Source of the DNA: Sulfuricurvum sp. MLSB
GTDB lineage: Bacteria > Campylobacterota > Campylobacteria > Campylobacterales > Sulfurimonadaceae
Length of the DNA stretch: 62,619 nt
NCBI RefSeq assembly: GCF_000747095.1
Contig: NZ_JQGL01000041.1
Coordinates: forward strand, 1-62,619
Direction: 5' to 3'
Shown here: in pieces, positions 1 to 62,619 of the stretch
Numbering within the stretch: the first letter of the stretch is position 1
Layout of the letters: every line of letters starts with the position of its first letter
Made by a program: the position numbers and the translations under genes
Notes under the pieces: model-generated
The model's input: the letters and a program-made list of their open reading frames with translations, nothing else
What the model was told of the DNA's origin: nothing
Database searches by the model: none

Positions 1-779
1 CGTTCGATCTTTTCTCGGGCATTCCGGCCGATTCGTTTGATGGCGCTTCCGGCTTTGCCGATAATGATCCCCTTTTGGGTCTCTTTTTCAACGATAATCG
101 TGGCACGTATATGTTCTACCGGACCGTCTTCGTCAATTTTATCGACTATGACATCCGATTCGTAGGGGATTTCATCGCTAATATTGTCGAAAATGGCTTC
201 GCGAATGAACTCTTTGTAAATATCGCGCATCATTTCGGTTGTGAGGTTATCGGGATCGTAGAGGTAGGGTGATTCGTCAAGCTGTTTGGCTATAGCATTG
301 AGAAGGTCGTTTTTTCCCACATTTTTGGTAACCGAAACCGGGATAAGGGCTTCGAAACGGTCGCTGAAACGGTTGTATTCGCCGATTTTTTTGAGGAGAT
401 CTCCTTGCGAGACCTGATCGATTTTACTGAGGACGATAATGTGTTTACGTTTTTGGTCATTCAATTCCAAAAAATTTTCGTAATGGACGGTCTTGTCTGA
501 AGCCGGGGCGAGATAGACGACAAGATCACAATCACCGATCGCTTTAAGCGCTTCTTCGAGCATATACTGGTTGAGAAGTTTTTCGGCTTTGTGCAGCCCG
601 GGGGTATCGACAAAAATGATTTGATCGTCGTTGTGCATGACGATGGCATTCGAACGTTTGCGGGTAGCGTTGGCTTTTTGGCTTACTAGGGCGATCTTTT
701 CTCCAAGCAACCAGTTCATCATCGTGCTTTTGCCCGCATTGGGGCGTCCTACCAGTGCGACAAATCCGGCTTTACTCAT
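1..779 (-). CDS. era: GTPase Era, C-terminus cut by window edge
   Basis: Era binds the 3' end of 16S rRNA and assists 30S subunit maturation. The visible 259 residues hold the GTPase domain, with the P-loop GRPNAGKS at residues 11-18, a DTPG switch II motif near residue 57 and SKID in place of the usual NKxD. The start of the KH RNA-binding domain follows (IIIGKAGSAIKRIG). The last few dozen residues and the stop lie beyond base 1. The ATG at 777-779 is 9 bases downstream of the hslU stop on the minus strand, so era is probably the last visible gene of the argG-FTR-rplI-hslV-hslU-era run. Identity is secure from the GTPase plus KH arrangement. Confidence 0.95.
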   Translation of the reverse strand, partial: MSKAGFVALVGRPNAGKSTMMNWLLGEKIALVSQKANATRKRSNAIVMHNDDQIIFVDTPGLHKAEKLLNQYMLEEALKAIGDCDLVVYLAPASDKTVHYENFLELNDQKRKHIIVLSKIDQVSQGDLLKKIGEYNRFSDRFEALIPVSVTKNVGKNDLLNAIAKQLDESPYLYDPDNLTTEMMRDIYKEFIREAIFDNISDEIPYESDVIVDKIDEDGPVEHIRATIIVEKETQKGIIIGKAGSAIKRIGRNAREKIE

Positions 780-788
780 GAAAATCCT

Positions 789-2126
789 TTAGAGAATGTA
801 ACGTGCGAGATCTTCATCTTCGACGACAGGCGATAGAATCGTGTTGACCGTGTCTTCGGTCACGGTCACGGTAGTGTTTTTGTACTTAAGGGCATTGAAA
901 CTGATCTCTTCGAGGACTTTTTCAACAACGGTATGGAGCCGTCTGGCCCCGATGTCTTCGGTTTTTTCGTTTGCTTTTTGAGAATAGCGTGCCATAGCCC
1001 GTACAGCGTTGTCTTCAAACTTGAGAGTAACTTGTTCGGTTGAAAGCAGTGCTTTGTACTGCTCCAATAATGAGTTCTTCGGTTTGGTCAGAATCTGGTA
1101 AAGCGCTTGCTCGTCGAGCGGTTCGAGTTCGACCCGCAGAGGAAAACGTCCTTGCAGTTCAGGGATCAAATCGCTGGGTTTGGTCAAGTGGAAGGCGCCT
1201 GCGGCAATGAAAAGGATATGGTCGGTTTTGATCGAGCCGAACTTTGTCGAGACGATGCTCCCTTCCACGATGGGAAGAAGATCGCGTTGGACTCCCTCTT
1301 TGCTCGGGTCGTTACGTCCGTCACTGCGGGAACTGACGGCAATCTTGTCGATTTCATCCAGAAAAATGATTCCCCCTTCTTCCGCTCTTCGTAGCGCTTC
1401 GCGCTTGATCTGATCTTGATTGAGAAGCTGTTCGGAAGCCTCTTGACGCAATATTTCTTTAGCCTCTTTGACGCTCGTCTCTTTTTTGGTCTCTTCTTTT
1501 CCCATTACGGAGAACATTTTGGAAAACGATTCCTGAACCCGTGCGATCTCCGGGGGCATGTTCGTATCGTTAAATTCGATATTTCCTTTGGAGATATCGA
1601 TTTCGATCGTCCGTTCGTCCATTTCACCGAGGATGATGCGTTCTTTCATGCGCTCTTTGGAGAGGTTGTATTCCTCTTTTTTCGCATCGGATGCAAAATG
1701 GGACGGTTCTGGGAGGAGCTTTTTAAGGATGTTGTCCAGAATGTATTGATCGATGGCGTCTTTGTTGTTTTCGTTGTGTTCGGCTTTGACCATGGAAAGA
1801 GACGTCATCACGAGGTCTCTCACCATCGATTCGACATCCCGGCCGACAAATCCCACTTCGGTATATTTGCTCGCTTCGACTTTGATAAACGGCAGCTGCA
1901 TCAGTTTTGCCAGACGGCGGGAGATTTCGGTTTTACCTACCCCGGTAGAACCGATCATCAGGATGTTTTTCGGCATGATCTCGTCTTGAATCGACGGATC
2001 AAGCTGCAAGCGGCGATAACGGGTGCGTAGGGCCAGCGCAATCGTTTTTTTGGCATTGGTCTGCCCGACAATATGTTGATCGAGGTAATCGACGATCTCT
2101 TGAGGGGTCATATCCATGTCATTCAT
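789..2126 (-). CDS. hslU: ATP-dependent protease ATPase subunit HslU
   Basis: AAA+ unfoldase that feeds substrates to the HslV peptidase. At 445 residues it matches the family (about 443). It shows GSTGVGKT (Walker A, residues 59-66), the Walker B segment IIFLDEIDK, and the conserved C-terminal ending in which the last residues activate HslV. An upstream in-frame ATG at 2168 exists, but the ATG at 2124-2126 overlaps the hslV stop as ATGA and gives the family N-terminus ([16 protein letters not shown]), so it is preferred. Coupled translation with hslV fits the fixed stoichiometry of the complex. Confidence 0.95.
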
Positions 2127-2656
2127 CCGAGGGAAAGAGTTTTGATATTGTGGTTGGTGTAGATGCACAAATCGGCTGCGATGGAGAGGCTTTCTTTTAC
2201 CAGTGCCTCTTCGTCAAGGCTGGAATGATGTTTTAAAGCCCGTGCCGCGGCAATGGCATAGCTGCCGCCGCTTCCGATGGCGGCAAGCTCTCCGTCTTCG
2301 GGTTCGACGACATCACCGTTTCCGGTAAGGATGAAAATATGCTCATTATTGAGGACGATCATCATCGCTTCGAGACGGCGCAGAATTTTGTCTTTGCGCC
2401 ACGCTTTGGAAAAATCGATAACCGCTTTGATAAGTTCGCCTTTACGATGGGAGAGATGTTCTTCGAACATATCAAAAAGGTTAAAAGCATCTGCCGTGGA
2501 GCCTGCAAATCCGGCCAGAATCTCTCCGTTGTGGAGAGTGCGGATTTTGGTTGCATTGTTTTTGAGAACCGTAGTTCCGAACGTCACCTGACCGTCGCCG
2601 CCGATAACGGCTTTATTCCGACCTTTATACGCGAGTATGGTGGTGGCGTCAAACAT
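2123..2656 (-). CDS. hslV: ATP-dependent protease proteolytic subunit HslV
   Basis: Threonine peptidase of the HslUV complex, the bacterial proteasome-like protease in the cytoplasm. It has 177 residues, the normal size. The N-terminus reads MFDATTILA: the catalytic Thr is residue 5, so four residues rather than only Met must be removed, a form I recall for Campylobacter HslV as well. The conserved GDGQVTFG and [11 protein letters not shown] segments follow. It sits 3 bases after rplI and overlaps hslU by 4 bases. Confidence 0.95.
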
Positions 2657-2659
2657 AGG

Positions 2660-3106
2660 TTATGCCCCTTTGATTTCGACGCGAAGAATCGCGTGGATAC
2701 CGTGACCGAGCTTGAGATCTAAATCGTGCAAACCGGTCGTTTTGATCCCGTGCTTGGCATCGAGTTCTTTCTTGTCGATTTCAATGCCGTGCTGCTCCAG
2801 CAAGGCCTGGGCAATTTCGTCTTTGGTAACGGCGCCGAAAAGATGGCCCGTATCGCCGAGTTTTTTGGCAATAACAACGGTAATATCGGCAAGTTGGGTT
2901 TTAATGCCGTTTAACCGTTCGATTTCAGCCGCTTCATTGGCCGCTTTTTTGCGCTGATCGGCTTCATATTTTTTCAATACTTCATTGGTGGCGGCGAGGG
3001 CAAGCCCTTTGCCGATCAGGAAGTTTTTGCCGTAGCCGTCGGCGACGTCTTTGATCTCGCCGGCCTTACCGACTCCTTTGACGTCTTTGGTGAGTAGGAC
3101 TTTCAT
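2660..3106 (-). CDS. rplI: 50S ribosomal protein L9
   Basis: Ribosomal protein bL9 of the large subunit, 148 residues, full length. The N-terminal globular domain begins [17 protein letters not shown] and contains the typical GYGKNFLI motif. A charged connecting helix follows (about residues 45-75), then the C-terminal domain. A GGGAGC ribosome-binding site lies just upstream of the ATG. It is located between the FTR-rhodanese gene and hslV with short spacers, suggesting cotranscription. In many bacteria rplI sits with rpsF and rpsR; here it does not. Confidence 0.97.
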
Positions 3107-3119
3107 AATGCTCCCTTGG

Positions 3120-3851
3120 TTAACCGCGGACGATTTCGCCGCCGTAAGAGACGATACCGTGGGCCAGGTTGGATACTTTGGTGTATCCCATATCGGTTAG
3201 AATGCGTTGACAGTGCGCGCTTCGGCTTCCGACATGACAATAGACGATAACGTGCTCGTCTTTGCCGATATTCGCTTCATTGAGGGTCTGGAAGAAACTA
3301 CTGGTAGGAACCAAAACATCCGCACCTGCGATGCGTCCCATTTTCCATTCCATCCATTCACGGACGTCAACGATTTTAAAGTTGACCATTCCCAGTTCTC
3401 GTGCTTCGATCAGTGCAGTAAGCTCGTCGCTGTCGATGTCGCTTTTGTTCAGCAACATTTGGCACTCTTCCGTGCTCAAGCCGCGTGAATGTTGATGCAC
3501 GACGGCTTCTATCTCTTCATTTTTGAGCTGCGATGCCGCATATGCCGGGGTACAGAAAATCTGGCAATGGCAAACGCCGTCGGTCGGAATTTCATGTTCG
3601 AGTGCCGGTTTGCACGGGCAGATACGGTCTTCTTCTTTATTCCCTGTGATGAAAAAACATGGGCAGTAGCGTTTCCCGTGCATCAGTTTATTCCGCGTCA
3701 ACCCAAACTGAATTCCCTGATTGATCTCAGGATCGGGATTGTAAACAAATCCGAATTGCGCGCATACTTTATCGGTGAATTTGATCGTTTTGTCGAGTTC
3801 TTCTTTAAATTCGACCGATTCAGGGTCGATTTTAGTAATCGTTCCGCTCAT
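3120..3851 (-). CDS. ferredoxin-thioredoxin reductase catalytic domain fused to rhodanese domain
   Basis: A 243-residue two-domain protein. Residues 1-about 105 match the ferredoxin:thioredoxin reductase catalytic subunit: paired cysteines occur as CPC (63, 65), CPC (78, 80) and CHC (94, 96), with a further Cys100. In the plant and cyanobacterial enzyme this pattern holds a 4Fe-4S cluster and the redox disulfide. Residues about 145-243 form a rhodanese domain with the active-site loop YCHVGSRS (Cys205). A thiol or persulfide transfer role linked to ferredoxin is inferred. No FTR variable subunit or ferredoxin gene is adjacent. It sits between argG and rplI on the same strand, with an AAGGA ribosome-binding site. 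Confidence 0.85.
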
Positions 3852-3860
3852 GAGTATTCC

Positions 3861-5078
3861 TTATTTGTTTTTACGCGCTTTGCCCGCAATGATAAAGCGC
3901 AATGCGTTCAGCTTGATGAATCCGGCCGCATCTTTTTGATCGTAGACGGCATCTTCTTCAAACGTGCAGTAATCGGCATTGAAAAGAGAAATATCAGAAC
4001 TGCGTCCGACTACCATAACGTTGCCTTTGTAGAGTTTGAGGCGTACCGTTCCGCGGACGTTTTCCTGGGTTTTGTCGATGGCGGCTTGGAGCATTTCGCG
4101 CTCCGGTGAAAACCAAAAACCGTTATAAATCAGTTTGGCATAGCGTGGCATCAACTCATCTTTGAGGTGAGCCGCTTCGCGATCCAAAGTAATGGACTCA
4201 ATCGCACGGTGCGCTCGGATCATGATCGTACCGCCCGGCGTTTCGTAGCATCCGCGGCTTTTCATACCTACATAACGGTTTTCGACGATATCGGCACGTC
4301 CGATACCGTGACGGCCTGCGATGATGTTCAGCTGTTCAAGCATTACGGCCGGAGAAAGGGTTTTTCCGTTCAAGCTTACCGGGTCACCTTTTTCGTATCC
4401 GATCTCGATGTATTCTGCTTCATCAGGTGCATTTTCCGGTGAAACCGTCCAACGCCACATACTTTCTTCAGGTTCGGCAGCAGGGTCTTCAAGAATCCCC
4501 CCTTCGTATGAAATGTGCAAAAGGTTGGCATCCATCGAATACGGGGATTTTTTGCCGCTCATTTCAATTTTGATGCCGTGCTCGGCAGCATAGGCAAGGA
4601 GTTTTTCGCGGGAATTGAGATCCCATTCGCGCCATGGAGCAATGATCGTCAGCGAGCTGTTTTGTCCAAGATAGCCCATTTCGAAACGGACCTGATCGTT
4701 ACCTTTGCCGGTTGCACCGTGACTGACGGCATCGGCACCGGTGATACGGGCAATTTCCGCCTGGCGTTTCGCGATTAGCGGGCGTGCGATAGAGGTACCC
4801 AAAAGATATTCTCCCTCGTAAATCGCGTTGGCGCGGAACATAGGGAAAACGTAGTCGCGTACAAATTCTTCACGCAGGTCTTCGATGTAGACGTTCTCAG
4901 GCTTGATCCCAAGGCCGAGCGCTTTTGCACGGGCAGGTTCTACTTCTTCGCCCTGACCGATATCAGCGGTAAACGTGACAACTTCACATTTGTATTCATC
5001 TTGAAGCCATTTCAAAATAACACTGGTGTCCAATCCGCCTGAATAGGCGAGAACAACTTTTTTAACCTCTTTTTTCAT
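3861..5078 (-). CDS. argG: argininosuccinate synthase
   Basis: Joins citrulline and aspartate with ATP in the penultimate step of arginine synthesis. The 405-residue product shows the PP-loop AYSGGLDTS (residues 11-19) near its N-terminus and family segments such as [15 protein letters not shown]. An in-frame ATG at 5150 would add 24 unrelated residues and lies upstream of the likely -10 box. The ATG at 5076-5078 has an AAGGA ribosome-binding site and gives the family start, so it is chosen. No other arg genes are in the window. Confidence 0.96.
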
Positions 5079-5140
5079 AATCTGTATCCTTCTTAACTGA
5101 TCCCCGGACTTCATACATCTGAAATGGAGTGAATACCGCG

Positions 5141-5146
5141 ATTCTA
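5141..5146 (-). promoter_or_regulatory. putative -10 box for argG
   Basis: On the minus strand a TAGAAT hexamer follows a T-rich stretch (TCTTTTTTTGC), about 60 bases upstream of the argG ATG and just after the preceding gene. A T-rich upstream sequence with no clear -35 box is usual for sigma-70 promoters in Campylobacterota. It would let argG be read independently of the flagellar block. Confidence 0.4.
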
Positions 5147-5169
5147 GCAAAAAAAGAATGAGAATGGCG

Positions 5170-5424
5170 TTAAAGTTTGATATTTAATGAGGAGTCTGTG
5201 GGAGTCTGGGAGGATTTCAGGTAATCGATCGTACTCTTGAGGTGCTGAAGCGTTTGCGTAGTCTGACGTTTAGTGGATTCTGCCAATTCAGATGCCTGTT
5301 GTAGAAGATAGGCAGCCTGCTCTATCTCTTCGAGGGTTTCAAAGTGCGGTATTTCGTCTATTAGGGAAGAAATGGTGTCAATTTGTTCCAAAATAAGTGC
5401 GGCTTTGAACTCGTTAAGCCACAT
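5170..5424 (-). CDS. small helical protein downstream of fliS, possibly FliT-like
   Basis: An 84-residue, almost entirely helical protein from the ATG at 5422-5424, which lies inside the last 11 bases of fliS, implying coupled translation. An upstream ATG in the same frame would extend it deep into fliS and is less likely. The sequence has Leu/Ile repeats typical of coiled coils and no Cys or catalytic motif. In other bacteria the gene after fliS is often fliT, a flagellar export chaperone; the position and helical character suggest a similar role here, but the sequence itself does not prove it. Confidence 0.55.
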
Positions 5425-5788
5425 TGGTGCTGTCTTTCCATGCTTCGAGTAAACCTTTGATGACATTATTCACTTCGTCAATCTTTGTACTGTCTTGGTG
5501 AAGCGCCGCTTCCATCAATAATTGAAGCTGATAGGTGTACAGTCCGGCCAAATAATGGGCAACGTCACCGTGCGAGTAATCCAGAATATTGATCAATTCG
5601 GTTACAACCGCGCTGGAACGGTTAATCCAGTACGTTCGTTTCTCGATATCGCCTGTTTCAATACAACGTTTTGCCTGCATGTTGAAACGCAAAATCCCTT
5701 CGTACATCATTTGAATCAATTTTGCGGGTGATTCCACGACGATATCGTTTTGTCTATAGGTGTTGTAGGCAAGATTGTTGTTGTACAT
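5414..5788 (-). CDS. fliS: flagellar secretion chaperone FliS
   Basis: Cytoplasmic chaperone that binds the C-terminus of flagellin and keeps it unpolymerised before export. It has 124 residues and the family N-terminus (AYNTYRQNDIVVESPAKLIQMMYEGI), which covers the start of the four-helix bundle. An AAAGGA ribosome-binding site precedes the ATG. It follows flaG after 48 bases and overlaps the next small gene by 11 bases. In relatives such as Campylobacter the cap gene fliD stands between flaG and fliS; here it does not. Confidence 0.93.
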   Translation of the reverse strand: MYNNNLAYNTYRQNDIVVESPAKLIQMMYEGILRFNMQAKRCIETGDIEKRTYWINRSSAVVTELINILDYSHGDVAHYLAGLYTYQLQLLMEAALHQDSTKIDEVNNVIKGLLEAWKDSTNVA

Positions 5789-5836
5789 CGAAAATCCTTT
5801 AAATTATTTAAGTTGATAAAGTACTCTGAATGGCGA

Positions 5837-6220
5837 TTATACGCTTTGGTCAAAAAGAAGACCGTTGATTTCCTGAATTTTCGGCAAAATCAATTCAGCT
5901 TCTTCTGCCGGAAACCGACGAAGCATACTGTTGTCTTTTGTGTCAATGACGGAAACATAAAATTCATCCGACGAATTGTCAAAACCGAAACGCAATGACG
6001 TATTAAACGGATTAAGCGAGCGGTTAAGCTTCATAACCAGGTCTTCCATCTGTTCTTGGTAATCGGCTTGAGAAACTTTTTGACCAGTGGCCGATTCAGA
6101 AGGTTTGTTTTCGTTCGTTTGAACTTTCTGCATTTGAGCGCTTTGCATTTCTGCACCGCTGCTCTTTGACATAGGCATCTGACTCTGCTGCATTTTAGCA
6201 GTCGTTTGCAAAATTTCCAT
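5837..6220 (-). CDS. flaG: FlaG family flagellar protein
   Basis: A 127-residue FlaG-like protein. Residues 1-about 60 are Gln/Ser/Met rich and probably disordered. The conserved C-terminal FlaG region includes MKLNRSLNPFNTSLRFGFD, a VSVIDTKDN strand and the RRFPAEEAE motif, where the family has the R-x-IP-x-E-E pattern. FlaG proteins influence flagellar filament length; the mechanism is not well defined. A GTAGGAGAG ribosome-binding site and a strong sigma-28-type promoter lie upstream. Confidence 0.88.
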   Translation of the reverse strand: MEILQTTAKMQQSQMPMSKSSGAEMQSAQMQKVQTNENKPSESATGQKVSQADYQEQMEDLVMKLNRSLNPFNTSLRFGFDNSSDEFYVSVIDTKDNSMLRRFPAEEAELILPKIQEINGLLFDQSV

Positions 6221-6262
6221 TTTTCTCTCCTACTTTATTAGGTGGGACTATTGATATTTTCT

Positions 6263-6289
6263 AAATCGTCCAATGATCTAAAAACTTTA
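6263..6289 (-). promoter_or_regulatory. sigma-28 (FliA) promoter of flaG
   Basis: Read on the minus strand, TAAAGTTT (6289-6282) is followed after 11 bases by GACGATTT (6270-6263). The FliA consensus is TAAAGTTT-N11-GCCGATAA: the -35 half matches 8 of 8 and the -10 half 5 of 8, with exact spacing. Transcription would start near 6256, giving a leader of about 36 bases for flaG. This places flaG, fliS and the small downstream gene in the late flagellar class. Confidence 0.8.
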
Positions 6290-6298
6290 GGGCTTGTC

Positions 6299-6304
6299 TA
6301 TAAT
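6299..6304 (+). promoter_or_regulatory. putative -10 box for the MFS transporter gene
   Basis: TATAAT lies 22 bases upstream of the ATG at 6327, in the intergenic region shared with the divergent flaG promoter. No convincing -35 hexamer is seen. The position supports starting the MFS protein at 6327 rather than at the ATG at 6294, which lies before this box. Confidence 0.5.
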
Positions 6305-6326
6305 AATATGTGATACCCTTGCGTTT

Positions 6327-7532
6327 ATGAAACGATACTGGGCCCTTTTACGAGACGAACCGCTGCTTCGTCGTCTTTCTCTTATTCAGCTGATAGCCTA
6401 TTTCGGGGCATGGTTCAGCAATGTTGCGATCTATACTCTGCTGATTCAGATGGGAGCCGATGCGGCAACGATCGCTTTGGTGGCAGCCTTGCATTTTCTT
6501 CCGGGGGTTTTTCAGGCTCCGTTGAGCGGCGTTCTCATTGATCGGATCAATCCGAAACGGCTGATGATTATTCTGACAATCATCGAAATCGTCTGTACCC
6601 TTTCTCTGGTAACGATCGATTCGGTCTCGATGTTGTGGCTGCTGTATATTCTGGTATTTATCCGTATGGGAGCATCAAGTTTTCATTTTACGGTGGAGAT
6701 GTCGCTGCTTCCGCGTATACTGGAAGGGAAATCGCTTCAGACTGCCAATGAGATCCATTCCATTATCTGGTCGCTTTCCTATACCCTCGGGATGGCGCTG
6801 AGCGGTTTGGTTGTGTATTGGATCGGCGTGACGCCTGCTTTTTTGCTTGATGCGGGATTATTTGTCATTGTTTTGGTACTGGCATCGGGACTGCAGCTTG
6901 AAAAGACGATTGCGGCTCATCCTCCGCGTTTTATGATCATGATGGGCGAAGCGATGGTCTACATCGGTAAAAATAAGATCGTTTTGCATCTGATGATATT
7001 GCATGCGGTGCTCGGCTTTACGGCTTTCGATGCATTGGTGGCATTGGCGGCAAAACACTATTATGCCGACATTGTTGCCGTTTCGCTGGGGATCGGATTG
7101 CTCAATGCCGCGCGGGCATTAGGACTTGTGATCGGGCCGGTAGTGCTTGGGCATTGGATTAACAATGCACGACTGGGATGGCTCTTCGCGGCTGAAGCAG
7201 GCGCTATTGCCTTGTGGGCGGCGGTAATGGAAGACTTTTATGCGTCTCTGGCCGCATCCGTTTTAGTCGGATTCGTAACAACCACATTATGGTCGTATAC
7301 CTATACTCTGCTTCAACATCATACCCGCAGCGAATTTTACGGTCGTGTTGTCGCCTACAACGATATGATTTTTTTGGGAGTAGGGGCATTTGCTTCTTTG
7401 CTGATCGGGCATTTGGCTCAGCAGGCGATCGGGTTGGGAACGATTGCCTTGATTTTAGGAGCCGTTTTTCTTTTGGCATCCATGTATTACCGTTGGATAC
7501 GGCGTAATTTCAGATTGAAGGAGATCGAATGA
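6327..7532 (+). CDS. MFS transporter
   Basis: A 401-residue inner-membrane protein with about 12 hydrophobic segments spread evenly over its length, in the major facilitator superfamily (resembling the EntS-like exporter group). After the first helix pair it has a DRINPKR loop, equivalent to the family motif A between helices 2 and 3. The substrate cannot be read from the sequence. The in-frame ATG at 6294 lies upstream of the -10 box, so 6327 is preferred. It overlaps the next small gene by 4 bases and is followed by a MATE exporter. Confidence 0.85.
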   Translation: MKRYWALLRDEPLLRRLSLIQLIAYFGAWFSNVAIYTLLIQMGADAATIALVAALHFLPGVFQAPLSGVLIDRINPKRLMIILTIIEIVCTLSLVTIDSVSMLWLLYILVFIRMGASSFHFTVEMSLLPRILEGKSLQTANEIHSIIWSLSYTLGMALSGLVVYWIGVTPAFLLDAGLFVIVLVLASGLQLEKTIAAHPPRFMIMMGEAMVYIGKNKIVLHLMILHAVLGFTAFDALVALAAKHYYADIVAVSLGIGLLNAARALGLVIGPVVLGHWINNARLGWLFAAEAGAIALWAAVMEDFYASLAASVLVGFVTTTLWSYTYTLLQHHTRSEFYGRVVAYNDMIFLGVGAFASLLIGHLAQQAIGLGTIALILGAVFLLASMYYRWIRRNFRLKEIE

Positions 7533-7813
7533 AGGGTGAGATATGGTTTGAAGATGACGGAAAGAGGATCGATTTGTCCAAAGTGACTCGTCTTTATCCC
7601 GCCGTTATGATTCATGCCGGAGGAGACAGCGCGTCGGTTTCTCTTGAATGGGCCGAGCTCAAAGCGGATGTGGTTACCGTCGAAGCGTATGTGCTGATAT
7701 GCGATTTTGATCCGGTAGGAGAAATTCCGGTCAATCGGGTTGAACTGCGTTACGCTACCAAAGAGGCGCTTTTTCAGGCGATGCAAGAGATTGCGCAAAA
7801 GCTGCAGGATTAA
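7529..7813 (+). CDS. hypothetical protein, 94 residues
   Basis: A small acidic soluble protein with alternating strand-like segments and a helical C-terminus (ATKEALFQAMQEIAQKL). No signal peptide, Cys cluster or known motif is seen, and I do not recognise the family. Its ATG overlaps the MFS stop as ATGA and the MATE gene begins 12 bases after its stop, so it is part of a three-gene exporter operon. A regulatory or accessory role for one of the exporters is only a guess from position. Confidence 0.7.
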   Translation: MKGEIWFEDDGKRIDLSKVTRLYPAVMIHAGGDSASVSLEWAELKADVVTVEAYVLICDFDPVGEIPVNRVELRYATKEALFQAMQEIAQKLQD

Positions 7814-7825
7814 ACGGTCTTTCTA

Positions 7826-9130
7826 ATGAAGCAAAACGTTCTGCGGCTGGCGATACCTGCTGCGCTCAAACATCTTCTTGATATTATCCAGATACTTATC
7901 GATATGATCATGATCGGAGTGCTTGGGGCCGCAGCGTTGGCGGCAGTAGGGCTTTCAATGCAGTTCATGATGGTCATACAGGCCGTGATGAGCGTGTATG
8001 CCGTCGGATCAAGCGCTTTGATTTCCCGTTACATCGGCAGCGCTCGGCGTCACCGTGCATCGGCTGTCGTCTATATCGGCAGTTGGATCGCTTTGCTTGC
8101 ATCTGCCGTCGTCGGGACGGTAGGATGGATTTATTCGGATGATTTTTTTCGTTGGATGGGTTCCGATGCGGAAGTCATAAGGCTCGGCAGCGATTATTTT
8201 CAGATTCTCTGTCTTGGTATGGGGCTTATTTTTCTGGATACGTTAGCGTACAATGCCCTTTCCGCCGCGGGCGACACCAAAAGCTCTTTAGCTATTAAGG
8301 TCGTTTCGGCATTTCTTAACGCCGGATTGAATTATTTGTTTATCTTCGGCCACGGGGGCTTTGACGCCATGGGGGTAGAGGGGGCGGCGTATGCGACCGT
8401 GTGTGCGTACGGGTTCACGGTTGTCGTGTACGGATGGCTTTTGCTCAAAAAGGGGGGAGTCCTCGGTGTCTATCCGATTCTCATGCTCGCCGATGTACGC
8501 CGATTGATCGCTGTCGGCTTGCCGGCCGCATTCGAAAGAGTGCTCGGAGTTTCTTCCTTTTTGCTGTTCGTCGTGATCATCGCTTCGTACGGCACTCAGG
8601 CATTGGCCGGGTATCAGATCGCTCTTCGGATTGAAGCGTTGGCCTTCATGCCGGGATTCGGATTTTCGGTTGCGGCGATGGTGCTGGCCGGACAATACAT
8701 CGGAGCACGGCAATGGGACCATGCGTATCAGGCCGGAGTGCTGAGTTCCAAAATCGCGATTGTTTTTATGGGAAGCGTAGGCATCATTCTGGTGGCATTT
8801 CCCGAATATCTGGTGCGGTATTTTACGAATGATGCCGCAACGATCGAATACGCATCGATCTATCTCCGGCTGGTCGGAATTTCTCAGGTTCCTCTGGCTT
8901 TGACGTTCGTTCTCAGCGGTGCGTTGCGGGGAGCGGGAGCGACCAAAATGACGATGCGGATTTCGATCCTTTCTTTGTGGATATTCCGTATCATTCCTGC
9001 TTATGCGGTGATGAAAATGGGGCTGGGAATTTTCTGGGTTTATGTGGCAATGACGGTTGAAACATTTATCAAAGGGTGGTGGTTTTGGCGGGTTTACCGC
9101 CGGAAAGAGTGGCTGGAAACAAAAATTTGA
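7826..9130 (+). CDS. MATE family efflux transporter
   Basis: A 434-residue polytopic membrane protein with about 12 hydrophobic helices and internal two-fold similarity, typical of MATE exporters (proton- or sodium-coupled drug and cation export). The N-terminus has LRLAIPAALKHLLDIIQILIDM, the helix 1 pattern of the family (P-x(n)-L..T/D). Motifs such as AVGLSMQF and ALRGAGATKMTM, a common second-half loop, are present. No N-terminal signal is needed. The substrate is unknown. Confidence 0.88.
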   Translation: MKQNVLRLAIPAALKHLLDIIQILIDMIMIGVLGAAALAAVGLSMQFMMVIQAVMSVYAVGSSALISRYIGSARRHRASAVVYIGSWIALLASAVVGTVGWIYSDDFFRWMGSDAEVIRLGSDYFQILCLGMGLIFLDTLAYNALSAAGDTKSSLAIKVVSAFLNAGLNYLFIFGHGGFDAMGVEGAAYATVCAYGFTVVVYGWLLLKKGGVLGVYPILMLADVRRLIAVGLPAAFERVLGVSSFLLFVVIIASYGTQALAGYQIALRIEALAFMPGFGFSVAAMVLAGQYIGARQWDHAYQAGVLSSKIAIVFMGSVGIILVAFPEYLVRYFTNDAATIEYASIYLRLVGISQVPLALTFVLSGALRGAGATKMTMRISILSLWIFRIIPAYAVMKMGLGIFWVYVAMTVETFIKGWWFWRVYRRKEWLETKI

Positions 9131-9134
9131 AATG

Positions 9135-9548
9135 CTATAGTTCCGCCTTCATCATCTCCTCGTATTGCTCCTTGATGATCTTGAGGCGGTTTCGATCCGG
9201 CATTTTGCGTGATGCGATGTAGCCGATGACGCTGCCTTCTTCATCCAATTTGGGAACAATATGGACGACTACCCAGTAAAATTTTCCGTCTTTGCGTAAA
9301 TTTTTGACGTACCCTTCCCAGATTTTTCCGCTTTGGATCACTTTCCACATTCCTTCAAATGCCGCTTTTGGCATGTCCGGATGGCGCAAAAGACTGTGTG
9401 GCTGCCCGACAGCTTCGACTGCCGTATATCCGGTCATTTCCGTGAATTTGCGATTGACGTACGTAATGATCCCTTGTGTATCGGTTTCGGAGATCAGACT
9501 GCGTCCGTCAAATAAAACTTCTTCATTCACCGGTGTTGGGCGTGTCAT
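9135..9548 (-). CDS. single-domain PAS sensor protein, Aer-like
   Basis: A 137-residue soluble protein made almost wholly of one PAS domain. The core motifs ITYVNRKFTEMTGY and LLRHPDMPKAAFEGMW, followed by GYVKNLRKDGKFYWV, are those of the FAD-binding PAS domain of the aerotaxis receptor Aer. A short C-terminal helix ends the protein with no output domain. It therefore probably senses redox state and acts through a partner. The ATG at 9546-9548 gives the family start; an earlier in-frame ATG at 9632 would run through the divergent promoter region. It is convergent with the MATE gene and divergent from the MutS-like gene. Confidence 0.8.
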   Translation of the reverse strand: MTRPTPVNEEVLFDGRSLISETDTQGIITYVNRKFTEMTGYTAVEAVGQPHSLLRHPDMPKAAFEGMWKVIQSGKIWEGYVKNLRKDGKFYWVVVHIVPKLDEEGSVIGYIASRKMPDRNRLKIIKEQYEEMMKAEL

Positions 9549-9651
9549 CTTCAAGGTTGTCCTAAAACTTAGATTAGTGTATAAGTATGCGATTATAACT
9601 CCATTCTTACTAAAATTAAAGTTAAACACCAATCATTCTTTATTGTGAGGG

Positions 9652-9657
9652 TATAAT
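9652..9657 (+). promoter_or_regulatory. putative -10 box for the MutS-like gene
   Basis: TATAAT preceded by GTGAGGG lies 30 bases before the ATG of the MutS-family gene, in the 139-base divergent region shared with the PAS gene. No clear -35 box is visible. Confidence 0.45.
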
Positions 9658-9687
9658 GGCATTCAATATAGTGTATGCGGTGACAAC

Positions 9688-11715
9688 ATGATAACAGAGC
9701 CTCAAGCCTCACTTTACCTTGATAACAGCGGCAACAACGGATACGCGATCGGCGTTGCCATGATGGAACCCTACGGGATGAAGGGGTGGCTGTGCGAAAT
9801 CCCTTTCGAAGCGGCCCACCCGTATGCAGCCATTGACCGTGCGTTGCATTTGCTTTTTGTGATCGGTTGCCGACAAGTGATGATCGGAGCGTCCTCACGC
9901 CGTTGTTTTGATGAGATAGAGAGTAACTTTGCCATGTTTGAGTATCGGTACGAAACGTGCCGCTTTGATACGGCCGATCAAAACAGATTGTTCCAAGAAG
10001 CATTTGCCATCACGTCGTTATTAAGCCCCATCGAGCATCTGAGTCTGGAGGAGAGGCCGCTGTGCGCACAAGCGCTCTCAATGTTGTCACAAAGGCTTCT
10101 TGAAAGCGATAAAGCGCCTTTTGCCCTCCCGACGATTTTGGAAACCGAAACACTGATGGAAACGGGCAATAATGCCCTCGAGCAGCTGGAAGTGACCTCG
10201 ATCGATCCAAAGCTTCCCAGCATCGCTAAAATCATGTTAATGATGTCGACGCCGATGGGAAAACGGCTGGGGCGCTTTCGTCTTTTCTTACCGATTCAGG
10301 ATGCCGCCGAGCTGAATCGCCGCTACGATTGGATTCAGGCTGCGAATCCTCATGCGCGATGGCTTCAAAACGAGCTGCAAAACGTAGGGGATATCGAACT
10401 GGCCTGGTGGCATTGTCAGAATAATCAGGCATCGGCAGAAAGCATCGCGCAGCTTGCCGACTCTGTCACTCAGGCGGCGCAGATACGCGACTATCTTGCA
10501 AAGCATAAAGTCGCATCCCTGCTTCCGCCGGAGACTTTACTGAACGGATGGCCGCAAGAGGTAGCGTCGCGTTGTGCTCACCGCCAGTGGATCGATGAAC
10601 AGATTCCCCATGTGCGCGAGCTGATAGAGTGGATCGCTAGGATTGACGTTGCCGTGACATCCGCGTTGGTAGCTGAAAAATACGCGCTTACCCGCCCGAT
10701 GATCGTCGAAGGAGCCAAAGAGCATTTTTTGCAGGCGATGGGATTGCGCCATTTGCTGGTCGAAGCACAGGGGATTGCGTATGTTCCCAATGACATCGTT
10801 ATGGGTCAGCGCGATTATCTCGATCTGCCGTATCCGACTACGGTCATGCTGGATTCCCGCGTCCATGACGGTGCCGACATCAGCGGGTTATTGCTGTACG
10901 GCATCAATTCGAGCGGAAAATCATCCTTAATGAAAAGCATCGGTATCGCCGCCGTACTCGCGCAAGCCGGCTTTTTTGTTCCCGCCAAATCGATGAAGTT
11001 TTCCCTTTTTGACGGGGTTTATACCCGTATTATGTCCCGTGACAACGTTGCTAAGTCGCTCTCGACCTTTGGAGTGGAAATGTTGGAACTCAACACGATC
11101 TTCAGCCGTGCCACGTCCCGTTCGCTTGTTATCGGGGATGAGATCAGCCATGGTACAGAGACTCTTTCCGCGGTAGCTATTGTCGCTTCGACCATTATAG
11201 AACTGGCGCGGAAAGGGGCTTTATTTCTTATGACGACTCATTTGCATCAGTTGTCGATGATTCACGAATTAAGTCGTTTACGCGAAGTCGTCAGCCTCCA
11301 TTTAAGCGTCCATTATGACGAGAAAAGCGATAAGTTGGTGTATGACCGTATTCTCAAACCGGGGCGCGGGAGCAGCGTATACGGGCTAGAATTCGCCGAA
11401 TCGCTTCATATGAATCAGCGATTTTTGGATAATGCCAAGCGCCTGCGGGAAAATCTGGCCAAAGAATACGATGTTCTGGAACTGGGACACCAAAAGGAAT
11501 ATATCAAACGCTATCGCGAGATCAGTGCCTGCGAATGTGTCATTTGCGGTTCTCTAATCCGCAACAAAGCGGCGATGCCTTCGGCCAAAGAGCACCATCA
11601 TCTGATACCGCTTTGTGAAAAGCATCGTACCCAGATCGCTGAAGGCAAAATCAAACCAAGAGGGCTTATAATGACGCCGCAAGGTTTGCGTCTGGAATAC
11701 GAGACGCAGTTATAG
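9688..11715 (+). CDS. MutS7-like ATPase with C-terminal HNH-type domain, lacking mismatch-recognition domain I
   Basis: A 675-residue MutS-family protein. Residues 1-about 150 look like the connector domain. Residues about 150-370 are the lever/clamp region (LETETL; STPMGKRLGRFRL). Residues about 370-590 are the ATPase with Walker A GINSSGKSS (405-413), the signature STFGVEML and Walker B VIGDEISHG (from 481). The last 70 residues carry Cys617, Cys620, His636-638, Cys643 and His646, an HNH-nuclease-like zinc module. MutS with a C-terminal HNH domain defines the MutS7 group known from Campylobacterota, giant viruses and octocoral mitochondria. The mismatch-reading domain I (F-x-E) is absent and there is no room for it upstream. 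Repair or strand-nicking function is inferred. Confidence 0.75.
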   Translation: MITEPQASLYLDNSGNNGYAIGVAMMEPYGMKGWLCEIPFEAAHPYAAIDRALHLLFVIGCRQVMIGASSRRCFDEIESNFAMFEYRYETCRFDTADQNRLFQEAFAITSLLSPIEHLSLEERPLCAQALSMLSQRLLESDKAPFALPTILETETLMETGNNALEQLEVTSIDPKLPSIAKIMLMMSTPMGKRLGRFRLFLPIQDAAELNRRYDWIQAANPHARWLQNELQNVGDIELAWWHCQNNQASAESIAQLADSVTQAAQIRDYLAKHKVASLLPPETLLNGWPQEVASRCAHRQWIDEQIPHVRELIEWIARIDVAVTSALVAEKYALTRPMIVEGAKEHFLQAMGLRHLLVEAQGIAYVPNDIVMGQRDYLDLPYPTTVMLDSRVHDGADISGLLLYGINSSGKSSLMKSIGIAAVLAQAGFFVPAKSMKFSLFDGVYTRIMSRDNVAKSLSTFGVEMLELNTIFSRATSRSLVIGDEISHGTETLSAVAIVASTIIELARKGALFLMTTHLHQLSMIHELSRLREVVSLHLSVHYDEKSDKLVYDRILKPGRGSSVYGLEFAESLHMNQRFLDNAKRLRENLAKEYDVLELGHQKEYIKRYREISACECVICGSLIRNKAAMPSAKEHHHLIPLCEKHRTQIAEGKIKPRGLIMTPQGLRLEYETQL

Positions 11716-11725
11716 AGGAATACGC

Positions 11726-12826
11726 TTGAACGTTATCGAACTTTTTAAAAAGCTGCTTGAATCGCACAGTGTCACGCCGGATGACGGAAAAATTTTTGAT
11801 TTTCTGGAAGGGTATCTGGACGGTTTTACGTTTATTCGCATCGATTATGCGGAGGTGAAAAACGTGTTTGCCTACCGCCGCTTCGGGGAGGGTCCCCATC
11901 TGTGTTTTGCAGGGCATGTCGATGTCGTTCCTGCGGGAGAAGGGTGGGAGAGCGATCCGTTTGTCGCAACGGAAAAAGAGGGATATATTTATGCCCGAGG
12001 CGCACAGGACATGAAAAGCGGCGTAGCGGCATTCGTTCAGGCGCTCAAAGATGCCGAACATTTTAAGGGAACGCTTTCCGTGCTCCTGACGTCCGATGAA
12101 GAGGGGCCGGCCAAACACGGCACCGTTGAAGTCCTTAAATACCTTAAAGAACGCGGTATGCTGCCCGATGCTGTGGTCGTTGCAGAACCCACTTGCGAAA
12201 CGTCGTTCGGGGATGCAATTAAAGTGGGACGCCGCGGTTCGATCAATGGGGTAATTGAGCTCGTCGGCAAGCAAGGGCATGCCGCGTACCCTGAAAAAGC
12301 GGTCAATCCAGTACATCAGATTGCTTCGGTATTGCCGAAAATCGCCGGGGCATTTTTGGATGAAGGGGATGAATATTTCGCTCCAAGCCAGATCGTGATT
12401 ACCGATATCCGTGCAGGAATAGAGACGACAAACGTCTCTCCGGGCAAACTGAAGATGATGTTCAACGTCCGTAACTCGACCCGAACCGATGTATCGGCGA
12501 TCGAAGGGTTCATGGCGCAGCACCTTGAGGGATTAAATTATACGCTTCGGCTGGAGCCGTCGGCCATGCCGTTTGTGACCGATGCCGAAACTCCGATTGT
12601 GAGAGCGTTATCAGCATCAATCGCCGAAGTGTGCGGCATTACACCCAAGCACTCGACTGCGGGGGGAACATCGGATGCCCGCTTTGTCGCGGCATACGGA
12701 ATCGATGTGATCGAATTCGGTGTCATCAATGATACGATTCATGCTCCGAATGAGCGGACATCGATTCATGAAGTAGAGCAACTGCATCGTGTTTTCGGAC
12801 GACTAATCGAACGATTTGGATTATAA
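11726..12826 (+). CDS. dapE: succinyl-diaminopimelate desuccinylase
   Basis: M20-family zinc hydrolase that releases LL-diaminopimelate and succinate in lysine and peptidoglycan precursor synthesis. It has 366 residues. Metal and catalytic motifs are visible: FAGHVDVVP, RGAQDMKSG, TSDEEGPA with the general-base Glu, AEPT, and the C-terminal HAPNE histidine. The start is a TTG at 11726 with a GAGG ribosome-binding site overlapping the stop of the MutS-like gene, 10 bases away, so the two are probably cotranscribed. An aminotransferase that could act one step earlier is encoded near 60.6 kb. Confidence 0.93.
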   Translation: MNVIELFKKLLESHSVTPDDGKIFDFLEGYLDGFTFIRIDYAEVKNVFAYRRFGEGPHLCFAGHVDVVPAGEGWESDPFVATEKEGYIYARGAQDMKSGVAAFVQALKDAEHFKGTLSVLLTSDEEGPAKHGTVEVLKYLKERGMLPDAVVVAEPTCETSFGDAIKVGRRGSINGVIELVGKQGHAAYPEKAVNPVHQIASVLPKIAGAFLDEGDEYFAPSQIVITDIRAGIETTNVSPGKLKMMFNVRNSTRTDVSAIEGFMAQHLEGLNYTLRLEPSAMPFVTDAETPIVRALSASIAEVCGITPKHSTAGGTSDARFVAAYGIDVIEFGVINDTIHAPNERTSIHEVEQLHRVFGRLIERFGL

Positions 12827-12855
12827 TTACGTTTTTAGAATGCAAAAGGGTTAAC

Positions 12856-13251
12856 ATGAAAAAGATGGTACTGTGGCTTGCAATGCCGTTGTGGCTTATG
12901 GGGGCGGAGATCAACTGGAACAGCAGCTTTGCTGAAGCACAAGTCAAAGCGAAAAAAGAATCCAAGCCGATGCTGGTGATCATCACGACCGAACAGTGCC
13001 GATGGTGCCGCAAGCTTGAAGCGACAACGCTTGAAGACGATACGATCATCTCTACGATCAATAGCAAATTTTCTGCCGTACATGTGACGCGGGACAAAAG
13101 CGTTTATCCGAAAAATCTGACCGCTAAAATGGTTCCGATGAGCTATTTTCTCGATCCGAACGGCAAAGTACTCTACTCGATGCCGGGATATTGGCCGACC
13201 GAGGATTATCAATCGATTTTAAACGATGCCTTGAGAAAATACAAGAAATAA
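12856..13251 (+). CDS. periplasmic thioredoxin-like protein with CRWC motif
   Basis: A 131-residue protein with an N-terminal signal peptide (hydrophobic residues 4-16, probable cleavage after MGA). A thioredoxin-fold domain follows, with active-site TEQCRWCRK (CxxC) and a later cis-Pro region [10 protein letters not shown]. This resembles the small periplasmic thioredoxin_7/DUF255-type proteins. It probably reduces or oxidises disulfides of exported proteins, possibly in cytochrome c maturation; the partner is unknown. It follows dapE by 29 bases. Confidence 0.8.
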
Positions 13252-13282
13252 TTCATTCATCACAAATATCAAAAGGAAAATA

Positions 13283-13654
13283 ATGCAAATAGTTCACACT
13301 CCCAATGCTCCTGCGGCCATCGGGCCGTATTCGCAAGCCATGATCGCGGGCGGAATGGTTTTTACTTCCGGACAGATCGCTTTGAAACCTTCGGGTGAGA
13401 TGGTGGATGGGGACGTCAAAGCCCAATGTGCGCAGGTTTTATCGAACCTTAAAGCCGTTTTGGAAGCTGCGGGAAGTTCGTTGGATAAAGTGGTCAAAAC
13501 AACCATCTTTTTGGACAGCATGGATGATTTTGCCGCAGTCAATGAACTCTACGGTGCGGCATTCGGAAATCATAAGCCTGCACGTTCTACGGTTGCGGTA
13601 AAAACGCTACCGAAAAATGCGCTTGTCGAGATTGACGCGATCGCTTTAATCTAA
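13283..13654 (+). CDS. ridA: RidA family enamine/imine deaminase
   Basis: A 123-residue member of the Rid/YjgF family that hydrolyses reactive 2-aminoacrylate formed by PLP enzymes. The characteristic segments are [11 protein letters not shown] near the N-terminus, VFTSGQIAL, and the C-terminal [22 protein letters not shown], whose Arg is the active-site residue that binds the substrate carboxylate. An AAAGGA ribosome-binding site precedes the ATG. It is probably cotranscribed with the upstream thioredoxin-like gene. Confidence 0.94.
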
Positions 13655-13672
13655 GCTTAAATAAAGTTCGGC

Positions 13673-13678
13673 TACAAT
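13673..13678 (+). promoter_or_regulatory. putative -10 box for rplU-rpmA
   Basis: A TACAAT hexamer lies 39 bases before the rplU ATG in the 62-base gap after ridA. No -35 consensus is visible, as for most promoters here. Confidence 0.35.
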
Positions 13679-13716
13679 TCGCCACTTTTTGTAGACTTGT
13701 AAAGTAAGGAACAGTA

Positions 13717-14025
13717 ATGTACGCAATTATCAAAAACGGCGGAAAGCAGTACAAAGTTCAAGAGGGTGATATCCTTTTGTTCGATAGAATGGGTCTTGAA
13801 CCTAAAGCAACCGTCGAAATCAAAGAAGTTCTTGCCGTAAACAACGGTGAACTTAAAACCGGTACTCCATTTGTAGAGGGTGCTGTCGTCACTGCAGAAG
13901 TTATCAATGAAGGTCGTGACCGTAAAGTCGTGATCTACAAAAAACGTCGCCGTAAAGACAGCAAACTCAAACGTGGTTTCCGTAGAGATCACACACGCGT
14001 TCGTATCACTAAGATCGCCGCGTAA
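13717..14025 (+). CDS. rplU: 50S ribosomal protein L21
   Basis: Ribosomal protein bL21, 102 residues, full length. The family start [18 protein letters not shown] and the basic C-terminal [16 protein letters not shown] segment are present. A TAAGGA ribosome-binding site precedes the ATG. It forms a pair with rpmA and lies upstream of obg, the usual bacterial order. Confidence 0.98.
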
Positions 14026-14063
14026 ATTCTTTTAGAAATCTTAGAAGGTAAGAGGAGAATACA

Positions 14064-14321
14064 ATGGCTCATAAGAAAGGTCAGGGTAGTACACAGAATA
14101 ACCGCGATTCAGCGGGACGTAGACTTGGTGTCAAAAAATACGGCGGAGAATTCGTAAGAGCGGGTAACATCATTATCCGTCAACGTGGTACGAAAGTTCA
14201 CCCGGGTAAAAATATCGGTATGGGTAAAGACCACACTTTGTATGCGTTGGTTGACGGCGTCGTTGCGTTCGAGCGCAAAGACAAAAAACGCAAACAAGTT
14301 TCTATTATCCCTGCTGCTTAA
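14064..14321 (+). CDS. rpmA: 50S ribosomal protein L27
   Basis: Ribosomal protein bL27, 85 residues. It begins [24 protein letters not shown], the ungated form in which the flexible N-terminus reaching the peptidyl-transferase centre is made directly rather than after cleavage. An AAGAGGAG ribosome-binding site precedes the ATG. A stem-loop follows the stop. Confidence 0.98.
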
Positions 14322-14329
14322 TTTCTTTT

Positions 14330-14347
14330 ATCGGGCTCACGCCCGAT
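14330..14347 (+). terminator. stem-loop after rpmA, weak terminator candidate
   Basis: ATCGGGC pairs with GCCCGAT around a TCAC loop, 9 bases after the rpmA stop. The T-run begins only about 9 bases later, so the hairpin may act as an inefficient terminator or a 3' stabiliser. Confidence 0.4.
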
Positions 14348-14445
14348 CCCTGGTAATTTTTCCCCAATCCTAGTAAAATTTATTTTCTTAACGGTGTGCT
14401 TTTTTGAGTGCTATGAGATGCTGTAAAAGTATAGTTTTAAGTAAA

Positions 14446-14451
14446 TATAAT
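14446..14451 (+). promoter_or_regulatory. putative -10 box for obg operon
   Basis: TATAAT in an A/T-rich stretch 62 bases before the obg ATG. Transcription from it would start near 14458, only a few bases before the strong hairpin at 14463-14486. Confidence 0.45.
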
Positions 14452-14462
14452 TTGACAATACC

Positions 14463-14493
14463 GTCAAAGGGACTATGCCCTTTGACTTTTTTT
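14463..14493 (+). terminator. intrinsic terminator or attenuator in the obg leader
   Basis: GTCAAAGGG pairs perfectly with CCCTTTGAC around a six-base loop (ACTATG) and is followed at once by seven T residues. This is a textbook rho-independent terminator. It may end rplU-rpmA transcripts, but it also lies between a TATAAT box and the obg ribosome-binding site, so an attenuator role is possible. Confidence 0.8.
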
Positions 14494-14512
14494 AATGTGA
14501 AAAGGAACATCC

Positions 14513-15607
14513 ATGTTTAGCGATAGCGTAGAACTTACCGTCTCATCCGGAAAAGGGGGAGCAGGGTGTGTTGCTTTCCGCAGGGAAAAATTCGTCATTC
14601 AAGGCGGTCCCAACGGCGGCGACGGCGGTCGCGGCGGGGATGTCTATTTCAAAGTCGATAACAATACGCACACGCTGGCTCATTTCCAGGGGAATAAAAA
14701 CCTCAAAGCCGAAAAAGGGCAGCAGGGCATGGGGTCAAATATGGCCGGCAAAGCGGGTAAACGGCTCGTTGTCATTGTTCCGCCGGGGACGCAGGTCGTG
14801 GATGTCGAAACGGGCGAAGTACTGCTGGATCTGGTAGAAGACGGCAAAGAGGTTTTATTTCTTACCGGCGGACGCGGCGGACTGGGGAATGTCCACTTCA
14901 AATCCTCAACGAACCAAAAACCGATGTATGCCCAACCGGGCGAACCGGGTGTGACCCGTGTAGTCAGACTTGATCTGAAGCTGATTGCCGATGTCGGTCT
15001 GGTCGGATTTCCGAATGTCGGAAAATCGACCCTTATATCGACCGTCTCCAATGCACGTCCCGAAGTCGCAAACTACGAATTTACGACATTGACCCCAAAG
15101 CTTGGACAAATCAATATCGGCGATTATGATTCGTACATCATGGCCGATATTCCGGGAATTATCGGCGGGGCATCGGAAGGAAAAGGGCTGGGGCTCAAGT
15201 TCCTGCGTCATATCGAGCGTACCAAAACCCTCCTTTTCATGATCGATCTGGCATCGTATCTCGAACTGGATTACCAGTATGAGACACTGAAAAAAGAGCT
15301 CGAAGCATTTTCGGCGCTTTTGTCCGAGCGCAATTACGCGATTGCGCTGACACGGGCTGACGCTATGAGTCCTGAAGAAGCGGTTGAGAAAACCAATGCC
15401 TTCTTGAAGATGCTCGATCTTGCTCCCGTTGCGAAAAGCCGGTTCGGTTTTGACGAGGGGTATCCTGTTTACGAGCAGGAACACTTTGAAAAAGAGTTTT
15501 ACGATCCATCAAAGCCGGCCTTCGTCGCACCGATCTCATCGGCTATTCATCTGAATATCAAGCCTCTTACGTATGCACTTTATCATTTGATCGTCACGGA
15601 GCGCTAA
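14513..15607 (+). CDS. obgE: GTPase Obg/CgtA
   Basis: Essential GTPase involved in 50S assembly and stress signalling. It has 364 residues: the glycine-rich Obg fold ([16 protein letters not shown], residues 31-46), then the G domain with P-loop GFPNVGKST near residue 165, DIPGII switch II and TRAD as the base-recognition motif. The variable acidic C-terminal tail seen in some species is absent. An AAAGGAA ribosome-binding site precedes the ATG. Its stop directly abuts the proB ATG. Confidence 0.96.
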
Positions 15608-16381
15608 ATGAAACGGATTGTCGTCAAAGTCGGCAGTGCGGTTTTAAGCGAACAAAACCGTATAGCCAAAGACCGGATGAAAAATCTTGTCGACTTGATC
15701 GCTGAACTGAAAACCAGATACGAAATCATCCTCGTCTCTTCCGGTGCGGTTGCTGCCGGGTATACCGAACTTAAACTCGATAAAAAAGTATTGGCGAACA
15801 AGCAGGCGCTTGCATCGATCGGCCAGCCGATTCTGATGAATAAATACCGTAAAATGTTTGATCAATACGGACTTCTCCCCTCGCAGGTGTTGGTAACGGC
15901 AGCCAATTTTAATACGCTTGAAGAATCCCAGAAAGCAAAAGATACGATCGAAACCTTGCTTCAGCACAATGTCGTCCCCATCATCAACGAAAACGATGCA
16001 ACGGCAACGGAAGAATTGATCCTTGGGGATAACGATCAGCTCTCTGCCTATGCGGCATACCATTTTGGCGCCGATTTGTTGGTGATTTTGTCCGATATCG
16101 ACGCGTATTACGATAAAGACCCCCGTAACTATGAAGATGCGTCCGTCCGGACGCGTATCGAGTTTATTACCCCCCAGGAATTGGCCATGGAAGTAAATCC
16201 AAACCACAATTTCGCCACGGGGGGGATCGTTACGAAACTTAAAGCGGCCGATTTTCTCCTCAAGCGGGGCGGAGCGATGTTTCTAGCCAGCGGGTTTGAC
16301 CTAAATGACGTACGCAGTTTTTTGATGGAAGGCAAACATCTGGGCGGAAGTCTATTTAAAGCTGATGAAGGGCAGGTATGA
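15608..16381 (+). CDS. proB: glutamate 5-kinase, short form without PUA domain
   Basis: First enzyme of proline synthesis, phosphorylating glutamate. The 257-residue product holds only the amino-acid kinase domain (VVKVGSAVL start, [27 protein letters not shown]-like [21 protein letters not shown]-like [13 protein letters not shown]). Many bacteria have a 110-residue C-terminal PUA domain that is missing here, as is usual in Campylobacterota. The gene starts immediately after the obg stop and overlaps fmt by 4 bases. Confidence 0.94.
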
Positions 16382-17289
16382 CCCGCATTGTTTTTATGGG
16401 GACACCCGATTATGCCGCTTCCATTTTGCACGGATTGATTGACGCGGAAGACATTGATGTTTGTGCCGTATATACTCAGCCTGACAAACCGGTAGGGCGC
16501 AAAGCGGTGTTGACGCCGCCGCCGGTGAAGGTACTGGCAGAAGAATCGGGGATCCGGGTTATTCAGCCTTCGCGTTTGAGAGATTCTGATGCCATTGAAG
16601 AACTATTGTCGATTGAATGCGATTTGATCATCGTAGCCGCATACGGGCAGATTTTGCCCAAAGCGGTTTTGGAACACGCTCCGTGCATTAATCTGCACGC
16701 CTCGATTCTCCCTCAGTACCGAGGGGCGAGCCCGATTCAGCAGAGTCTGCTGAATAACGATGCAAAAACAGGTGTCACGGCGATGAGGATGAATGAGGGG
16801 CTTGATACGGGCGCCGTCATTCAAATCCGCGAAATTCCGATCGGGCCGGATGAGATGGTGGAATCGTTGTATAAAAGGTTGACGGATACGGCTGTCGATC
16901 TGACGCTGGACGTTGTCCGCCAGTGGGACCGCCGCACCGCAATACCTCAGGATGATGCCGAAGCGACACTTTGCCGAAAGATAACCAAAGCGGAAGGTTT
17001 GATCGATTTTGCCGATGCACGGGAGATTTATAACCGCTATCGGGCATTTACCCCATGGCCGGGAATCTATCTCGAATCCGGATTAAAACTAAAAAGCATG
17101 ATCCTTGAAGACGAAGAGAGCACCGGCACACCCGGAGAAATAACCCGTATTGATAAAGATAGCATCGTGGTACAGTGCTCCAAAGGTTCATTGAAGGTAT
17201 TGAAAGTACAGGCGCCTTCGAAACAGGAATCATCGGTCATTGATTATCTTAACGGCAAACGGATAGGGTGTGGAAATACACTGGTTTGA
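16378..17289 (+). CDS. fmt: methionyl-tRNA formyltransferase
   Basis: Formylates initiator Met-tRNA. It has 303 residues, with the N-terminal formyltransferase domain showing [10 protein letters not shown], the catalytic [17 protein letters not shown] segment (Asn and His) and [14 protein letters not shown]. The C-terminal OB-like domain includes FTPWPGIY. It overlaps proB as ATGA and birA by 20 bases, so this operon is tightly packed. Confidence 0.96.
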
Positions 17290-17905
17290 TTCGATCGAAT
17301 CGACACAAGCCTATTTGATGGATGAGCTGAAAGCCTCCCGATTGCAAGCGCCGGTGTGCGTCGGTGCGGGTATTCAGATGACGGGGACAGGTTCACGGGG
17401 AAACCGATGGATTGGAACGGAAGGAAACCTTTTTATTTCGGTAGCGTTTCCGCGCAACCGTTTCCCGTCGGATCTGAAAATCGAATCGGCATCGATCTAC
17501 ATGGCTTTTCTTATGAAGAATATTTTGAGTTCACTTGGCTCAGCCGTATGGCTCAAATGGCCCAACGATTTTTATATGAGTGAGAAAAAGATCGGCGGCG
17601 TCATCACCAATCTGGTTGGGGATACGCTTGTATGCGGGATCGGGCTTAACCTGTGCAGCGCACCTGAAGGATTCGGCAAAATGGACATTAGCGTTTCGCC
17701 ATATGATTTAACAAAAAGGTATTGCGAAATGTTTAAAAATTTGCCTTCATGGAAGCAGATTTTTAGTAAATACCAGTTAGAATTTGAGCAGAGTAGAGCT
17801 TTCTTTACGCATCATCAAGATGCAAAAATCGCATTGGACGAAGCTGTTTTGCTTGAAGACGGTTCGTTAATGTGCAAAGGTCAAAGGATATTTAGTTTAC
17901 GATGA
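17270..17905 (+). CDS. birA: biotin--[acetyl-CoA-carboxylase] ligase, catalytic domain only
   Basis: Attaches biotin to carboxylase carrier proteins. At 211 residues it lacks the N-terminal winged-helix DNA-binding domain of the E. coli bifunctional BirA, so it is not expected to be a repressor. Visible motifs are the family GSRGNRWIG biotinyl-AMP loop and [17 protein letters not shown], with the catalytic Lys. The GTG start at 17270 lies inside fmt and gives the expected [11 protein letters not shown] beginning. Its stop overlaps the parA ATG. Confidence 0.92.
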
Positions 17906-18684
17906 ATGAAGTTATTGTAATTGCCAATCAAAAAGGGGGGGTGGGTAAAACCACTACCGCGGTCAATCTAGCTGCTTCTTTAGCCGTTGCCGAAAAAAAA
18001 GTTCTTTTGATCGATGCCGATCCGCAAGCCAATGCGACAACATCGCTCGGGTACCACCGCAACAACTATGAGTTCAATATTTACCATGTTTTGATCGGTG
18101 CCAAAAAACTGCGGGAAATCATTCTCAAAACATCATTGCCCAAACTTTTTCTGGCCCCTTCGAATATCGGTTTGGTCGGAGTCGAAAAAGAGTACTACGA
18201 TGCAGGCAACGCCAAGGGGCGCGAATTGATCCTCAAACGCGCTATTGCTCAGGTAAAAGACGATTACGATTACATCATTATCGATTCGCCTCCCGCGCTT
18301 GGACCGATGACAATCAATGCATTGTCGGCATCCAATTCGGTCATTATCCCGATTCAATGCGAGTTTTTTGCATTGGAAGGGCTTGCACAGTTGCTCAATA
18401 CGGTCAAACTGGTGCGCAAAACAATCAATCCGAAATTGACAATCAAAGGATTCCTGCCGACGATGTACAGCGCACAGAATAATCTTTCGCGTCAGGTTTT
18501 TGCCGATTTGCGTCAGCATTTTCAAGGGAAACTTTTTAAATCGCTTACCGATGACTTCATTGTCATCCCGCGTAACGTCAAACTTGCGGAATCACCGAGT
18601 TTCGGGAAACCGGCGATTCTTTACGATGTAAAATCGAGCGGTTCGGTAGCATACCAAGAATTGGCGCACGCCATTATCGCTTAA
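17902..18684 (+). CDS. parA: chromosome partitioning ATPase ParA/Soj
   Basis: Walker-type ATPase that moves ParB-bound origins. It has 260 residues, with the deviant Walker [15 protein letters not shown] at residues 11-24, [11 protein letters not shown] and [11 protein letters not shown]. The absence of an N-terminal regulatory domain places it with small chromosomal Soj-type ParA proteins. The ATG overlaps the birA stop, and parB follows after 9 bases. A par locus directly before ATP synthase genes recurs in Campylobacterota. Confidence 0.95.
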
Positions 18685-18693
18685 AGGAGCATC

Positions 18694-19536
18694 ATGGCGA
18701 AAGCATCTGCACTCGGTCGAGGTCTTGGAGCGCTGCTCAGCGAAATCGAAGAAGCGTATGAAAACGAACTCCCCAAAAAAGGCGGGGTTGAAGAAATCCC
18801 TCTCGTCAAAATACGCCCCAATCCGTATCAGCCCCGTAAACATTTTGATCCCGAATCACTAGCAGAACTCAGTGAATCGATCAAAACGCACGGATTGCTT
18901 CAGCCGATTGTCGTCAAGGAAGATCTCGACGGCTATATTTTGATTGCCGGTGAACGCCGTTTACGGGCCAGCAAACTTGCCAAAACAAAAACGATCAAAG
19001 CAATCGTCGTTTCGGTCAGTGACGATCAGATGCGTCAGCATGCGCTGATCGAGAATATTCAACGCGACGAACTTAATCCGATCGATTTGGCGCAAGCGTA
19101 TCAGGAGCTGATCGAGATTCATGAACTGACGCACGATCAGCTCTCGCATACCGTCCATAAAAGCCGGGCACAGATCACGAACACTCTTCGTTTGCTCCAA
19201 TTGGGAGATAAAGGACGCAAAGCGCTGGCTGATGGCAAGATCACCGCAGGACACGCCAAAGTGATCGTTGGTCTTGAGCCTTCCGAACAGGCGTTGATGA
19301 TCGATTCGATTATCGGGCAGAAGCTGAGCGTCCGGGATGTCGAGAGCATGGTCAAAAAGATTAAACTTCCTTCGGCTTCCGTTTCGCCGCAGGTGCCTGT
19401 GAATGAATTAAATTTTGCTTCGTTGAAAAAGCGTTTGAATGAGTTTGGTTATAAATGTGGCACCAAAGGTGACAAGTTAACCATCGAATTTGAAAATAAT
19501 GCCCAAATTGAATCATTTTTAGACCTACTTTCCTAA
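18694..19536 (+). CDS. parB: chromosome partitioning protein ParB
   Basis: CTP-dependent DNA clamp that loads at parS and works with ParA. It has 280 residues. The N-terminal basic box (GRGLGALLSE) binds ParA. The ParB/Srx domain carries NPYQPRKHFD and the CTP-binding GERRLRASKLA. The HTH region includes LTHDQLSHTVHKSRAQITNTLRL, and the C-terminal dimerisation domain ends the protein. I saw no parS-like palindrome nearby. An AAAGGAG ribosome-binding site precedes the ATG. Confidence 0.95.
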   Translation: MAKASALGRGLGALLSEIEEAYENELPKKGGVEEIPLVKIRPNPYQPRKHFDPESLAELSESIKTHGLLQPIVVKEDLDGYILIAGERRLRASKLAKTKTIKAIVVSVSDDQMRQHALIENIQRDELNPIDLAQAYQELIEIHELTHDQLSHTVHKSRAQITNTLRLLQLGDKGRKALADGKITAGHAKVIVGLEPSEQALMIDSIIGQKLSVRDVESMVKKIKLPSASVSPQVPVNELNFASLKKRLNEFGYKCGTKGDKLTIEFENNAQIESFLDLLS

Positions 19537-19576
19537 TATCTGCCCGCGTTTAACTGTCCCTTCAATTTACTAGTTG

Positions 19577-19582
19577 TATAAT
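19577..19582 (+). promoter_or_regulatory. putative -10 box for the ATP synthase genes
   Basis: TATAAT lies 22 bases before the first stalk gene, in the 68-base gap after parB, and is followed by an AGGAGG ribosome-binding site. It could drive the whole atp-tol run. Confidence 0.5.
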
Positions 19583-19604
19583 CACGCAACTTTTAGGAGG
19601 TGGT

Positions 19605-20027
19605 ATGTTAGATATAAGTCCGATGCTGCTTGGCAGCACACTGATTGTCTTCCTTGTCCTTATTGCCGTACTAAACAGTTTGCTTTACAATCCTCTTTTC
19701 AATTATATGGAAAAACGGGATGCGGATATTAAACACGATTTGGAGCAAGTTGGAAACAACGACTCTGAAATCGCCGCATTTCACGCCAAAGCCGAAAAGA
19801 TTATGAGTGATGCCAAACTGGAGGCCGCGGCTTTAAGAGAAAAAGTTATTGCTGAGGCCAAAGCGCTGGCAAATAGCAAAATCGAGGCAAAGCGTGCTGA
19901 ACTGGCACTTGAGTACACGAAGTTCGAAGAGGCACTCTCGGAAGAACGTGCACGATTGAAGGAAGCACTGATGAGTGATGTTCCTTCATTCCAATCTGCT
20001 GTATCAGCAAAACTAAATCAAATTTGA
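19605..20027 (+). CDS. atpF': F1Fo ATP synthase subunit b'
   Basis: One of two different peripheral-stalk subunits. It has 140 residues: an N-terminal transmembrane helix (about 9-27), a LYNPLFNYMEKRDADI junction and a long charged helix rich in Ala, Glu and Lys. Campylobacterota, like cyanobacteria, use a b/b' heterodimer rather than two identical b chains. A strong AGGAGG ribosome-binding site precedes the ATG. The disrupted b gene starts 10 bases later. Confidence 0.92.
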   Translation: MLDISPMLLGSTLIVFLVLIAVLNSLLYNPLFNYMEKRDADIKHDLEQVGNNDSEIAAFHAKAEKIMSDAKLEAAALREKVIAEAKALANSKIEAKRAELALEYTKFEEALSEERARLKEALMSDVPSFQSAVSAKLNQI

Positions 20028-20037
20028 GGGGGACGCC

Positions 20038-20367
20038 ATGAGTAAAATTATCGTAACGGTATTGATGCTGGGCGCCTATCTTTTTGGATCGGAAGCTGGA
20101 GCAGAGGGTTCGACGGATATCGTTCAAAGAACGGTCAACTTCCTTATTTTTGCCGGAATTCTTTATTACATTTTAGCGGAGCCGGTCAAAAATTATTTTA
20201 GCGGGCGAAGTGCGGAAATTGCCGATGAACTGGATAAAGTTCAAGAGCGTCTTCGTGAATCAAAACGTCTTAAAGAAGCGGCTGAGCATAAAGTAGAAGA
20301 AGCTGTACGTTTCGCAAATGAACTGAGCGAAATGGCTAAAAAAGAGAACAAAATTTTGAGAGCGTAA
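20038..20367 (+). CDS. atpF: F1Fo ATP synthase subunit b, N-terminal part of disrupted gene
   Basis: The reading frame encodes 109 residues: a leader-like hydrophobic N-terminus, the membrane segment TVNFLIFAGILYYILA (about 32-47), the FSGRSAEIADELDKVQERL stalk helix, then KKENKILRA and a TAA at 20365-20367. Related b subunits are, from memory, about 170 residues. The missing C-terminus is encoded immediately downstream in the +1 frame (20360-20476). The stalk as read here could not reach the top of F1, so this is either a real loss of function or an assembly or sequencing error. All other ATP synthase genes present are intact. Confidence 0.85.
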   Translation: MSKIIVTVLMLGAYLFGSEAGAEGSTDIVQRTVNFLIFAGILYYILAEPVKNYFSGRSAEIADELDKVQERLRESKRLKEAAEHKVEEAVRFANELSEMAKKENKILRA

Positions 20368-20476
20368 AATGGTTCGTGAAGTCGTTACAGAAGTGATGAA
20401 TGACGTCATGAACAGCAGCAGTGATGCTCTTGGCAAAGAGGCTATGACCGAAATCTTGAAAAAGAAGGTGGCCTAA
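20360..20476 (+). pseudogene. atpF: C-terminal fragment of atpF in the +1 frame
   Basis: Codons from 20360 read ERKMVREVVTEVM..., ending ILKKKVA at the TAA at 20474-20476, a typical C-terminal end of an epsilonproteobacterial b subunit. The frame is +1 relative to the upstream part, and the combined length (about 145 residues) is still roughly 25 residues short of the relatives I know. This points to an internal deletion whose length is not a multiple of three at the junction AATTTTGAGAGCG. atpH starts at the next base. Confidence 0.8.
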
Positions 20477-21013
20477 ATGCAGTATGAGCTAATTGCCAAA
20501 CGCTATGCCAAGCCGTTGATCGACATGTGCGATCAAAGCGCTTTGGAAAATCTTTCTGAGCTTTTGAACGGAGTTGCTGAATCATTCAAGAATGAAAAAT
20601 TGATTCGAATCATGAACAGCGGCGATGTCAAAAGCGAAGCAAAGACGCAATTGATCCTGGATATGGTTGCTCCGGCAAAAAGCCAGACCGTCAATAACCT
20701 GATCAAATTGCTGGCTGAAAACGGCCGCCTTCCACTTATTCCTGCTCTGGCAGCTGAATTGAAGCGGGAAATCGCACGTTCAAAACGGATGTACAAAGGA
20801 CGAATTTACAGCGACAGCGCAATCGATCAAGCATCGGTTGACGCCATCGCGCGTGATCTTGGAAACAAAGTCGGTGCAACCATCGCTTTGGAATACGTTC
20901 CTGCACAATACGACGGCATCCGTGTCGAAGTGGATGAGCTGAATGTTGAGATCAATTTTTCAAAAAGCCGCCTCAACGCTCAGTTGGTTGAGCACATTTT
21001 AAAAGCAATTTAA
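20477..21013 (+). CDS. atpH: F1Fo ATP synthase subunit delta
   Basis: Connects the peripheral stalk to the top of F1. It has 178 residues, with the family N-terminal helical domain (LIAKRYAKPLIDMC) and the C-terminal GIRVEVDELNVEINFSKSRL, corresponding to the usual GxxVKIGDxVIDGSVRxxL region. The ATG follows the atpF stop directly. Identity follows from both sequence and operon position between b and alpha. Confidence 0.93.
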   Translation: MQYELIAKRYAKPLIDMCDQSALENLSELLNGVAESFKNEKLIRIMNSGDVKSEAKTQLILDMVAPAKSQTVNNLIKLLAENGRLPLIPALAAELKREIARSKRMYKGRIYSDSAIDQASVDAIARDLGNKVGATIALEYVPAQYDGIRVEVDELNVEINFSKSRLNAQLVEHILKAI

Positions 21014-21034
21014 CCCTCGCGAAAGGAGAAACTA

Positions 21035-22552
21035 GTGGTAGCAAAAGTACAAGCAGATGAAATCAGTTCGATTATTAAAGAGCGGATTGAGAATTTCGAA
21101 CTTAACGTAGATATTAATGAAACCGGTAAAATCGTCTCATATGGAGACGGAATTGCTCAGGTATACGGCCTAAACGACGTTATGGCTGGTGAAATGGTAG
21201 AATTTGAAGACGGTACACGCGGTTTGGCAATGAACCTCGAAGAGAGCAGCGTAGGGATTGTTGTTCTTGGTAAAGGTAAAGAACTCCGTGAAGGAATGTC
21301 AGTCAAACGTCTTGGACGTTTGTTGCGTGTTCCTGTTGGCGATGCACTTCTTGGACGTGTAGTCAACGCCCTCGGTGAGCCTATCGACGGTAAAGGTCCT
21401 ATCGAAACAACGGAAGTTCGTTTCGTAGAAGAAAAAGCACCTGGTATTATGGCGCGTAAATCGGTTCATGAACCGATGGCAACCGGTATTAAAGCGATCG
21501 ACGCCCTTGTTCCGATCGGCCGTGGACAGCGTGAGCTTATCATCGGTGACCGCCAAACCGGTAAAACAACGGTAGCACTCGACACCATTATCAACCAAAA
21601 AGGTAACGGTGTTGTTTGTATCTACGTTGCAGTAGGTCAAAAAGAATCGACAGTGGCTCAGGTTATCCGCCGTCTTGAAGAGCATGGCGCCCTTGAGTAC
21701 ACGATCATTGTATCGGCTACTGCTTCTGAAGCGGCAGCACTTCAATTCCTTGCCCCGTATACCGGTGTAACGATGGGTGAATACTTCCGTGACAATGCTC
21801 GCCACGGTCTTATCATTTACGATGACCTCTCTAAACATGCGGTAGCATACCGTGAAATGTCATTGATCCTTCGCCGCCCTCCGGGCCGTGAAGCGTATCC
21901 GGGTGACGTTTTCTATCTACACTCTCGTTTGCTCGAGCGTGCAGCGAAACTCAATGATGAAATGGGTGCGGGTTCATTGACGGCTCTTCCAATCATTGAA
22001 ACACAAGCGGGTGACGTTGCGGCGTACATCCCAACCAACGTTATTTCGATCACAGACGGTCAGATTTTCTTGGAAACAGACCTGTTCAACTCAGGTATCC
22101 GCCCTGCGATCAACGTCGGTCTTTCAGTATCACGCGTCGGTGGTGCCGCTCAAATCAAAGCGACCAAGCAAGTTGCCGGAACACTCCGTCTTGACCTTGC
22201 ACAATACCGCGAACTTCAAGCATTTGCTCAGTTTGCTTCTGATTTGGACGAAGTAAGCCGCAAACAGCTTGAGCGTGGACAAAGAATGGTAGAAGTTCTC
22301 AAACAACCTCCATACTCTCCGCTCGGTGCTGAAAAACAAGCGTTGGTTATTTTTGCGGGTAACGAAGGGTATCTTGATGATATCTCTGCTTCTTCAGTTG
22401 TAAAATTTGAAGCAGATCTTTATCCGTTCGTAGAGGCGTCATATCCTCAAATTCTTGAAAATATCCGTAGCTCTTCTAAAATCGACGACGAGACTATGGC
22501 TCTGATGAAAAAAGCGCTCGAAGAGTTTAAATCTACTTTCGTTGCTGAATAA
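21035..22552 (+). CDS. atpA: F1Fo ATP synthase subunit alpha
   Basis: Non-catalytic nucleotide-binding subunit of F1, 505 residues. Walker [20 protein letters not shown] and the [21 protein letters not shown] segment are typical. The start is a GTG at 21035 with a GAAAGGAG ribosome-binding site, giving [12 protein letters not shown]. Codon choice (CGT, GGT, AAA, GTT) is more biased than in flanking genes, as expected for high expression. Confidence 0.97.
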
Positions 22553-22560
22553 GGATCTTT

Positions 22561-24863
<2,303 letters not shown>

Positions 24864-24889
24864 TTGCTTCTCGCCTTAAAGGAAACACT

Positions 24890-25282
24890 ATGGAAACACT
24901 CCAACTAGAAGTGCTTACGCCGAGCGGACCGATCTATAACGGTCCGGCTAAAAGCGTCACCCTGCCGGGTGAAGAAGGGGAATTTGGCGTTCTCCCTGAA
25001 CACGTTTCTCTGACAACTTTGCTTCAAGCAGGTGTTGTCGATATCCAAAACGAGAGCGGTAAAACCGAATCGATCGTCGTAAATTGGGGGGTAGTGCAGA
25101 TTACCCACAATAAAGTGGTCGTTTTGGTTGACGGTGCCGTTGCGATCCGAGGCGAAAGCGAAGGCGATATCGCTAAAGCGCTGGATGAAGCAAAATCACT
25201 GATCAACAGTGTTGCCGATTCAAGTACGATGATCGCTTCCGTGTCGGCACGTATCGAATCAGCAGCTCACAGCCTCGTCTAA
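24890..25282 (+). CDS. atpC: F1Fo ATP synthase subunit epsilon
   Basis: Rotor subunit with the N-terminal beta-sandwich (LQLEVLTPSGPIYNGPAKSVTLPGEEGEFGVL) and a C-terminal helical hairpin. At 130 residues it is normal size. It is the last ATP synthase gene here: a (atpB) and c (atpE) are not in this cluster, as is usual in this phylum. tolQ begins 4 bases after its stop. Confidence 0.95.
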   Translation: METLQLEVLTPSGPIYNGPAKSVTLPGEEGEFGVLPEHVSLTTLLQAGVVDIQNESGKTESIVVNWGVVQITHNKVVVLVDGAVAIRGESEGDIAKALDEAKSLINSVADSSTMIASVSARIESAAHSLV

Positions 25283-25286
25283 AACA

Positions 25287-25850
25287 ATGTTTCAGACATT
25301 TGCCGAGTTTTACGACAAAAGCCATCCGGTAACACTTTTTGTGTTGCTGGTCCTCTCTTTCTACTTTATTGCCATCAACTGGGTTTTTTTCTACCGCTTT
25401 TTTTCGCTTAACCAATGGATTTCCAGCGAAAACCAATCTTTAGAGTCACTTTTGATGGGTCAGCACAAAATTCCCGATTATGCTTATTTGAGTCATTTTA
25501 CAAAAACGTCACATCTATCCAAAGCACTTTTCGATCTGGCATCGTATGCTTCAACCAAAGAAGCGACGAAAGGGCTTATGTTCTTGTCGGTGGTTGCTTC
25601 AACTACGCCGTTTATCGGTCTTTTCGGAACGGTTGTATCGATTCTGGATACCTTTGACCATATCGGTCAAGCCAGCGGCACGATGAGTATTATTGCCGCA
25701 GGGGTATCGGATGCGCTTGTAGCAACGGCATCCGGTATTTTCGTGGCGATTTTCGCCTATACCTATCATCAGGTCTTGAAACGCAAATCCTACGAGCTGT
25801 CCGGACTTATCCGCATGCAGGGCGATGCGCTCCTTTCAAAAGAGCTGTAA
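25287..25850 (+). CDS. tolQ: TolQ/ExbB family proton channel protein
   Basis: Inner-membrane motor protein of the Tol-Pal system. It has 187 residues and three hydrophobic segments, the second and third in the conserved region TPFIGLFGTVVSILDTF ... GVSDALVATASGIFVAI, which lines the proton path. The position before tolR-tolA-tolB-pal makes TolQ more likely than ExbB. It follows atpC by 4 bases, so expression may be linked to ATP synthase. Confidence 0.92.
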   Translation: MFQTFAEFYDKSHPVTLFVLLVLSFYFIAINWVFFYRFFSLNQWISSENQSLESLLMGQHKIPDYAYLSHFTKTSHLSKALFDLASYASTKEATKGLMFLSVVASTTPFIGLFGTVVSILDTFDHIGQASGTMSIIAAGVSDALVATASGIFVAIFAYTYHQVLKRKSYELSGLIRMQGDALLSKEL

Positions 25851-25852
25851 TT

Positions 25853-26242
25853 ATGTTCGATTGGGATGAAAAACCGGAACTGAACATCACGCCCCTTGTG
25901 GATGTGATGCTTGTTTTGCTGGCCATCTTGATGGTTATTTCTCCCAATATCGTCTACGAAGAGTTGATTCGTCTTCCCAAGGGTTCGGCGCAAAAGGAAC
26001 TCTCCAAACTTCCTCCCGTTAATATTACCATTACCAAAGAGGGAGAGATCAAAGTCAACAAAGAGACATTCAAAACAGATTCTTTTGCCGACAATTTTTA
26101 CCGCTATGCCCAGACATTAGACACCGAAGCTACGGTCATGATCAGCGCGGATGAAAGTTTGGGATATGGAGAGGTAATGTCAGTCCTTTCAACCGTTAAG
26201 CGGGCAGGTTTTCGTGAAGTTTCTTTGGCTACGGCCGGTTAA
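25853..26242 (+). CDS. tolR: TolR/ExbD family protein
   Basis: 129-residue partner of TolQ. It has one N-terminal transmembrane helix with the critical Asp in LVDVMLVLLAILMV, preceded by the family NITPL motif. A periplasmic peptidoglycan-binding domain follows. The ATG lies 2 bases after the tolQ stop. Confidence 0.92.
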   Translation: MFDWDEKPELNITPLVDVMLVLLAILMVISPNIVYEELIRLPKGSAQKELSKLPPVNITITKEGEIKVNKETFKTDSFADNFYRYAQTLDTEATVMISADESLGYGEVMSVLSTVKRAGFREVSLATAG

Positions 26243-26277
26243 AACTATTTTAGAGTCTCTGAAACGGATGCTGTAAA

Positions 26278-27027
26278 ATGGGTTTGCACAATGAACGTTA
26301 TTTTTTTCTTAGCGGCCTTATCTCTCTCTCGCTATTTGCTTTTTTGGTCATATTGATCGGATACAGTGTCCTCACATCGGCTAAAATCGAGCAATTCGCC
26401 ATGACTCAAAGCGAATTCGTCTCTGTCTCGATCGCCGTTTCAGAACAGAATGCCCAAACTGAGATGATGAGCGAAACGCCTCAGACTGTTACTCAACCGC
26501 TTGAAGAGAAGCTTGTTCCCGTAGAAGAGAAGGCACCCGAAGCCGCTCCCGAAATATCCGATCTCTTTTCACAGGTCAAACCTCGCAGCGAACCGAAAAA
26601 AAATCCGGAGAAGGCCAAGCGCAGCGAAGAACTGAGCGCCCTCGAAAAAGATATTATGACACTGGCTCAAAAGCAGCGTTTTACCGACAAAGTCAAAAAT
26701 ATCGAACTGGTGAAGCCGGGATTGAAAATGGTAGTGCAGGGAGGATCTTCGGGGCCGATCGTTAACGAATACCATGCTAAGATTCAGGGACTGATTTATG
26801 CCCATTTCCATCCTCCGACCGGATCGGAGGGGCAGGCGGCACGCGTACGGATCAAGATCAGTCCTGCGGGTAAATTGATCTCGTATAAAGTCATCGCCTA
26901 TTCGGGGAATGCATCATTGAATAGTGAAATCGATTGGTTGAAAGAGCGGCTGGGATCGGTTCTTTTTCCCTCGCATCCTGAGAGAAGAGATGCGGTTTTA
27001 GAATGTATATTGACGGCCAAGGAGTAG
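26278..27027 (+). CDS. tolA: TolA-like protein with TonB C-terminal domain
   Basis: A 249-residue periplasm-spanning protein: an N-terminal transmembrane helix (about 12-32), a Glu/Pro/Lys-rich middle (about 55-130) and a C-terminal TonB/TolA fold (IYAHFHPPTGSEGQAARVRIKISPAGKLISYKV). It couples TolQR to Pal at the outer membrane. Sequence alone cannot separate TolA from TonB; the operon context decides for TolA. Confidence 0.85.
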   Translation: MGLHNERYFFLSGLISLSLFAFLVILIGYSVLTSAKIEQFAMTQSEFVSVSIAVSEQNAQTEMMSETPQTVTQPLEEKLVPVEEKAPEAAPEISDLFSQVKPRSEPKKNPEKAKRSEELSALEKDIMTLAQKQRFTDKVKNIELVKPGLKMVVQGGSSGPIVNEYHAKIQGLIYAHFHPPTGSEGQAARVRIKISPAGKLISYKVIAYSGNASLNSEIDWLKERLGSVLFPSHPERRDAVLECILTAKE

Positions 27028-27031
27028 CCAT

Positions 27032-28279
27032 TTGAAATTTATTTTTGTTTTATTTGCGGCAGTTTGTTTTCTTCGGGGTGCCGATACGACGATTGAAGTG
27101 GTTAAAGGGGTAGAAGCTTTGCCGAAACTTGTGGTAGAAGATGCTTCGCCCATGAAAAACGATACCAGTCTGAAAATGGCCAAAATGCTGGCAGCCGACA
27201 TGGAAGTCGTTTCGCTGTTCAACGTTGATGATAGTTACGCGGCGGCTCCTTTTGAAGCACTTTCTCCGGCACCGAGCCACAAAGACGCACAATATGTTCT
27301 TCGATACCGTCTGAATAATGACGGTGCAGGCGGGATTAAAGCAGACATCAAGCTGATGCAAAACGGCACAGATATTTTCGTGAAATCATATGTATTGAAA
27401 CAAACAGAAATGGCAGTGTTTTTAGCGCATTCGATTGCGTATGACATCAATGCAAAAATGGGCGGTGCACCGATGGAATGGATCAAACGTAAAGTATTGC
27501 TGATCCGACTGACCGCACCTCGGCGTGCGGATATCATTGCCGCGGACTATACGCTTTCGTATCAGAAAGTGATTTTGACGGGTGGAATGTACGGCTTTGC
27601 CAAATGGGCAAACCGCGAACAGACGGATTTGTATTATACGTCGCTGTCGGATTTCAAGCCGACGATTTACAAAATGAACCTCTCCAGCGGCAAACGAGAA
27701 AAACTGATCGCTTCGGACGGGATGGCGGTATGTTCGGATGTCAGCGAAGACGGCAAGCGTCTTTTGCTGACACTTGCGCCCAACGGCCAGCCGGACATTT
27801 ATCTGTATGAAACACTGACGCAGAACAAGACGCGGCTGACGGATTACACGGGCATCGATGTCAACGGGCAATTCATGGGGACGGACGGAATCGCATTTGT
27901 CTCAAACCGCATGGGATATCCGAATGTGTTTGCAAAAAAATTCAACAGTTCGGCCGTAACGCAGCTGGTTTATCAAGGGAAAAATAATTCTTCTTTGAGC
28001 TCCTACAGAAATTTTCTGGTTTACAAAGCCCGTGAAAATACCGCTACATTCGGAGGGAATTCTTTTAATCTGCATCTATTGTCGCTCAATTCAGGAAACA
28101 TCAAACGCCTGACGGCAAGCGGAGAAAACGACTTTCCCCGTTTTTCACCCGACGGGGAGGCTGTTTTATATATCAAACAGGAAGGCTCGCGCAGCTCTGT
28201 AGGCGTTATCCGGCCAAGTATCAACAAAAGTTTTGCCTTTCCGTTGAAAATGGGGCGGATTCAGTCGATTGATTGGTAA
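27032..28279 (+). CDS. tolB: Tol-Pal system protein TolB
   Basis: Periplasmic beta-propeller that binds Pal. It has 415 residues, with a short signal peptide (FIFVLFAAVCFLRG), an N-terminal domain, and repeats of the propeller type (SEDGKRLLLTLAPNGQPDIYLYE; FSPDGEAVLYIK). The start is a TTG at 27032 with an AAGGAG ribosome-binding site 8 bases upstream. Confidence 0.92.
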   Translation: MKFIFVLFAAVCFLRGADTTIEVVKGVEALPKLVVEDASPMKNDTSLKMAKMLAADMEVVSLFNVDDSYAAAPFEALSPAPSHKDAQYVLRYRLNNDGAGGIKADIKLMQNGTDIFVKSYVLKQTEMAVFLAHSIAYDINAKMGGAPMEWIKRKVLLIRLTAPRRADIIAADYTLSYQKVILTGGMYGFAKWANREQTDLYYTSLSDFKPTIYKMNLSSGKREKLIASDGMAVCSDVSEDGKRLLLTLAPNGQPDIYLYETLTQNKTRLTDYTGIDVNGQFMGTDGIAFVSNRMGYPNVFAKKFNSSAVTQLVYQGKNNSSLSSYRNFLVYKARENTATFGGNSFNLHLLSLNSGNIKRLTASGENDFPRFSPDGEAVLYIKQEGSRSSVGVIRPSINKSFAFPLKMGRIQSIDW

Positions 28280-28333
28280 TGTTAACCGTTTTTTCGATAC
28301 CATAACACCATATTGTAATAAAGAGGTGATAGC

Positions 28334-28888
28334 ATGATGAAAAATGCAGCTTTGATTAGTGCCGCAGTAGCACTATTGGTTTTGAGTGGATGTAGCAGCA
28401 AGGAGCCTGCAATTGATGCGACGGCGTCTTCGGCGTCGGCAACAGGCGCGAGTTCAAGTACTGCGGGTACTACAGGCACAGATTCCAATGCGGTTATCGC
28501 CCCGATTACCAGTGCAAGCGCGACAGACGCTACGGCTTCTGCAGCAGTCGGAACAAACGGTTCTGAAGGCGGGTTGGTGAACATTTTGTTCGATTACGAC
28601 AAATTCGATATCCGTGAAGACATGCAAACGGCGATGAAAAACAACAGTGCGCAAGTGAAAGACAAATCGGTCAAACTTGAAGGTAACTGTGACGAATTCG
28701 GGAGCGACGAGTACAACTATGCGTTGGGTCTTAAACGTGCCAATGCCGTTAAAGCAGCTCTTGTCAACGACGGTATGAATCCTGATTCCATCACGATGGT
28801 CAGTTTCGGAGAAGGCAATCCTGTCTGTCTGGAAAAAACGCCTGAATGCTGGCAAAAAAATCGTCGTGTTGAATTCAAACTTCCCTAA
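28334..28888 (+). CDS. pal: peptidoglycan-associated lipoprotein Pal
   Basis: Outer-membrane lipoprotein that anchors the envelope to peptidoglycan. Of 184 residues, the lipobox LSGC places the lipidated Cys near residue 20. A long Ala/Thr/Ser linker follows (to about 75). The OmpA-like domain has LFDYDKFDIR, GNCDEFGSDEYNYALGLKRA and the CLEKTPECWQKNRRVEF ending. The linker is unusually low in complexity. Confidence 0.95.
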   Translation: MMKNAALISAAVALLVLSGCSSKEPAIDATASSASATGASSSTAGTTGTDSNAVIAPITSASATDATASAAVGTNGSEGGLVNILFDYDKFDIREDMQTAMKNNSAQVKDKSVKLEGNCDEFGSDEYNYALGLKRANAVKAALVNDGMNPDSITMVSFGEGNPVCLEKTPECWQKNRRVEFKLP

Positions 28889-29767
28889 ATGCGTACATCC
28901 GTTACGTTTTTAACTCTACTTTCTCTAGCCCTGTCCGCATCGGAGCCTTCGGTCTTCGGGGCAGGCAATCTGAACAGTCCCAATCCATACGGCTTAACCA
29001 ACGAAGAAAAACTGATTCTTGAAAATAAAAAAGAGATTCAGACAGTCATGCAGAAGCACAACGTGCAAAATGCTAAAGTTGAGACGGTGACCGAGCGTCT
29101 GGACGGGCTGCAGACGATTATCGAAGGGTTGGCACAAACCACCAACGAGCATAAGCAGATACTGCAGCGTCTCGGTGATACTTCTGCGGAAAACAACACG
29201 ACGCAAAGCATCGGCGAGCTAAAGAAGCAAGTTGACGCCAATACGCAAAACATCGCGCAATTCAAAACATTGCTCGAGGAACTTTCGGTTGTTGTGGACG
29301 GGATTAACAGCAATTACGTTACGAAAGAACAGTTCGGTTCACTGATTAAACAGCTTAAACTCAAACTTCCCGCAGCCGAGGCTCCGAAAGCCTCGACAAA
29401 AATGAGTGCCACGGCGATCGAAAAAGAAGCCGCCCGTTTATTCGGTGAAAAACAATATGCCGAAGCGCAGGTTTTATTCGAACAGATGATTCAAAAAAAG
29501 CATAAGACGGCGGAAGCGTATTATATGCTCGGAGAAACCCATTTTGAACGTAAAGCATACAAAGAGGCAGTCTTAAGTTATAAAGAAAGTGCCTCCCGTA
29601 ACGAAAAAGCGCTTTACATGCCGACTTTGCTCCTTCACTCTGGGATTTCGATGGAAAAAACGGGTGACAATGCAATGGCAAAAGCGTTTTACCAAGCGAC
29701 TGTATCCAAATACGGCGGCAGCGGGGCTGCCAAGGAAGCACAAGAACGGTTAGCTAAGCTAAAATAG
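28889..29767 (+). CDS. cpoB: Tol-Pal associated protein CpoB/YbgF
   Basis: Periplasmic protein linking Tol-Pal with peptidoglycan synthesis at division. It has 292 residues: a signal peptide (to about residue 17), a coiled-coil region (about 30-140) and C-terminal TPR repeats (ARLFGEKQYAEAQVLFEQMI; AEAYYMLGETHFERKAYKEAV). The ATG is the base after the pal stop. Confidence 0.9.
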   Translation: MRTSVTFLTLLSLALSASEPSVFGAGNLNSPNPYGLTNEEKLILENKKEIQTVMQKHNVQNAKVETVTERLDGLQTIIEGLAQTTNEHKQILQRLGDTSAENNTTQSIGELKKQVDANTQNIAQFKTLLEELSVVVDGINSNYVTKEQFGSLIKQLKLKLPAAEAPKASTKMSATAIEKEAARLFGEKQYAEAQVLFEQMIQKKHKTAEAYYMLGETHFERKAYKEAVLSYKESASRNEKALYMPTLLLHSGISMEKTGDNAMAKAFYQATVSKYGGSGAAKEAQERLAKLK

Positions 29768-29806
29768 CTATCGGCTCACTTTCAGCATTGCTATAGGTAA
29801 ATGTGC

Positions 29807-29812
29807 TAAAAT
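29807..29812 (+). promoter_or_regulatory. putative -10 box for slyD
   Basis: TAAAAT lies 28 bases upstream of the slyD ATG in a 73-base gap after cpoB, followed by a TAAGG ribosome-binding site. Confidence 0.3.
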
Positions 29813-29840
29813 CGCAAAATCTTAAAAGTAAGGCTATATT

Positions 29841-30362
29841 ATGGCAATTGAAACCAATCAAATCGTATCGCTTGAGTACGAAGTACGTGACGGCGGTACG
29901 GTAGTAGACAGCAATGTAGGCGGGCACCCGCTTGTATTTATGTTCGGTAAAGGACAAATCATTCCGGGTCTTGAATCAGGAATCGCTCACATGAATATCG
30001 GTGACAAAGGAGACGTTCTCGTTAAAGCGGCAGACGCATACGGCGATTACAATCCTGAAGCGCAGCAGGAACTTCCGCGCGAACAATTCGCCGGGATCGA
30101 TCTTAATGTCGGTATGACGCTTTACGGCCAAGGCGAAGACGGCGGTACGGTGCAAGTTGTCGTTAAAGACATCCAAGACGATTCTGTCATTATCGATTTC
30201 AATCACCCGCTTGCCGGGAAAGATCTGATGTTTACCGTTACGATCCACAATGTTCGTGACGCATCGGCGGAAGAGGCAATGACCGGTATTCCAGCTGAAA
30301 ACAAAGTAGAGAGCAGCGGGTGCTGTGGAAGCGGCGGAAACCACGGCTGTGGATGTCACTAA
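29841..30362 (+). CDS. slyD: FKBP-type peptidyl-prolyl isomerase SlyD
   Basis: Cytoplasmic prolyl isomerase, chaperone and nickel-binding protein. It has 173 residues, with the FKBP domain at both ends (LEYEVRDGGTVVDSN; MFGKGQIIPGLE; GKDLMFTVTIHNV) around the insert-in-flap chaperone domain. The C-terminal tail is rich in Cys, His and Gly (SSGCCGSGGNHGCGCH), a metal-binding tail as in E. coli and Helicobacter SlyD that serves hydrogenase or urease nickel supply. A hydrogenase link here is inferred. It overlaps the next gene by 14 bases. Confidence 0.93.
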   Translation: MAIETNQIVSLEYEVRDGGTVVDSNVGGHPLVFMFGKGQIIPGLESGIAHMNIGDKGDVLVKAADAYGDYNPEAQQELPREQFAGIDLNVGMTLYGQGEDGGTVQVVVKDIQDDSVIIDFNHPLAGKDLMFTVTIHNVRDASAEEAMTGIPAENKVESSGCCGSGGNHGCGCH

Positions 30363-31119
30363 CTTTTTAACGGCGTCAAACGCTTCAATCGAAGCGTTCA
30401 AGACGGCCAATCTGCTCAAGGGGTTGGGTGTCAATGCCGTCATTTTTGGGGAAAAGGGGACAGGAAAACTGACCCTTGCCCGCTACATACTTCCGCATGC
30501 GCCGGTTATTGACGCGAGCCGTTTCGATGAATTGCTCGATGCGATCGAGTCACACAGCGAGGTGATTATTTACCGGCTGGACAACGTTGCCAATCTCAAG
30601 CGGTTGATCGAAGCGCTTCAAAAAACACGCACCCGAGTCGTCGCTACGGCGGGCTTTCGATATTCTCAAGATCAGCTGGATGAAATTTTTACGATTCGTC
30701 TGGCATTGCCGCCGCTTTCTGAGCGGAGCGAAGACGTTGACGTATTGATCGATGTCTTTGTCAAAGAAGCACGGCATACGCTTGGCAAGACGGAACCGTT
30801 TGATTTGAACGGATTTATTCCCGATCTGAGCGAGAACGCTATTTCCCTGCGTCGGCAGGTCTATCTGCATTATCTCTTTGACAGCATCGGCGAAAATGAC
30901 TTGATGGAGATAATGGAGCATTATCTGACCGAAAAACTCGGAAGCAACAACGACTATCGAGCTTTTTTGCATTTGTATGAAGTTCCGCTGATCCGGGCGG
31001 GGATCAAGCGATTCAAATCACAGCTGCAATTGGCCGAACGGCTTGGGCTCAACCGTAATACCCTGCGTAAAAAAATTGCGGATCATTCAGAATATCAATT
31101 AGAAACCAAGGAGCATTAA
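30349..31119 (+). CDS. NtrC-like regulator remnant: AAA+ domain without GAFTGA plus Fis-type HTH
   Basis: A protein of about 256 residues starting at a GTG at 30349 (a GTG at 30325 would add 8 residues). A P-loop GEKGTGKLT (34-42) begins a reduced AAA+ domain. The sigma-54-contacting GAFTGA loop and a clear Walker B are not seen; the region RLALPPLSERSEDVDVLIDVF matches the end of the NtrC ATPase. The C-terminus has a Fis-type helix-turn-helix (AERLGLNRNTLRKKI). It probably regulates transcription without activating sigma-54. It lies between slyD and fabD, overlapping fabD by one base. Confidence 0.75.
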   Translation: MDVTNFLTASNASIEAFKTANLLKGLGVNAVIFGEKGTGKLTLARYILPHAPVIDASRFDELLDAIESHSEVIIYRLDNVANLKRLIEALQKTRTRVVATAGFRYSQDQLDEIFTIRLALPPLSERSEDVDVLIDVFVKEARHTLGKTEPFDLNGFIPDLSENAISLRRQVYLHYLFDSIGENDLMEIMEHYLTEKLGSNNDYRAFLHLYEVPLIRAGIKRFKSQLQLAERLGLNRNTLRKKIADHSEYQLETKEH

Positions 31120-32054
31120 TGTCCAAAAAAATTGCGATGATATTTCCCGGTCAGGGGAGCCAAAGCATTGGAATGGGAAAATCGTTTTACGAAAACTCGC
31201 CGCTAGCGCGCGAGATGTTTGAGAAAGCCGGAGAACGGATCGGCGTCGATTTCGCCAAGCTCATGTTCGAACCCAACGATCAGCTTGATCAAACCGCGTA
31301 TACGCAACCCGCCATATTGCTGGTATCCTTGATCGCTTACCGTCTTTTTCAGGAAGCGCGTCCGACCGACGCGGTGATGTTCTTGGGACACTCTTTGGGT
31401 GAATTCAGCGCATTGGCCGCAGCAGGTGCCATCGATTACGTCGATGCGGTCGAATTGGTCCACAAACGCGGTGCGTTGATGCAGAGTGCGTGCGAATCGA
31501 TCGAAGCGGGGATGATGGCGATTTTGGGGCTGGATGACGCAATAGTCGAAGAACTGTGTGCAAAAGCTCAGGGCGAGGGAAAAAAAGTGTGGCCGGCCAA
31601 TTACAATCAAGCCGGACAGCTTGTCGTTGCGGGCTTAAAAGCCGATTTGCAAGCCATGGAAAGCGTCTTTAAAGAAGCGGGAGCCAAACGGGCATTATTG
31701 TTGAACATGTCGATCGCAAGCCACTGTCCGCTTCTTTCATCTGCGCAGGAACCGCTGGCGGATGTCATGGAAAAAATGGTAAACGATTCGTTCACGGCAC
31801 CGGTCATTTCCAACGTAACCACCGCCAAATACGCTACGAAAAAAGAAGCGGTCGAACTGCTGAAAGAGCAGCTGATCAAACCGGTCAAGTACAAGCAGTC
31901 AATCGAAGCGATTGCAGGCGAAATCGATGCGATGATCGAATTTGGAAACGGTGCGGTGCTCAAAGGTCTGAACAAACGCAACGCTCCGGATGTCGAAACG
32001 TACGGGGTATCGGACATGGAAACACTTGCGAAGGTTTGTGAAGCGCTCGCATGA
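31119..32054 (+). CDS. fabD: malonyl-CoA:ACP transacylase
   Basis: Loads malonyl groups onto acyl carrier protein for fatty-acid synthesis. It has 311 residues, with the FPGQGSQSIGMG start, the catalytic Ser in GHSLGEFSAL and the catalytic His in SIASHCPLL. It overlaps the following amidase gene by 4 bases. Other fab genes are not in the window. Confidence 0.96.
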   Translation: MSKKIAMIFPGQGSQSIGMGKSFYENSPLAREMFEKAGERIGVDFAKLMFEPNDQLDQTAYTQPAILLVSLIAYRLFQEARPTDAVMFLGHSLGEFSALAAAGAIDYVDAVELVHKRGALMQSACESIEAGMMAILGLDDAIVEELCAKAQGEGKKVWPANYNQAGQLVVAGLKADLQAMESVFKEAGAKRALLLNMSIASHCPLLSSAQEPLADVMEKMVNDSFTAPVISNVTTAKYATKKEAVELLKEQLIKPVKYKQSIEAIAGEIDAMIEFGNGAVLKGLNKRNAPDVETYGVSDMETLAKVCEALA

Positions 32055-32809
32055 AAGTCGCTCTGATCCAGTCCGCGCCAAAGCTTAACCGTTCAAACCT
32101 CGCTGAGGCGGTGGCGTTGATTGAACAAAACCGCGAAGCCGATGTCGTGGTTTTTCCCGAACTTTTCCTCAGCGGCTATCTGCTTCAGGATAAGCTGTTT
32201 GAAGATGCGTGGCAGATAGAGGAACTGGATCTTCTGGTGCAGGCTAGTCGGCACTGTGACATTGTCATCGGCGCAGCGCTTTGGGATGGCGGCAAAGTGT
32301 ATAACAGCGCTTTGTACTTCTCACAAGGGAAGCTCCTTCATATTCATCACAAAAAACATCTCCCGACATACGGGATGTTCGAAGAGGGGCGCTATTTCGC
32401 GGCAGGCGAAACGATCAACGCGTTTTCAACCCCTTTCGGAAAAGCCGTTATGGTCATTTGCGAAGATCTGTGGAGGGCTGAAACAATTGCGGCAATTGAA
32501 GGGACGGATGCAGAGATTGTATACGTTCTTGCCGCATCTCCCGCCCGCGGGTTCGAAGATGAAGGGATCACAATCGAATCGCAATGGGATGCGCTGCTCA
32601 AATCCGCCGCTTTGCTGACGCACAATTACGTCGTCTTTGCAAACCGTGTCGGATTTGAGGACGGTTTGGGTTTTTGGGGCGGCAGCCGGGTCGTGACTCC
32701 GATGGGGACAATCGAGCACAAGCTGAAGATTTTCGAGTCTGAAACCGCTTTGGTCACGTTGAACCATCAGCTGCAAAAACTCGGACGTTATTTGGCAAAA
32801 AATTTTTAA
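32051..32809 (+). CDS. carbon-nitrogen hydrolase (nitrilase superfamily)
   Basis: A 252-residue nitrilase-superfamily amidase with an intact triad: Glu in FPELFLSG, Lys in HHKKHLPTYG and Cys in MVICEDLW. The ICEDLW context resembles the glutaminase domain of NAD synthetase, but no synthetase domain is attached. The substrate is unknown. It lies between fabD and mtnN in a tight operon, overlapping fabD as ATGA. Confidence 0.85.
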   Translation: MKVALIQSAPKLNRSNLAEAVALIEQNREADVVVFPELFLSGYLLQDKLFEDAWQIEELDLLVQASRHCDIVIGAALWDGGKVYNSALYFSQGKLLHIHHKKHLPTYGMFEEGRYFAAGETINAFSTPFGKAVMVICEDLWRAETIAAIEGTDAEIVYVLAASPARGFEDEGITIESQWDALLKSAALLTHNYVVFANRVGFEDGLGFWGGSRVVTPMGTIEHKLKIFESETALVTLNHQLQKLGRYLAKNF

Positions 32810-32825
32810 CACGACAAGGAAGAGA

Positions 32826-33557
32826 ATGAAAATCGCAATTATGGGCGCTATGCTCGAAGAAGTTGAACCGTTTCTGGAATTGGCGGAGCATGAACCGCTT
32901 TTGAAGTTTTTTAAAAAACACAGCGACACTTTTTACGGCGGCAACACGTATCACGAAGCCAAGTACAAGGGGCTAGACATCGTTTTGGGTTACAGCAAAA
33001 TCGGTAAGGTCAATGCCGGGCTGACGGCGGCGACGATGATTGAAAAATTCGGTGCCGAAAAGCTTCTGTTTACAGGTGTCGCCGGTGCGGTAAACCCCTC
33101 TTTGAAGGTTGGTGATCTCATCGCCGCTACACAACTTTGTCAGCACGATCTTGATATCACGGCTTTCGGCCATCCTCACGGTTATGTCCCGGAGGGGAAA
33201 GTATATGTCGAGCCTTCGCGCGAGTTGCTCCATATCGCCAGAAAGGTTGCGGAGGAAAAAGGTATTCCTCTCAAAGGGGGGATCATCGCTACCGGGGATC
33301 AGTTTATCGCCGATCCGGTGCGCAAAGAGTGGATCGGAAAAACGTTTGATGCGGATGCGCTGGAGATGGAAGGAGCGGCTGTTGCGGTTGTGTGCGATGC
33401 CTTAAACGTTCCGTTTTTCATATTGCGTTCGATCAGCGATGCGGCTGATTCTGACGCTACTTTCGATTTTGACGAGTTTTTGAAGCACTCTTCGCAGGTA
33501 AGCAGCAGTTTTATTCTGGCCATGCTCGAAGAGATCGCAGATGATCAAGCTCAGTAA
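32826..33557 (+). CDS. mtnN: 5'-methylthioadenosine/S-adenosylhomocysteine nucleosidase, probably also 6-amino-6-deoxyfutalosine hydrolase
   Basis: A 243-residue nucleoside hydrolase with the MTAN motifs: IGAM-like IMGAMLEEVEP, FTGVAGAVNPSLKVGD, the substrate-binding GDQFIADP and the catalytic region ALEMEGAAVAVVC ... RSISDAAD. In Helicobacter and Campylobacter the same enzyme also splits aminofutalosine in menaquinone synthesis (MqnB role), which is likely here by kinship. It overlaps the next gene by 17 bases. Confidence 0.92.
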   Translation: MKIAIMGAMLEEVEPFLELAEHEPLLKFFKKHSDTFYGGNTYHEAKYKGLDIVLGYSKIGKVNAGLTAATMIEKFGAEKLLFTGVAGAVNPSLKVGDLIAATQLCQHDLDITAFGHPHGYVPEGKVYVEPSRELLHIARKVAEEKGIPLKGGIIATGDQFIADPVRKEWIGKTFDADALEMEGAAVAVVCDALNVPFFILRSISDAADSDATFDFDEFLKHSSQVSSSFILAMLEEIADDQAQ

Positions 33558-34296
33558 AAAAATCATGCGTCAGATCGGACGGACCAATGCGGCGTTCGCT
33601 CTGATCGACGAAGGGGATAAAATCCTCGTCGGGTTGAGCGGAGGGAAAGATTCGCTCACTATGGTTCATGCCCTGATGGAACAGCAGCGGCGTGCCCCTT
33701 TCCGTTTCGAGATCCTTGCCGTTACGGTCACGTACGGGATGGGCGAAGACCTCTCCTCCCTTGTGGCTCACTGTGCTGAACACGGTATTCCCCATCAGGT
33801 GTATGCAACCAATACGTATGAGATCGCGGGAGAGAAGATACGTCAAAACTCGTCGTTTTGCAGCTTTTTCTCACGAATGCGCCGGGGAGCGCTGTATACG
33901 GCGGCTCAGCAGTTCGGATGCAACAAAGTGGCTTTGGGGCACCATCTTGATGATGCGGCGGAGAGTTTTTTCATGAACCTGATTTACAACGGGCATCTTC
34001 GCTCTTTGGCCCCAAAGTACAAGGCAGGAAACGGTCTGATCGTCATTCGCCCTCTGATCCAGCTGCGCGAACGTCAATTGGCGGCGTGCGCATTGGAAAA
34101 CGAAATGCCTACCATCGGGGACGAAGCGTGCCCTTCCATGCGCTTTGATGTCAAGATGCCCCATGCACGAGCCTCTATGAAGACGATGCTGCATGAGATG
34201 GAAGAGAAATATCCCGACCTGTTCGTCTCAATCAATTCGGCATTCGGCCACATCAGCGACGACGCTTTTTTTGATCCGGCACGCTTTAATGTCTGA
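33541..34296 (+). CDS. TtcA-like tRNA 2-thiolation enzyme
   Basis: A 251-residue PP-loop ATPase (SGGKDS, residues 33-38) of the TtcA/TilS group, with the GHHLDDAAESFFMNL segment typical of TtcA, which makes 2-thiocytidine at tRNA position 32 using a 4Fe-4S cluster. The E. coli enzyme binds the cluster through a CxxC plus a third Cys. Here the first is Cys107, but the second position is Phe110 (CSFFSRMRRG); a later Cys197 (DEACPSMR) could be the third. Cluster binding may therefore differ. It overlaps mtnN by 17 bases and is convergent with the next gene. Confidence 0.8.
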   Translation: MIKLSKKIMRQIGRTNAAFALIDEGDKILVGLSGGKDSLTMVHALMEQQRRAPFRFEILAVTVTYGMGEDLSSLVAHCAEHGIPHQVYATNTYEIAGEKIRQNSSFCSFFSRMRRGALYTAAQQFGCNKVALGHHLDDAAESFFMNLIYNGHLRSLAPKYKAGNGLIVIRPLIQLRERQLAACALENEMPTIGDEACPSMRFDVKMPHARASMKTMLHEMEEKYPDLFVSINSAFGHISDDAFFDPARFNV

Positions 34297-34735
34297 TCTC
34301 TTCGAAATCGAGCCGTTTTTGATTTAAGAAATCGATGATTCTGTCCTGATAAATTTTAGAATCTTTTTCCTGCGTGCATGATTGCAGTTTTCGAAGATGT
34401 TCGGATTCTATTTTCTGAGCGTAGCGGGGCATCAGGCGCAGTTCTTGGATAATATCGTTCAACAAGGACTGATGATCGATCATTTTTTTGGCATGTACGG
34501 TAGATACGTACTCTTGGACCGTCATTACAAGCGTTGCGGCTCGATCCGATTCGGAGTAAATCTCGGATGCGATCTCTTCAAGCGCCGAATGGTAATGGTG
34601 AATCGGTTCGTCGGTGCTTGCGATCATAAGGGCATATATCTTGGCCCGGAATTCAAGCGACGTGTGATGATAGACGAAAATTTCGCGAAATGCGCTGAAA
34701 AAGTGGTTTCGGATTGTTCTTAGTACGACTCGCAC
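34286..34735 (-). CDS. hypothetical helical protein downstream of mutY
   Basis: A 149-residue soluble, helix-rich protein with many His, Glu and Arg residues and a single Cys. There is no signal peptide or recognisable motif, and I do not know the family. Its ATG lies inside the last 16 bases of mutY, so translation is probably coupled. Its 3' end overlaps the convergent TtcA-like gene by 11 bases. Confidence 0.65.
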   Translation of the reverse strand: MRVVLRTIRNHFFSAFREIFVYHHTSLEFRAKIYALMIASTDEPIHHYHSALEEIASEIYSESDRAATLVMTVQEYVSTVHAKKMIDHQSLLNDIIQELRLMPRYAQKIESEHLRKLQSCTQEKDSKIYQDRIIDFLNQKRLDFEEIRH

Positions 34736-35706
34736 CCGCTCTCCTTTTTTTCCAGATTATACCGTAATAACGTTACCGCTTTTTGATCGGCTCGGCTCAT
34801 CGAAAGTGCGGCAAACTCGTCAAGCCCAAACCACTCATACCCCTCCGGTTCCGTTTCATCGCCTGATAAATAGACATCCGCTTCGAGGGTAAAATGGGAA
34901 TAGTGCTGGGTGATATGGCCTAAAAAGTTTCGGTTGCCGAGTGCTTCATCTGTTTCAAAAAATCCCCATAGCCCATGTAAAAAGCGGCTTTGTCGCTGCA
35001 TAAGGGCATAACGGCCGTTACGTTGATGGATGACGATAGATCGTCGGCGTACCGGTTTGGCTTTTTTCATTTTCGCTTCGGGAAAAACGTGCGGGGAGGT
35101 TTTGCCTTGGCAGGTTGTTTCCAACGGACAGGTATCGCACAACGGATTTTTGCTTACGCAGACCAAAGCGCCTAAGTCCATCATGGCTTGATTGTATTCG
35201 AACGGATGAACGGGATCGAAGAGAAGATAGGCATATTCCCACAGCTTTTTTTCGTTTCGTTTAGGAAGAGCGAAATAGCGGTGGAGTATCCGTTTGACGT
35301 TCGCATCCAGAATCGGAAGGCTCTCGCGATAGGCAAACGCCGCGATCGCGTGGGCGGTTGAACGACCGATTCCGCTGAGTTGGATGAGGCCATGCGCATC
35401 TGTTGGTAGAATACCTTCGCATTGACGTGCGGCATTGTGGAGATTTCTGGCCCGCGTGTAGTACCCAAGCCCTTCCCACCGTTTCAATACGTCGTCAAGC
35501 TCCGCATCCGCTACGTCCAGCAGTGTGGGAAACCGCTCCAGAAAAGGGAAGTAGAACCGCTCCAGCACGGTTTTAACTTGAGTTTGCTGCAGCATAATTT
35601 CGCTCAGATAAATAGCGTATGGATCGTCGGTATTCCGCCATGGCAGATCATGACGGCCGTTGTGCTCGTACCAGTATAAAAGCGACGCTTGAGGGGTGAG
35701 TTTCAT
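34720..35706 (-). CDS. mutY: adenine DNA glycosylase MutY
   Basis: Removes A mispaired with 8-oxoguanine. It has 328 residues. Near the N-terminus are LPWRNTDDPYAIYLSEIMLQQTQV (catalytic Glu), the helix-hairpin-helix IQLSGIGRSTAHAIAAFA and LDANVKR with the catalytic Asp. The iron-sulfur cluster ligands follow the Cys-x6-Cys-x2-Cys-x5-Cys spacing (CVSKNPLCDTCPLETTC). A C-terminal NUDIX-like domain for 8-oxoG recognition follows (LMQRQSRFLHGLWGFFE). Confidence 0.95.
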   Translation of the reverse strand: MKLTPQASLLYWYEHNGRHDLPWRNTDDPYAIYLSEIMLQQTQVKTVLERFYFPFLERFPTLLDVADAELDDVLKRWEGLGYYTRARNLHNAARQCEGILPTDAHGLIQLSGIGRSTAHAIAAFAYRESLPILDANVKRILHRYFALPKRNEKKLWEYAYLLFDPVHPFEYNQAMMDLGALVCVSKNPLCDTCPLETTCQGKTSPHVFPEAKMKKAKPVRRRSIVIHQRNGRYALMQRQSRFLHGLWGFFETDEALGNRNFLGHITQHYSHFTLEADVYLSGDETEPEGYEWFGLDEFAALSMSRADQKAVTLLRYNLEKKESGCESY

Positions 35707-35716
35707 GGCGATATTA

Positions 35717-35722
35717 TATAAT
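35717..35722 (+). promoter_or_regulatory. putative -10 box for the yigZ-like gene
   Basis: TATAAT within an A/T-rich stretch 22 bases before the ATG at 35745, in the divergent gap after mutY; an AAGAAGGGG ribosome-binding site follows. Confidence 0.45.
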
Positions 35723-35744
35723 TACACGATTAAGAAGGGGTTTT

Positions 35745-36320
35745 ATGGTTACGGTAAATACGATGTATTCAGATACGATCGAGATCAAAGGATCGAAATT
35801 TATCGCCCATCTGATGCCTATGGCGATGTACGAAAACGAAATGAAACGCTTGCGCGAAGAACACCCCAAGGCCGTTCACTGGGTAAGTGCCTACCGAATG
35901 TTGAATGAGTTTGACCAGATCGTCGAATACGCCGGGGATGACGGCGAACCCAAAGGGACGTCCGGGAAACCGACGCTTTCGGTCTTGCAAGGGCATGAGC
36001 TGATCAATGCGGCGATCATTACCGTGCGCTATTTCGGCGGGACGAAACTGGGACCCGGCGGTTTGGTTCGGGCTTATGCCGATTCGGCCAACGCGGCGGT
36101 AGCGGTTGGCGAACTTGAGCCGTATGAAAAACTGTTCGTTCAAACATTTGAGTGCGACTACAAAAACATTTCGGTCGTTGAGTACGAAATGACCCAAAAC
36201 AGCGTCCGATGCATTGCTAAAATATTTGGGGAGCGAGGGGCGGAGTTTACCGTCGAAGCGACGGCGGAACGCCTCGAAAAACTGTATGCGGCGCTGGGGC
36301 GAATGATTGAAAAACGCTAA
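35745..36320 (+). CDS. YigZ/IMPACT family protein
   Basis: A 191-residue protein with the conserved IMPACT N-terminal domain (GDDGEPKGTSGKPTLSVL; ITVRYFGGTKLGPGGLVRAYADS), then a smaller C-terminal domain of the YigZ type (DUF1949-like). The family is linked to translation regulation, and in some organisms to peptidase activity, but its precise role in bacteria is not settled. It is divergent from mutY. Confidence 0.88.
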   Translation: MVTVNTMYSDTIEIKGSKFIAHLMPMAMYENEMKRLREEHPKAVHWVSAYRMLNEFDQIVEYAGDDGEPKGTSGKPTLSVLQGHELINAAIITVRYFGGTKLGPGGLVRAYADSANAAVAVGELEPYEKLFVQTFECDYKNISVVEYEMTQNSVRCIAKIFGERGAEFTVEATAERLEKLYAALGRMIEKR

Positions 36321-36355
36321 AAGATAGTTTCGGAACTTAATCATTTTTTGAGTTT

Positions 36356-36382
36356 CTTGGGAGTAAATTTACTGTATCCAAG
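36356..36382. promoter_or_regulatory. dyad element upstream of a 103-residue hypothetical gene
   Basis: A perfect 12-base palindrome AGTAAATTTACT (36362-36373) is flanked by CTTGG on the left and CCAAG on the right, making a larger interrupted dyad. It ends about 15 bases before the ATG at 36397, next to the ribosome-binding site. It could be an operator or a leader hairpin. Confidence 0.45.
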
Positions 36383-36396
36383 AAGAGGAGGGAGCA

Positions 36397-36708
36397 ATGG
36401 TTATTAGTTCATACCTTTTCCAAAGCCCTCACAGCCAGCCTGTTCAGATAGGGCGGCCCGATCCGGCGATGCTTAAAGCACAAGAGGAAGAGTCGCAAAA
36501 AGAACAGCAGCAGGTAAAATCAGAATCTCAGACGTTGTCGGAAGACTATTCCGCGTATGAGAAAACAGGGTTGAAAATCAAATCCGCCGCTGTATATGCG
36601 GGAAGCGAAGGATTCGCCTTGAGTGCAGATCAGGTAGCAAAGCTTTCCGATGCGTCGTTCAAAACCAATCAAAGTGATTACGTAAAGGTGTACACGCAAG
36701 AGAGCTGA
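36397..36708 (+). CDS. hypothetical protein, 103 residues
   Basis: A soluble protein with a Gln/Glu/Ser-rich, probably disordered segment (residues about 28-50) and a C-terminal part rich in Ser, Ala and Lys. No signal peptide or known motif is visible. An AGGAGGGAG ribosome-binding site supports real translation. A dyad element lies just upstream. The general makeup recalls small FlaG- or filament-associated proteins, but that is only an impression. Confidence 0.6.
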   Translation: MVISSYLFQSPHSQPVQIGRPDPAMLKAQEEESQKEQQQVKSESQTLSEDYSAYEKTGLKIKSAAVYAGSEGFALSADQVAKLSDASFKTNQSDYVKVYTQES

Positions 36709-36780
36709 TATTAATACCGTTAATATTTTATTCATACAGAACGCACAAAGCTTTGTTAGACTTGTTAAAAAGGAGTTCTG

Positions 36781-37116
36781 ATGAAAATTGTTTTGATGGC
36801 TGTCGCATTGCTTGTTTTTCCATTGGCCGTTTCAGCGATGGGAAGTGAGCCTCATGAAGATAATACCTGCGCTTACCCGGCAGAAGCAAACCAACAAGTG
36901 TATAAAGCAACGGGTAAAATAAAATCGATTGCAGAAGATCATATGTCTTTGCGAATTTTTCACGATCCGATACCTGAGCTCAAATGGCCTGCAATGAATA
37001 TGGCTTTTGATGTTATTGATCATGATTTGACCCATCCGCTCGAAGTGGGAGATACCGTTCGTTTCGAGTTTATCCAGAAAGAGGGTAAACAGATCATCAC
37101 CAAGATATCCAAATGA
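36781..37116 (+). CDS. CusF-like periplasmic copper-binding protein
   Basis: A 111-residue secreted protein: signal peptide to about residue 19 (VSA|MG), then a small beta-barrel domain with the CusF copper site pattern (FHDPIPELKWPAMNMAF), where His, Trp and two Met bind Cu(I). It ends FEFIQKEGKQIITKI as in the family. It heads a four-gene operon with an AAAGGAG ribosome-binding site and overlaps the next gene by 4 bases. Confidence 0.87.
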   Translation: MKIVLMAVALLVFPLAVSAMGSEPHEDNTCAYPAEANQQVYKATGKIKSIAEDHMSLRIFHDPIPELKWPAMNMAFDVIDHDLTHPLEVGDTVRFEFIQKEGKQIITKISK

Positions 37117-37367
37117 AACGCCTGATCTTTATTGCAGTTTTGGCAGGTTCTCTCTGGGGCGGTGATGCGAAGGAAAAAGCACTTCCGCCTCAGTCGGTTG
37201 AAGCACCGGGCGGAAAGTCTCTTTATCAGCCTGTCCGTGAACCCGTCAATGCCGCAGAAGAGATTCGTATGCAGCAGGAGAACGGTGTGATCGGAGGGCG
37301 AGGGGTGCCGATGCACAGCTACAGCGATGCAAAAGACGAACCTACGGCACACGGAGATCATAGATGA
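37113..37367 (+). CDS. small exported protein in copper operon
   Basis: An 84-residue protein with a signal peptide (LIFIAVLAGSLWGG) and a short hydrophilic remainder rich in Pro, Glu and His, ending AHGDHR; a Met-His motif (VPMHSYSD) could bind metal. I do not recognise a family. It overlaps genes on both sides by 4 bases, so it belongs to the copper operon. Confidence 0.7.
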   Translation: MKRLIFIAVLAGSLWGGDAKEKALPPQSVEAPGGKSLYQPVREPVNAAEEIRMQQENGVIGGRGVPMHSYSDAKDEPTAHGDHR

Positions 37368-38713
37368 AATCGGCAGTGTTTTTTTCGGTAGGGATGTTGC
37401 TGATACTGAGCGGATGTTCGGTTACGAGTCAGGAAGATGCGTTTCGTGCGGTGAATGATTCGGTGAAAAAAGATTTGGTCTGGATCAAAACTCCCGAACA
37501 GGCACGTGAAGTCGAAACAAGAGTGTATGCGTTGCTTGCACAGCCGTTGAACGAAGAGAATGCCGTTCGGATCGCTCTGATCAATAACCGAATGTTACAG
37601 CAAACGTACGAAGAGATCGGGATCGCTCATGCGGAGCTGGTGCAATCAGGATTGATGAGCAACCCGATTTTAGGCTACTCACTCGGGCGAGGGGGCGGCA
37701 TGACGACCAAAACGCTGACGGTCGAACTGGCCTTTCTTGATTTGCTGTGGATTCCGTTGCGTCGCGAACTGGGCGGAATCGCCTATGAGGAAGCGAAACT
37801 GCGTGTCGGGGATGAGGTACTTCGAACCGTGCGGGACACAAAAAAAGCTTTTATTGAGGCCCGAATCGCTCAAGAGATTGCCGCTATACAGGACGAACGA
37901 CTCAAATCCAACGAAGCTTCGGCACAACTTGCTATACGTCAGTTTGCTGCCGGCAATCTTTCCAAACGAGATAGGCTGAAGATTCAGGAAGCCTACGCCC
38001 ATGTACGAACGGAAGCGATAAAAGCGCATCAAAATGCCGCTTCGGCACGTGAAGAGCTCAATAAAATGATCGGAATCTACGGTTCGGCCACCCGATATAC
38101 TTTTGGAAAAGAAGGATGGGCGCTCACGGAACCTCCGGCATCATCGGAAGTGTTGGAACGTACCGCCATTGAAAAGCGTTTGGATGTCGCGGCTGCCAAA
38201 AAACGGCTCGAATATGCCGCCAAAGAGGCAGGAATTACCGAAAACACCCGGATGCTTGATAATTTGACCTTGGAATACGAGCGTGAAAAAAGCACCGGAG
38301 AAGCCCATAAGAACACATTGGGCGTAAAAATCCCCTTGCCTATTTTCGACATGGGGCAAGCAAGAGTGGGAATGGCGCAGGCCAGATACAATCAACGCTA
38401 TCATCAGCTTTACGCATTGGCGGTGAATGTCCGCAGCGATGTTCGCCGCTCCCATGCCGCACTCCGCTATGCTTACGACATAGCTCGGGAATACCGTGAA
38501 ACGATTGTCGGGCTCAATCAGGGCATTTTGGAGCAAACCGGACTCTTTTACAACGGAATGCTGGATGGGATTTACGAACTTCTCGAAGATCAGCGCCGTT
38601 TGAGCGAAGCAAAAATAGCCTCGCTTGAAGCAATGGCGGAATATCAGATAGCCGCTGCCGATTTGGCGTATACGGTCGGTGCGGCATCGGAGGAAAGCAA
38701 TGAAACAAAATAG
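37364..38713 (+). CDS. TolC-family outer-membrane lipoprotein of the copper operon
   Basis: A 449-residue outer-membrane factor with lipobox LSGC (Cys18). Long helices form the periplasmic barrel, in two related halves (INNRMLQQTYEEIGIAHAEL; LRYAYDIAREYRETIVGLNQGIL). It resembles CusC/CopB-type efflux components, but no RND pump or adaptor gene stands next to it. It is followed directly by the multicopper oxidase, whose ATG lies inside this gene. Confidence 0.85.
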   Translation: MKSAVFFSVGMLLILSGCSVTSQEDAFRAVNDSVKKDLVWIKTPEQAREVETRVYALLAQPLNEENAVRIALINNRMLQQTYEEIGIAHAELVQSGLMSNPILGYSLGRGGGMTTKTLTVELAFLDLLWIPLRRELGGIAYEEAKLRVGDEVLRTVRDTKKAFIEARIAQEIAAIQDERLKSNEASAQLAIRQFAAGNLSKRDRLKIQEAYAHVRTEAIKAHQNAASAREELNKMIGIYGSATRYTFGKEGWALTEPPASSEVLERTAIEKRLDVAAAKKRLEYAAKEAGITENTRMLDNLTLEYEREKSTGEAHKNTLGVKIPLPIFDMGQARVGMAQARYNQRYHQLYALAVNVRSDVRRSHAALRYAYDIAREYRETIVGLNQGILEQTGLFYNGMLDGIYELLEDQRRLSEAKIASLEAMAEYQIAAADLAYTVGAASEESNETK

Positions 38714-40022
38714 ACGCGATTTCTTAGGACTGGCTTCCGCTTTTTTGGCATCAACCGCACTGGCAGGCAACGAACACGATCACGCTGCGCACGGCTCGCC
38801 AAAGCGGCGGCTGAGCATGGTTGAGAATCCCAAGCAAGTGCTTTCTCCTGCTACGATCATTACGCCGAATAAAGGAAAAAATTACAATCCCGTCGTGACG
38901 CTTAACGGCTGGAGCCTTCCGTATGAGATAAAAAAGGGAGTTAAAGAGTTTCATCTGATTGCCGAACCGGTCGTACGGGAATTCGCTCCGGGGATGGTGG
39001 TCAATTGCTGGGGATACAACGGAACCTCTCCGGGACCGACGATCGAAGCCGTTGAAGGGGATCGCATTCGTTTGATCGTGACGAACAAGCTCCCTGAACA
39101 TACGACGATCCATTGGCATGGGCTGATTCTTCCCAACGGAATGGACGGGGTCGGCGGACTGACGCAGCCTCAGATCAAACCGGGCGAGACGTATGTGTAT
39201 GAGTTTACCCTGCGTCAAAGCGGATCGTTCATGTACCACCCCCATGCGGACGAGATGGTGCAGATGGCCATGGGGATGATGGGAATGTTTATTATCCATC
39301 CCAAAAATCCTGCGGCTCACCGCGTCGATCGAGATTTTTGTTTTTTGCTTTCCAGTTACGACATAGCCCCCGGAACGTATACCCCGAATCCTTCGACGAT
39401 GACCGAGTTTAACCTTTGGACGTTCAATTCCCGCGTTTTTCCGGGGATCGACCCCATGGTGGTGCGTAAAGGGGATCGTGTCCGGATACGGGTCGGAAAT
39501 CTGACGATGACGAATCATCCGATCCACATGCACGGACATACATTCGAAGTGACCTGCACCGACGGCGGATGGGTTCCCAAAAGTGCCCGGTGGCCCGAAG
39601 TGACGTCCGACATTCCCGTCGGATCGATTCGGGCCATCGAGTTTACCGCTACGGAAGAGGGAGATTGGTCGTTTCACTGCCACAAATCGCATCACACGAT
39701 GGGGCCGATGGGGCATAATGTCCCAAACATGCTGGGGGTGAAGCAAGACGACCTGACCGAAAAGATCAGCGATCTCATGCCCGAGTACATGTACATGCCG
39801 ATGGGGCGTTCGGGGATGTCGGAGATGCAGGATATGGCCGAAATGGGGATGGCGCTGCCGGAAAATACGCTGCCGATGATGAGCGGGAAGGGACCGTTCG
39901 GGCCGATCGAAATGGGCGGAATGTTTACGGTTGTCAAAGTGCGTAAAGACCAACCCCGGAATGATTATTCGGACCCGGGATGGTTCAGGCATCCGAAAGG
40001 AAGCATTGCTTATAAATATTAG
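38700..40022 (+). CDS. Tat-exported multicopper oxidase, copper tolerance type
   Basis: A 440-residue periplasmic oxidase. The Tat signal NRRDFLGLASAFLAS begins the protein. Copper ligands appear as IHWHG and YHPHAD in the first cupredoxin domain, and HPIHMHGH and FHCHKSHHTMGPMGH in the last. The length suggests a compact enzyme without a full middle domain. The C-terminal part is rich in Met, as in copper-tolerance oxidases that oxidise Cu(I). An in-frame ATG at 38679 lacks the Tat start, so 38700, with its GGAGGAAAG ribosome-binding site, is chosen. It overlaps the convergent gene by 4 bases. Confidence 0.9.
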   Translation: MKQNRRDFLGLASAFLASTALAGNEHDHAAHGSPKRRLSMVENPKQVLSPATIITPNKGKNYNPVVTLNGWSLPYEIKKGVKEFHLIAEPVVREFAPGMVVNCWGYNGTSPGPTIEAVEGDRIRLIVTNKLPEHTTIHWHGLILPNGMDGVGGLTQPQIKPGETYVYEFTLRQSGSFMYHPHADEMVQMAMGMMGMFIIHPKNPAAHRVDRDFCFLLSSYDIAPGTYTPNPSTMTEFNLWTFNSRVFPGIDPMVVRKGDRVRIRVGNLTMTNHPIHMHGHTFEVTCTDGGWVPKSARWPEVTSDIPVGSIRAIEFTATEEGDWSFHCHKSHHTMGPMGHNVPNMLGVKQDDLTEKISDLMPEYMYMPMGRSGMSEMQDMAEMGMALPENTLPMMSGKGPFGPIEMGGMFTVVKVRKDQPRNDYSDPGWFRHPKGSIAYKY

Positions 40023-40603
40023 CGCTGTTTCAAGAGCCGCCGATGCCACAAAAGGGCGGCTGAAAGGCTTCCGAGATAGCACAAAAACATATCTTTTTGC
40101 GCATCCCATTGATCCCCCTGCGTTCCCAAAAAGGCCGTTCCCAGTTCCGCATGGGTCACTTCAGTAGCCAGCCATTCGAGTACTTCGTATACCCCCGATG
40201 CCGAAATCATGAAAACCAGCGTAAAAGCAAACACCTGTTTTTTGGAGTGACCGAAAGAAGCAAACAATTCGCCAAACGGCACTAACAGCAAAAATCCGAA
40301 GAGAAAATGGGTAAGCCGGTCGTAATGGTTGCGTTCAAACCCGAAATAACGGGTCAGGGATTCAAACCACGGCATTTCGCTGTAGGTGTAGTGGGCGCCG
40401 ATCGCGTGCAAAACAAAAAAAACAAACAGCATGCAAACGCTTAGATTTGAAAAACCGAAGCGGCGTTCGCTCCAGAGGATAACGGGGAGAGCGACAAAGA
40501 CAAGGATATTTTCGAGTAGCCAATCTTCCCGATACCACGGATCAATCGCGAGATATAACCATAAAATAACATAGGTGATAAAAAGGACGGGTTTTAGCTT
40601 CAT
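40019..40603 (-). CDS. DUF2238/YjdF-like integral membrane protein
   Basis: A 194-residue protein with about six hydrophobic segments and the family motifs NHYDRLTHFLFGFLL and SGVYEVLEW. Members are annotated as inner-membrane proteins of unknown function. It is convergent with the multicopper oxidase gene (4-base overlap) and lies downstream of the tRNA cluster on the same strand; read-through from there is possible as I see no terminator between them. Confidence 0.78.
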   Translation of the reverse strand: MKLKPVLFITYVILWLYLAIDPWYREDWLLENILVFVALPVILWSERRFGFSNLSVCMLFVFFVLHAIGAHYTYSEMPWFESLTRYFGFERNHYDRLTHFLFGFLLLVPFGELFASFGHSKKQVFAFTLVFMISASGVYEVLEWLATEVTHAELGTAFLGTQGDQWDAQKDMFLCYLGSLSAALLWHRRLLKQR

Positions 40604-40644
40604 GGGAGAATGATAACATAGATAAAAGAAAGGGGATGAAAAGA

Positions 40645-40721
40645 TGGCGCAGCGGACGGGACTCGAACCCGCGACCTCCTGCGTGACAGGCAGGCATTCT
40701 AACCAACTGAACTACCGCTGC
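40645..40721 (-). tRNA. tRNA-Asp (GTC), copy 2 of the cluster
   Basis: On the minus strand the acceptor stem GCAGCGG/CCGCTGC, a T-arm GGTTCGAGTC loop and encoded CCA give a complete 77-base tRNA. The anticodon loop CTGTCAC has anticodon GTC. It is identical to the copy at 40841-40917. Confidence 0.97.
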
Positions 40722-40733
40722 AGCGCCAAATAA

Positions 40734-40809
40734 TGGTGGGAATTACAAGACTCGAACTTGTGACATCTACCTTGTAAGGGTAGCGCTCTACCAACTGAGC
40801 TAAACTCCC
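40734..40809 (-). tRNA. tRNA-Val (TAC), copy 2 of the cluster
   Basis: Acceptor stem GGGAGTT/AATTCCC, anticodon loop CTTACAA in a CTACC/GGTAG stem (anticodon TAC) and encoded CCA. It has 76 bases, identical to the copy at 40931-41006. Confidence 0.97.
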
Positions 40810-40840
40810 GAGAGTTTTTTAATAATAAATCGAAATAACA

Positions 40841-40917
40841 TGGCGCAGCGGACGGGACTCGAACCCGCGACCTCCTGCGTGACAGGCAGGCATTCTAACC
40901 AACTGAACTACCGCTGC
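40841..40917 (-). tRNA. tRNA-Asp (GTC), copy 1 of the cluster
   Basis: A complete 77-base tRNA with encoded CCA, identical to the copy at 40645-40721; anticodon GTC. Confidence 0.97.
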
Positions 40918-40930
40918 AGCGCCAAATATA

Positions 40931-41006
40931 TGGTGGGAATTACAAGACTCGAACTTGTGACATCTACCTTGTAAGGGTAGCGCTCTACCAACTGAGCTAA
41001 ACTCCC
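40931..41006 (-). tRNA. tRNA-Val (TAC), copy 1 of the cluster
   Basis: A complete 76-base tRNA with encoded CCA, identical to the copy at 40734-40809; anticodon TAC. Confidence 0.97.
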
Positions 41007-41030
41007 GAAAATCGAAATATCTCGAACAAG

Positions 41031-41106
41031 TGGCGACCCCTAAAGGATTTGAACCTCTGTTCCTACCATGAAGTGATAGTGTCCTTGGCCACTAGACGAA
41101 AGGGTC
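41031..41106 (-). tRNA. tRNA-Glu (TTC) with C at position 33
   Basis: Acceptor stem GACCCTT/AGGGGTC, discriminator G and encoded CCA, 76 bases. The anticodon arm is CTATC/GGTAG around loop ACTTCAT, so the anticodon is TTC and the base before it (position 33) is C, where nearly all tRNAs have U. Otherwise the cloverleaf is normal. Confidence 0.93.
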
Positions 41107-41119
41107 ACTGAACCAACCA

Positions 41120-41195
41120 TGGTGTCCCGTGATGGATTCGAACCATCGACCCCCTCATTAAAAGTGAGATGCTCTACCGGCTGAGCTAACGAGAC
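41120..41195 (-). tRNA. tRNA-Lys (TTT), first gene of the cluster
   Basis: Starts GTCTCGTTAGCTCAG, with anticodon loop CTTTTAA (anticodon TTT), a T-arm GGTTCGAATC loop and encoded CCA; 76 bases. It lies about 30 bases after the predicted start of the cluster transcript. Confidence 0.96.
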
Positions 41196-41232
41196 CTCTG
41201 CAACCAACCAAAACGGCGATTGTGAGGGCGAA

Positions 41233-41261
41233 ATTATAGGGGAAATGTCCTGTTTTGTCAA
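41233..41261 (-). promoter_or_regulatory. consensus sigma-70 promoter of the tRNA cluster
   Basis: On the minus strand TTGACA (41261-41256) is followed after exactly 17 bases by TATAAT (41238-41233). Both hexamers are perfect. The bases after the -10 box, TTCGCCCTC, form a GC-rich discriminator, a feature of promoters under stringent control. The transcript would start near 41226 and read Lys-Glu-Val-Asp-Val-Asp. Confidence 0.9.
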
Positions 41262-41275
41262 GGAGAAATCAGTGA

Positions 41276-42367
41276 TTAGGTAAAAAACAATTCTCGATCA
41301 ATGTTGAGCAACATTTTGACGGCCATCAAAACGCTTTGTTCCTGAATGTAGTTGCGATCTCCTTCGAAATGGAAGCGTTCGGTATGAACCGACGTTTTGG
41401 ACCGGGCACTGATGTAGACGGTACCGACCGGCTTGGCATCGCTCCCGCCGGTGGGACCGGCAACTCCGCTGATGGCGAGGGCAAAATCGGCATAGCTGAC
41501 GTTCATAGCCCCTTCGGACATCTCTAAAACAACCTCGGCACTTACGGCTCCGAACGCCTCAAGCGATTCGTCCTCAACCGCAAGCCAATTGGCTTTGAGC
41601 GTGTTCGAATAGGTGATGAGCGAGCCGTCGAAGATAGCCGACGAGCCGCTGTGTGCCGTGAAAAAATGGGCGAGAGAACCGCCGCTGCAGCTTTCGGCAA
41701 AAGAGAGTTTTTTCTTATGGTGCGAGAGGCGCTCGATGATAAAGGCGGCAATGTTGGAAGCGCTGATCACTTTATGATGCATCAGCCCTTTGGCCGAGGC
41801 GATAAACTGGGAAAGATTCCCGTGCCGGCGGGTATGAATCCGTATTTTGATCCACCCCTCGACGAGCTGGCTGAATTCGAGCCGTACGTCAAAGTTTTGG
41901 GCCAAAGGTTCGAGCAGCGTTTGGGCGCTTAGAAGCTCTTCGTTAAAGAGATGGATGGTTGCGAGACGCGACTCGTCATCGATCAGGATCGGCGGAAGCG
42001 TTTTGCCTTCGGTTGCCAGAACAACATTGATTTCAGAGCTGTTATGGTTCAGCAGATAGCTGCCGTTTTCGAGGATGTTTGCCCGGGAAGGAATCAGCAT
42101 ATTGTCCTTGAGAACCTGGTTGTCAGCCGTGACAGTACTGAGCAGTTTTCCAACAATCGTAAACGTACTTTTGGTGGTGATAATGATGAGTTTCGATTCG
42201 TGTTTTAGCAGCCCGTCAAGGTGGAGAAACAAGTCTTTGTCCGATTCGTCGAAATAGCTGATCGAATCGATCGAAGCGAGCTTGCTTTTGATGTTTCGGA
42301 GAATGTAGCGCTCATACGCTTCATTGAGAATGAGGCGGTTTCCGACAAAAATAACGTCGCGTTTCAT
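41276..42367 (-). CDS. CinA family protein: PncC-type amidohydrolase domain with degenerate N-terminal domain
   Basis: A 363-residue protein. The C-terminal about 160 residues are the CinA/PncC domain (nicotinamide-nucleotide amidase) with LSFAESCSGGSLAHF, a YSNTLKANWL segment and ISGVAGPTGGSDAKPVGTVY. The N-terminal part occupies the place of the molybdopterin-binding-like domain of full CinA, but its usual TGGLGPTxDD motif is not seen, so that domain is divergent. The ATG at 42365-42367 (KRDVIFVGNRL) is preferred over an earlier one at 42403. It is divergent from ileS. Confidence 0.85.
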   Translation of the reverse strand: MKRDVIFVGNRLILNEAYERYILRNIKSKLASIDSISYFDESDKDLFLHLDGLLKHESKLIIITTKSTFTIVGKLLSTVTADNQVLKDNMLIPSRANILENGSYLLNHNSSEINVVLATEGKTLPPILIDDESRLATIHLFNEELLSAQTLLEPLAQNFDVRLEFSQLVEGWIKIRIHTRRHGNLSQFIASAKGLMHHKVISASNIAAFIIERLSHHKKKLSFAESCSGGSLAHFFTAHSGSSAIFDGSLITYSNTLKANWLAVEDESLEAFGAVSAEVVLEMSEGAMNVSYADFALAISGVAGPTGGSDAKPVGTVYISARSKTSVHTERFHFEGDRNYIQEQSVLMAVKMLLNIDRELFFT

Positions 42368-42433
42368 AGTCCAACCCTGTATAAAATTGGGGTAGTATAG
42401 CACAGCGACAGCAAAATTTAATCCCCTTGAAGC

Positions 42434-42439
42434 TATAAT
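42434..42439 (+). promoter_or_regulatory. putative -10 box for ileS
   Basis: TATAAT lies 37 bases before the ileS ATG in the divergent gap with the cinA-like gene; no clear -35 box. No T-box or other leader structure was seen. Confidence 0.5.
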
Positions 42440-42476
42440 GCAGCACTTTTTATATGCTCATTATTAAGGGATCCGA

Positions 42477-45251
42477 ATGGATTATAAAGATACCCTCCTA
42501 TTACCTCAGACCGAATTCCCGATGCGCGGAAATTTGGTCCAGAATGAACCTGCACGTTATGCGGCGTGGATAGCCAAAGACGTTTACGGCCGGATGAAAG
42601 CTGCTCGGACGGGCGCACAAACGTTTACCCTCCACGACGGCCCTCCGTATGCCAACGGTCACACGCACATCGGTCATGCACTGAACAAAATTCTCAAAGA
42701 CATTATCGTCAAATACAACTATTTCAACGGCAAATCGGTTCGTTTTACTCCGGGCTGGGATTGCCACGGGCTTCCGATCGAACAGCAGGTCGAGAAAAAA
42801 CTGGGCGGAAAACAGAAAAAAGAGCAGCTCAGTACGGCTGAAGTACGCCGTCTTTGCCGTGAGCATGCGAGCGAATTTATCGATATTCAGCGTGAAGAGT
42901 TTAAAAAGCTCGGCGTCGTCGCCGATTGGGACAACCCTTATCTGACGATGGATTACAAATTTGAGGCCAACATTTACCGTACGTTGTGCGCGGTGGCGAA
43001 AAAAGGGCTGTTGATCGAGCGTTCCAAACCGGTCTATTGGAGCTGGGCGGAGCGTACGGCACTGGCCGAAGCCGAAGTGGAGTACGAGGACAAAGAGGAC
43101 TATTCGATCTATGTTGCGTTCGAACTCTCCGATGAAGCCAAAGTCCGCGTTGGAATCGAAGGAAACGCTGCGATCGTCATTTGGACGACGACACCGTGGA
43201 CGCTGCCGGCCAATACCGGTATTTCACTCAACCCGGATGAAATGTACGTCCGCACTTCCGATGGTTACATCGTTGCCGAAAAACGCTACGAAGCGCTTCT
43301 GGAAGAGGGCGTTTTCACCGGAACGGTCGTTCAGAAGATCGAAGCAAAAAAATTCGAAAATCTGTATGCGATCAATCCGCTCAACGGACGCGGATCGCAT
43401 CTGGTCCTCGGCGAGCACGTCTTGATGGACAACGGTTCGGGATGCGTCCACACCGCACCGGGACACGGGGAAGACGACTACCGCGTGGGGCTGCGCTACA
43501 ACCTCGAAGTGGTAATGCCGGTCGATGAAACGGGGTGCTACGACGCCACCGTCGTTCGTGAAAAGCTTCTTCCCGATGCCGAAACATTTGTCGGGATGCA
43601 CATCTTCAAAGCGAACGAGCCGATCATCGAACTGCTCGGCGACAAAGCGCTCAAAGTATCCAAATTCCGCCACTCCTACCCGCATTGCTGGCGTTCGCAT
43701 ACGCCGCTCATTTACCGTGCGACGAAGCAGTGGTTTATCAGCGTGGACGGCACTCCTGATGGCGAGTCCAAAACGCTTCGCGAAATTGCCAAAGACGAAG
43801 TGGCAAAAACGGCGTTTTATCCCGAATCCGGACGCAACCGTCTGGGGTCCATGGTCGAAAACCGTCCCGACTGGTGTATCTCCCGTCAGCGTGACTGGGG
43901 GGTCCCTATCGCATTTTTCCGCGTCAAGGCAACGGGGGAAGTGATTCTGGACGAGAAAGTCCTCAATTTTATCGCGATGATTTTCGAGATGCACAGCACC
44001 GATGCGTGGTATTCGATGAGTATCGAAGAGCTTCTCTATCCCGGCGCTCCGTATAAGCCCGAAGAGCTTGAAAAAGTTTCCGACATCCTCGATGTCTGGT
44101 TCGACAGCGGTTCGACGTGGAATGCGGTACTCAAATCACGCAACTACGATGCGGGAACCTATCCGGCAGACCTTTACATCGAAGGAAGCGATCAGCACCG
44201 CGGATGGTTTCAATCCTCGTTGTTCCTAAGTGCGTCGGTCGAACACATCGCTCCGTACAAAGCGCTTCTCACCCACGGATTCACCGTCGATGAAAAGGGC
44301 GAGAAGATGTCCAAATCCAAAGGCAACGTCGTCGCTCCCGAAAAGGTCCTTGGGCAGTACGGGAGCGAGATTCTGCGTTTGTGGGTCGCTATGAGCGATT
44401 ACCAGGGGGATTTGAAGATCTCCGACAACATCCTCAAGCAGACGGCGGAACAGTACCGCAAACTGCGCAATACGTTTCGGATCATGCTCGCCAACCTCGA
44501 CGGGCTCGACGCGATTGTTCCTTACAGCGAAATGGGAGAGGTCGATAAATGGATCGTCGCGAAAGCCAAAGAGGTATTCGACGAAACGCACCGTTTGTTC
44601 GGCGAATACAATTTCGTTCACGGGATGAGCGGACTGAATTATTTCATCGTCAATGAACTCAGCGGTATTTATATCGACATCACCAAAGACCGTATGTACT
44701 GCGACGACGCAAATTCCGCAGAGCGCCGCTCAAGCCAGAGTGCGATGGCGATCATTGCCCGCTCTATGCTGGGGTTGATCGCCCCGATCCTCACCTATAC
44801 GGCCGATGAGATTTTCGAGCATGCTCCTTCGGTCATCAAAGGCGGAGCCGCCGATATTTTCGATCTTGTGTACACGTCGATCGATCCGGTTGAAAGTACG
44901 TGGAATGAAGAGTACATGAAAGCGGTTCGCGAAGCGCTCAACGAAATCGTTGATACTCTCAAAAAAGAAAAAGTGATCAAAAACACCCTCGAGCTGGTGG
45001 TATCTACTAATGATCCAAAAGCCAAAACACTCAAAAAAGCGGATGCCGAAGAGTATTTGGTGATCTCGAAATGGTGCGGATGCTCATTGAACGATATCCT
45101 CGGCGAGTTTGTACTGGACGGGGAAAAATACTCCATCGCGCTGGCGACAAAAGCCAAATGTCCCCGCTGCTGGAAATACCATAGTGAGAGTGAAGATATG
45201 GTATGCCCGCGATGCGCAACGGTCGTTTCCGGATGGATGGTCGCTGAATGA
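42477..45251 (+). CDS. ileS: isoleucyl-tRNA synthetase
   Basis: Class I synthetase, 924 residues, full length. HIGH is at residues 64-67 and KMSKS near 610. The editing domain is present between them (WTTTPWTLPAN). The C-terminal zinc site has CPRCWKYHSES and CPRC, as in bacterial-type IleRS. The stop overlaps the ATG of a 41-residue membrane peptide as ATGA. Confidence 0.97.
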   Translation: MDYKDTLLLPQTEFPMRGNLVQNEPARYAAWIAKDVYGRMKAARTGAQTFTLHDGPPYANGHTHIGHALNKILKDIIVKYNYFNGKSVRFTPGWDCHGLPIEQQVEKKLGGKQKKEQLSTAEVRRLCREHASEFIDIQREEFKKLGVVADWDNPYLTMDYKFEANIYRTLCAVAKKGLLIERSKPVYWSWAERTALAEAEVEYEDKEDYSIYVAFELSDEAKVRVGIEGNAAIVIWTTTPWTLPANTGISLNPDEMYVRTSDGYIVAEKRYEALLEEGVFTGTVVQKIEAKKFENLYAINPLNGRGSHLVLGEHVLMDNGSGCVHTAPGHGEDDYRVGLRYNLEVVMPVDETGCYDATVVREKLLPDAETFVGMHIFKANEPIIELLGDKALKVSKFRHSYPHCWRSHTPLIYRATKQWFISVDGTPDGESKTLREIAKDEVAKTAFYPESGRNRLGSMVENRPDWCISRQRDWGVPIAFFRVKATGEVILDEKVLNFIAMIFEMHSTDAWYSMSIEELLYPGAPYKPEELEKVSDILDVWFDSGSTWNAVLKSRNYDAGTYPADLYIEGSDQHRGWFQSSLFLSASVEHIAPYKALLTHGFTVDEKGEKMSKSKGNVVAPEKVLGQYGSEILRLWVAMSDYQGDLKISDNILKQTAEQYRKLRNTFRIMLANLDGLDAIVPYSEMGEVDKWIVAKAKEVFDETHRLFGEYNFVHGMSGLNYFIVNELSGIYIDITKDRMYCDDANSAERRSSQSAMAIIARSMLGLIAPILTYTADEIFEHAPSVIKGGAADIFDLVYTSIDPVESTWNEEYMKAVREALNEIVDTLKKEKVIKNTLELVVSTNDPKAKTLKKADAEEYLVISKWCGCSLNDILGEFVLDGEKYSIALATKAKCPRCWKYHSESEDMVCPRCATVVSGWMVAE

Positions 45252-45369
45252 TCGACGTGACGCAGCCGGTAGCGATGGGTTTTATCCTCGAAACGGTCGG
45301 TTTTATCTTCCTGATTATCGGCGCAGGTATTTATAGGGTAAAAAAAGCAAAACGAACAAAGGAAGGTGC

Positions 45370-45373
<4 letters not shown>
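45248..45373 (+). CDS. 41-residue single-span membrane micropeptide between ileS and gatA
   Basis: The frame encodes 41 residues, [11 protein letters not shown] at the start, then one hydrophobic helix (about 10-29, [18 protein letters not shown]) and a basic tail ([12 protein letters not shown]). This predicts one membrane span with the C-terminus inside. Its ATG overlaps the ileS stop and its TGA overlaps the gatA ATG, both as ATGA, and the sequence fills the whole gap. These double overlaps and the clear topology argue for a real, coupled gene. Function is unknown; no family is recognised. Confidence 0.75.
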
Positions 45374-48158
<2,785 letters not shown>

Positions 48159-48202
48159 AAACCATTTCTTATCGGGATAATCATGATTAAACCGTTAGGA
48201 AA

Positions 48203-48234
48203 ACACGGGAAAACGTGTGGGATGAAGATACAAT
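48203..48234 (+). promoter_or_regulatory. dyad and -10 box upstream of metY
   Basis: ACACG and CGTGT face each other across a six-base GGAAAA spacer (48203-48218), and a TACAAT hexamer follows at 48229-48234, 27 bases before the chosen metY start. The dyad falls about where a -35 box would be and could bind a regulator of methionine genes. No SAM riboswitch was recognised. Confidence 0.35.
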
Positions 48235-48260
48235 TGCACCAAACAACCTAAAGGATGAAT

Positions 48261-49526
48261 ATGCAACTCCAAACCGACGCGATTCACGCCGGATATGACA
48301 AAGATACCCAAAGCACGATGGCGGTTCCCATCTATCAGACTACCGCGTATGAGTTTCGCGACGTCGAACATGCCGCGAATCTCTTTTCCCTCAAAGAGCT
48401 GGGAAATATTTATACCCGTTTGAACAACCCGACAACCGATGTATTTGAAAAACGGTTTGCCGCCCTTGAAGGAGGAGCAGCTGGTTTAGCGACCTCCAGC
48501 GGTATGGCGGCGATTTTTTATGCGATTGCCAATGCAGCAGAGGCAGGAGACAATATCGTTTGCGCCAAACAGCTTTACGGCGGTACGCTGACGCAAGCGG
48601 CGCATACGCTTAAACGTTTCGGTATCCAGGCACGCTTTTTTGATGTGCATAATCCGGAGGCGATTGAAGGGCTGGTCGATGATAAGACCAAAGCGATCTT
48701 TTTCGAGACTCTGACCAATCCGAGCATCGATGTTGCCGATATCGGTGCCATCACAGCCATCGCCAAAAAACACGGAATCCTCACCATCGTCGATAACACG
48801 GTAGCGACTCCCGTATTGTGCCGTCCACTTGAGCACGGTGTCGATGTTGTCGTTCACAGTGCGAGCAAATACACGACGGGGCAGGGGCTTGCCATCGGCG
48901 GTATCATGGTCGAGCGCCACGGGTTGATCGATCTGATCAAATCCAATCCGCGTTATCCGCAGTTCAACGAGCCGGACGGGAGTTATCACGGGTTGGTGTA
49001 CGTGGACGTTCCATTGCCGCTTTATACGCTGCGTGCACGCTTGTCGCTTCTGCGCGATCTGGGTGCGGTCGTATCGCCGTTTAACTCATGGCTCTTTATT
49101 CAGGGAATTGAAACCCTGAGCTTGCGTATGCGCGAGCATTCCCGCAACGCATTGGCCGTAGCGGAGTTTTTGGAAAGCCACCCCAAGGTGAACAAAGTCA
49201 ACTATCCCGGGCTTAAAAGCAACGCGAATTATGCCGATGCACAACGCTATTTCGACGGCGGCATGTCAAGTGGGCTGCTGAGCTTCGAGGTGGAAAGTTT
49301 CGAGTCGGCGAAAAAAATCGTCGATGCGACGAACCTGTTCTCGCTGGTCGTGAACATCGGCGATTCGAAATCGATCATTACTCATCCTGCATCGACGACC
49401 CATCAGCAGCTTTCGGAAGACGAACTTGTCGCATGCGGCGTACCCTCCGGCTTGATTCGTCTTAGTATCGGGCTGGAAGCATCCGAGGATCTGATCAATG
49501 ACCTCAAACAGGCATTGGGCGCGTAA
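48261..49526 (+). CDS. metY: O-acetylhomoserine sulfhydrylase
   Basis: PLP enzyme making homocysteine from O-acetylhomoserine and sulfide. It has 421 residues, with the PLP lysine in VVHSASKYTTGQG and segments ETLTNPSIDVADI and GVVSPFNSWLFIQGIETLSLRM-like AVVSPFNSWLF typical of MetY. Two close ATGs exist; 48261 has AAGGA at the correct distance. metX follows after 8 bases, giving direct sulfhydrylation from acetylated homoserine. Confidence 0.94.
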   Translation: MQLQTDAIHAGYDKDTQSTMAVPIYQTTAYEFRDVEHAANLFSLKELGNIYTRLNNPTTDVFEKRFAALEGGAAGLATSSGMAAIFYAIANAAEAGDNIVCAKQLYGGTLTQAAHTLKRFGIQARFFDVHNPEAIEGLVDDKTKAIFFETLTNPSIDVADIGAITAIAKKHGILTIVDNTVATPVLCRPLEHGVDVVVHSASKYTTGQGLAIGGIMVERHGLIDLIKSNPRYPQFNEPDGSYHGLVYVDVPLPLYTLRARLSLLRDLGAVVSPFNSWLFIQGIETLSLRMREHSRNALAVAEFLESHPKVNKVNYPGLKSNANYADAQRYFDGGMSSGLLSFEVESFESAKKIVDATNLFSLVVNIGDSKSIITHPASTTHQQLSEDELVACGVPSGLIRLSIGLEASEDLINDLKQALGA

Positions 49527-49534
49527 AGGAAGTT

Positions 49535-50632
49535 ATGTTAAACCTGCAGATTCACACTGAACATTTTACCAATCCCCTCTATCTGGAGAGCGGACGTATT
49601 TTAGAACCGTATGATATCGTCTACGAGACCTACGGAGAACTAAACGACGCGCGGGATAATGTAATTGTGATCACGCACGCACTCACCGGGTCGCACCATG
49701 CGGCCGGGACGTATGAAGGGGACAATAAAGCCGGTTGGTGGGACGCTCTTATAGGTCCGGGGAAAGCGGTCGATACCGACCGTTTTTTCGTGATCTGTAC
49801 CAACGTGATCGGAAGCTGCTTCGGCTCGACGGGACCCATGTCGCCGCGTTACCCTTACAACGAACCTTATCGTTATAAATTCCCCGTTATCACGATCCTT
49901 GATATGGTCAAAGCGCAACGTATTTTGTTTGACCGTTTGGGAATCCATCAAGTCCATGCGGTGATCGGCGGTTCGATGGGAGGAATGCAGGCGTTGGCGT
50001 TCGGCGTCTTCTTCCCTAATTTTGCCAAAAAGATTATCGCGATGGCGACGACGGCCGCGACACAGCCTTGGGCAATCGCTTTTAACAAAGTGGCGCAGGA
50101 AGCGATTCTCAAAGACCCTGATTTTAAAAACGGCTATTATGACCCCGAAGTTATCCGCGAAAACGGTCTCTCTGGGATGGCAATCGGACGTATGGCGGGA
50201 CATATCAGCTTTTTGTCCCATCAGTCCATGACCAAAAAATTCGGGCGCGAATACCGTCGAAATGACGGATTGTTTGAACTTTTCGGGAAGTTCCAGATCG
50301 AGTCGTATCTGGAATACAACGGTTACAATTTCACCAAATGGTTTGATCCGCTGTCGTATCTGTACATCACCAAAGCGATCAACATCTACGACCTCTCGCG
50401 GGGGTTCGATTCGCTTGAAGAGGCACTCTCGAAAATCAATGCCGAACTCTATCTGGTCAGCTTTGAAAAGGACCTTCTGTTCCTTCCGGACGAGATGGAA
50501 AGTATTTACAATGCGATGAAATCGCAGGGAAAAGAGAATGTTGATTATCTTGCGGTGCAGAGTGATTACGGGCATGATGCATTTTTAGTCGAAATCGATA
50601 AAATCGATCAGTATGTACGGGAGGCATTATGA
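49535..50632 (+). CDS. metX: homoserine O-acetyltransferase
   Basis: Activates homoserine for methionine synthesis. It has 365 residues, an alpha/beta hydrolase with the nucleophile Ser in IGGSMGGMQAL, the oxyanion region THALTGSHH and the catalytic Asp and His in LFLPDEMES and SDYGHDAFL. It pairs with metY and overlaps xseB by 4 bases. Confidence 0.94.
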   Translation: MLNLQIHTEHFTNPLYLESGRILEPYDIVYETYGELNDARDNVIVITHALTGSHHAAGTYEGDNKAGWWDALIGPGKAVDTDRFFVICTNVIGSCFGSTGPMSPRYPYNEPYRYKFPVITILDMVKAQRILFDRLGIHQVHAVIGGSMGGMQALAFGVFFPNFAKKIIAMATTAATQPWAIAFNKVAQEAILKDPDFKNGYYDPEVIRENGLSGMAIGRMAGHISFLSHQSMTKKFGREYRRNDGLFELFGKFQIESYLEYNGYNFTKWFDPLSYLYITKAINIYDLSRGFDSLEEALSKINAELYLVSFEKDLLFLPDEMESIYNAMKSQGKENVDYLAVQSDYGHDAFLVEIDKIDQYVREAL

Positions 50633-50823
50633 GCCAGGAAGAGAGTTTTGAAACGAAGATTGCCAAAGCCAAAGAGATCTTGGAAAAACTGATGGATCCC
50701 GCTTTGCCTATGAACGAGAGTATAAAGGCGTACGAAGAGGGGATGAAAGAGCTAAAATCTGCCGAAAAAATGCTTGAAGAAGCTCAGTTGCAGATTCAAA
50801 TTATTAAAAATCAGGAGCAATGA
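50629..50823 (+). CDS. xseB: exodeoxyribonuclease VII small subunit
   Basis: A 64-residue protein with the XseB pattern: SFETKIAKAKEILEKLMDPALPMNESIKAYEEGMKEL followed by a helical tail (written here only in overview), residues about 5-41. It partners the large subunit XseA, which is not in the window. Its ATG overlaps the metX stop and its TGA overlaps the next ATG, so the three genes are coupled. Confidence 0.85.
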   Translation: MSQEESFETKIAKAKEILEKLMDPALPMNESIKAYEEGMKELKSAEKMLEEAQLQIQIIKNQEQ

Positions 50824-51632
50824 TGCGTTGTGCCCTTTTGCAACTCCCATCGATCGGTATGGGGAGTAACAAGCTCGATAATTATGCCCGTGTCGCCCAT
50901 CAAAAAGGGGTTAATCTGGTGGTCATGGGAGAGTATCTGCTGAACCCGTTTTTTAAAGAATTGGTTCATACCCCTGTTTCGATGATTGCAGAGCAAAGCG
51001 CACATCAGATCGAAACGCTGAAATCGTTGGCAGAGAAATACAATTTGGTGTTTATCGCCCCTATCGTGACGGTGAAGAAAAAAGAGTGTACGAAAATGAT
51101 TGTCAAGGTCGGACCGCGCAGCGTCACCTATTACCCGCAGCAGTTTTTGATCAACTATCCCCATTGGAACGAAGAGAAGTTTTTCAATAACCCGATCGAA
51201 GCCCTCAAACCTCCGATGATTTTTGCTGTCGGCGGGTTTAAATTTGCCGTGATGGGCGGATTTGAAGTCCATTTTGATTCGATGTGGGACGCTGTGGACG
51301 CAAAAAGCGTCGATGCGGTTCTGATCCCAAGCGCATCGACGTTCGAGTCGCACAACCGATGGAGAGAGCTTCTGAAGACCCGTGCTTTTACTCACAACTG
51401 CTATATCCTTCGCGCCAACCGGGTCGGTGAATATTTCGACGAGAAACATGCATGGAAATTCTACGGCGATTCGATGGTGATTTCTCCTGATGGAGAGATC
51501 GAAGCCGATCTTGGGAATACCGAAGAACTGCTGATCGTCGATCTCGACCGAAAAAGCCTCATTGAATCGCGCAAAGGATGGGGTTTTAAAGAAGCCATGC
51601 GCAAACGAAACGCACATCGTATGAATACCTGA
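50820..51632 (+). CDS. degenerate nitrilase-superfamily protein, probable pseudoenzyme
   Basis: A 270-residue protein with the overall fold signature of carbon-nitrogen hydrolases. Glu37 (VMGEYLL) is retained, but the catalytic Lys position reads YPQQFL (Gln106) and the catalytic Cys position reads MGGFEVHF (Gly146). Flanking family features, NEEKFF after the Lys loop and the substrate-loop region, are conserved. Without Lys and Cys it is unlikely to hydrolyse amides; binding or regulation is more plausible. It overlaps xseB as ATGA, in the metX-xseB unit. Confidence 0.8.
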   Translation: MMRCALLQLPSIGMGSNKLDNYARVAHQKGVNLVVMGEYLLNPFFKELVHTPVSMIAEQSAHQIETLKSLAEKYNLVFIAPIVTVKKKECTKMIVKVGPRSVTYYPQQFLINYPHWNEEKFFNNPIEALKPPMIFAVGGFKFAVMGGFEVHFDSMWDAVDAKSVDAVLIPSASTFESHNRWRELLKTRAFTHNCYILRANRVGEYFDEKHAWKFYGDSMVISPDGEIEADLGNTEELLIVDLDRKSLIESRKGWGFKEAMRKRNAHRMNT

Positions 51633-51708
51633 GCCGAGCAATCGGAATAGGGACAGTTTTAACGAAAACGATGCTACAGTAAATCATCATTAGAGGAGGA
51701 CTTCGGAT

Positions 51709-52386
51709 ATGATGCATTATTTCCATCGTCAGGTGCAATTGTGGGGCGAAGAGACGCAGCGTACTTTGCAATCCAAACGAATTGCCGTTATCGGAAGCGG
51801 AGGATTGGGATCGTCATTGGCGTTTGCACTCGGAGCCTCAGGTATCGGTGAGATCCATATGATTGACTTCGATACGGTCAGTCTGCATAACATCCATCGT
51901 CAGATCGCTTTCAAGTCGGGAGATGAGGGAAAAAACAAGGCCGAAGTGGCGTGCGCGCTGATCGAATCGCGCTGCCCTTACGTTAAAGCGTATCCGCATA
52001 CCTGCCGGTTTGAAGAATTTACCGAAAAAAATATCGACGTCGATTTGATCATCGATGCGACCGACAATCTTCCCACGCGCGGAATGATCAATACGTACGC
52101 GAAATCCAAAGGGTTGCCGTGGGTATACGGTTCGGTCGAAGCGTTCAACGGACAAGTCTGTTTTTTCGAAAACGCATCGTTTAACGAACTGTTTAAAATC
52201 ACCCAAAAAACACCCGCCGGGATCGCTGCGCCGATCGTCATGCATATCGCATCCTTGCAAGCCAATCTGGCCTTGCGCTATTTGGCAGGATTGAGTGTTA
52301 AGAAAGACTTTTTGTATTATGTGTTTTTCAATGACGAAGGGGAACTGGTAACGCAAAAATTCGCGTTACCAAAAAGCGAAGGCTGA
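51709..52386 (+). CDS. ThiF/MoeB/HesA family adenylyltransferase
   Basis: A 225-residue E1-like enzyme that adenylates the C-terminus of a small sulfur-carrier protein (ThiS, MoaD or similar). It shows the nucleotide site GSGGLGSSLA (about 29-38), DFDTVSLHNIHRQ and DATDNLPTRGMINT. The two CxxC zinc pairs of MoeB are absent, as in HesA-like and some ThiF forms. An AGAGGAGG ribosome-binding site precedes two adjacent ATGs. No carrier protein gene is adjacent, so the pathway stays open. Confidence 0.87.
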   Translation: MMHYFHRQVQLWGEETQRTLQSKRIAVIGSGGLGSSLAFALGASGIGEIHMIDFDTVSLHNIHRQIAFKSGDEGKNKAEVACALIESRCPYVKAYPHTCRFEEFTEKNIDVDLIIDATDNLPTRGMINTYAKSKGLPWVYGSVEAFNGQVCFFENASFNELFKITQKTPAGIAAPIVMHIASLQANLALRYLAGLSVKKDFLYYVFFNDEGELVTQKFALPKSEG

Positions 52387-52390
52387 TTGT

Positions 52391-52885
52391 TTACAGCCCG
52401 GAGATATGTTTGGCGAGCGCATCGATCTGAGCATCGCTAAGCGGCTTGGCTTGCCCCTGCATCAACGCTTTCATCTCTTTGCCGTACGTACCGGCCTGAT
52501 ACCCTTTTAAAGCCTCTTTGACTTTCTGTTCGCTCCATCCCGCAATGATTTGTGATTTTCCCAAAGCGGATTTCTCGGCTTTCATACCGTGGCATGAAGC
52601 ACACTTCTGGCCGAAGAGAGCATTGCCGTCGGCAGACACGGCTATCGTCTTCACCGGAGCCGGTGTTTTGCTCTCAGCGGCGCTTACAGCAGCAGGTGCT
52701 GCTGCAACAACCGGTGTCGCAGTCTCGGTTACAGCCGTTGAGAGTTGTGCGGAAGCATTGGCTTCGGTTGCCGTTGCGACGACAGGCTGTGTTTCGTTTT
52801 GCGATACGGCAGACGTGTCGGTTTGTGCCGAATCACCGCATCCGATCAAGAACAAAGAACAGACGAATGTTAGAAAGTATTTCAT
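52391..52885 (-). CDS. lipid-anchored c-type cytochrome
   Basis: A 164-residue protein with lipobox LIGC (Cys17), a long Ala/Thr/Val/Pro-rich linker (about 20-85) and one class I cytochrome c domain: heme site CASCH and a later Met (KEMKALMQG) as likely axial ligand. It would be tethered to a membrane in the periplasm and shuttle electrons. It is convergent with the ThiF-like gene. Confidence 0.88.
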   Translation of the reverse strand: MKYFLTFVCSLFLIGCGDSAQTDTSAVSQNETQPVVATATEANASAQLSTAVTETATPVVAAAPAAVSAAESKTPAPVKTIAVSADGNALFGQKCASCHGMKAEKSALGKSQIIAGWSEQKVKEALKGYQAGTYGKEMKALMQGQAKPLSDAQIDALAKHISGL

Positions 52886-52969
52886 AGAGGTTCTCCTAAA
52901 TAAATTTCAGGATATTGTACGATTTTTAGTTTGAATGGAGTTGAAAGAAATAAAGAAAGAGGGAAGGGC

Positions 52970-52991
52970 GTTTCGCACCGAAGTGCAAAAC
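52970..52991 (-). terminator. stem-loop with TTCG loop after the small lipoprotein gene
   Basis: On the minus strand GTTTTGCAC pairs with GTGCGAAAC (one mismatch) around a TTCG tetraloop, 19 bases after the lipoprotein stop. The loop type is very stable. No T-run follows, so it may stabilise the mRNA end or cause weak termination. Confidence 0.45.
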
Positions 52992-53009
52992 TAAGCTGTA
53001 AGTCGAAAC

Positions 53010-53186
53010 TTATTCAGCAGTAGCGTTTGCTTCAGTAGCGTTTGCTTCAACAGTAACGTTTGCTTCTTCAGCAACTGGTGCAGCAACTTCTTCAGCAGTA
53101 ACGTTTGCTTCTTCAGCAACTGGCGCAGATTCGCTGCATCCGATGAACATAGCAGCAAGCAACAAAGCAGAAAAGATTTTCAACAT
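53010..53186 (-). CDS. small repetitive lipoprotein
   Basis: A 58-residue lipoprotein: hydrophobic signal with lipobox FIGC (Cys16) and then a low-complexity acidic tail made of repeated PVAEEANVTAEE-like and EANAT units. Such a tail is probably unstructured. The ATG at 53184-53186 has an AAGGAG ribosome-binding site; longer in-frame starts upstream would destroy the signal peptide. No family recognised; an entericidin- or Lpp-like envelope role is only a guess. Confidence 0.75.
   Translation of the reverse strand: MLKIFSALLLAAMFIGCSESAPVAEEANVTAEEVAAPVAEEANVTVEANATEANATAE
53013..53130 (-). repeat. imperfect short repeats inside the small lipoprotein gene
   Basis: Units related to GCTGAAGAAGCAAACGTTAC and GAAGCAAACGCTACT recur several times in the coding strand, giving the EANVT/EANAT protein repeats. 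The near identity of the codons suggests recent slippage-type expansion. Confidence 0.7.
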
Positions 53187-53215
53187 GGTAAGGCTCCTTA
53201 AAAATTTATGGCGGA

Positions 53216-53259
53216 AGTATATCACTACCTCCCCCATACTTGTCAAGAGGTTTTGACAA
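53216..53259 (-). promoter_or_regulatory. promoter and inverted repeat upstream of the small lipoprotein gene
   Basis: On the minus strand a TTGACA hexamer (53246-53241) precedes TATACT (53221-53216) with a long 19-base spacer. The -35 box is half of an inverted repeat TTGTCAA-N6-TTGACAA (53240-53259), which could be an operator. Confidence 0.45.
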
Positions 53260-53500
53260 ATTTTTGAATATATTTTTATGAACTCCATGAAATAGGGGCT
53301 TCGACGGCATCACAAATTTTTCAAAATAGCCTGTTTTTCGCTAAAAATAGTAACATCGGTAGAGGCAAAAAAAGTATTTTTTGCCCTTTTTGAGTACCTA
53401 TTTACTTTTGATTAGCTTTTGGATGGCATTTCGGGAAAGGAAAAGAAATTCATTTTTGCTCCGCAAACGAATCCGTTTGCGAAATAACGAGAGGAAAATA
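53260..53500. other. A/T-rich intergenic region between lipoprotein promoter and efflux operon end
   Basis: The gene-free stretch from 53187 to 53500 holds the lipoprotein promoter on its left and A/T-rich sequence after it. A perfect dyad CGCAAACG-AATC-CGTTTGCG lies at 53462-53481, downstream of the efflux operon. No start codon with a good ribosome-binding site opens a convincing frame here. Confidence 0.6.
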
Positions 53501-53523
53501 TTATCTCCCTGAAGGGAGATAAT
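53500..53523 (-). terminator. terminator overlapping the stop of the efflux outer-membrane gene
   Basis: On the minus strand ATTATCTCCC pairs perfectly with GGGAGATAAT around a TTCA loop and is followed by ATTTTCC. The TAA stop codon itself lies in the descending arm. It should end the RND operon transcript. Confidence 0.7.
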
Positions 53524-54922
53524 CAAGAGCGAGAGCCGTGTTTTTTTCTTCCCAACCGCCGCCGAGAGCTTTATACACGTTGACGGTTGCGGTAAGGCCG
53601 TTTTGTTTGGCGATCAGATAGCTTTGGTGTGCCGCAAGCCATTGCTGCTGGACCGTCAGCATCTCCGTATAGGAAATGGCGCCTACCTGATAACGGAGCT
53701 TGGCTTGTTTCAATGCCTGAGCAATCGCGAGCGAGCGTTTGTTTTGATACGTTATTTGCTCATTGGCCTTGAGCGTTTGGCCCAAAACACTGTCCGTATC
53801 GTTAAAAGCGCTCACAATGGTTTTGCGGTACGCAGCCAGAGTAGCGTTATGTTCGGCTTCGGCTGTTTTGATTTCACCGGCAATACGTCCGGCGCTAAAG
53901 ATCGGTACGGAGACGGACGGAACAATTTCCCAAAGTCTGGTCGGGTTGGAGACAAAGTCACTCAACTCCAGGCTTTGAACCCCGAGCATGCCGGTCAGTT
54001 TGATACTGGGAAAATAGGCGGCGCGTGCGATACCGATCTGTGCGTTGGACGCGATCAGATTCTGTTCCGCCGCAGCGATATCGGGGCGGCGTGCCAACAC
54101 CGAACTTGGGATGGCGGCAGGAACGGTCGGAAGCATGATCGATTCAAGAGATGCCGTGGAGACGCTTTGAGGATTTCGTCCGAGCAGGACGTTATAAACG
54201 GCCTCTTCGGCGATTTTCGACGCTTCCAGCTGCGATAATGTCGCTTTGGCGCTTTCATATTCGGATTCGGCTTGTAAATAGGTACTTTCGTCGATGACGC
54301 CGTGACGGTATTTAAGCCCTGTCAATTCATAAAGATCGCGGCTGATGGAGAGGTTCTCTTTGGCCAGATCGATTTGGCTTTGCAGCGCGGCGAGTTTGAA
54401 ATACGATGCGGAGACGGCGGCAGTGACGGAGAGCTTGACCGTCTCTTTGGCATAAACGCTGGAGAGGAGCAGCGCCCGGGCCGCTTCATTGGCACGCCGT
54501 ACTTTTCCGAACAGATCGATTTCGTAGCTCGCCAGCGAAAGCGAAGCGGCATAGGTGGAGGTGACGCCGTCGTGGAGGTTGGATCCGGTCGCATCATAAA
54601 CCCCTTTGCGGGTCATTGAACCGTTGCCGTTGATTTGCGGATAGAGATAGGATTTGGCTTGATCGAATTTTCCCAGCAGCGCGTCGACCTGAGCCTGTGA
54701 GGACTGCAGGTCGTAATTGGTCCGCAACGCATCCTCTACCGCTTCGGAGAGTCGGGGGTCGTTAAAATGTTTCCACCATTGTGCGTCTATGGCTGCCGAG
54801 CCGTTAGCGTCCCGAAACGATTCGGGCACGGCGACGGCAGGTTTGACGTAATCGGGACCGATCGTACAACCGCCCAGAAGAAACGTTAAAAGGAGTGAAC
54901 CGTAGGTTGCGTGCTTAGTCAT
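53501..54922 (-). CDS. NodT/OprM-type outer-membrane efflux lipoprotein
   Basis: A 473-residue outer-membrane factor of the tripartite pump. The lipobox LGGC (Cys19) is followed by GPDYVKP, the hallmark of the OprM/NodT group. Two OEP repeats form the periplasmic channel (about 60-250 and 270-460). Its ATG overlaps the RND pump stop by 8 bases. A palindromic terminator overlaps its own stop codon. Confidence 0.92.
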   Translation of the reverse strand: MTKHATYGSLLLTFLLGGCTIGPDYVKPAVAVPESFRDANGSAAIDAQWWKHFNDPRLSEAVEDALRTNYDLQSSQAQVDALLGKFDQAKSYLYPQINGNGSMTRKGVYDATGSNLHDGVTSTYAASLSLASYEIDLFGKVRRANEAARALLLSSVYAKETVKLSVTAAVSASYFKLAALQSQIDLAKENLSISRDLYELTGLKYRHGVIDESTYLQAESEYESAKATLSQLEASKIAEEAVYNVLLGRNPQSVSTASLESIMLPTVPAAIPSSVLARRPDIAAAEQNLIASNAQIGIARAAYFPSIKLTGMLGVQSLELSDFVSNPTRLWEIVPSVSVPIFSAGRIAGEIKTAEAEHNATLAAYRKTIVSAFNDTDSVLGQTLKANEQITYQNKRSLAIAQALKQAKLRYQVGAISYTEMLTVQQQWLAAHQSYLIAKQNGLTATVNVYKALGGGWEEKNTALALDYLPSGR

Positions 54923-57900
54923 GGGATACCCCCTTTCGCTCGATAAATTTTTCCTGAGCCGTAGCGACCCAGTAGTAGAGATACGGAATGAAATACCGTT
55001 CGATGAACGTGGCGGCCAACATACCGCCGAACATCGCTACCCCGATGGAGAAGCGCCCGGCGGCTCCTGCACCGGAACTGAATATCAGCGGGAGCATTCC
55101 GGCCAAAAAGGCAAACGAGGTCATCATCATCGGACGATAACGCAATCGTGCGGCTTCCATGGTCGCGTCATAAATGCTTTTCCCCATTTGGCGCTGTTCT
55201 TCGGCAAATTCGACGACGAGAATCGCGTTTTTGGCCGAGAGGGCGATCAGGGTGAGCAGCCCGATCTGGAAGTAGACGTTGTTGTTCAAAAACGGGATGA
55301 ACCAGACGACGGTATAGGCTCCCATGATTCCGTACGGAACGGCGAGCATGATCGAGATCGGCAACGTCCACCGCTCATACAGGGCGGCAAGAATCAGATA
55401 AACCATGACGAGGGCAAAGGCGACGATGATCAGCGCCTTGGAACCGACCAGCTTTTCCTGCAGATACAAACCTTCCCAGTCGTAGCTGGCCGTGGCGGGC
55501 AGGAGCGTGTCGGCATTGTTTTCGATGGTGTTGATGATGTCTCCCGAACTGTATCCCGGTGAAGGGGATCCCATGACGGTCGTGCTCAGTACGCCGTTGA
55601 AATGCTCTATCGAGGAGGGCGCACTGGCCATTTTGACCGTTACGACCGAGGAGAGAGGGACGAGCATTCCGCTGCTTGAGCGTACCCATGCGCGTCCGAT
55701 ATCTTCGGGGGTGGCGCGATAAGAGCTGTCCGATTGCATCTGTACCCAGTACGTTTTGCCGTTGCGGTCGAACTGGTTGACGTACATCGTACCGATGGTC
55801 GCCTGCAGCGTCTGAAAAACGTCGTTGATCGAGAGCCCCAGCGATTTGGCTTTTTCGCGATCGACTTCGACCGAAAGGGTCGGGGTGTTGACGTTCATCG
55901 TACTGAAAGGGTTTTTGATGCTCGGTTCGGCTTTGAGCGCACCGATAAATTCGTTGGTCGTTGCGGCATGGTGCGTGAAGTTGTTGTCACCCGGCTGCAG
56001 TAGTCGGAGGCTGAACATGTCCGACGCTCCCATTCCCCGGATCGATGGAGGAGGCATGGCAAAGACTTTTGCCTCTTTGATGCTTCCGAGTTTCGGCCCG
56101 AGTGAGCCTAATATACCGAAAACGGAGAGCTCTTTGGTCGGGCGTTCTTCCCACGACTTAAGGCGGGTAAACACGACGGCGGAATTGGGTTCTTGCGAAA
56201 ATGTAAGGATATTAAGACCGGTGATGGCGGTATATTTGTAGATACCTTCCTGTTCGCTCAAGATCCCTTCTACCTGCTTGACGACTTCCAGCGTCCGGTT
56301 GGCGGTGGCCCCTTCGGGGAGATTGATGCTGGTGATAAAATACCCCTGATCTTCCATCGGGAGGAAGGCGGTCGGCAGGGTTTTGTGAAAATAAGCGATA
56401 AAACCGTATGTCGTGAGATAGATGACGCCGAAAATGAGCGCCTTTCGGATCATAAACATCGAGCGTCGTACGTAGTTGTCGGTCATTTTGCCGAATGCTT
56501 TGTTAAACCATCGGAAAAAGGCGTTCGGCGTGTGATCGTGCTGTTTGAGAATCATCGCCCCGATGGCGGGAGCGAACGTCAGTGCCATAAAGCCTGAAAA
56601 TACGACCGAGATCGCAATCGTCGCCGCAAACTGTTTGTACAGCTGTCCCGTCATACCTCCCAAAAACGTAGCGGGAATGAAAACGGCACACATAACGAGG
56701 ACAATGGCGATAACGGGACCCGATATTTGCATCATTGCCTTGATTGCCGCTTCGCGGGGCGGTATCTTCTCGTTCTGCAGTATCCGCTCCATATTTTCGA
56801 CGACGACGATCGCGTCATCGACGACGATACCGATGGCCAGTACCAATCCAAAGAGGGTGAGGGTATTGATCGAATACCCGAGCAGATACATTCCGATAAA
56901 GGCTCCGGTCAGCGAGATCGGGATCGAGAGGATCGGGATCAGTGCGGCACGGGCGCTTTGCAAAAAGAGGTAAATGACAAGGCTGACGAGGATGATCCCC
57001 TCGATCAGCGTCTTGACAACCTCGTCGATCGAAATTTTGACGAAGTCGGTCGTATTGTACGGGATGTCGTAGGTGATTCCCGCCGGGAATTTTTTGGCCA
57101 GTTTTTCCATTTTGGCCTCGACCGCCGCTGAGGTGTCGAGGGCGTTGGCATTGACGTCGGCGAAAATCCCGATCATCGCGGCCGGTTTTCCGTTGACGCG
57201 ACCGAAAAATTCGTAGTTCTGCGCCCCGAGTTCGACGCGGGCAACATCTTTCAGCCGGATCATCGAACCGTCGTTTTTGGCGCGGATAATGATGTTGGCA
57301 AACTCTTCGGGGGTCGAGAAACGCCCTTTTGAAGTGAGCTGCATCGTCCACATCTGCTCATCGGCGGTAGGAGCCTGTCCTAGGCGCCCCGGAGAGACTT
57401 GGAGATTCTGGTCGCGAATCGCGTTGGCAATCTCGGAGGTGCTGACCCCCAAAGAAGCCAGTTTATCGGGGTTAAGCCATATCCGCATCGCGTAGTCGCG
57501 TTGGCCGAAGATCTGGCTGCGTCCCGCACCGGGAATTTTTTTAATGTCATCCAGAAGGTTTGAAGAGATGTAGTTACTGATCTGGGTCGAATCGTAGCTG
57601 CCATCAGGCGACGTGATCGCGACGATCAGGAGGATATCGGAAGTTCGTTTTTCCACCGTCACACCCAGATCGCGGGTTGTCTGGGGAAGCTGTGCCAGTA
57701 CCGAATTGATCCGGTTTTGAACTTCGACGGCGGCCATATCCTGATTGACGCCGATATTGAAGGTACACGTGATCGTCCCCGTCCCCGGCAGTGCCGCGGC
57801 TTTGGAACTCATGTACATTAGTCCCTCGGCTCCCGAAATCTGCGATTCGAGAGGGGTCAGGATGTTGTCGGCGATGGTCTGGGCATCGGCTCCTGGGTAT

Positions 57901-58046
57901 TTAGCGGTGACGACGACAGTCGGAGGGGTAAGGTTCGGCAGTTGCGAAACAGGGAGGCTTTTAATCGCCGCAAATCCCAGCAGCATAATGATGATACCGA
58001 TAACGATCGAGAGGACCGGCCGGTTGATAAAAAACTTGCTAAACAT
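54915..58046 (-). CDS. RND multidrug efflux pump, HAE1 family
   Basis: A 1043-residue inner-membrane pump like AcrB/MexB, energised by protons. It starts FSKFFINRPVLSIVIGI, with twelve transmembrane helices and two large periplasmic loops. The proton relay Asp pair appears in GIVVDDAIVVVENM. HAE1-type segments such as PGATANRTLEV-like GATANRTLEV and LPNLTPPTVVV are seen; the latter matches hydrophobic-substrate pumps, not metal-type CusA. It sits between adaptor and outer-membrane genes. Confidence 0.95.
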   Translation of the reverse strand: MFSKFFINRPVLSIVIGIIIMLLGFAAIKSLPVSQLPNLTPPTVVVTAKYPGADAQTIADNILTPLESQISGAEGLMYMSSKAAALPGTGTITCTFNIGVNQDMAAVEVQNRINSVLAQLPQTTRDLGVTVEKRTSDILLIVAITSPDGSYDSTQISNYISSNLLDDIKKIPGAGRSQIFGQRDYAMRIWLNPDKLASLGVSTSEIANAIRDQNLQVSPGRLGQAPTADEQMWTMQLTSKGRFSTPEEFANIIIRAKNDGSMIRLKDVARVELGAQNYEFFGRVNGKPAAMIGIFADVNANALDTSAAVEAKMEKLAKKFPAGITYDIPYNTTDFVKISIDEVVKTLIEGIILVSLVIYLFLQSARAALIPILSIPISLTGAFIGMYLLGYSINTLTLFGLVLAIGIVVDDAIVVVENMERILQNEKIPPREAAIKAMMQISGPVIAIVLVMCAVFIPATFLGGMTGQLYKQFAATIAISVVFSGFMALTFAPAIGAMILKQHDHTPNAFFRWFNKAFGKMTDNYVRRSMFMIRKALIFGVIYLTTYGFIAYFHKTLPTAFLPMEDQGYFITSINLPEGATANRTLEVVKQVEGILSEQEGIYKYTAITGLNILTFSQEPNSAVVFTRLKSWEERPTKELSVFGILGSLGPKLGSIKEAKVFAMPPPSIRGMGASDMFSLRLLQPGDNNFTHHAATTNEFIGALKAEPSIKNPFSTMNVNTPTLSVEVDREKAKSLGLSINDVFQTLQATIGTMYVNQFDRNGKTYWVQMQSDSSYRATPEDIGRAWVRSSSGMLVPLSSVVTVKMASAPSSIEHFNGVLSTTVMGSPSPGYSSGDIINTIENNADTLLPATASYDWEGLYLQEKLVGSKALIIVAFALVMVYLILAALYERWTLPISIMLAVPYGIMGAYTVVWFIPFLNNNVYFQIGLLTLIALSAKNAILVVEFAEEQRQMGKSIYDATMEAARLRYRPMMMTSFAFLAGMLPLIFSSGAGAAGRFSIGVAMFGGMLAATFIERYFIPYLYYWVATAQEKFIERKGVSHD

Positions 58047-58048
58047 GA

Positions 58049-59179
58049 TTATTTACCGTTCGGAATGACTTCCGAGCCCGGTCTGAGTTTGGGCAGGCTG
58101 TCGGCGACAATTTTTTCGTTTCCGCTTAAACCGCCTTCGATCAGAATATTTCCGCCGATCCATGAACTGACCGTTATCGGACGTGGGGAAACGGTGTTGT
58201 TGGCTTCAACGACGTAGACAAATTTTCCTTTCTCACCGGTCAGAACCGTTTTTTGAGGGAGATAAAGGGCATTTTTCCATTCCATCCCTTTGACTTTGAC
58301 TTTGACGAACTGCCCGGGTAGGAGTTTGTGATCGCTGTTGTCCAAAACGGCGCGGTACATGATGTTGCCCGTTGTCGGATCGACAAACGGGGCGATGAAA
58401 TCGATTCGGCCTTGGCGTGCTAGCGTCGATCCGTCGCTGAGCACCAGTTCGACGTCGTATTTTCCGTCTTTAGGGGTGACCAGACGTCCTGATGCGATGG
58501 CGTTTTGACGGGAGAGTTTTTGATTTTCGCTGAAGGTAAAATTGACGTAGATCGGATCGTTTTGATACATCGTCGTGAGCAGCCCGTTCGCTCCTGCGGC
58601 AACGTAGGTTCCGACATCGACTTTGGACTGGTCGACGAAGCCGCTGATAGGAGCTTTGATCGTCGTGTAGCTGAGGTTTAGGCGGGCCTGTTCCAGAGAA
58701 GCTTTGGCACCCGAGACGGCGGCGGCGGTGTTGAGTTCGTTTGCCGTTGCGGTATCAAGCTCTTGTTTGCTGACCGCATTGGCGCTCGCGAGCGGTTTGA
58801 TCCGGTTCAAGACGGCTTTGGCGTTTGTGTGGTTGGCAACGGCCAGATCGTATGCCGCTTTGGCGCTTTCAAGGGAGTTTTTCAGATCGCTCGGATCGAT
58901 CGTAAAGAGAGTCGTCCCTTTGGTCACGTAAGAGCCTTCCGTATAGGCCCGTTTGGCCAGATAGCCGTTGACGCGCGCGTAGACCTGAACGGTATTGTAC
59001 GCTTCGGTTTGTCCCGTTGCTTCCAAAATAGCCGGAAAGTTGCCTTGCTTGGCTTGGGTCGTCGTGACGGGAACGGGACCTTGGGGCGGTTGCTGCATTC
59101 CCGCGGCTTTTGGGCGTTCGCATCCGCCGATAGCGATGATCGCAGCGGCAGAGAGGGTAAGGAGTGTAATACGTTTCAT
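58049..59179 (-). CDS. RND efflux membrane fusion lipoprotein
   Basis: A 376-residue periplasmic adaptor of the AcrA/MexA type. The lipobox IGGC anchors it to the inner membrane. It has a barrel-sandwich hybrid domain, a coiled-coil hairpin (about 100-170), the family YTTIKAPISGFVDQSKVDVGTYV segment and a C-terminal beta-barrel. The ATG at 59177-59179 overlaps the marR stop; an in-frame ATG at 59215 would remove the signal. It is followed by the pump gene after 2 bases. Confidence 0.93.
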   Translation of the reverse strand: MKRITLLTLSAAAIIAIGGCERPKAAGMQQPPQGPVPVTTTQAKQGNFPAILEATGQTEAYNTVQVYARVNGYLAKRAYTEGSYVTKGTTLFTIDPSDLKNSLESAKAAYDLAVANHTNAKAVLNRIKPLASANAVSKQELDTATANELNTAAAVSGAKASLEQARLNLSYTTIKAPISGFVDQSKVDVGTYVAAGANGLLTTMYQNDPIYVNFTFSENQKLSRQNAIASGRLVTPKDGKYDVELVLSDGSTLARQGRIDFIAPFVDPTTGNIMYRAVLDNSDHKLLPGQFVKVKVKGMEWKNALYLPQKTVLTGEKGKFVYVVEANNTVSPRPITVSSWIGGNILIEGGLSGNEKIVADSLPKLRPGSEVIPNGK

Positions 59180-59637
59180 TCGGAATCCTTTGACGAGTAA
59201 TGGAGTAGATGGCACATTTTTTTAAGGACGCGGAGGGTTGTTGCGAGCTCTTCGGAGTCAAATTCGGCATGCAGGGCTTTGTTGGCTTGATCTAAAACCT
59301 GCATGGTCGGTTTTTCGAGGGCGATTCCCTGCGGCGTGAGGGTAACAAGATTGCACCGCTTGTCGTTCTCATCGATTGTGCGGCGGATGAGCGCGCGTTT
59401 TTCGAGTCCCGCGATGAGGCGGGTGATACTGGTTTTATCTTTGCCGACAAAATCGGCGATGGCTTGCTGCGTTGAGACATTTTCGTTCCAAAGTACGACC
59501 ATCACCTTGAACTGCTCGATCGTCATGTCGATGCCGTTCAGTGCAAGCTGACGCGTCAGATAGCTTCGGGCGCCGTATGCGGCAAGGTTGGTTATGCACC
59601 CCAGCGATTCGTCGACGGGGCATTCGCAACGGTTCAT
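59176..59637 (-). CDS. MarR family transcriptional regulator of the efflux operon
   Basis: A 153-residue winged-helix repressor-type regulator: the core helix-turn-helix (TQQAIADFVGKDKTSITRLIAGLEKR) and wing (DENDKRCNLVTLTPQG) are clear. The N-terminus carries three Cys (CECPVDESLGC), which could sense oxidants or reactive drugs. It is the first gene of the marR-adaptor-pump-outer membrane operon and overlaps the adaptor by 4 bases. The ATG at 59635-59637 has a GGAGGGTGT ribosome-binding site. Confidence 0.9.
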   Translation of the reverse strand: MNRCECPVDESLGCITNLAAYGARSYLTRQLALNGIDMTIEQFKVMVVLWNENVSTQQAIADFVGKDKTSITRLIAGLEKRALIRRTIDENDKRCNLVTLTPQGIALEKPTMQVLDQANKALHAEFDSEELATTLRVLKKMCHLLHYSSKDSE

Positions 59638-59657
59638 ACACCCTCCTGTATTTCTAT

Positions 59658-59677
59658 TTAGTTGCATAGTCAACTAA
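59658..59677. promoter_or_regulatory. inverted repeat, likely MarR operator
   Basis: TTAGTTG and CAACTAA form a perfect inverted repeat with a six-base spacer (CATAGT), 20 bases before the marR ATG. Half-sites with GTTG/CAAC and this size are typical of MarR-family operators, so autoregulation of the efflux operon is likely. Confidence 0.7.
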
Positions 59678-59747
59678 TTAATCGAATTCTAGGGCAATAG
59701 GGTAATAATGTCAAGATGATTTTTGTAAATAGTGTAAACGGATGCGC

Positions 59748-59753
59748 TATAAT
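59748..59753 (+). promoter_or_regulatory. putative -10 box for the deacetylase gene
   Basis: TATAAT lies 33 bases before the ATG at 59787. It sits downstream of an in-frame ATG at 59742, which argues against that earlier start. Confidence 0.55.
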
Positions 59754-59786
59754 CCGCCGATTTTTTATACAAAGGTGAGAAAAACA

Positions 59787-60581
59787 ATGTTGCGTCTTGT
59801 TCTGCTATCTCTATTTTTTATCAGTTCCGTATGGGGAGCGCCGGGGAATGCCAAAATCCCGGTATTGTGTTATCACCGTTTCGGTCCGGAAGTTAGCGAT
59901 TCGATGACGATCAAAACCGTTGCGTTTGCCGAACAGCTCGCGTGGCTGAAATCAAACGGGTACACGGTGATCCCTCTTGATACCGCGATGCGCTATCTCA
60001 AAGGAGAGGTCAAAACACTCCCCGCCAAGCCGGTCGTCATTACGGTCGACGACGGGCACAAAAGCGTCTATTCCGATATGGCGCCGTTGGTGAAAAAGTA
60101 CAAAATACCCGTGACCCTCTTCGTCTATCCCAGCGCGATCTCGAACGCTGCGTACGCGATGAGCTGGGAGCAGCTGCGCGAACTCGAAAGTACGAAGTTT
60201 TTTCGCGTCGAATCGCACACCTACTGGCACCCCAACTTCAACCACGAGAAGAAAAAACTTTCTCCCACCGAATACGATAAGTTCGTCGACAAACAGCTTG
60301 GCGGTGCGAAGAAAAAACTCGAAGAGCGAATGGGACACGAAGTGAAATACCTCGCATGGGTGTTCGGTATTTACGACGACGAACTCGAACGCAAAGCCTC
60401 TCAGGCAGGTTATGCAGCCGCGCTCACGATCGATCGTGCCCACACCGCAGCGGGCAAAAAAATGACGTCGCAGCCGCGTTATATGATCGTCAGCAAACAC
60501 GATATCCGAGCGTTCGAGCGGATGGTTAACGGCACCGAAGATCGGATGCCTGCGTCGAAAAAAGAGGTTATAAGGTATTAA
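59787..60581 (+). CDS. secreted polysaccharide deacetylase family protein
   Basis: A 264-residue exported protein: signal peptide to about residue 17 (SVWGAPG), then a NodB-type deacetylase domain with VLCYHRFG, the catalytic VITVDDGHKSVY motif and the metal-binding SHTYWHPNF (H-x3-H). These residues fit removal of acetyl groups from a cell-envelope or exopolysaccharide sugar. An AAAGGTGAG ribosome-binding site precedes the ATG. The substrate is not known. Confidence 0.88.
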   Translation: MLRLVLLSLFFISSVWGAPGNAKIPVLCYHRFGPEVSDSMTIKTVAFAEQLAWLKSNGYTVIPLDTAMRYLKGEVKTLPAKPVVITVDDGHKSVYSDMAPLVKKYKIPVTLFVYPSAISNAAYAMSWEQLRELESTKFFRVESHTYWHPNFNHEKKKLSPTEYDKFVDKQLGGAKKKLEERMGHEVKYLAWVFGIYDDELERKASQAGYAAALTIDRAHTAAGKKMTSQPRYMIVSKHDIRAFERMVNGTEDRMPASKKEVIRY

Positions 60582-60586
60582 ATCGC

Positions 60587-60592
60587 TATAAT
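60587..60592 (+). promoter_or_regulatory. putative -10 box for the aminotransferase operon
   Basis: TATAAT just after the deacetylase stop, about 35 bases before the TTG start of the aminotransferase gene. Confidence 0.4.
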
Positions 60593-60626
60593 AAAGCATC
60601 ATAAATTCCATAACAAAGACCGTCCT

Positions 60627-61763
60627 TTGCATTTTGAACCCTATCCGTTTGAAAAATTAAACACCCTTCTCTCTGGGATCACTCCCAATCCGGCGTATGC
60701 TCCGATCGTTCTCACGATCGGGGAGCCGCAGTTTGAAACGCCCGCGTTTATCCAAAAATCGCTGGCCAAACATTCCGAAAAACTCCGCTATTATCCCAAA
60801 ACGGCGGGGGAAGCGGAACTAAACGACGCGATGCGCGGTTTCGTCGAGCGCCGTTTCGGGATAAAGCTCGAACCCGATCAGCTCGTCAGTGCGTTCGGGA
60901 CGCGGGAAGTGCTATTCAACTTCCCGCAGTTTTACCTGTTCGACAAACAAAACCCCGTGATGGCCTACACCAATCCGTTTTACCAGATTTACGAGGGTGC
61001 CGCTATCGCGTCGCGCGCACGGGTTATTCATCTGAACCTGACCGAAGCCAACGGCTTCAAGCCGGAAATCAACGAAGCCGAACTCTCGGGATGCGACCTT
61101 GTGATCCTGAACTTCCCTAACAACCCGACCGCGTCGGTGCTGAGCCTCGAAGAACTGGGCGAATGGGTGAAGCTCGCCCTCAAACACAATTTTCTTCTTA
61201 TCAACGACGAGTGCTACAGCGAGATCTACACCGGCTCAAAAGTTCCGTCGCTTCTCGAAGCGTCGCTTCATGTCGGCAATACCTCGTTCAAAAACGTCCT
61301 TGTGATCAACTCGATCTCCAAGCGCTCTTCGGCTCCGGGGCTTCGGAGCGGGTTTATCGCCGGAGACGCGGAAATTCTGAAAGGGTATGCGCAGTACCGC
61401 ACCTACGTCGGATGCGCGTCGCCGCTTCCGCTGCAAATGGCTGCGGCGATGGCATGGAGCGACGAAAAGCATGTCGCGCACGCCCGCGAAGTGTACGCCG
61501 AGAATTTCAAGGCCGCACAGGAAATTTTGGGAATCACGACTTCGGATGCGACGTTCTACGTCTGGCTCAAAGTCGGGGATGCACTGGAATTTACCCGACG
61601 ACTTTATCGCGACTACAACGTCAAAGTGCTGCCGGGGGAATTTCTGGCACGCGAGAACGCACACGGGGAGAATCCCGGTATCGGCTATATCCGCATCGCC
61701 CTCGTCGAAGAGACGGGACGGACGGTCCACGCACTTGAGCGCCTAAAGGAGGCATTGCAATGA
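60627..61763 (+). CDS. dapC: class I/II aminotransferase, probably succinyldiaminopimelate aminotransferase
   Basis: A 378-residue PLP enzyme with NFPNNPTASVLSLEELGEW, the cofactor-binding NDECYSEIYTG and the PLP lysine in NSISKRSSAPGLRSG. The sequence context matches the DapC-type group that makes succinyl-LL-diaminopimelate, the substrate of DapE encoded at 11.7 kb, but broader aminotransferase activity is possible. The start is a TTG at 60627 with a weak ribosome-binding site. It leads into a hypothetical gene and murC. Confidence 0.8.
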   Translation: MHFEPYPFEKLNTLLSGITPNPAYAPIVLTIGEPQFETPAFIQKSLAKHSEKLRYYPKTAGEAELNDAMRGFVERRFGIKLEPDQLVSAFGTREVLFNFPQFYLFDKQNPVMAYTNPFYQIYEGAAIASRARVIHLNLTEANGFKPEINEAELSGCDLVILNFPNNPTASVLSLEELGEWVKLALKHNFLLINDECYSEIYTGSKVPSLLEASLHVGNTSFKNVLVINSISKRSSAPGLRSGFIAGDAEILKGYAQYRTYVGCASPLPLQMAAAMAWSDEKHVAHAREVYAENFKAAQEILGITTSDATFYVWLKVGDALEFTRRLYRDYNVKVLPGEFLARENAHGENPGIGYIRIALVEETGRTVHALERLKEALQ

Positions 61764-62224
61764 AAGAACTCAAAGACAAAATTTTTCAGGCCCAAAGCGA
61801 GGGGGACATTGCCTCGTTGTACGTCCTTGAGTCTCAGGCGCACGAGAAATTTGACGAAGATACGCTGATGGCGTACTATGCCAATATTCTTGATTTGGCT
61901 CTCGAGCGGCTCACCAATGCCCTTGAAAACCTCGAGAAACTCGACATGAGCCAAGTGCAGGATTTCGCGACGCTGCGGGCGCTGTACGAATACGCGATCG
62001 AGCACTACAGCGCGGGAAGCACGCACGATGCGAGCGCGCTGTTCGAGGTCCTCGGCGGGATCAGCAACGACGAAGCGTTCTCCGAGGCGATGAAAATCCA
62101 CCGCGCGGCGTGCGACGCACAAATCCCGTTTGACGATTTCATCGAGCAGTACGTCGACATGGAAGCGACACAGAACGGCGGCAAGTTTTACATCAGCTAT
62201 TTTAAAAAGGAAATCGGAGAATGA
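61760..62224 (+). CDS. hypothetical protein between dapC and murC
   Basis: A 154-residue acidic, mostly helical soluble protein. Alternating Leu-rich helices (LMAYYANILDLALERLTNAL) suggest a TPR- or helical-bundle-like fold, but no motif can be named. It overlaps both neighbours as ATGA, so it is translated with the aminotransferase and murC, both acting in peptidoglycan precursor synthesis. A role there is inferred from position only. Confidence 0.7.
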   Translation: MKELKDKIFQAQSEGDIASLYVLESQAHEKFDEDTLMAYYANILDLALERLTNALENLEKLDMSQVQDFATLRALYEYAIEHYSAGSTHDASALFEVLGGISNDEAFSEAMKIHRAACDAQIPFDDFIEQYVDMEATQNGGKFYISYFKKEIGE

Positions 62225-62619
62225 AAATTCATTTCATCGGCATCGGCGGTATCGGAATCTCGGGGTTGGCCAAATACATGCGTTTCAGCGGGCACGAGGT
62301 AAGCGGCTCGGACATGAAAGCAACGCATATTACCCAGCGTCTCATCGATCGTGGGATCAAAGTCTCCATCGGGCACGATGCGGCCAACATCCCGCAAGGG
62401 TGCGATCTGGTAATCCATTCGGCCATTATCCGTGATACGAACGTCGAGGTCGTCGAAGCGAAAGCACGGGGAATCGACGTATTGCACCGCCGCGACGCGC
62501 TGTTGAGAATTTTAAAAGAGAAAAAAGTCTACGCTGTCTGCGGCGCGCACGGCAAAAGCACGACGACGGCGATTTTGGCTTCGATCATGAGCGGAAGCGC
62601 AATCATCGGCGCCGAATCA
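62221..62619 (+). CDS. murC: UDP-N-acetylmuramate--L-alanine ligase, cut by window edge
   Basis: The first 133 residues of MurC, which adds L-Ala to UDP-MurNAc in peptidoglycan synthesis. The Rossmann-like start FIGIGGIGISGLA and the ATP loop GAHGKSTTT (about 110-118) are present. The rest lies beyond the window. The ATG overlaps the previous stop. Confidence 0.95.
   Translation, partial: MKIHFIGIGGIGISGLAKYMRFSGHEVSGSDMKATHITQRLIDRGIKVSIGHDAANIPQGCDLVIHSAIIRDTNVEVVEAKARGIDVLHRRDALLRILKEKKVYAVCGAHGKSTTTAILASIMSGSAIIGAES

Follow-up and report, generated by a model that had tools for sequence, protein, structure and literature searches.

A 77-bp loss in atpF of a Sulfuricurvum draft genome is very probably a scaffolding artifact

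In relatives within Sulfuricurvum, AtpF (NCBIfam NF006292, PRK08475, F0F1 ATP synthase subunit B) lies at the same operon position as the atpF gene considered here, and a relative's AtpF scores above the NCBIfam cut-off (190 versus 166 bits). The b subunits that we extracted from relatives measure 163–175 aa, with 171 aa in the same-genus set. Bacterial b subunits form a coiled coil built on an 11-residue repeat (PMC6131620). Gap estimation during scaffolding has also been described. In Meraculous, paired-end gap estimates are corrected for the bias of spanning pairs, as these pairs must exceed the gap length, and the estimates can come out negative (PMC3158087). The stretch of DNA analyzed here, which we call the window, comprises 62,619 nt of the Sulfuricurvum sp. 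MLSB genome. Unlike the AtpF genes of relatives, its atpF is without 77 bp at a join, so that the full protein cannot be encoded in one frame as assembled. We put the probability that this apparent deletion is a scaffolding artifact of the draft assembly, and not biology, at roughly 95%.

The 5′ part of atpF (20038..20367, forward strand) encodes the membrane helix and lower stalk of the b subunit in 109 codons, terminating with KKENKILRA and a spurious stop codon at 20365–20367. Its PF00430 match (47.3 bits) spans residues 30–105, and the N-terminal membrane helix and b/b′ domain are present. The C-terminus, ERKMVREVV…ILKKKVA, is encoded by the 3′ part (20360..20476, forward strand) in the +1 frame relative to the 5′ part and ends at a stop codon at 20474–20476; this 38-aa piece by itself has no Pfam match. 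One continuous frame of ~171 codons that includes the C-terminus (PF00430 / NF006292 subunit b) is absent from atpF as assembled, an absence that we attribute to the assembly. The preliminary description had placed the end of the frame at 20367 and the C-terminus in the +1 frame at 20360–20476, and ORF calling and translation bear out both statements. Its estimate that the joined protein is ~25 residues short agrees with our computed deficit of ~26 residues relative to 171, and the deletion of non-triplet length that it suspected at the junction proves to be a net loss of 77 bp, a number not divisible by three, relative to each of the two nearest relatives, G028 and G036.

At the nucleotide level, homology with these relatives reaches AACAAAATTTTGAG on the left (to 20360) and restarts at AGCGTAAAATGG on the right (20361–20363 onward), placing the break point between AAAATTTTGAG and AGCGTAAAATGG. 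The assembled junction, a putative scaffold join at 20360..20361, reads AATTTTGAGAGCGTAAAATGG, clean letters without Ns. A microhomology-mediated deletion was considered and rejected, as the alignment shows no clear common bases at the breakpoints. In relatives, a short direct repeat, ACAAAATTTTG, occurs twice, 21 bp apart, at the left edge of the segment lost from the window; it may have favored the end of a contig at this point, or played no part.

Both nearest relatives are 95% identical to the window's atpF over residues 1–107. Against the single gene of G028, the two halves are 95% (residues 1–107) and 89% (residues 134–171) identical, a correspondence far beyond chance. An atpF match was present in all 60 genomes searched, which comprised the window's own genome and relatives from Sulfuricurvum and related genomes, including other families of the order. 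At the match, the frame stays open for 173 codons or more in all same-genus genomes but the window's own, and long frames also occur in genomes from other families. In a survey of 399 genomes of the order, the atpF matches among those listed are long and their frames open; 11 genomes, mostly incomplete, have no match. A lineage-wide short b subunit is ruled out by these long open frames in the 60-genome set and among the survey matches listed. The alignment with relatives that the preliminary description had proposed as a check finds the lesion common to none of them. Both halves also look as though they are still under selection, with no sign of decay, because dN/dS relative to G028 is ~0.04 for the N part and ~0.07 for the C part.

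The lesion lies in an otherwise ordinary neighborhood. The gene order is parA-parB-atpF′-atpF-atpH-A-G-D-C, and the block is collinear with that of relatives. The genes for the b′ subunit (atpF′, 140 aa; 19605..20027), the delta subunit (atpH, named by operon position; 20477..21013) and the alpha subunit (atpA; 21035..22552) are all intact on the forward strand, and the remaining atp genes read open as well, as had been claimed. A second atpF, which had been suggested as something to look for, was sought in the genome and none was found; the missing atpF segment is not present elsewhere in the genome either. The genome contains a single F1Fo a-subunit (C144). Beyond the operon's alpha and beta subunits, PF00006 occurs in one protein of 436 aa and one of 446 aa, sizes that would fit FliI and Rho. 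Since the a-subunit is single and the alpha/beta operon has no second copy, a spare F-type enzyme is lacking, and we therefore reject the idea that a second F-type ATPase makes atpF dispensable. ATP synthase is normally essential for respiring bacteria. A search for phage records was empty.

The evidence that carries our interpretation comes from the assembly itself, a draft of 148 contigs with 1.54% contamination. We compared ~0.9 Mb of this genome with 1.24 Mb of G028 (~0.52 Mb of the former aligned to the latter), leaving contigs that are wholly N out of the gap comparison. Within contigs, the ~0.9 Mb contains 10 short N runs of 10–62 N, with odd lengths. At each run we measured the flank-to-flank distance against G028, and 8 of the 10 could be mapped. 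All eight are shorter than G028 by more than their Ns account for, with deficits of 71, 73, 73, 74, 75, 75, 76 and 78 bp; their true gaps are 88–122 bp and their N counts 10–47. Since masking would preserve length, these N runs are real scaffold gaps, and so their sizes came out too small by a near-constant ~75 bp at the scaffolding step. The window itself ends at such a gap: its last base (62619) precedes 40 Ns (C41:62620–62659) inside an ORF, where 75 bp are lost in frame relative to both G028 and G036, the same class of artifact.

Comparison of conserved ORFs in both directions between this genome and G028 uncovered N-free interruptions in other genes. Relative to G028, atpF is short by 77 bp, an uncharacterized 693-aa gene by 71 bp (C14:11905), an asparagine-synthase family gene by 50–53 bp depending on method (C17:38897) and fliH by 50 bp (C89:21904); the two joins of about 50 bp show only that unmarked joins exist and do not probe the 75-bp offset. 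Each of the eight other genus members tested has an intact fliH and an intact asparagine-synthase family gene, and the interruptions in these two genes and in the 693-aa gene are probably the same scaffolding artifact. True gaps of at least 88 bp (88–122 bp) carry Ns, whereas true gaps of 50–77 bp carry none, and 12 of 12 sites fit this division. A single rule explains all 12: the number of Ns equals the true gap minus ~75, with nothing inserted if the result is near or below zero. With its 77 bp, atpF sits at the boundary of this rule. Its predicted gap is about +2 and not negative, which requires that the scaffolder also discards positive estimates when they are very small; no N run in the stretches surveyed is shorter than 10.

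The reverse comparison found no conserved gene of G028 with a comparable frame-breaking loss, apart from the fliH break itself, seen from the other side. At the DNA level, G028 has one clean absence of 95 bp (C28:1522), and the window's own genome has a 56-bp absence between two genes (C142:52011), which we take as natural. Elsewhere in that genome (C13:28826–30203), the match to a 459-aa ORF of G028 is spread over two frames and contains stops in its first part; this site is outside the 75-bp class, and a small indel is one possible cause, a start region that has diverged or does not code for protein another. General indel noise was rejected as an explanation, as a window-wide comparison with G028 and G036 gave atpF as the only frameshifted conserved gene; the remaining hits were ORF-extension, antisense-ORF or tRNA effects. 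The window also contains a tRNA array on the reverse strand (40645–41195) with a tandem duplication, which in coordinate order reads Asp(gtc)-Val(tac)-Asp(gtc)-Val(tac)-Glu(ttc)-Lys(ttt).

These measurements bear directly on three other readings of the junction. The first is that the sequenced population really did lose the 77 bp, recently, and that atpF was thereby inactivated or impaired, leaving cells with a defective ATP synthase or a dying variant. A clean junction without Ns, a single-copy gene and the low divergence of both halves, which is consistent with a loss that happened only very recently, would all agree with it. However, the size of the loss matches the systematic shortfall of the assembly, three other conserved genes in the same assembly have unmarked losses, no relative has the lesion, and the enzyme concerned is without a backup. 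We consider this reading very unlikely. In the second, a real deletion would have split the gene without abolishing its function. Either the 109-aa N-terminal part would act with a C-terminal peptide of 35 aa made by re-initiation at an ATG at 20369, in principle a possible start within the 3′ part, or a +1 frameshift product would be made, in each case giving a b subunit ~26 stalk residues short beside an intact b′. Although the C-terminal piece is conserved and the stop at 20365–20367 is close enough to the ATG for re-initiation, this proposal meets the same objections concerning shortfall size, other unmarked losses and lack of a backup. Moreover, a loss of ~26 residues breaks the 11-residue register of the coiled coil, and the arrangement is found in no relative; we regard it as scarcely credible. 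Finally, the deletion allele of a minority strain might have been assembled instead of the majority allele. The fragmentation and contamination of the assembly are in keeping with mixed strains, but such a mixture explains neither the constant shortfall of 71–78 bp at the N gaps nor the division of true-gap sizes between joins with and without Ns, and we judge it exceedingly improbable.

A scaffolding artifact, in contrast, agrees with the atpF lesion, which lies where the rule predicts a join without Ns. Linking reads would have ordered two contigs whose ends lie near 20360 and 20361, the underestimate of ~75 bp would have brought a true gap of ~77 bp to an estimate of about zero, and the contigs would have been abutted without Ns, with loss of the intervening bases and a shift of the atpF frame. 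What we observe is that 77 bp are missing, that N gaps are systematically too short and that other conserved genes have unmarked losses; we infer that the same step produced the atpF junction. That the assembler, whichever program it was, abuts contigs at estimates of about zero or below is suggested by the pattern of the joins. The preliminary description had offered two options, an assembly error or a peripheral stalk that is short or impaired in an unusual way. The former is strongly supported by the systematic ~75-bp shortfall at scaffold joins. The latter finds no support, and the same holds for the description's headline of a broken gene. Most likely, neither the b subunit of the organism, at 171 aa, nor its F1Fo ATP synthase, with a b/b′ stalk, departs from the ordinary.

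The atpF lesion is thus of no biological significance, and its relevance lies in how this genome should be read. Unmarked losses of up to ~77 bp mimic frameshifted genes, and the portion surveyed contains at least three affected conserved genes besides atpF. Before a pseudogene, a split gene or a missing segment is reported from this genome, it should therefore be compared with the scaffold-join pattern. More broadly, at draft-genome joins with underestimated or “negative” gaps, true sequence between neighboring contigs is lost, as we infer for atpF. Compared with known gap artifacts, this assembly is distinguished by a near-constant offset of 71–78 bp and by joins at estimates of about zero or below that carry no N and resemble real deletions.
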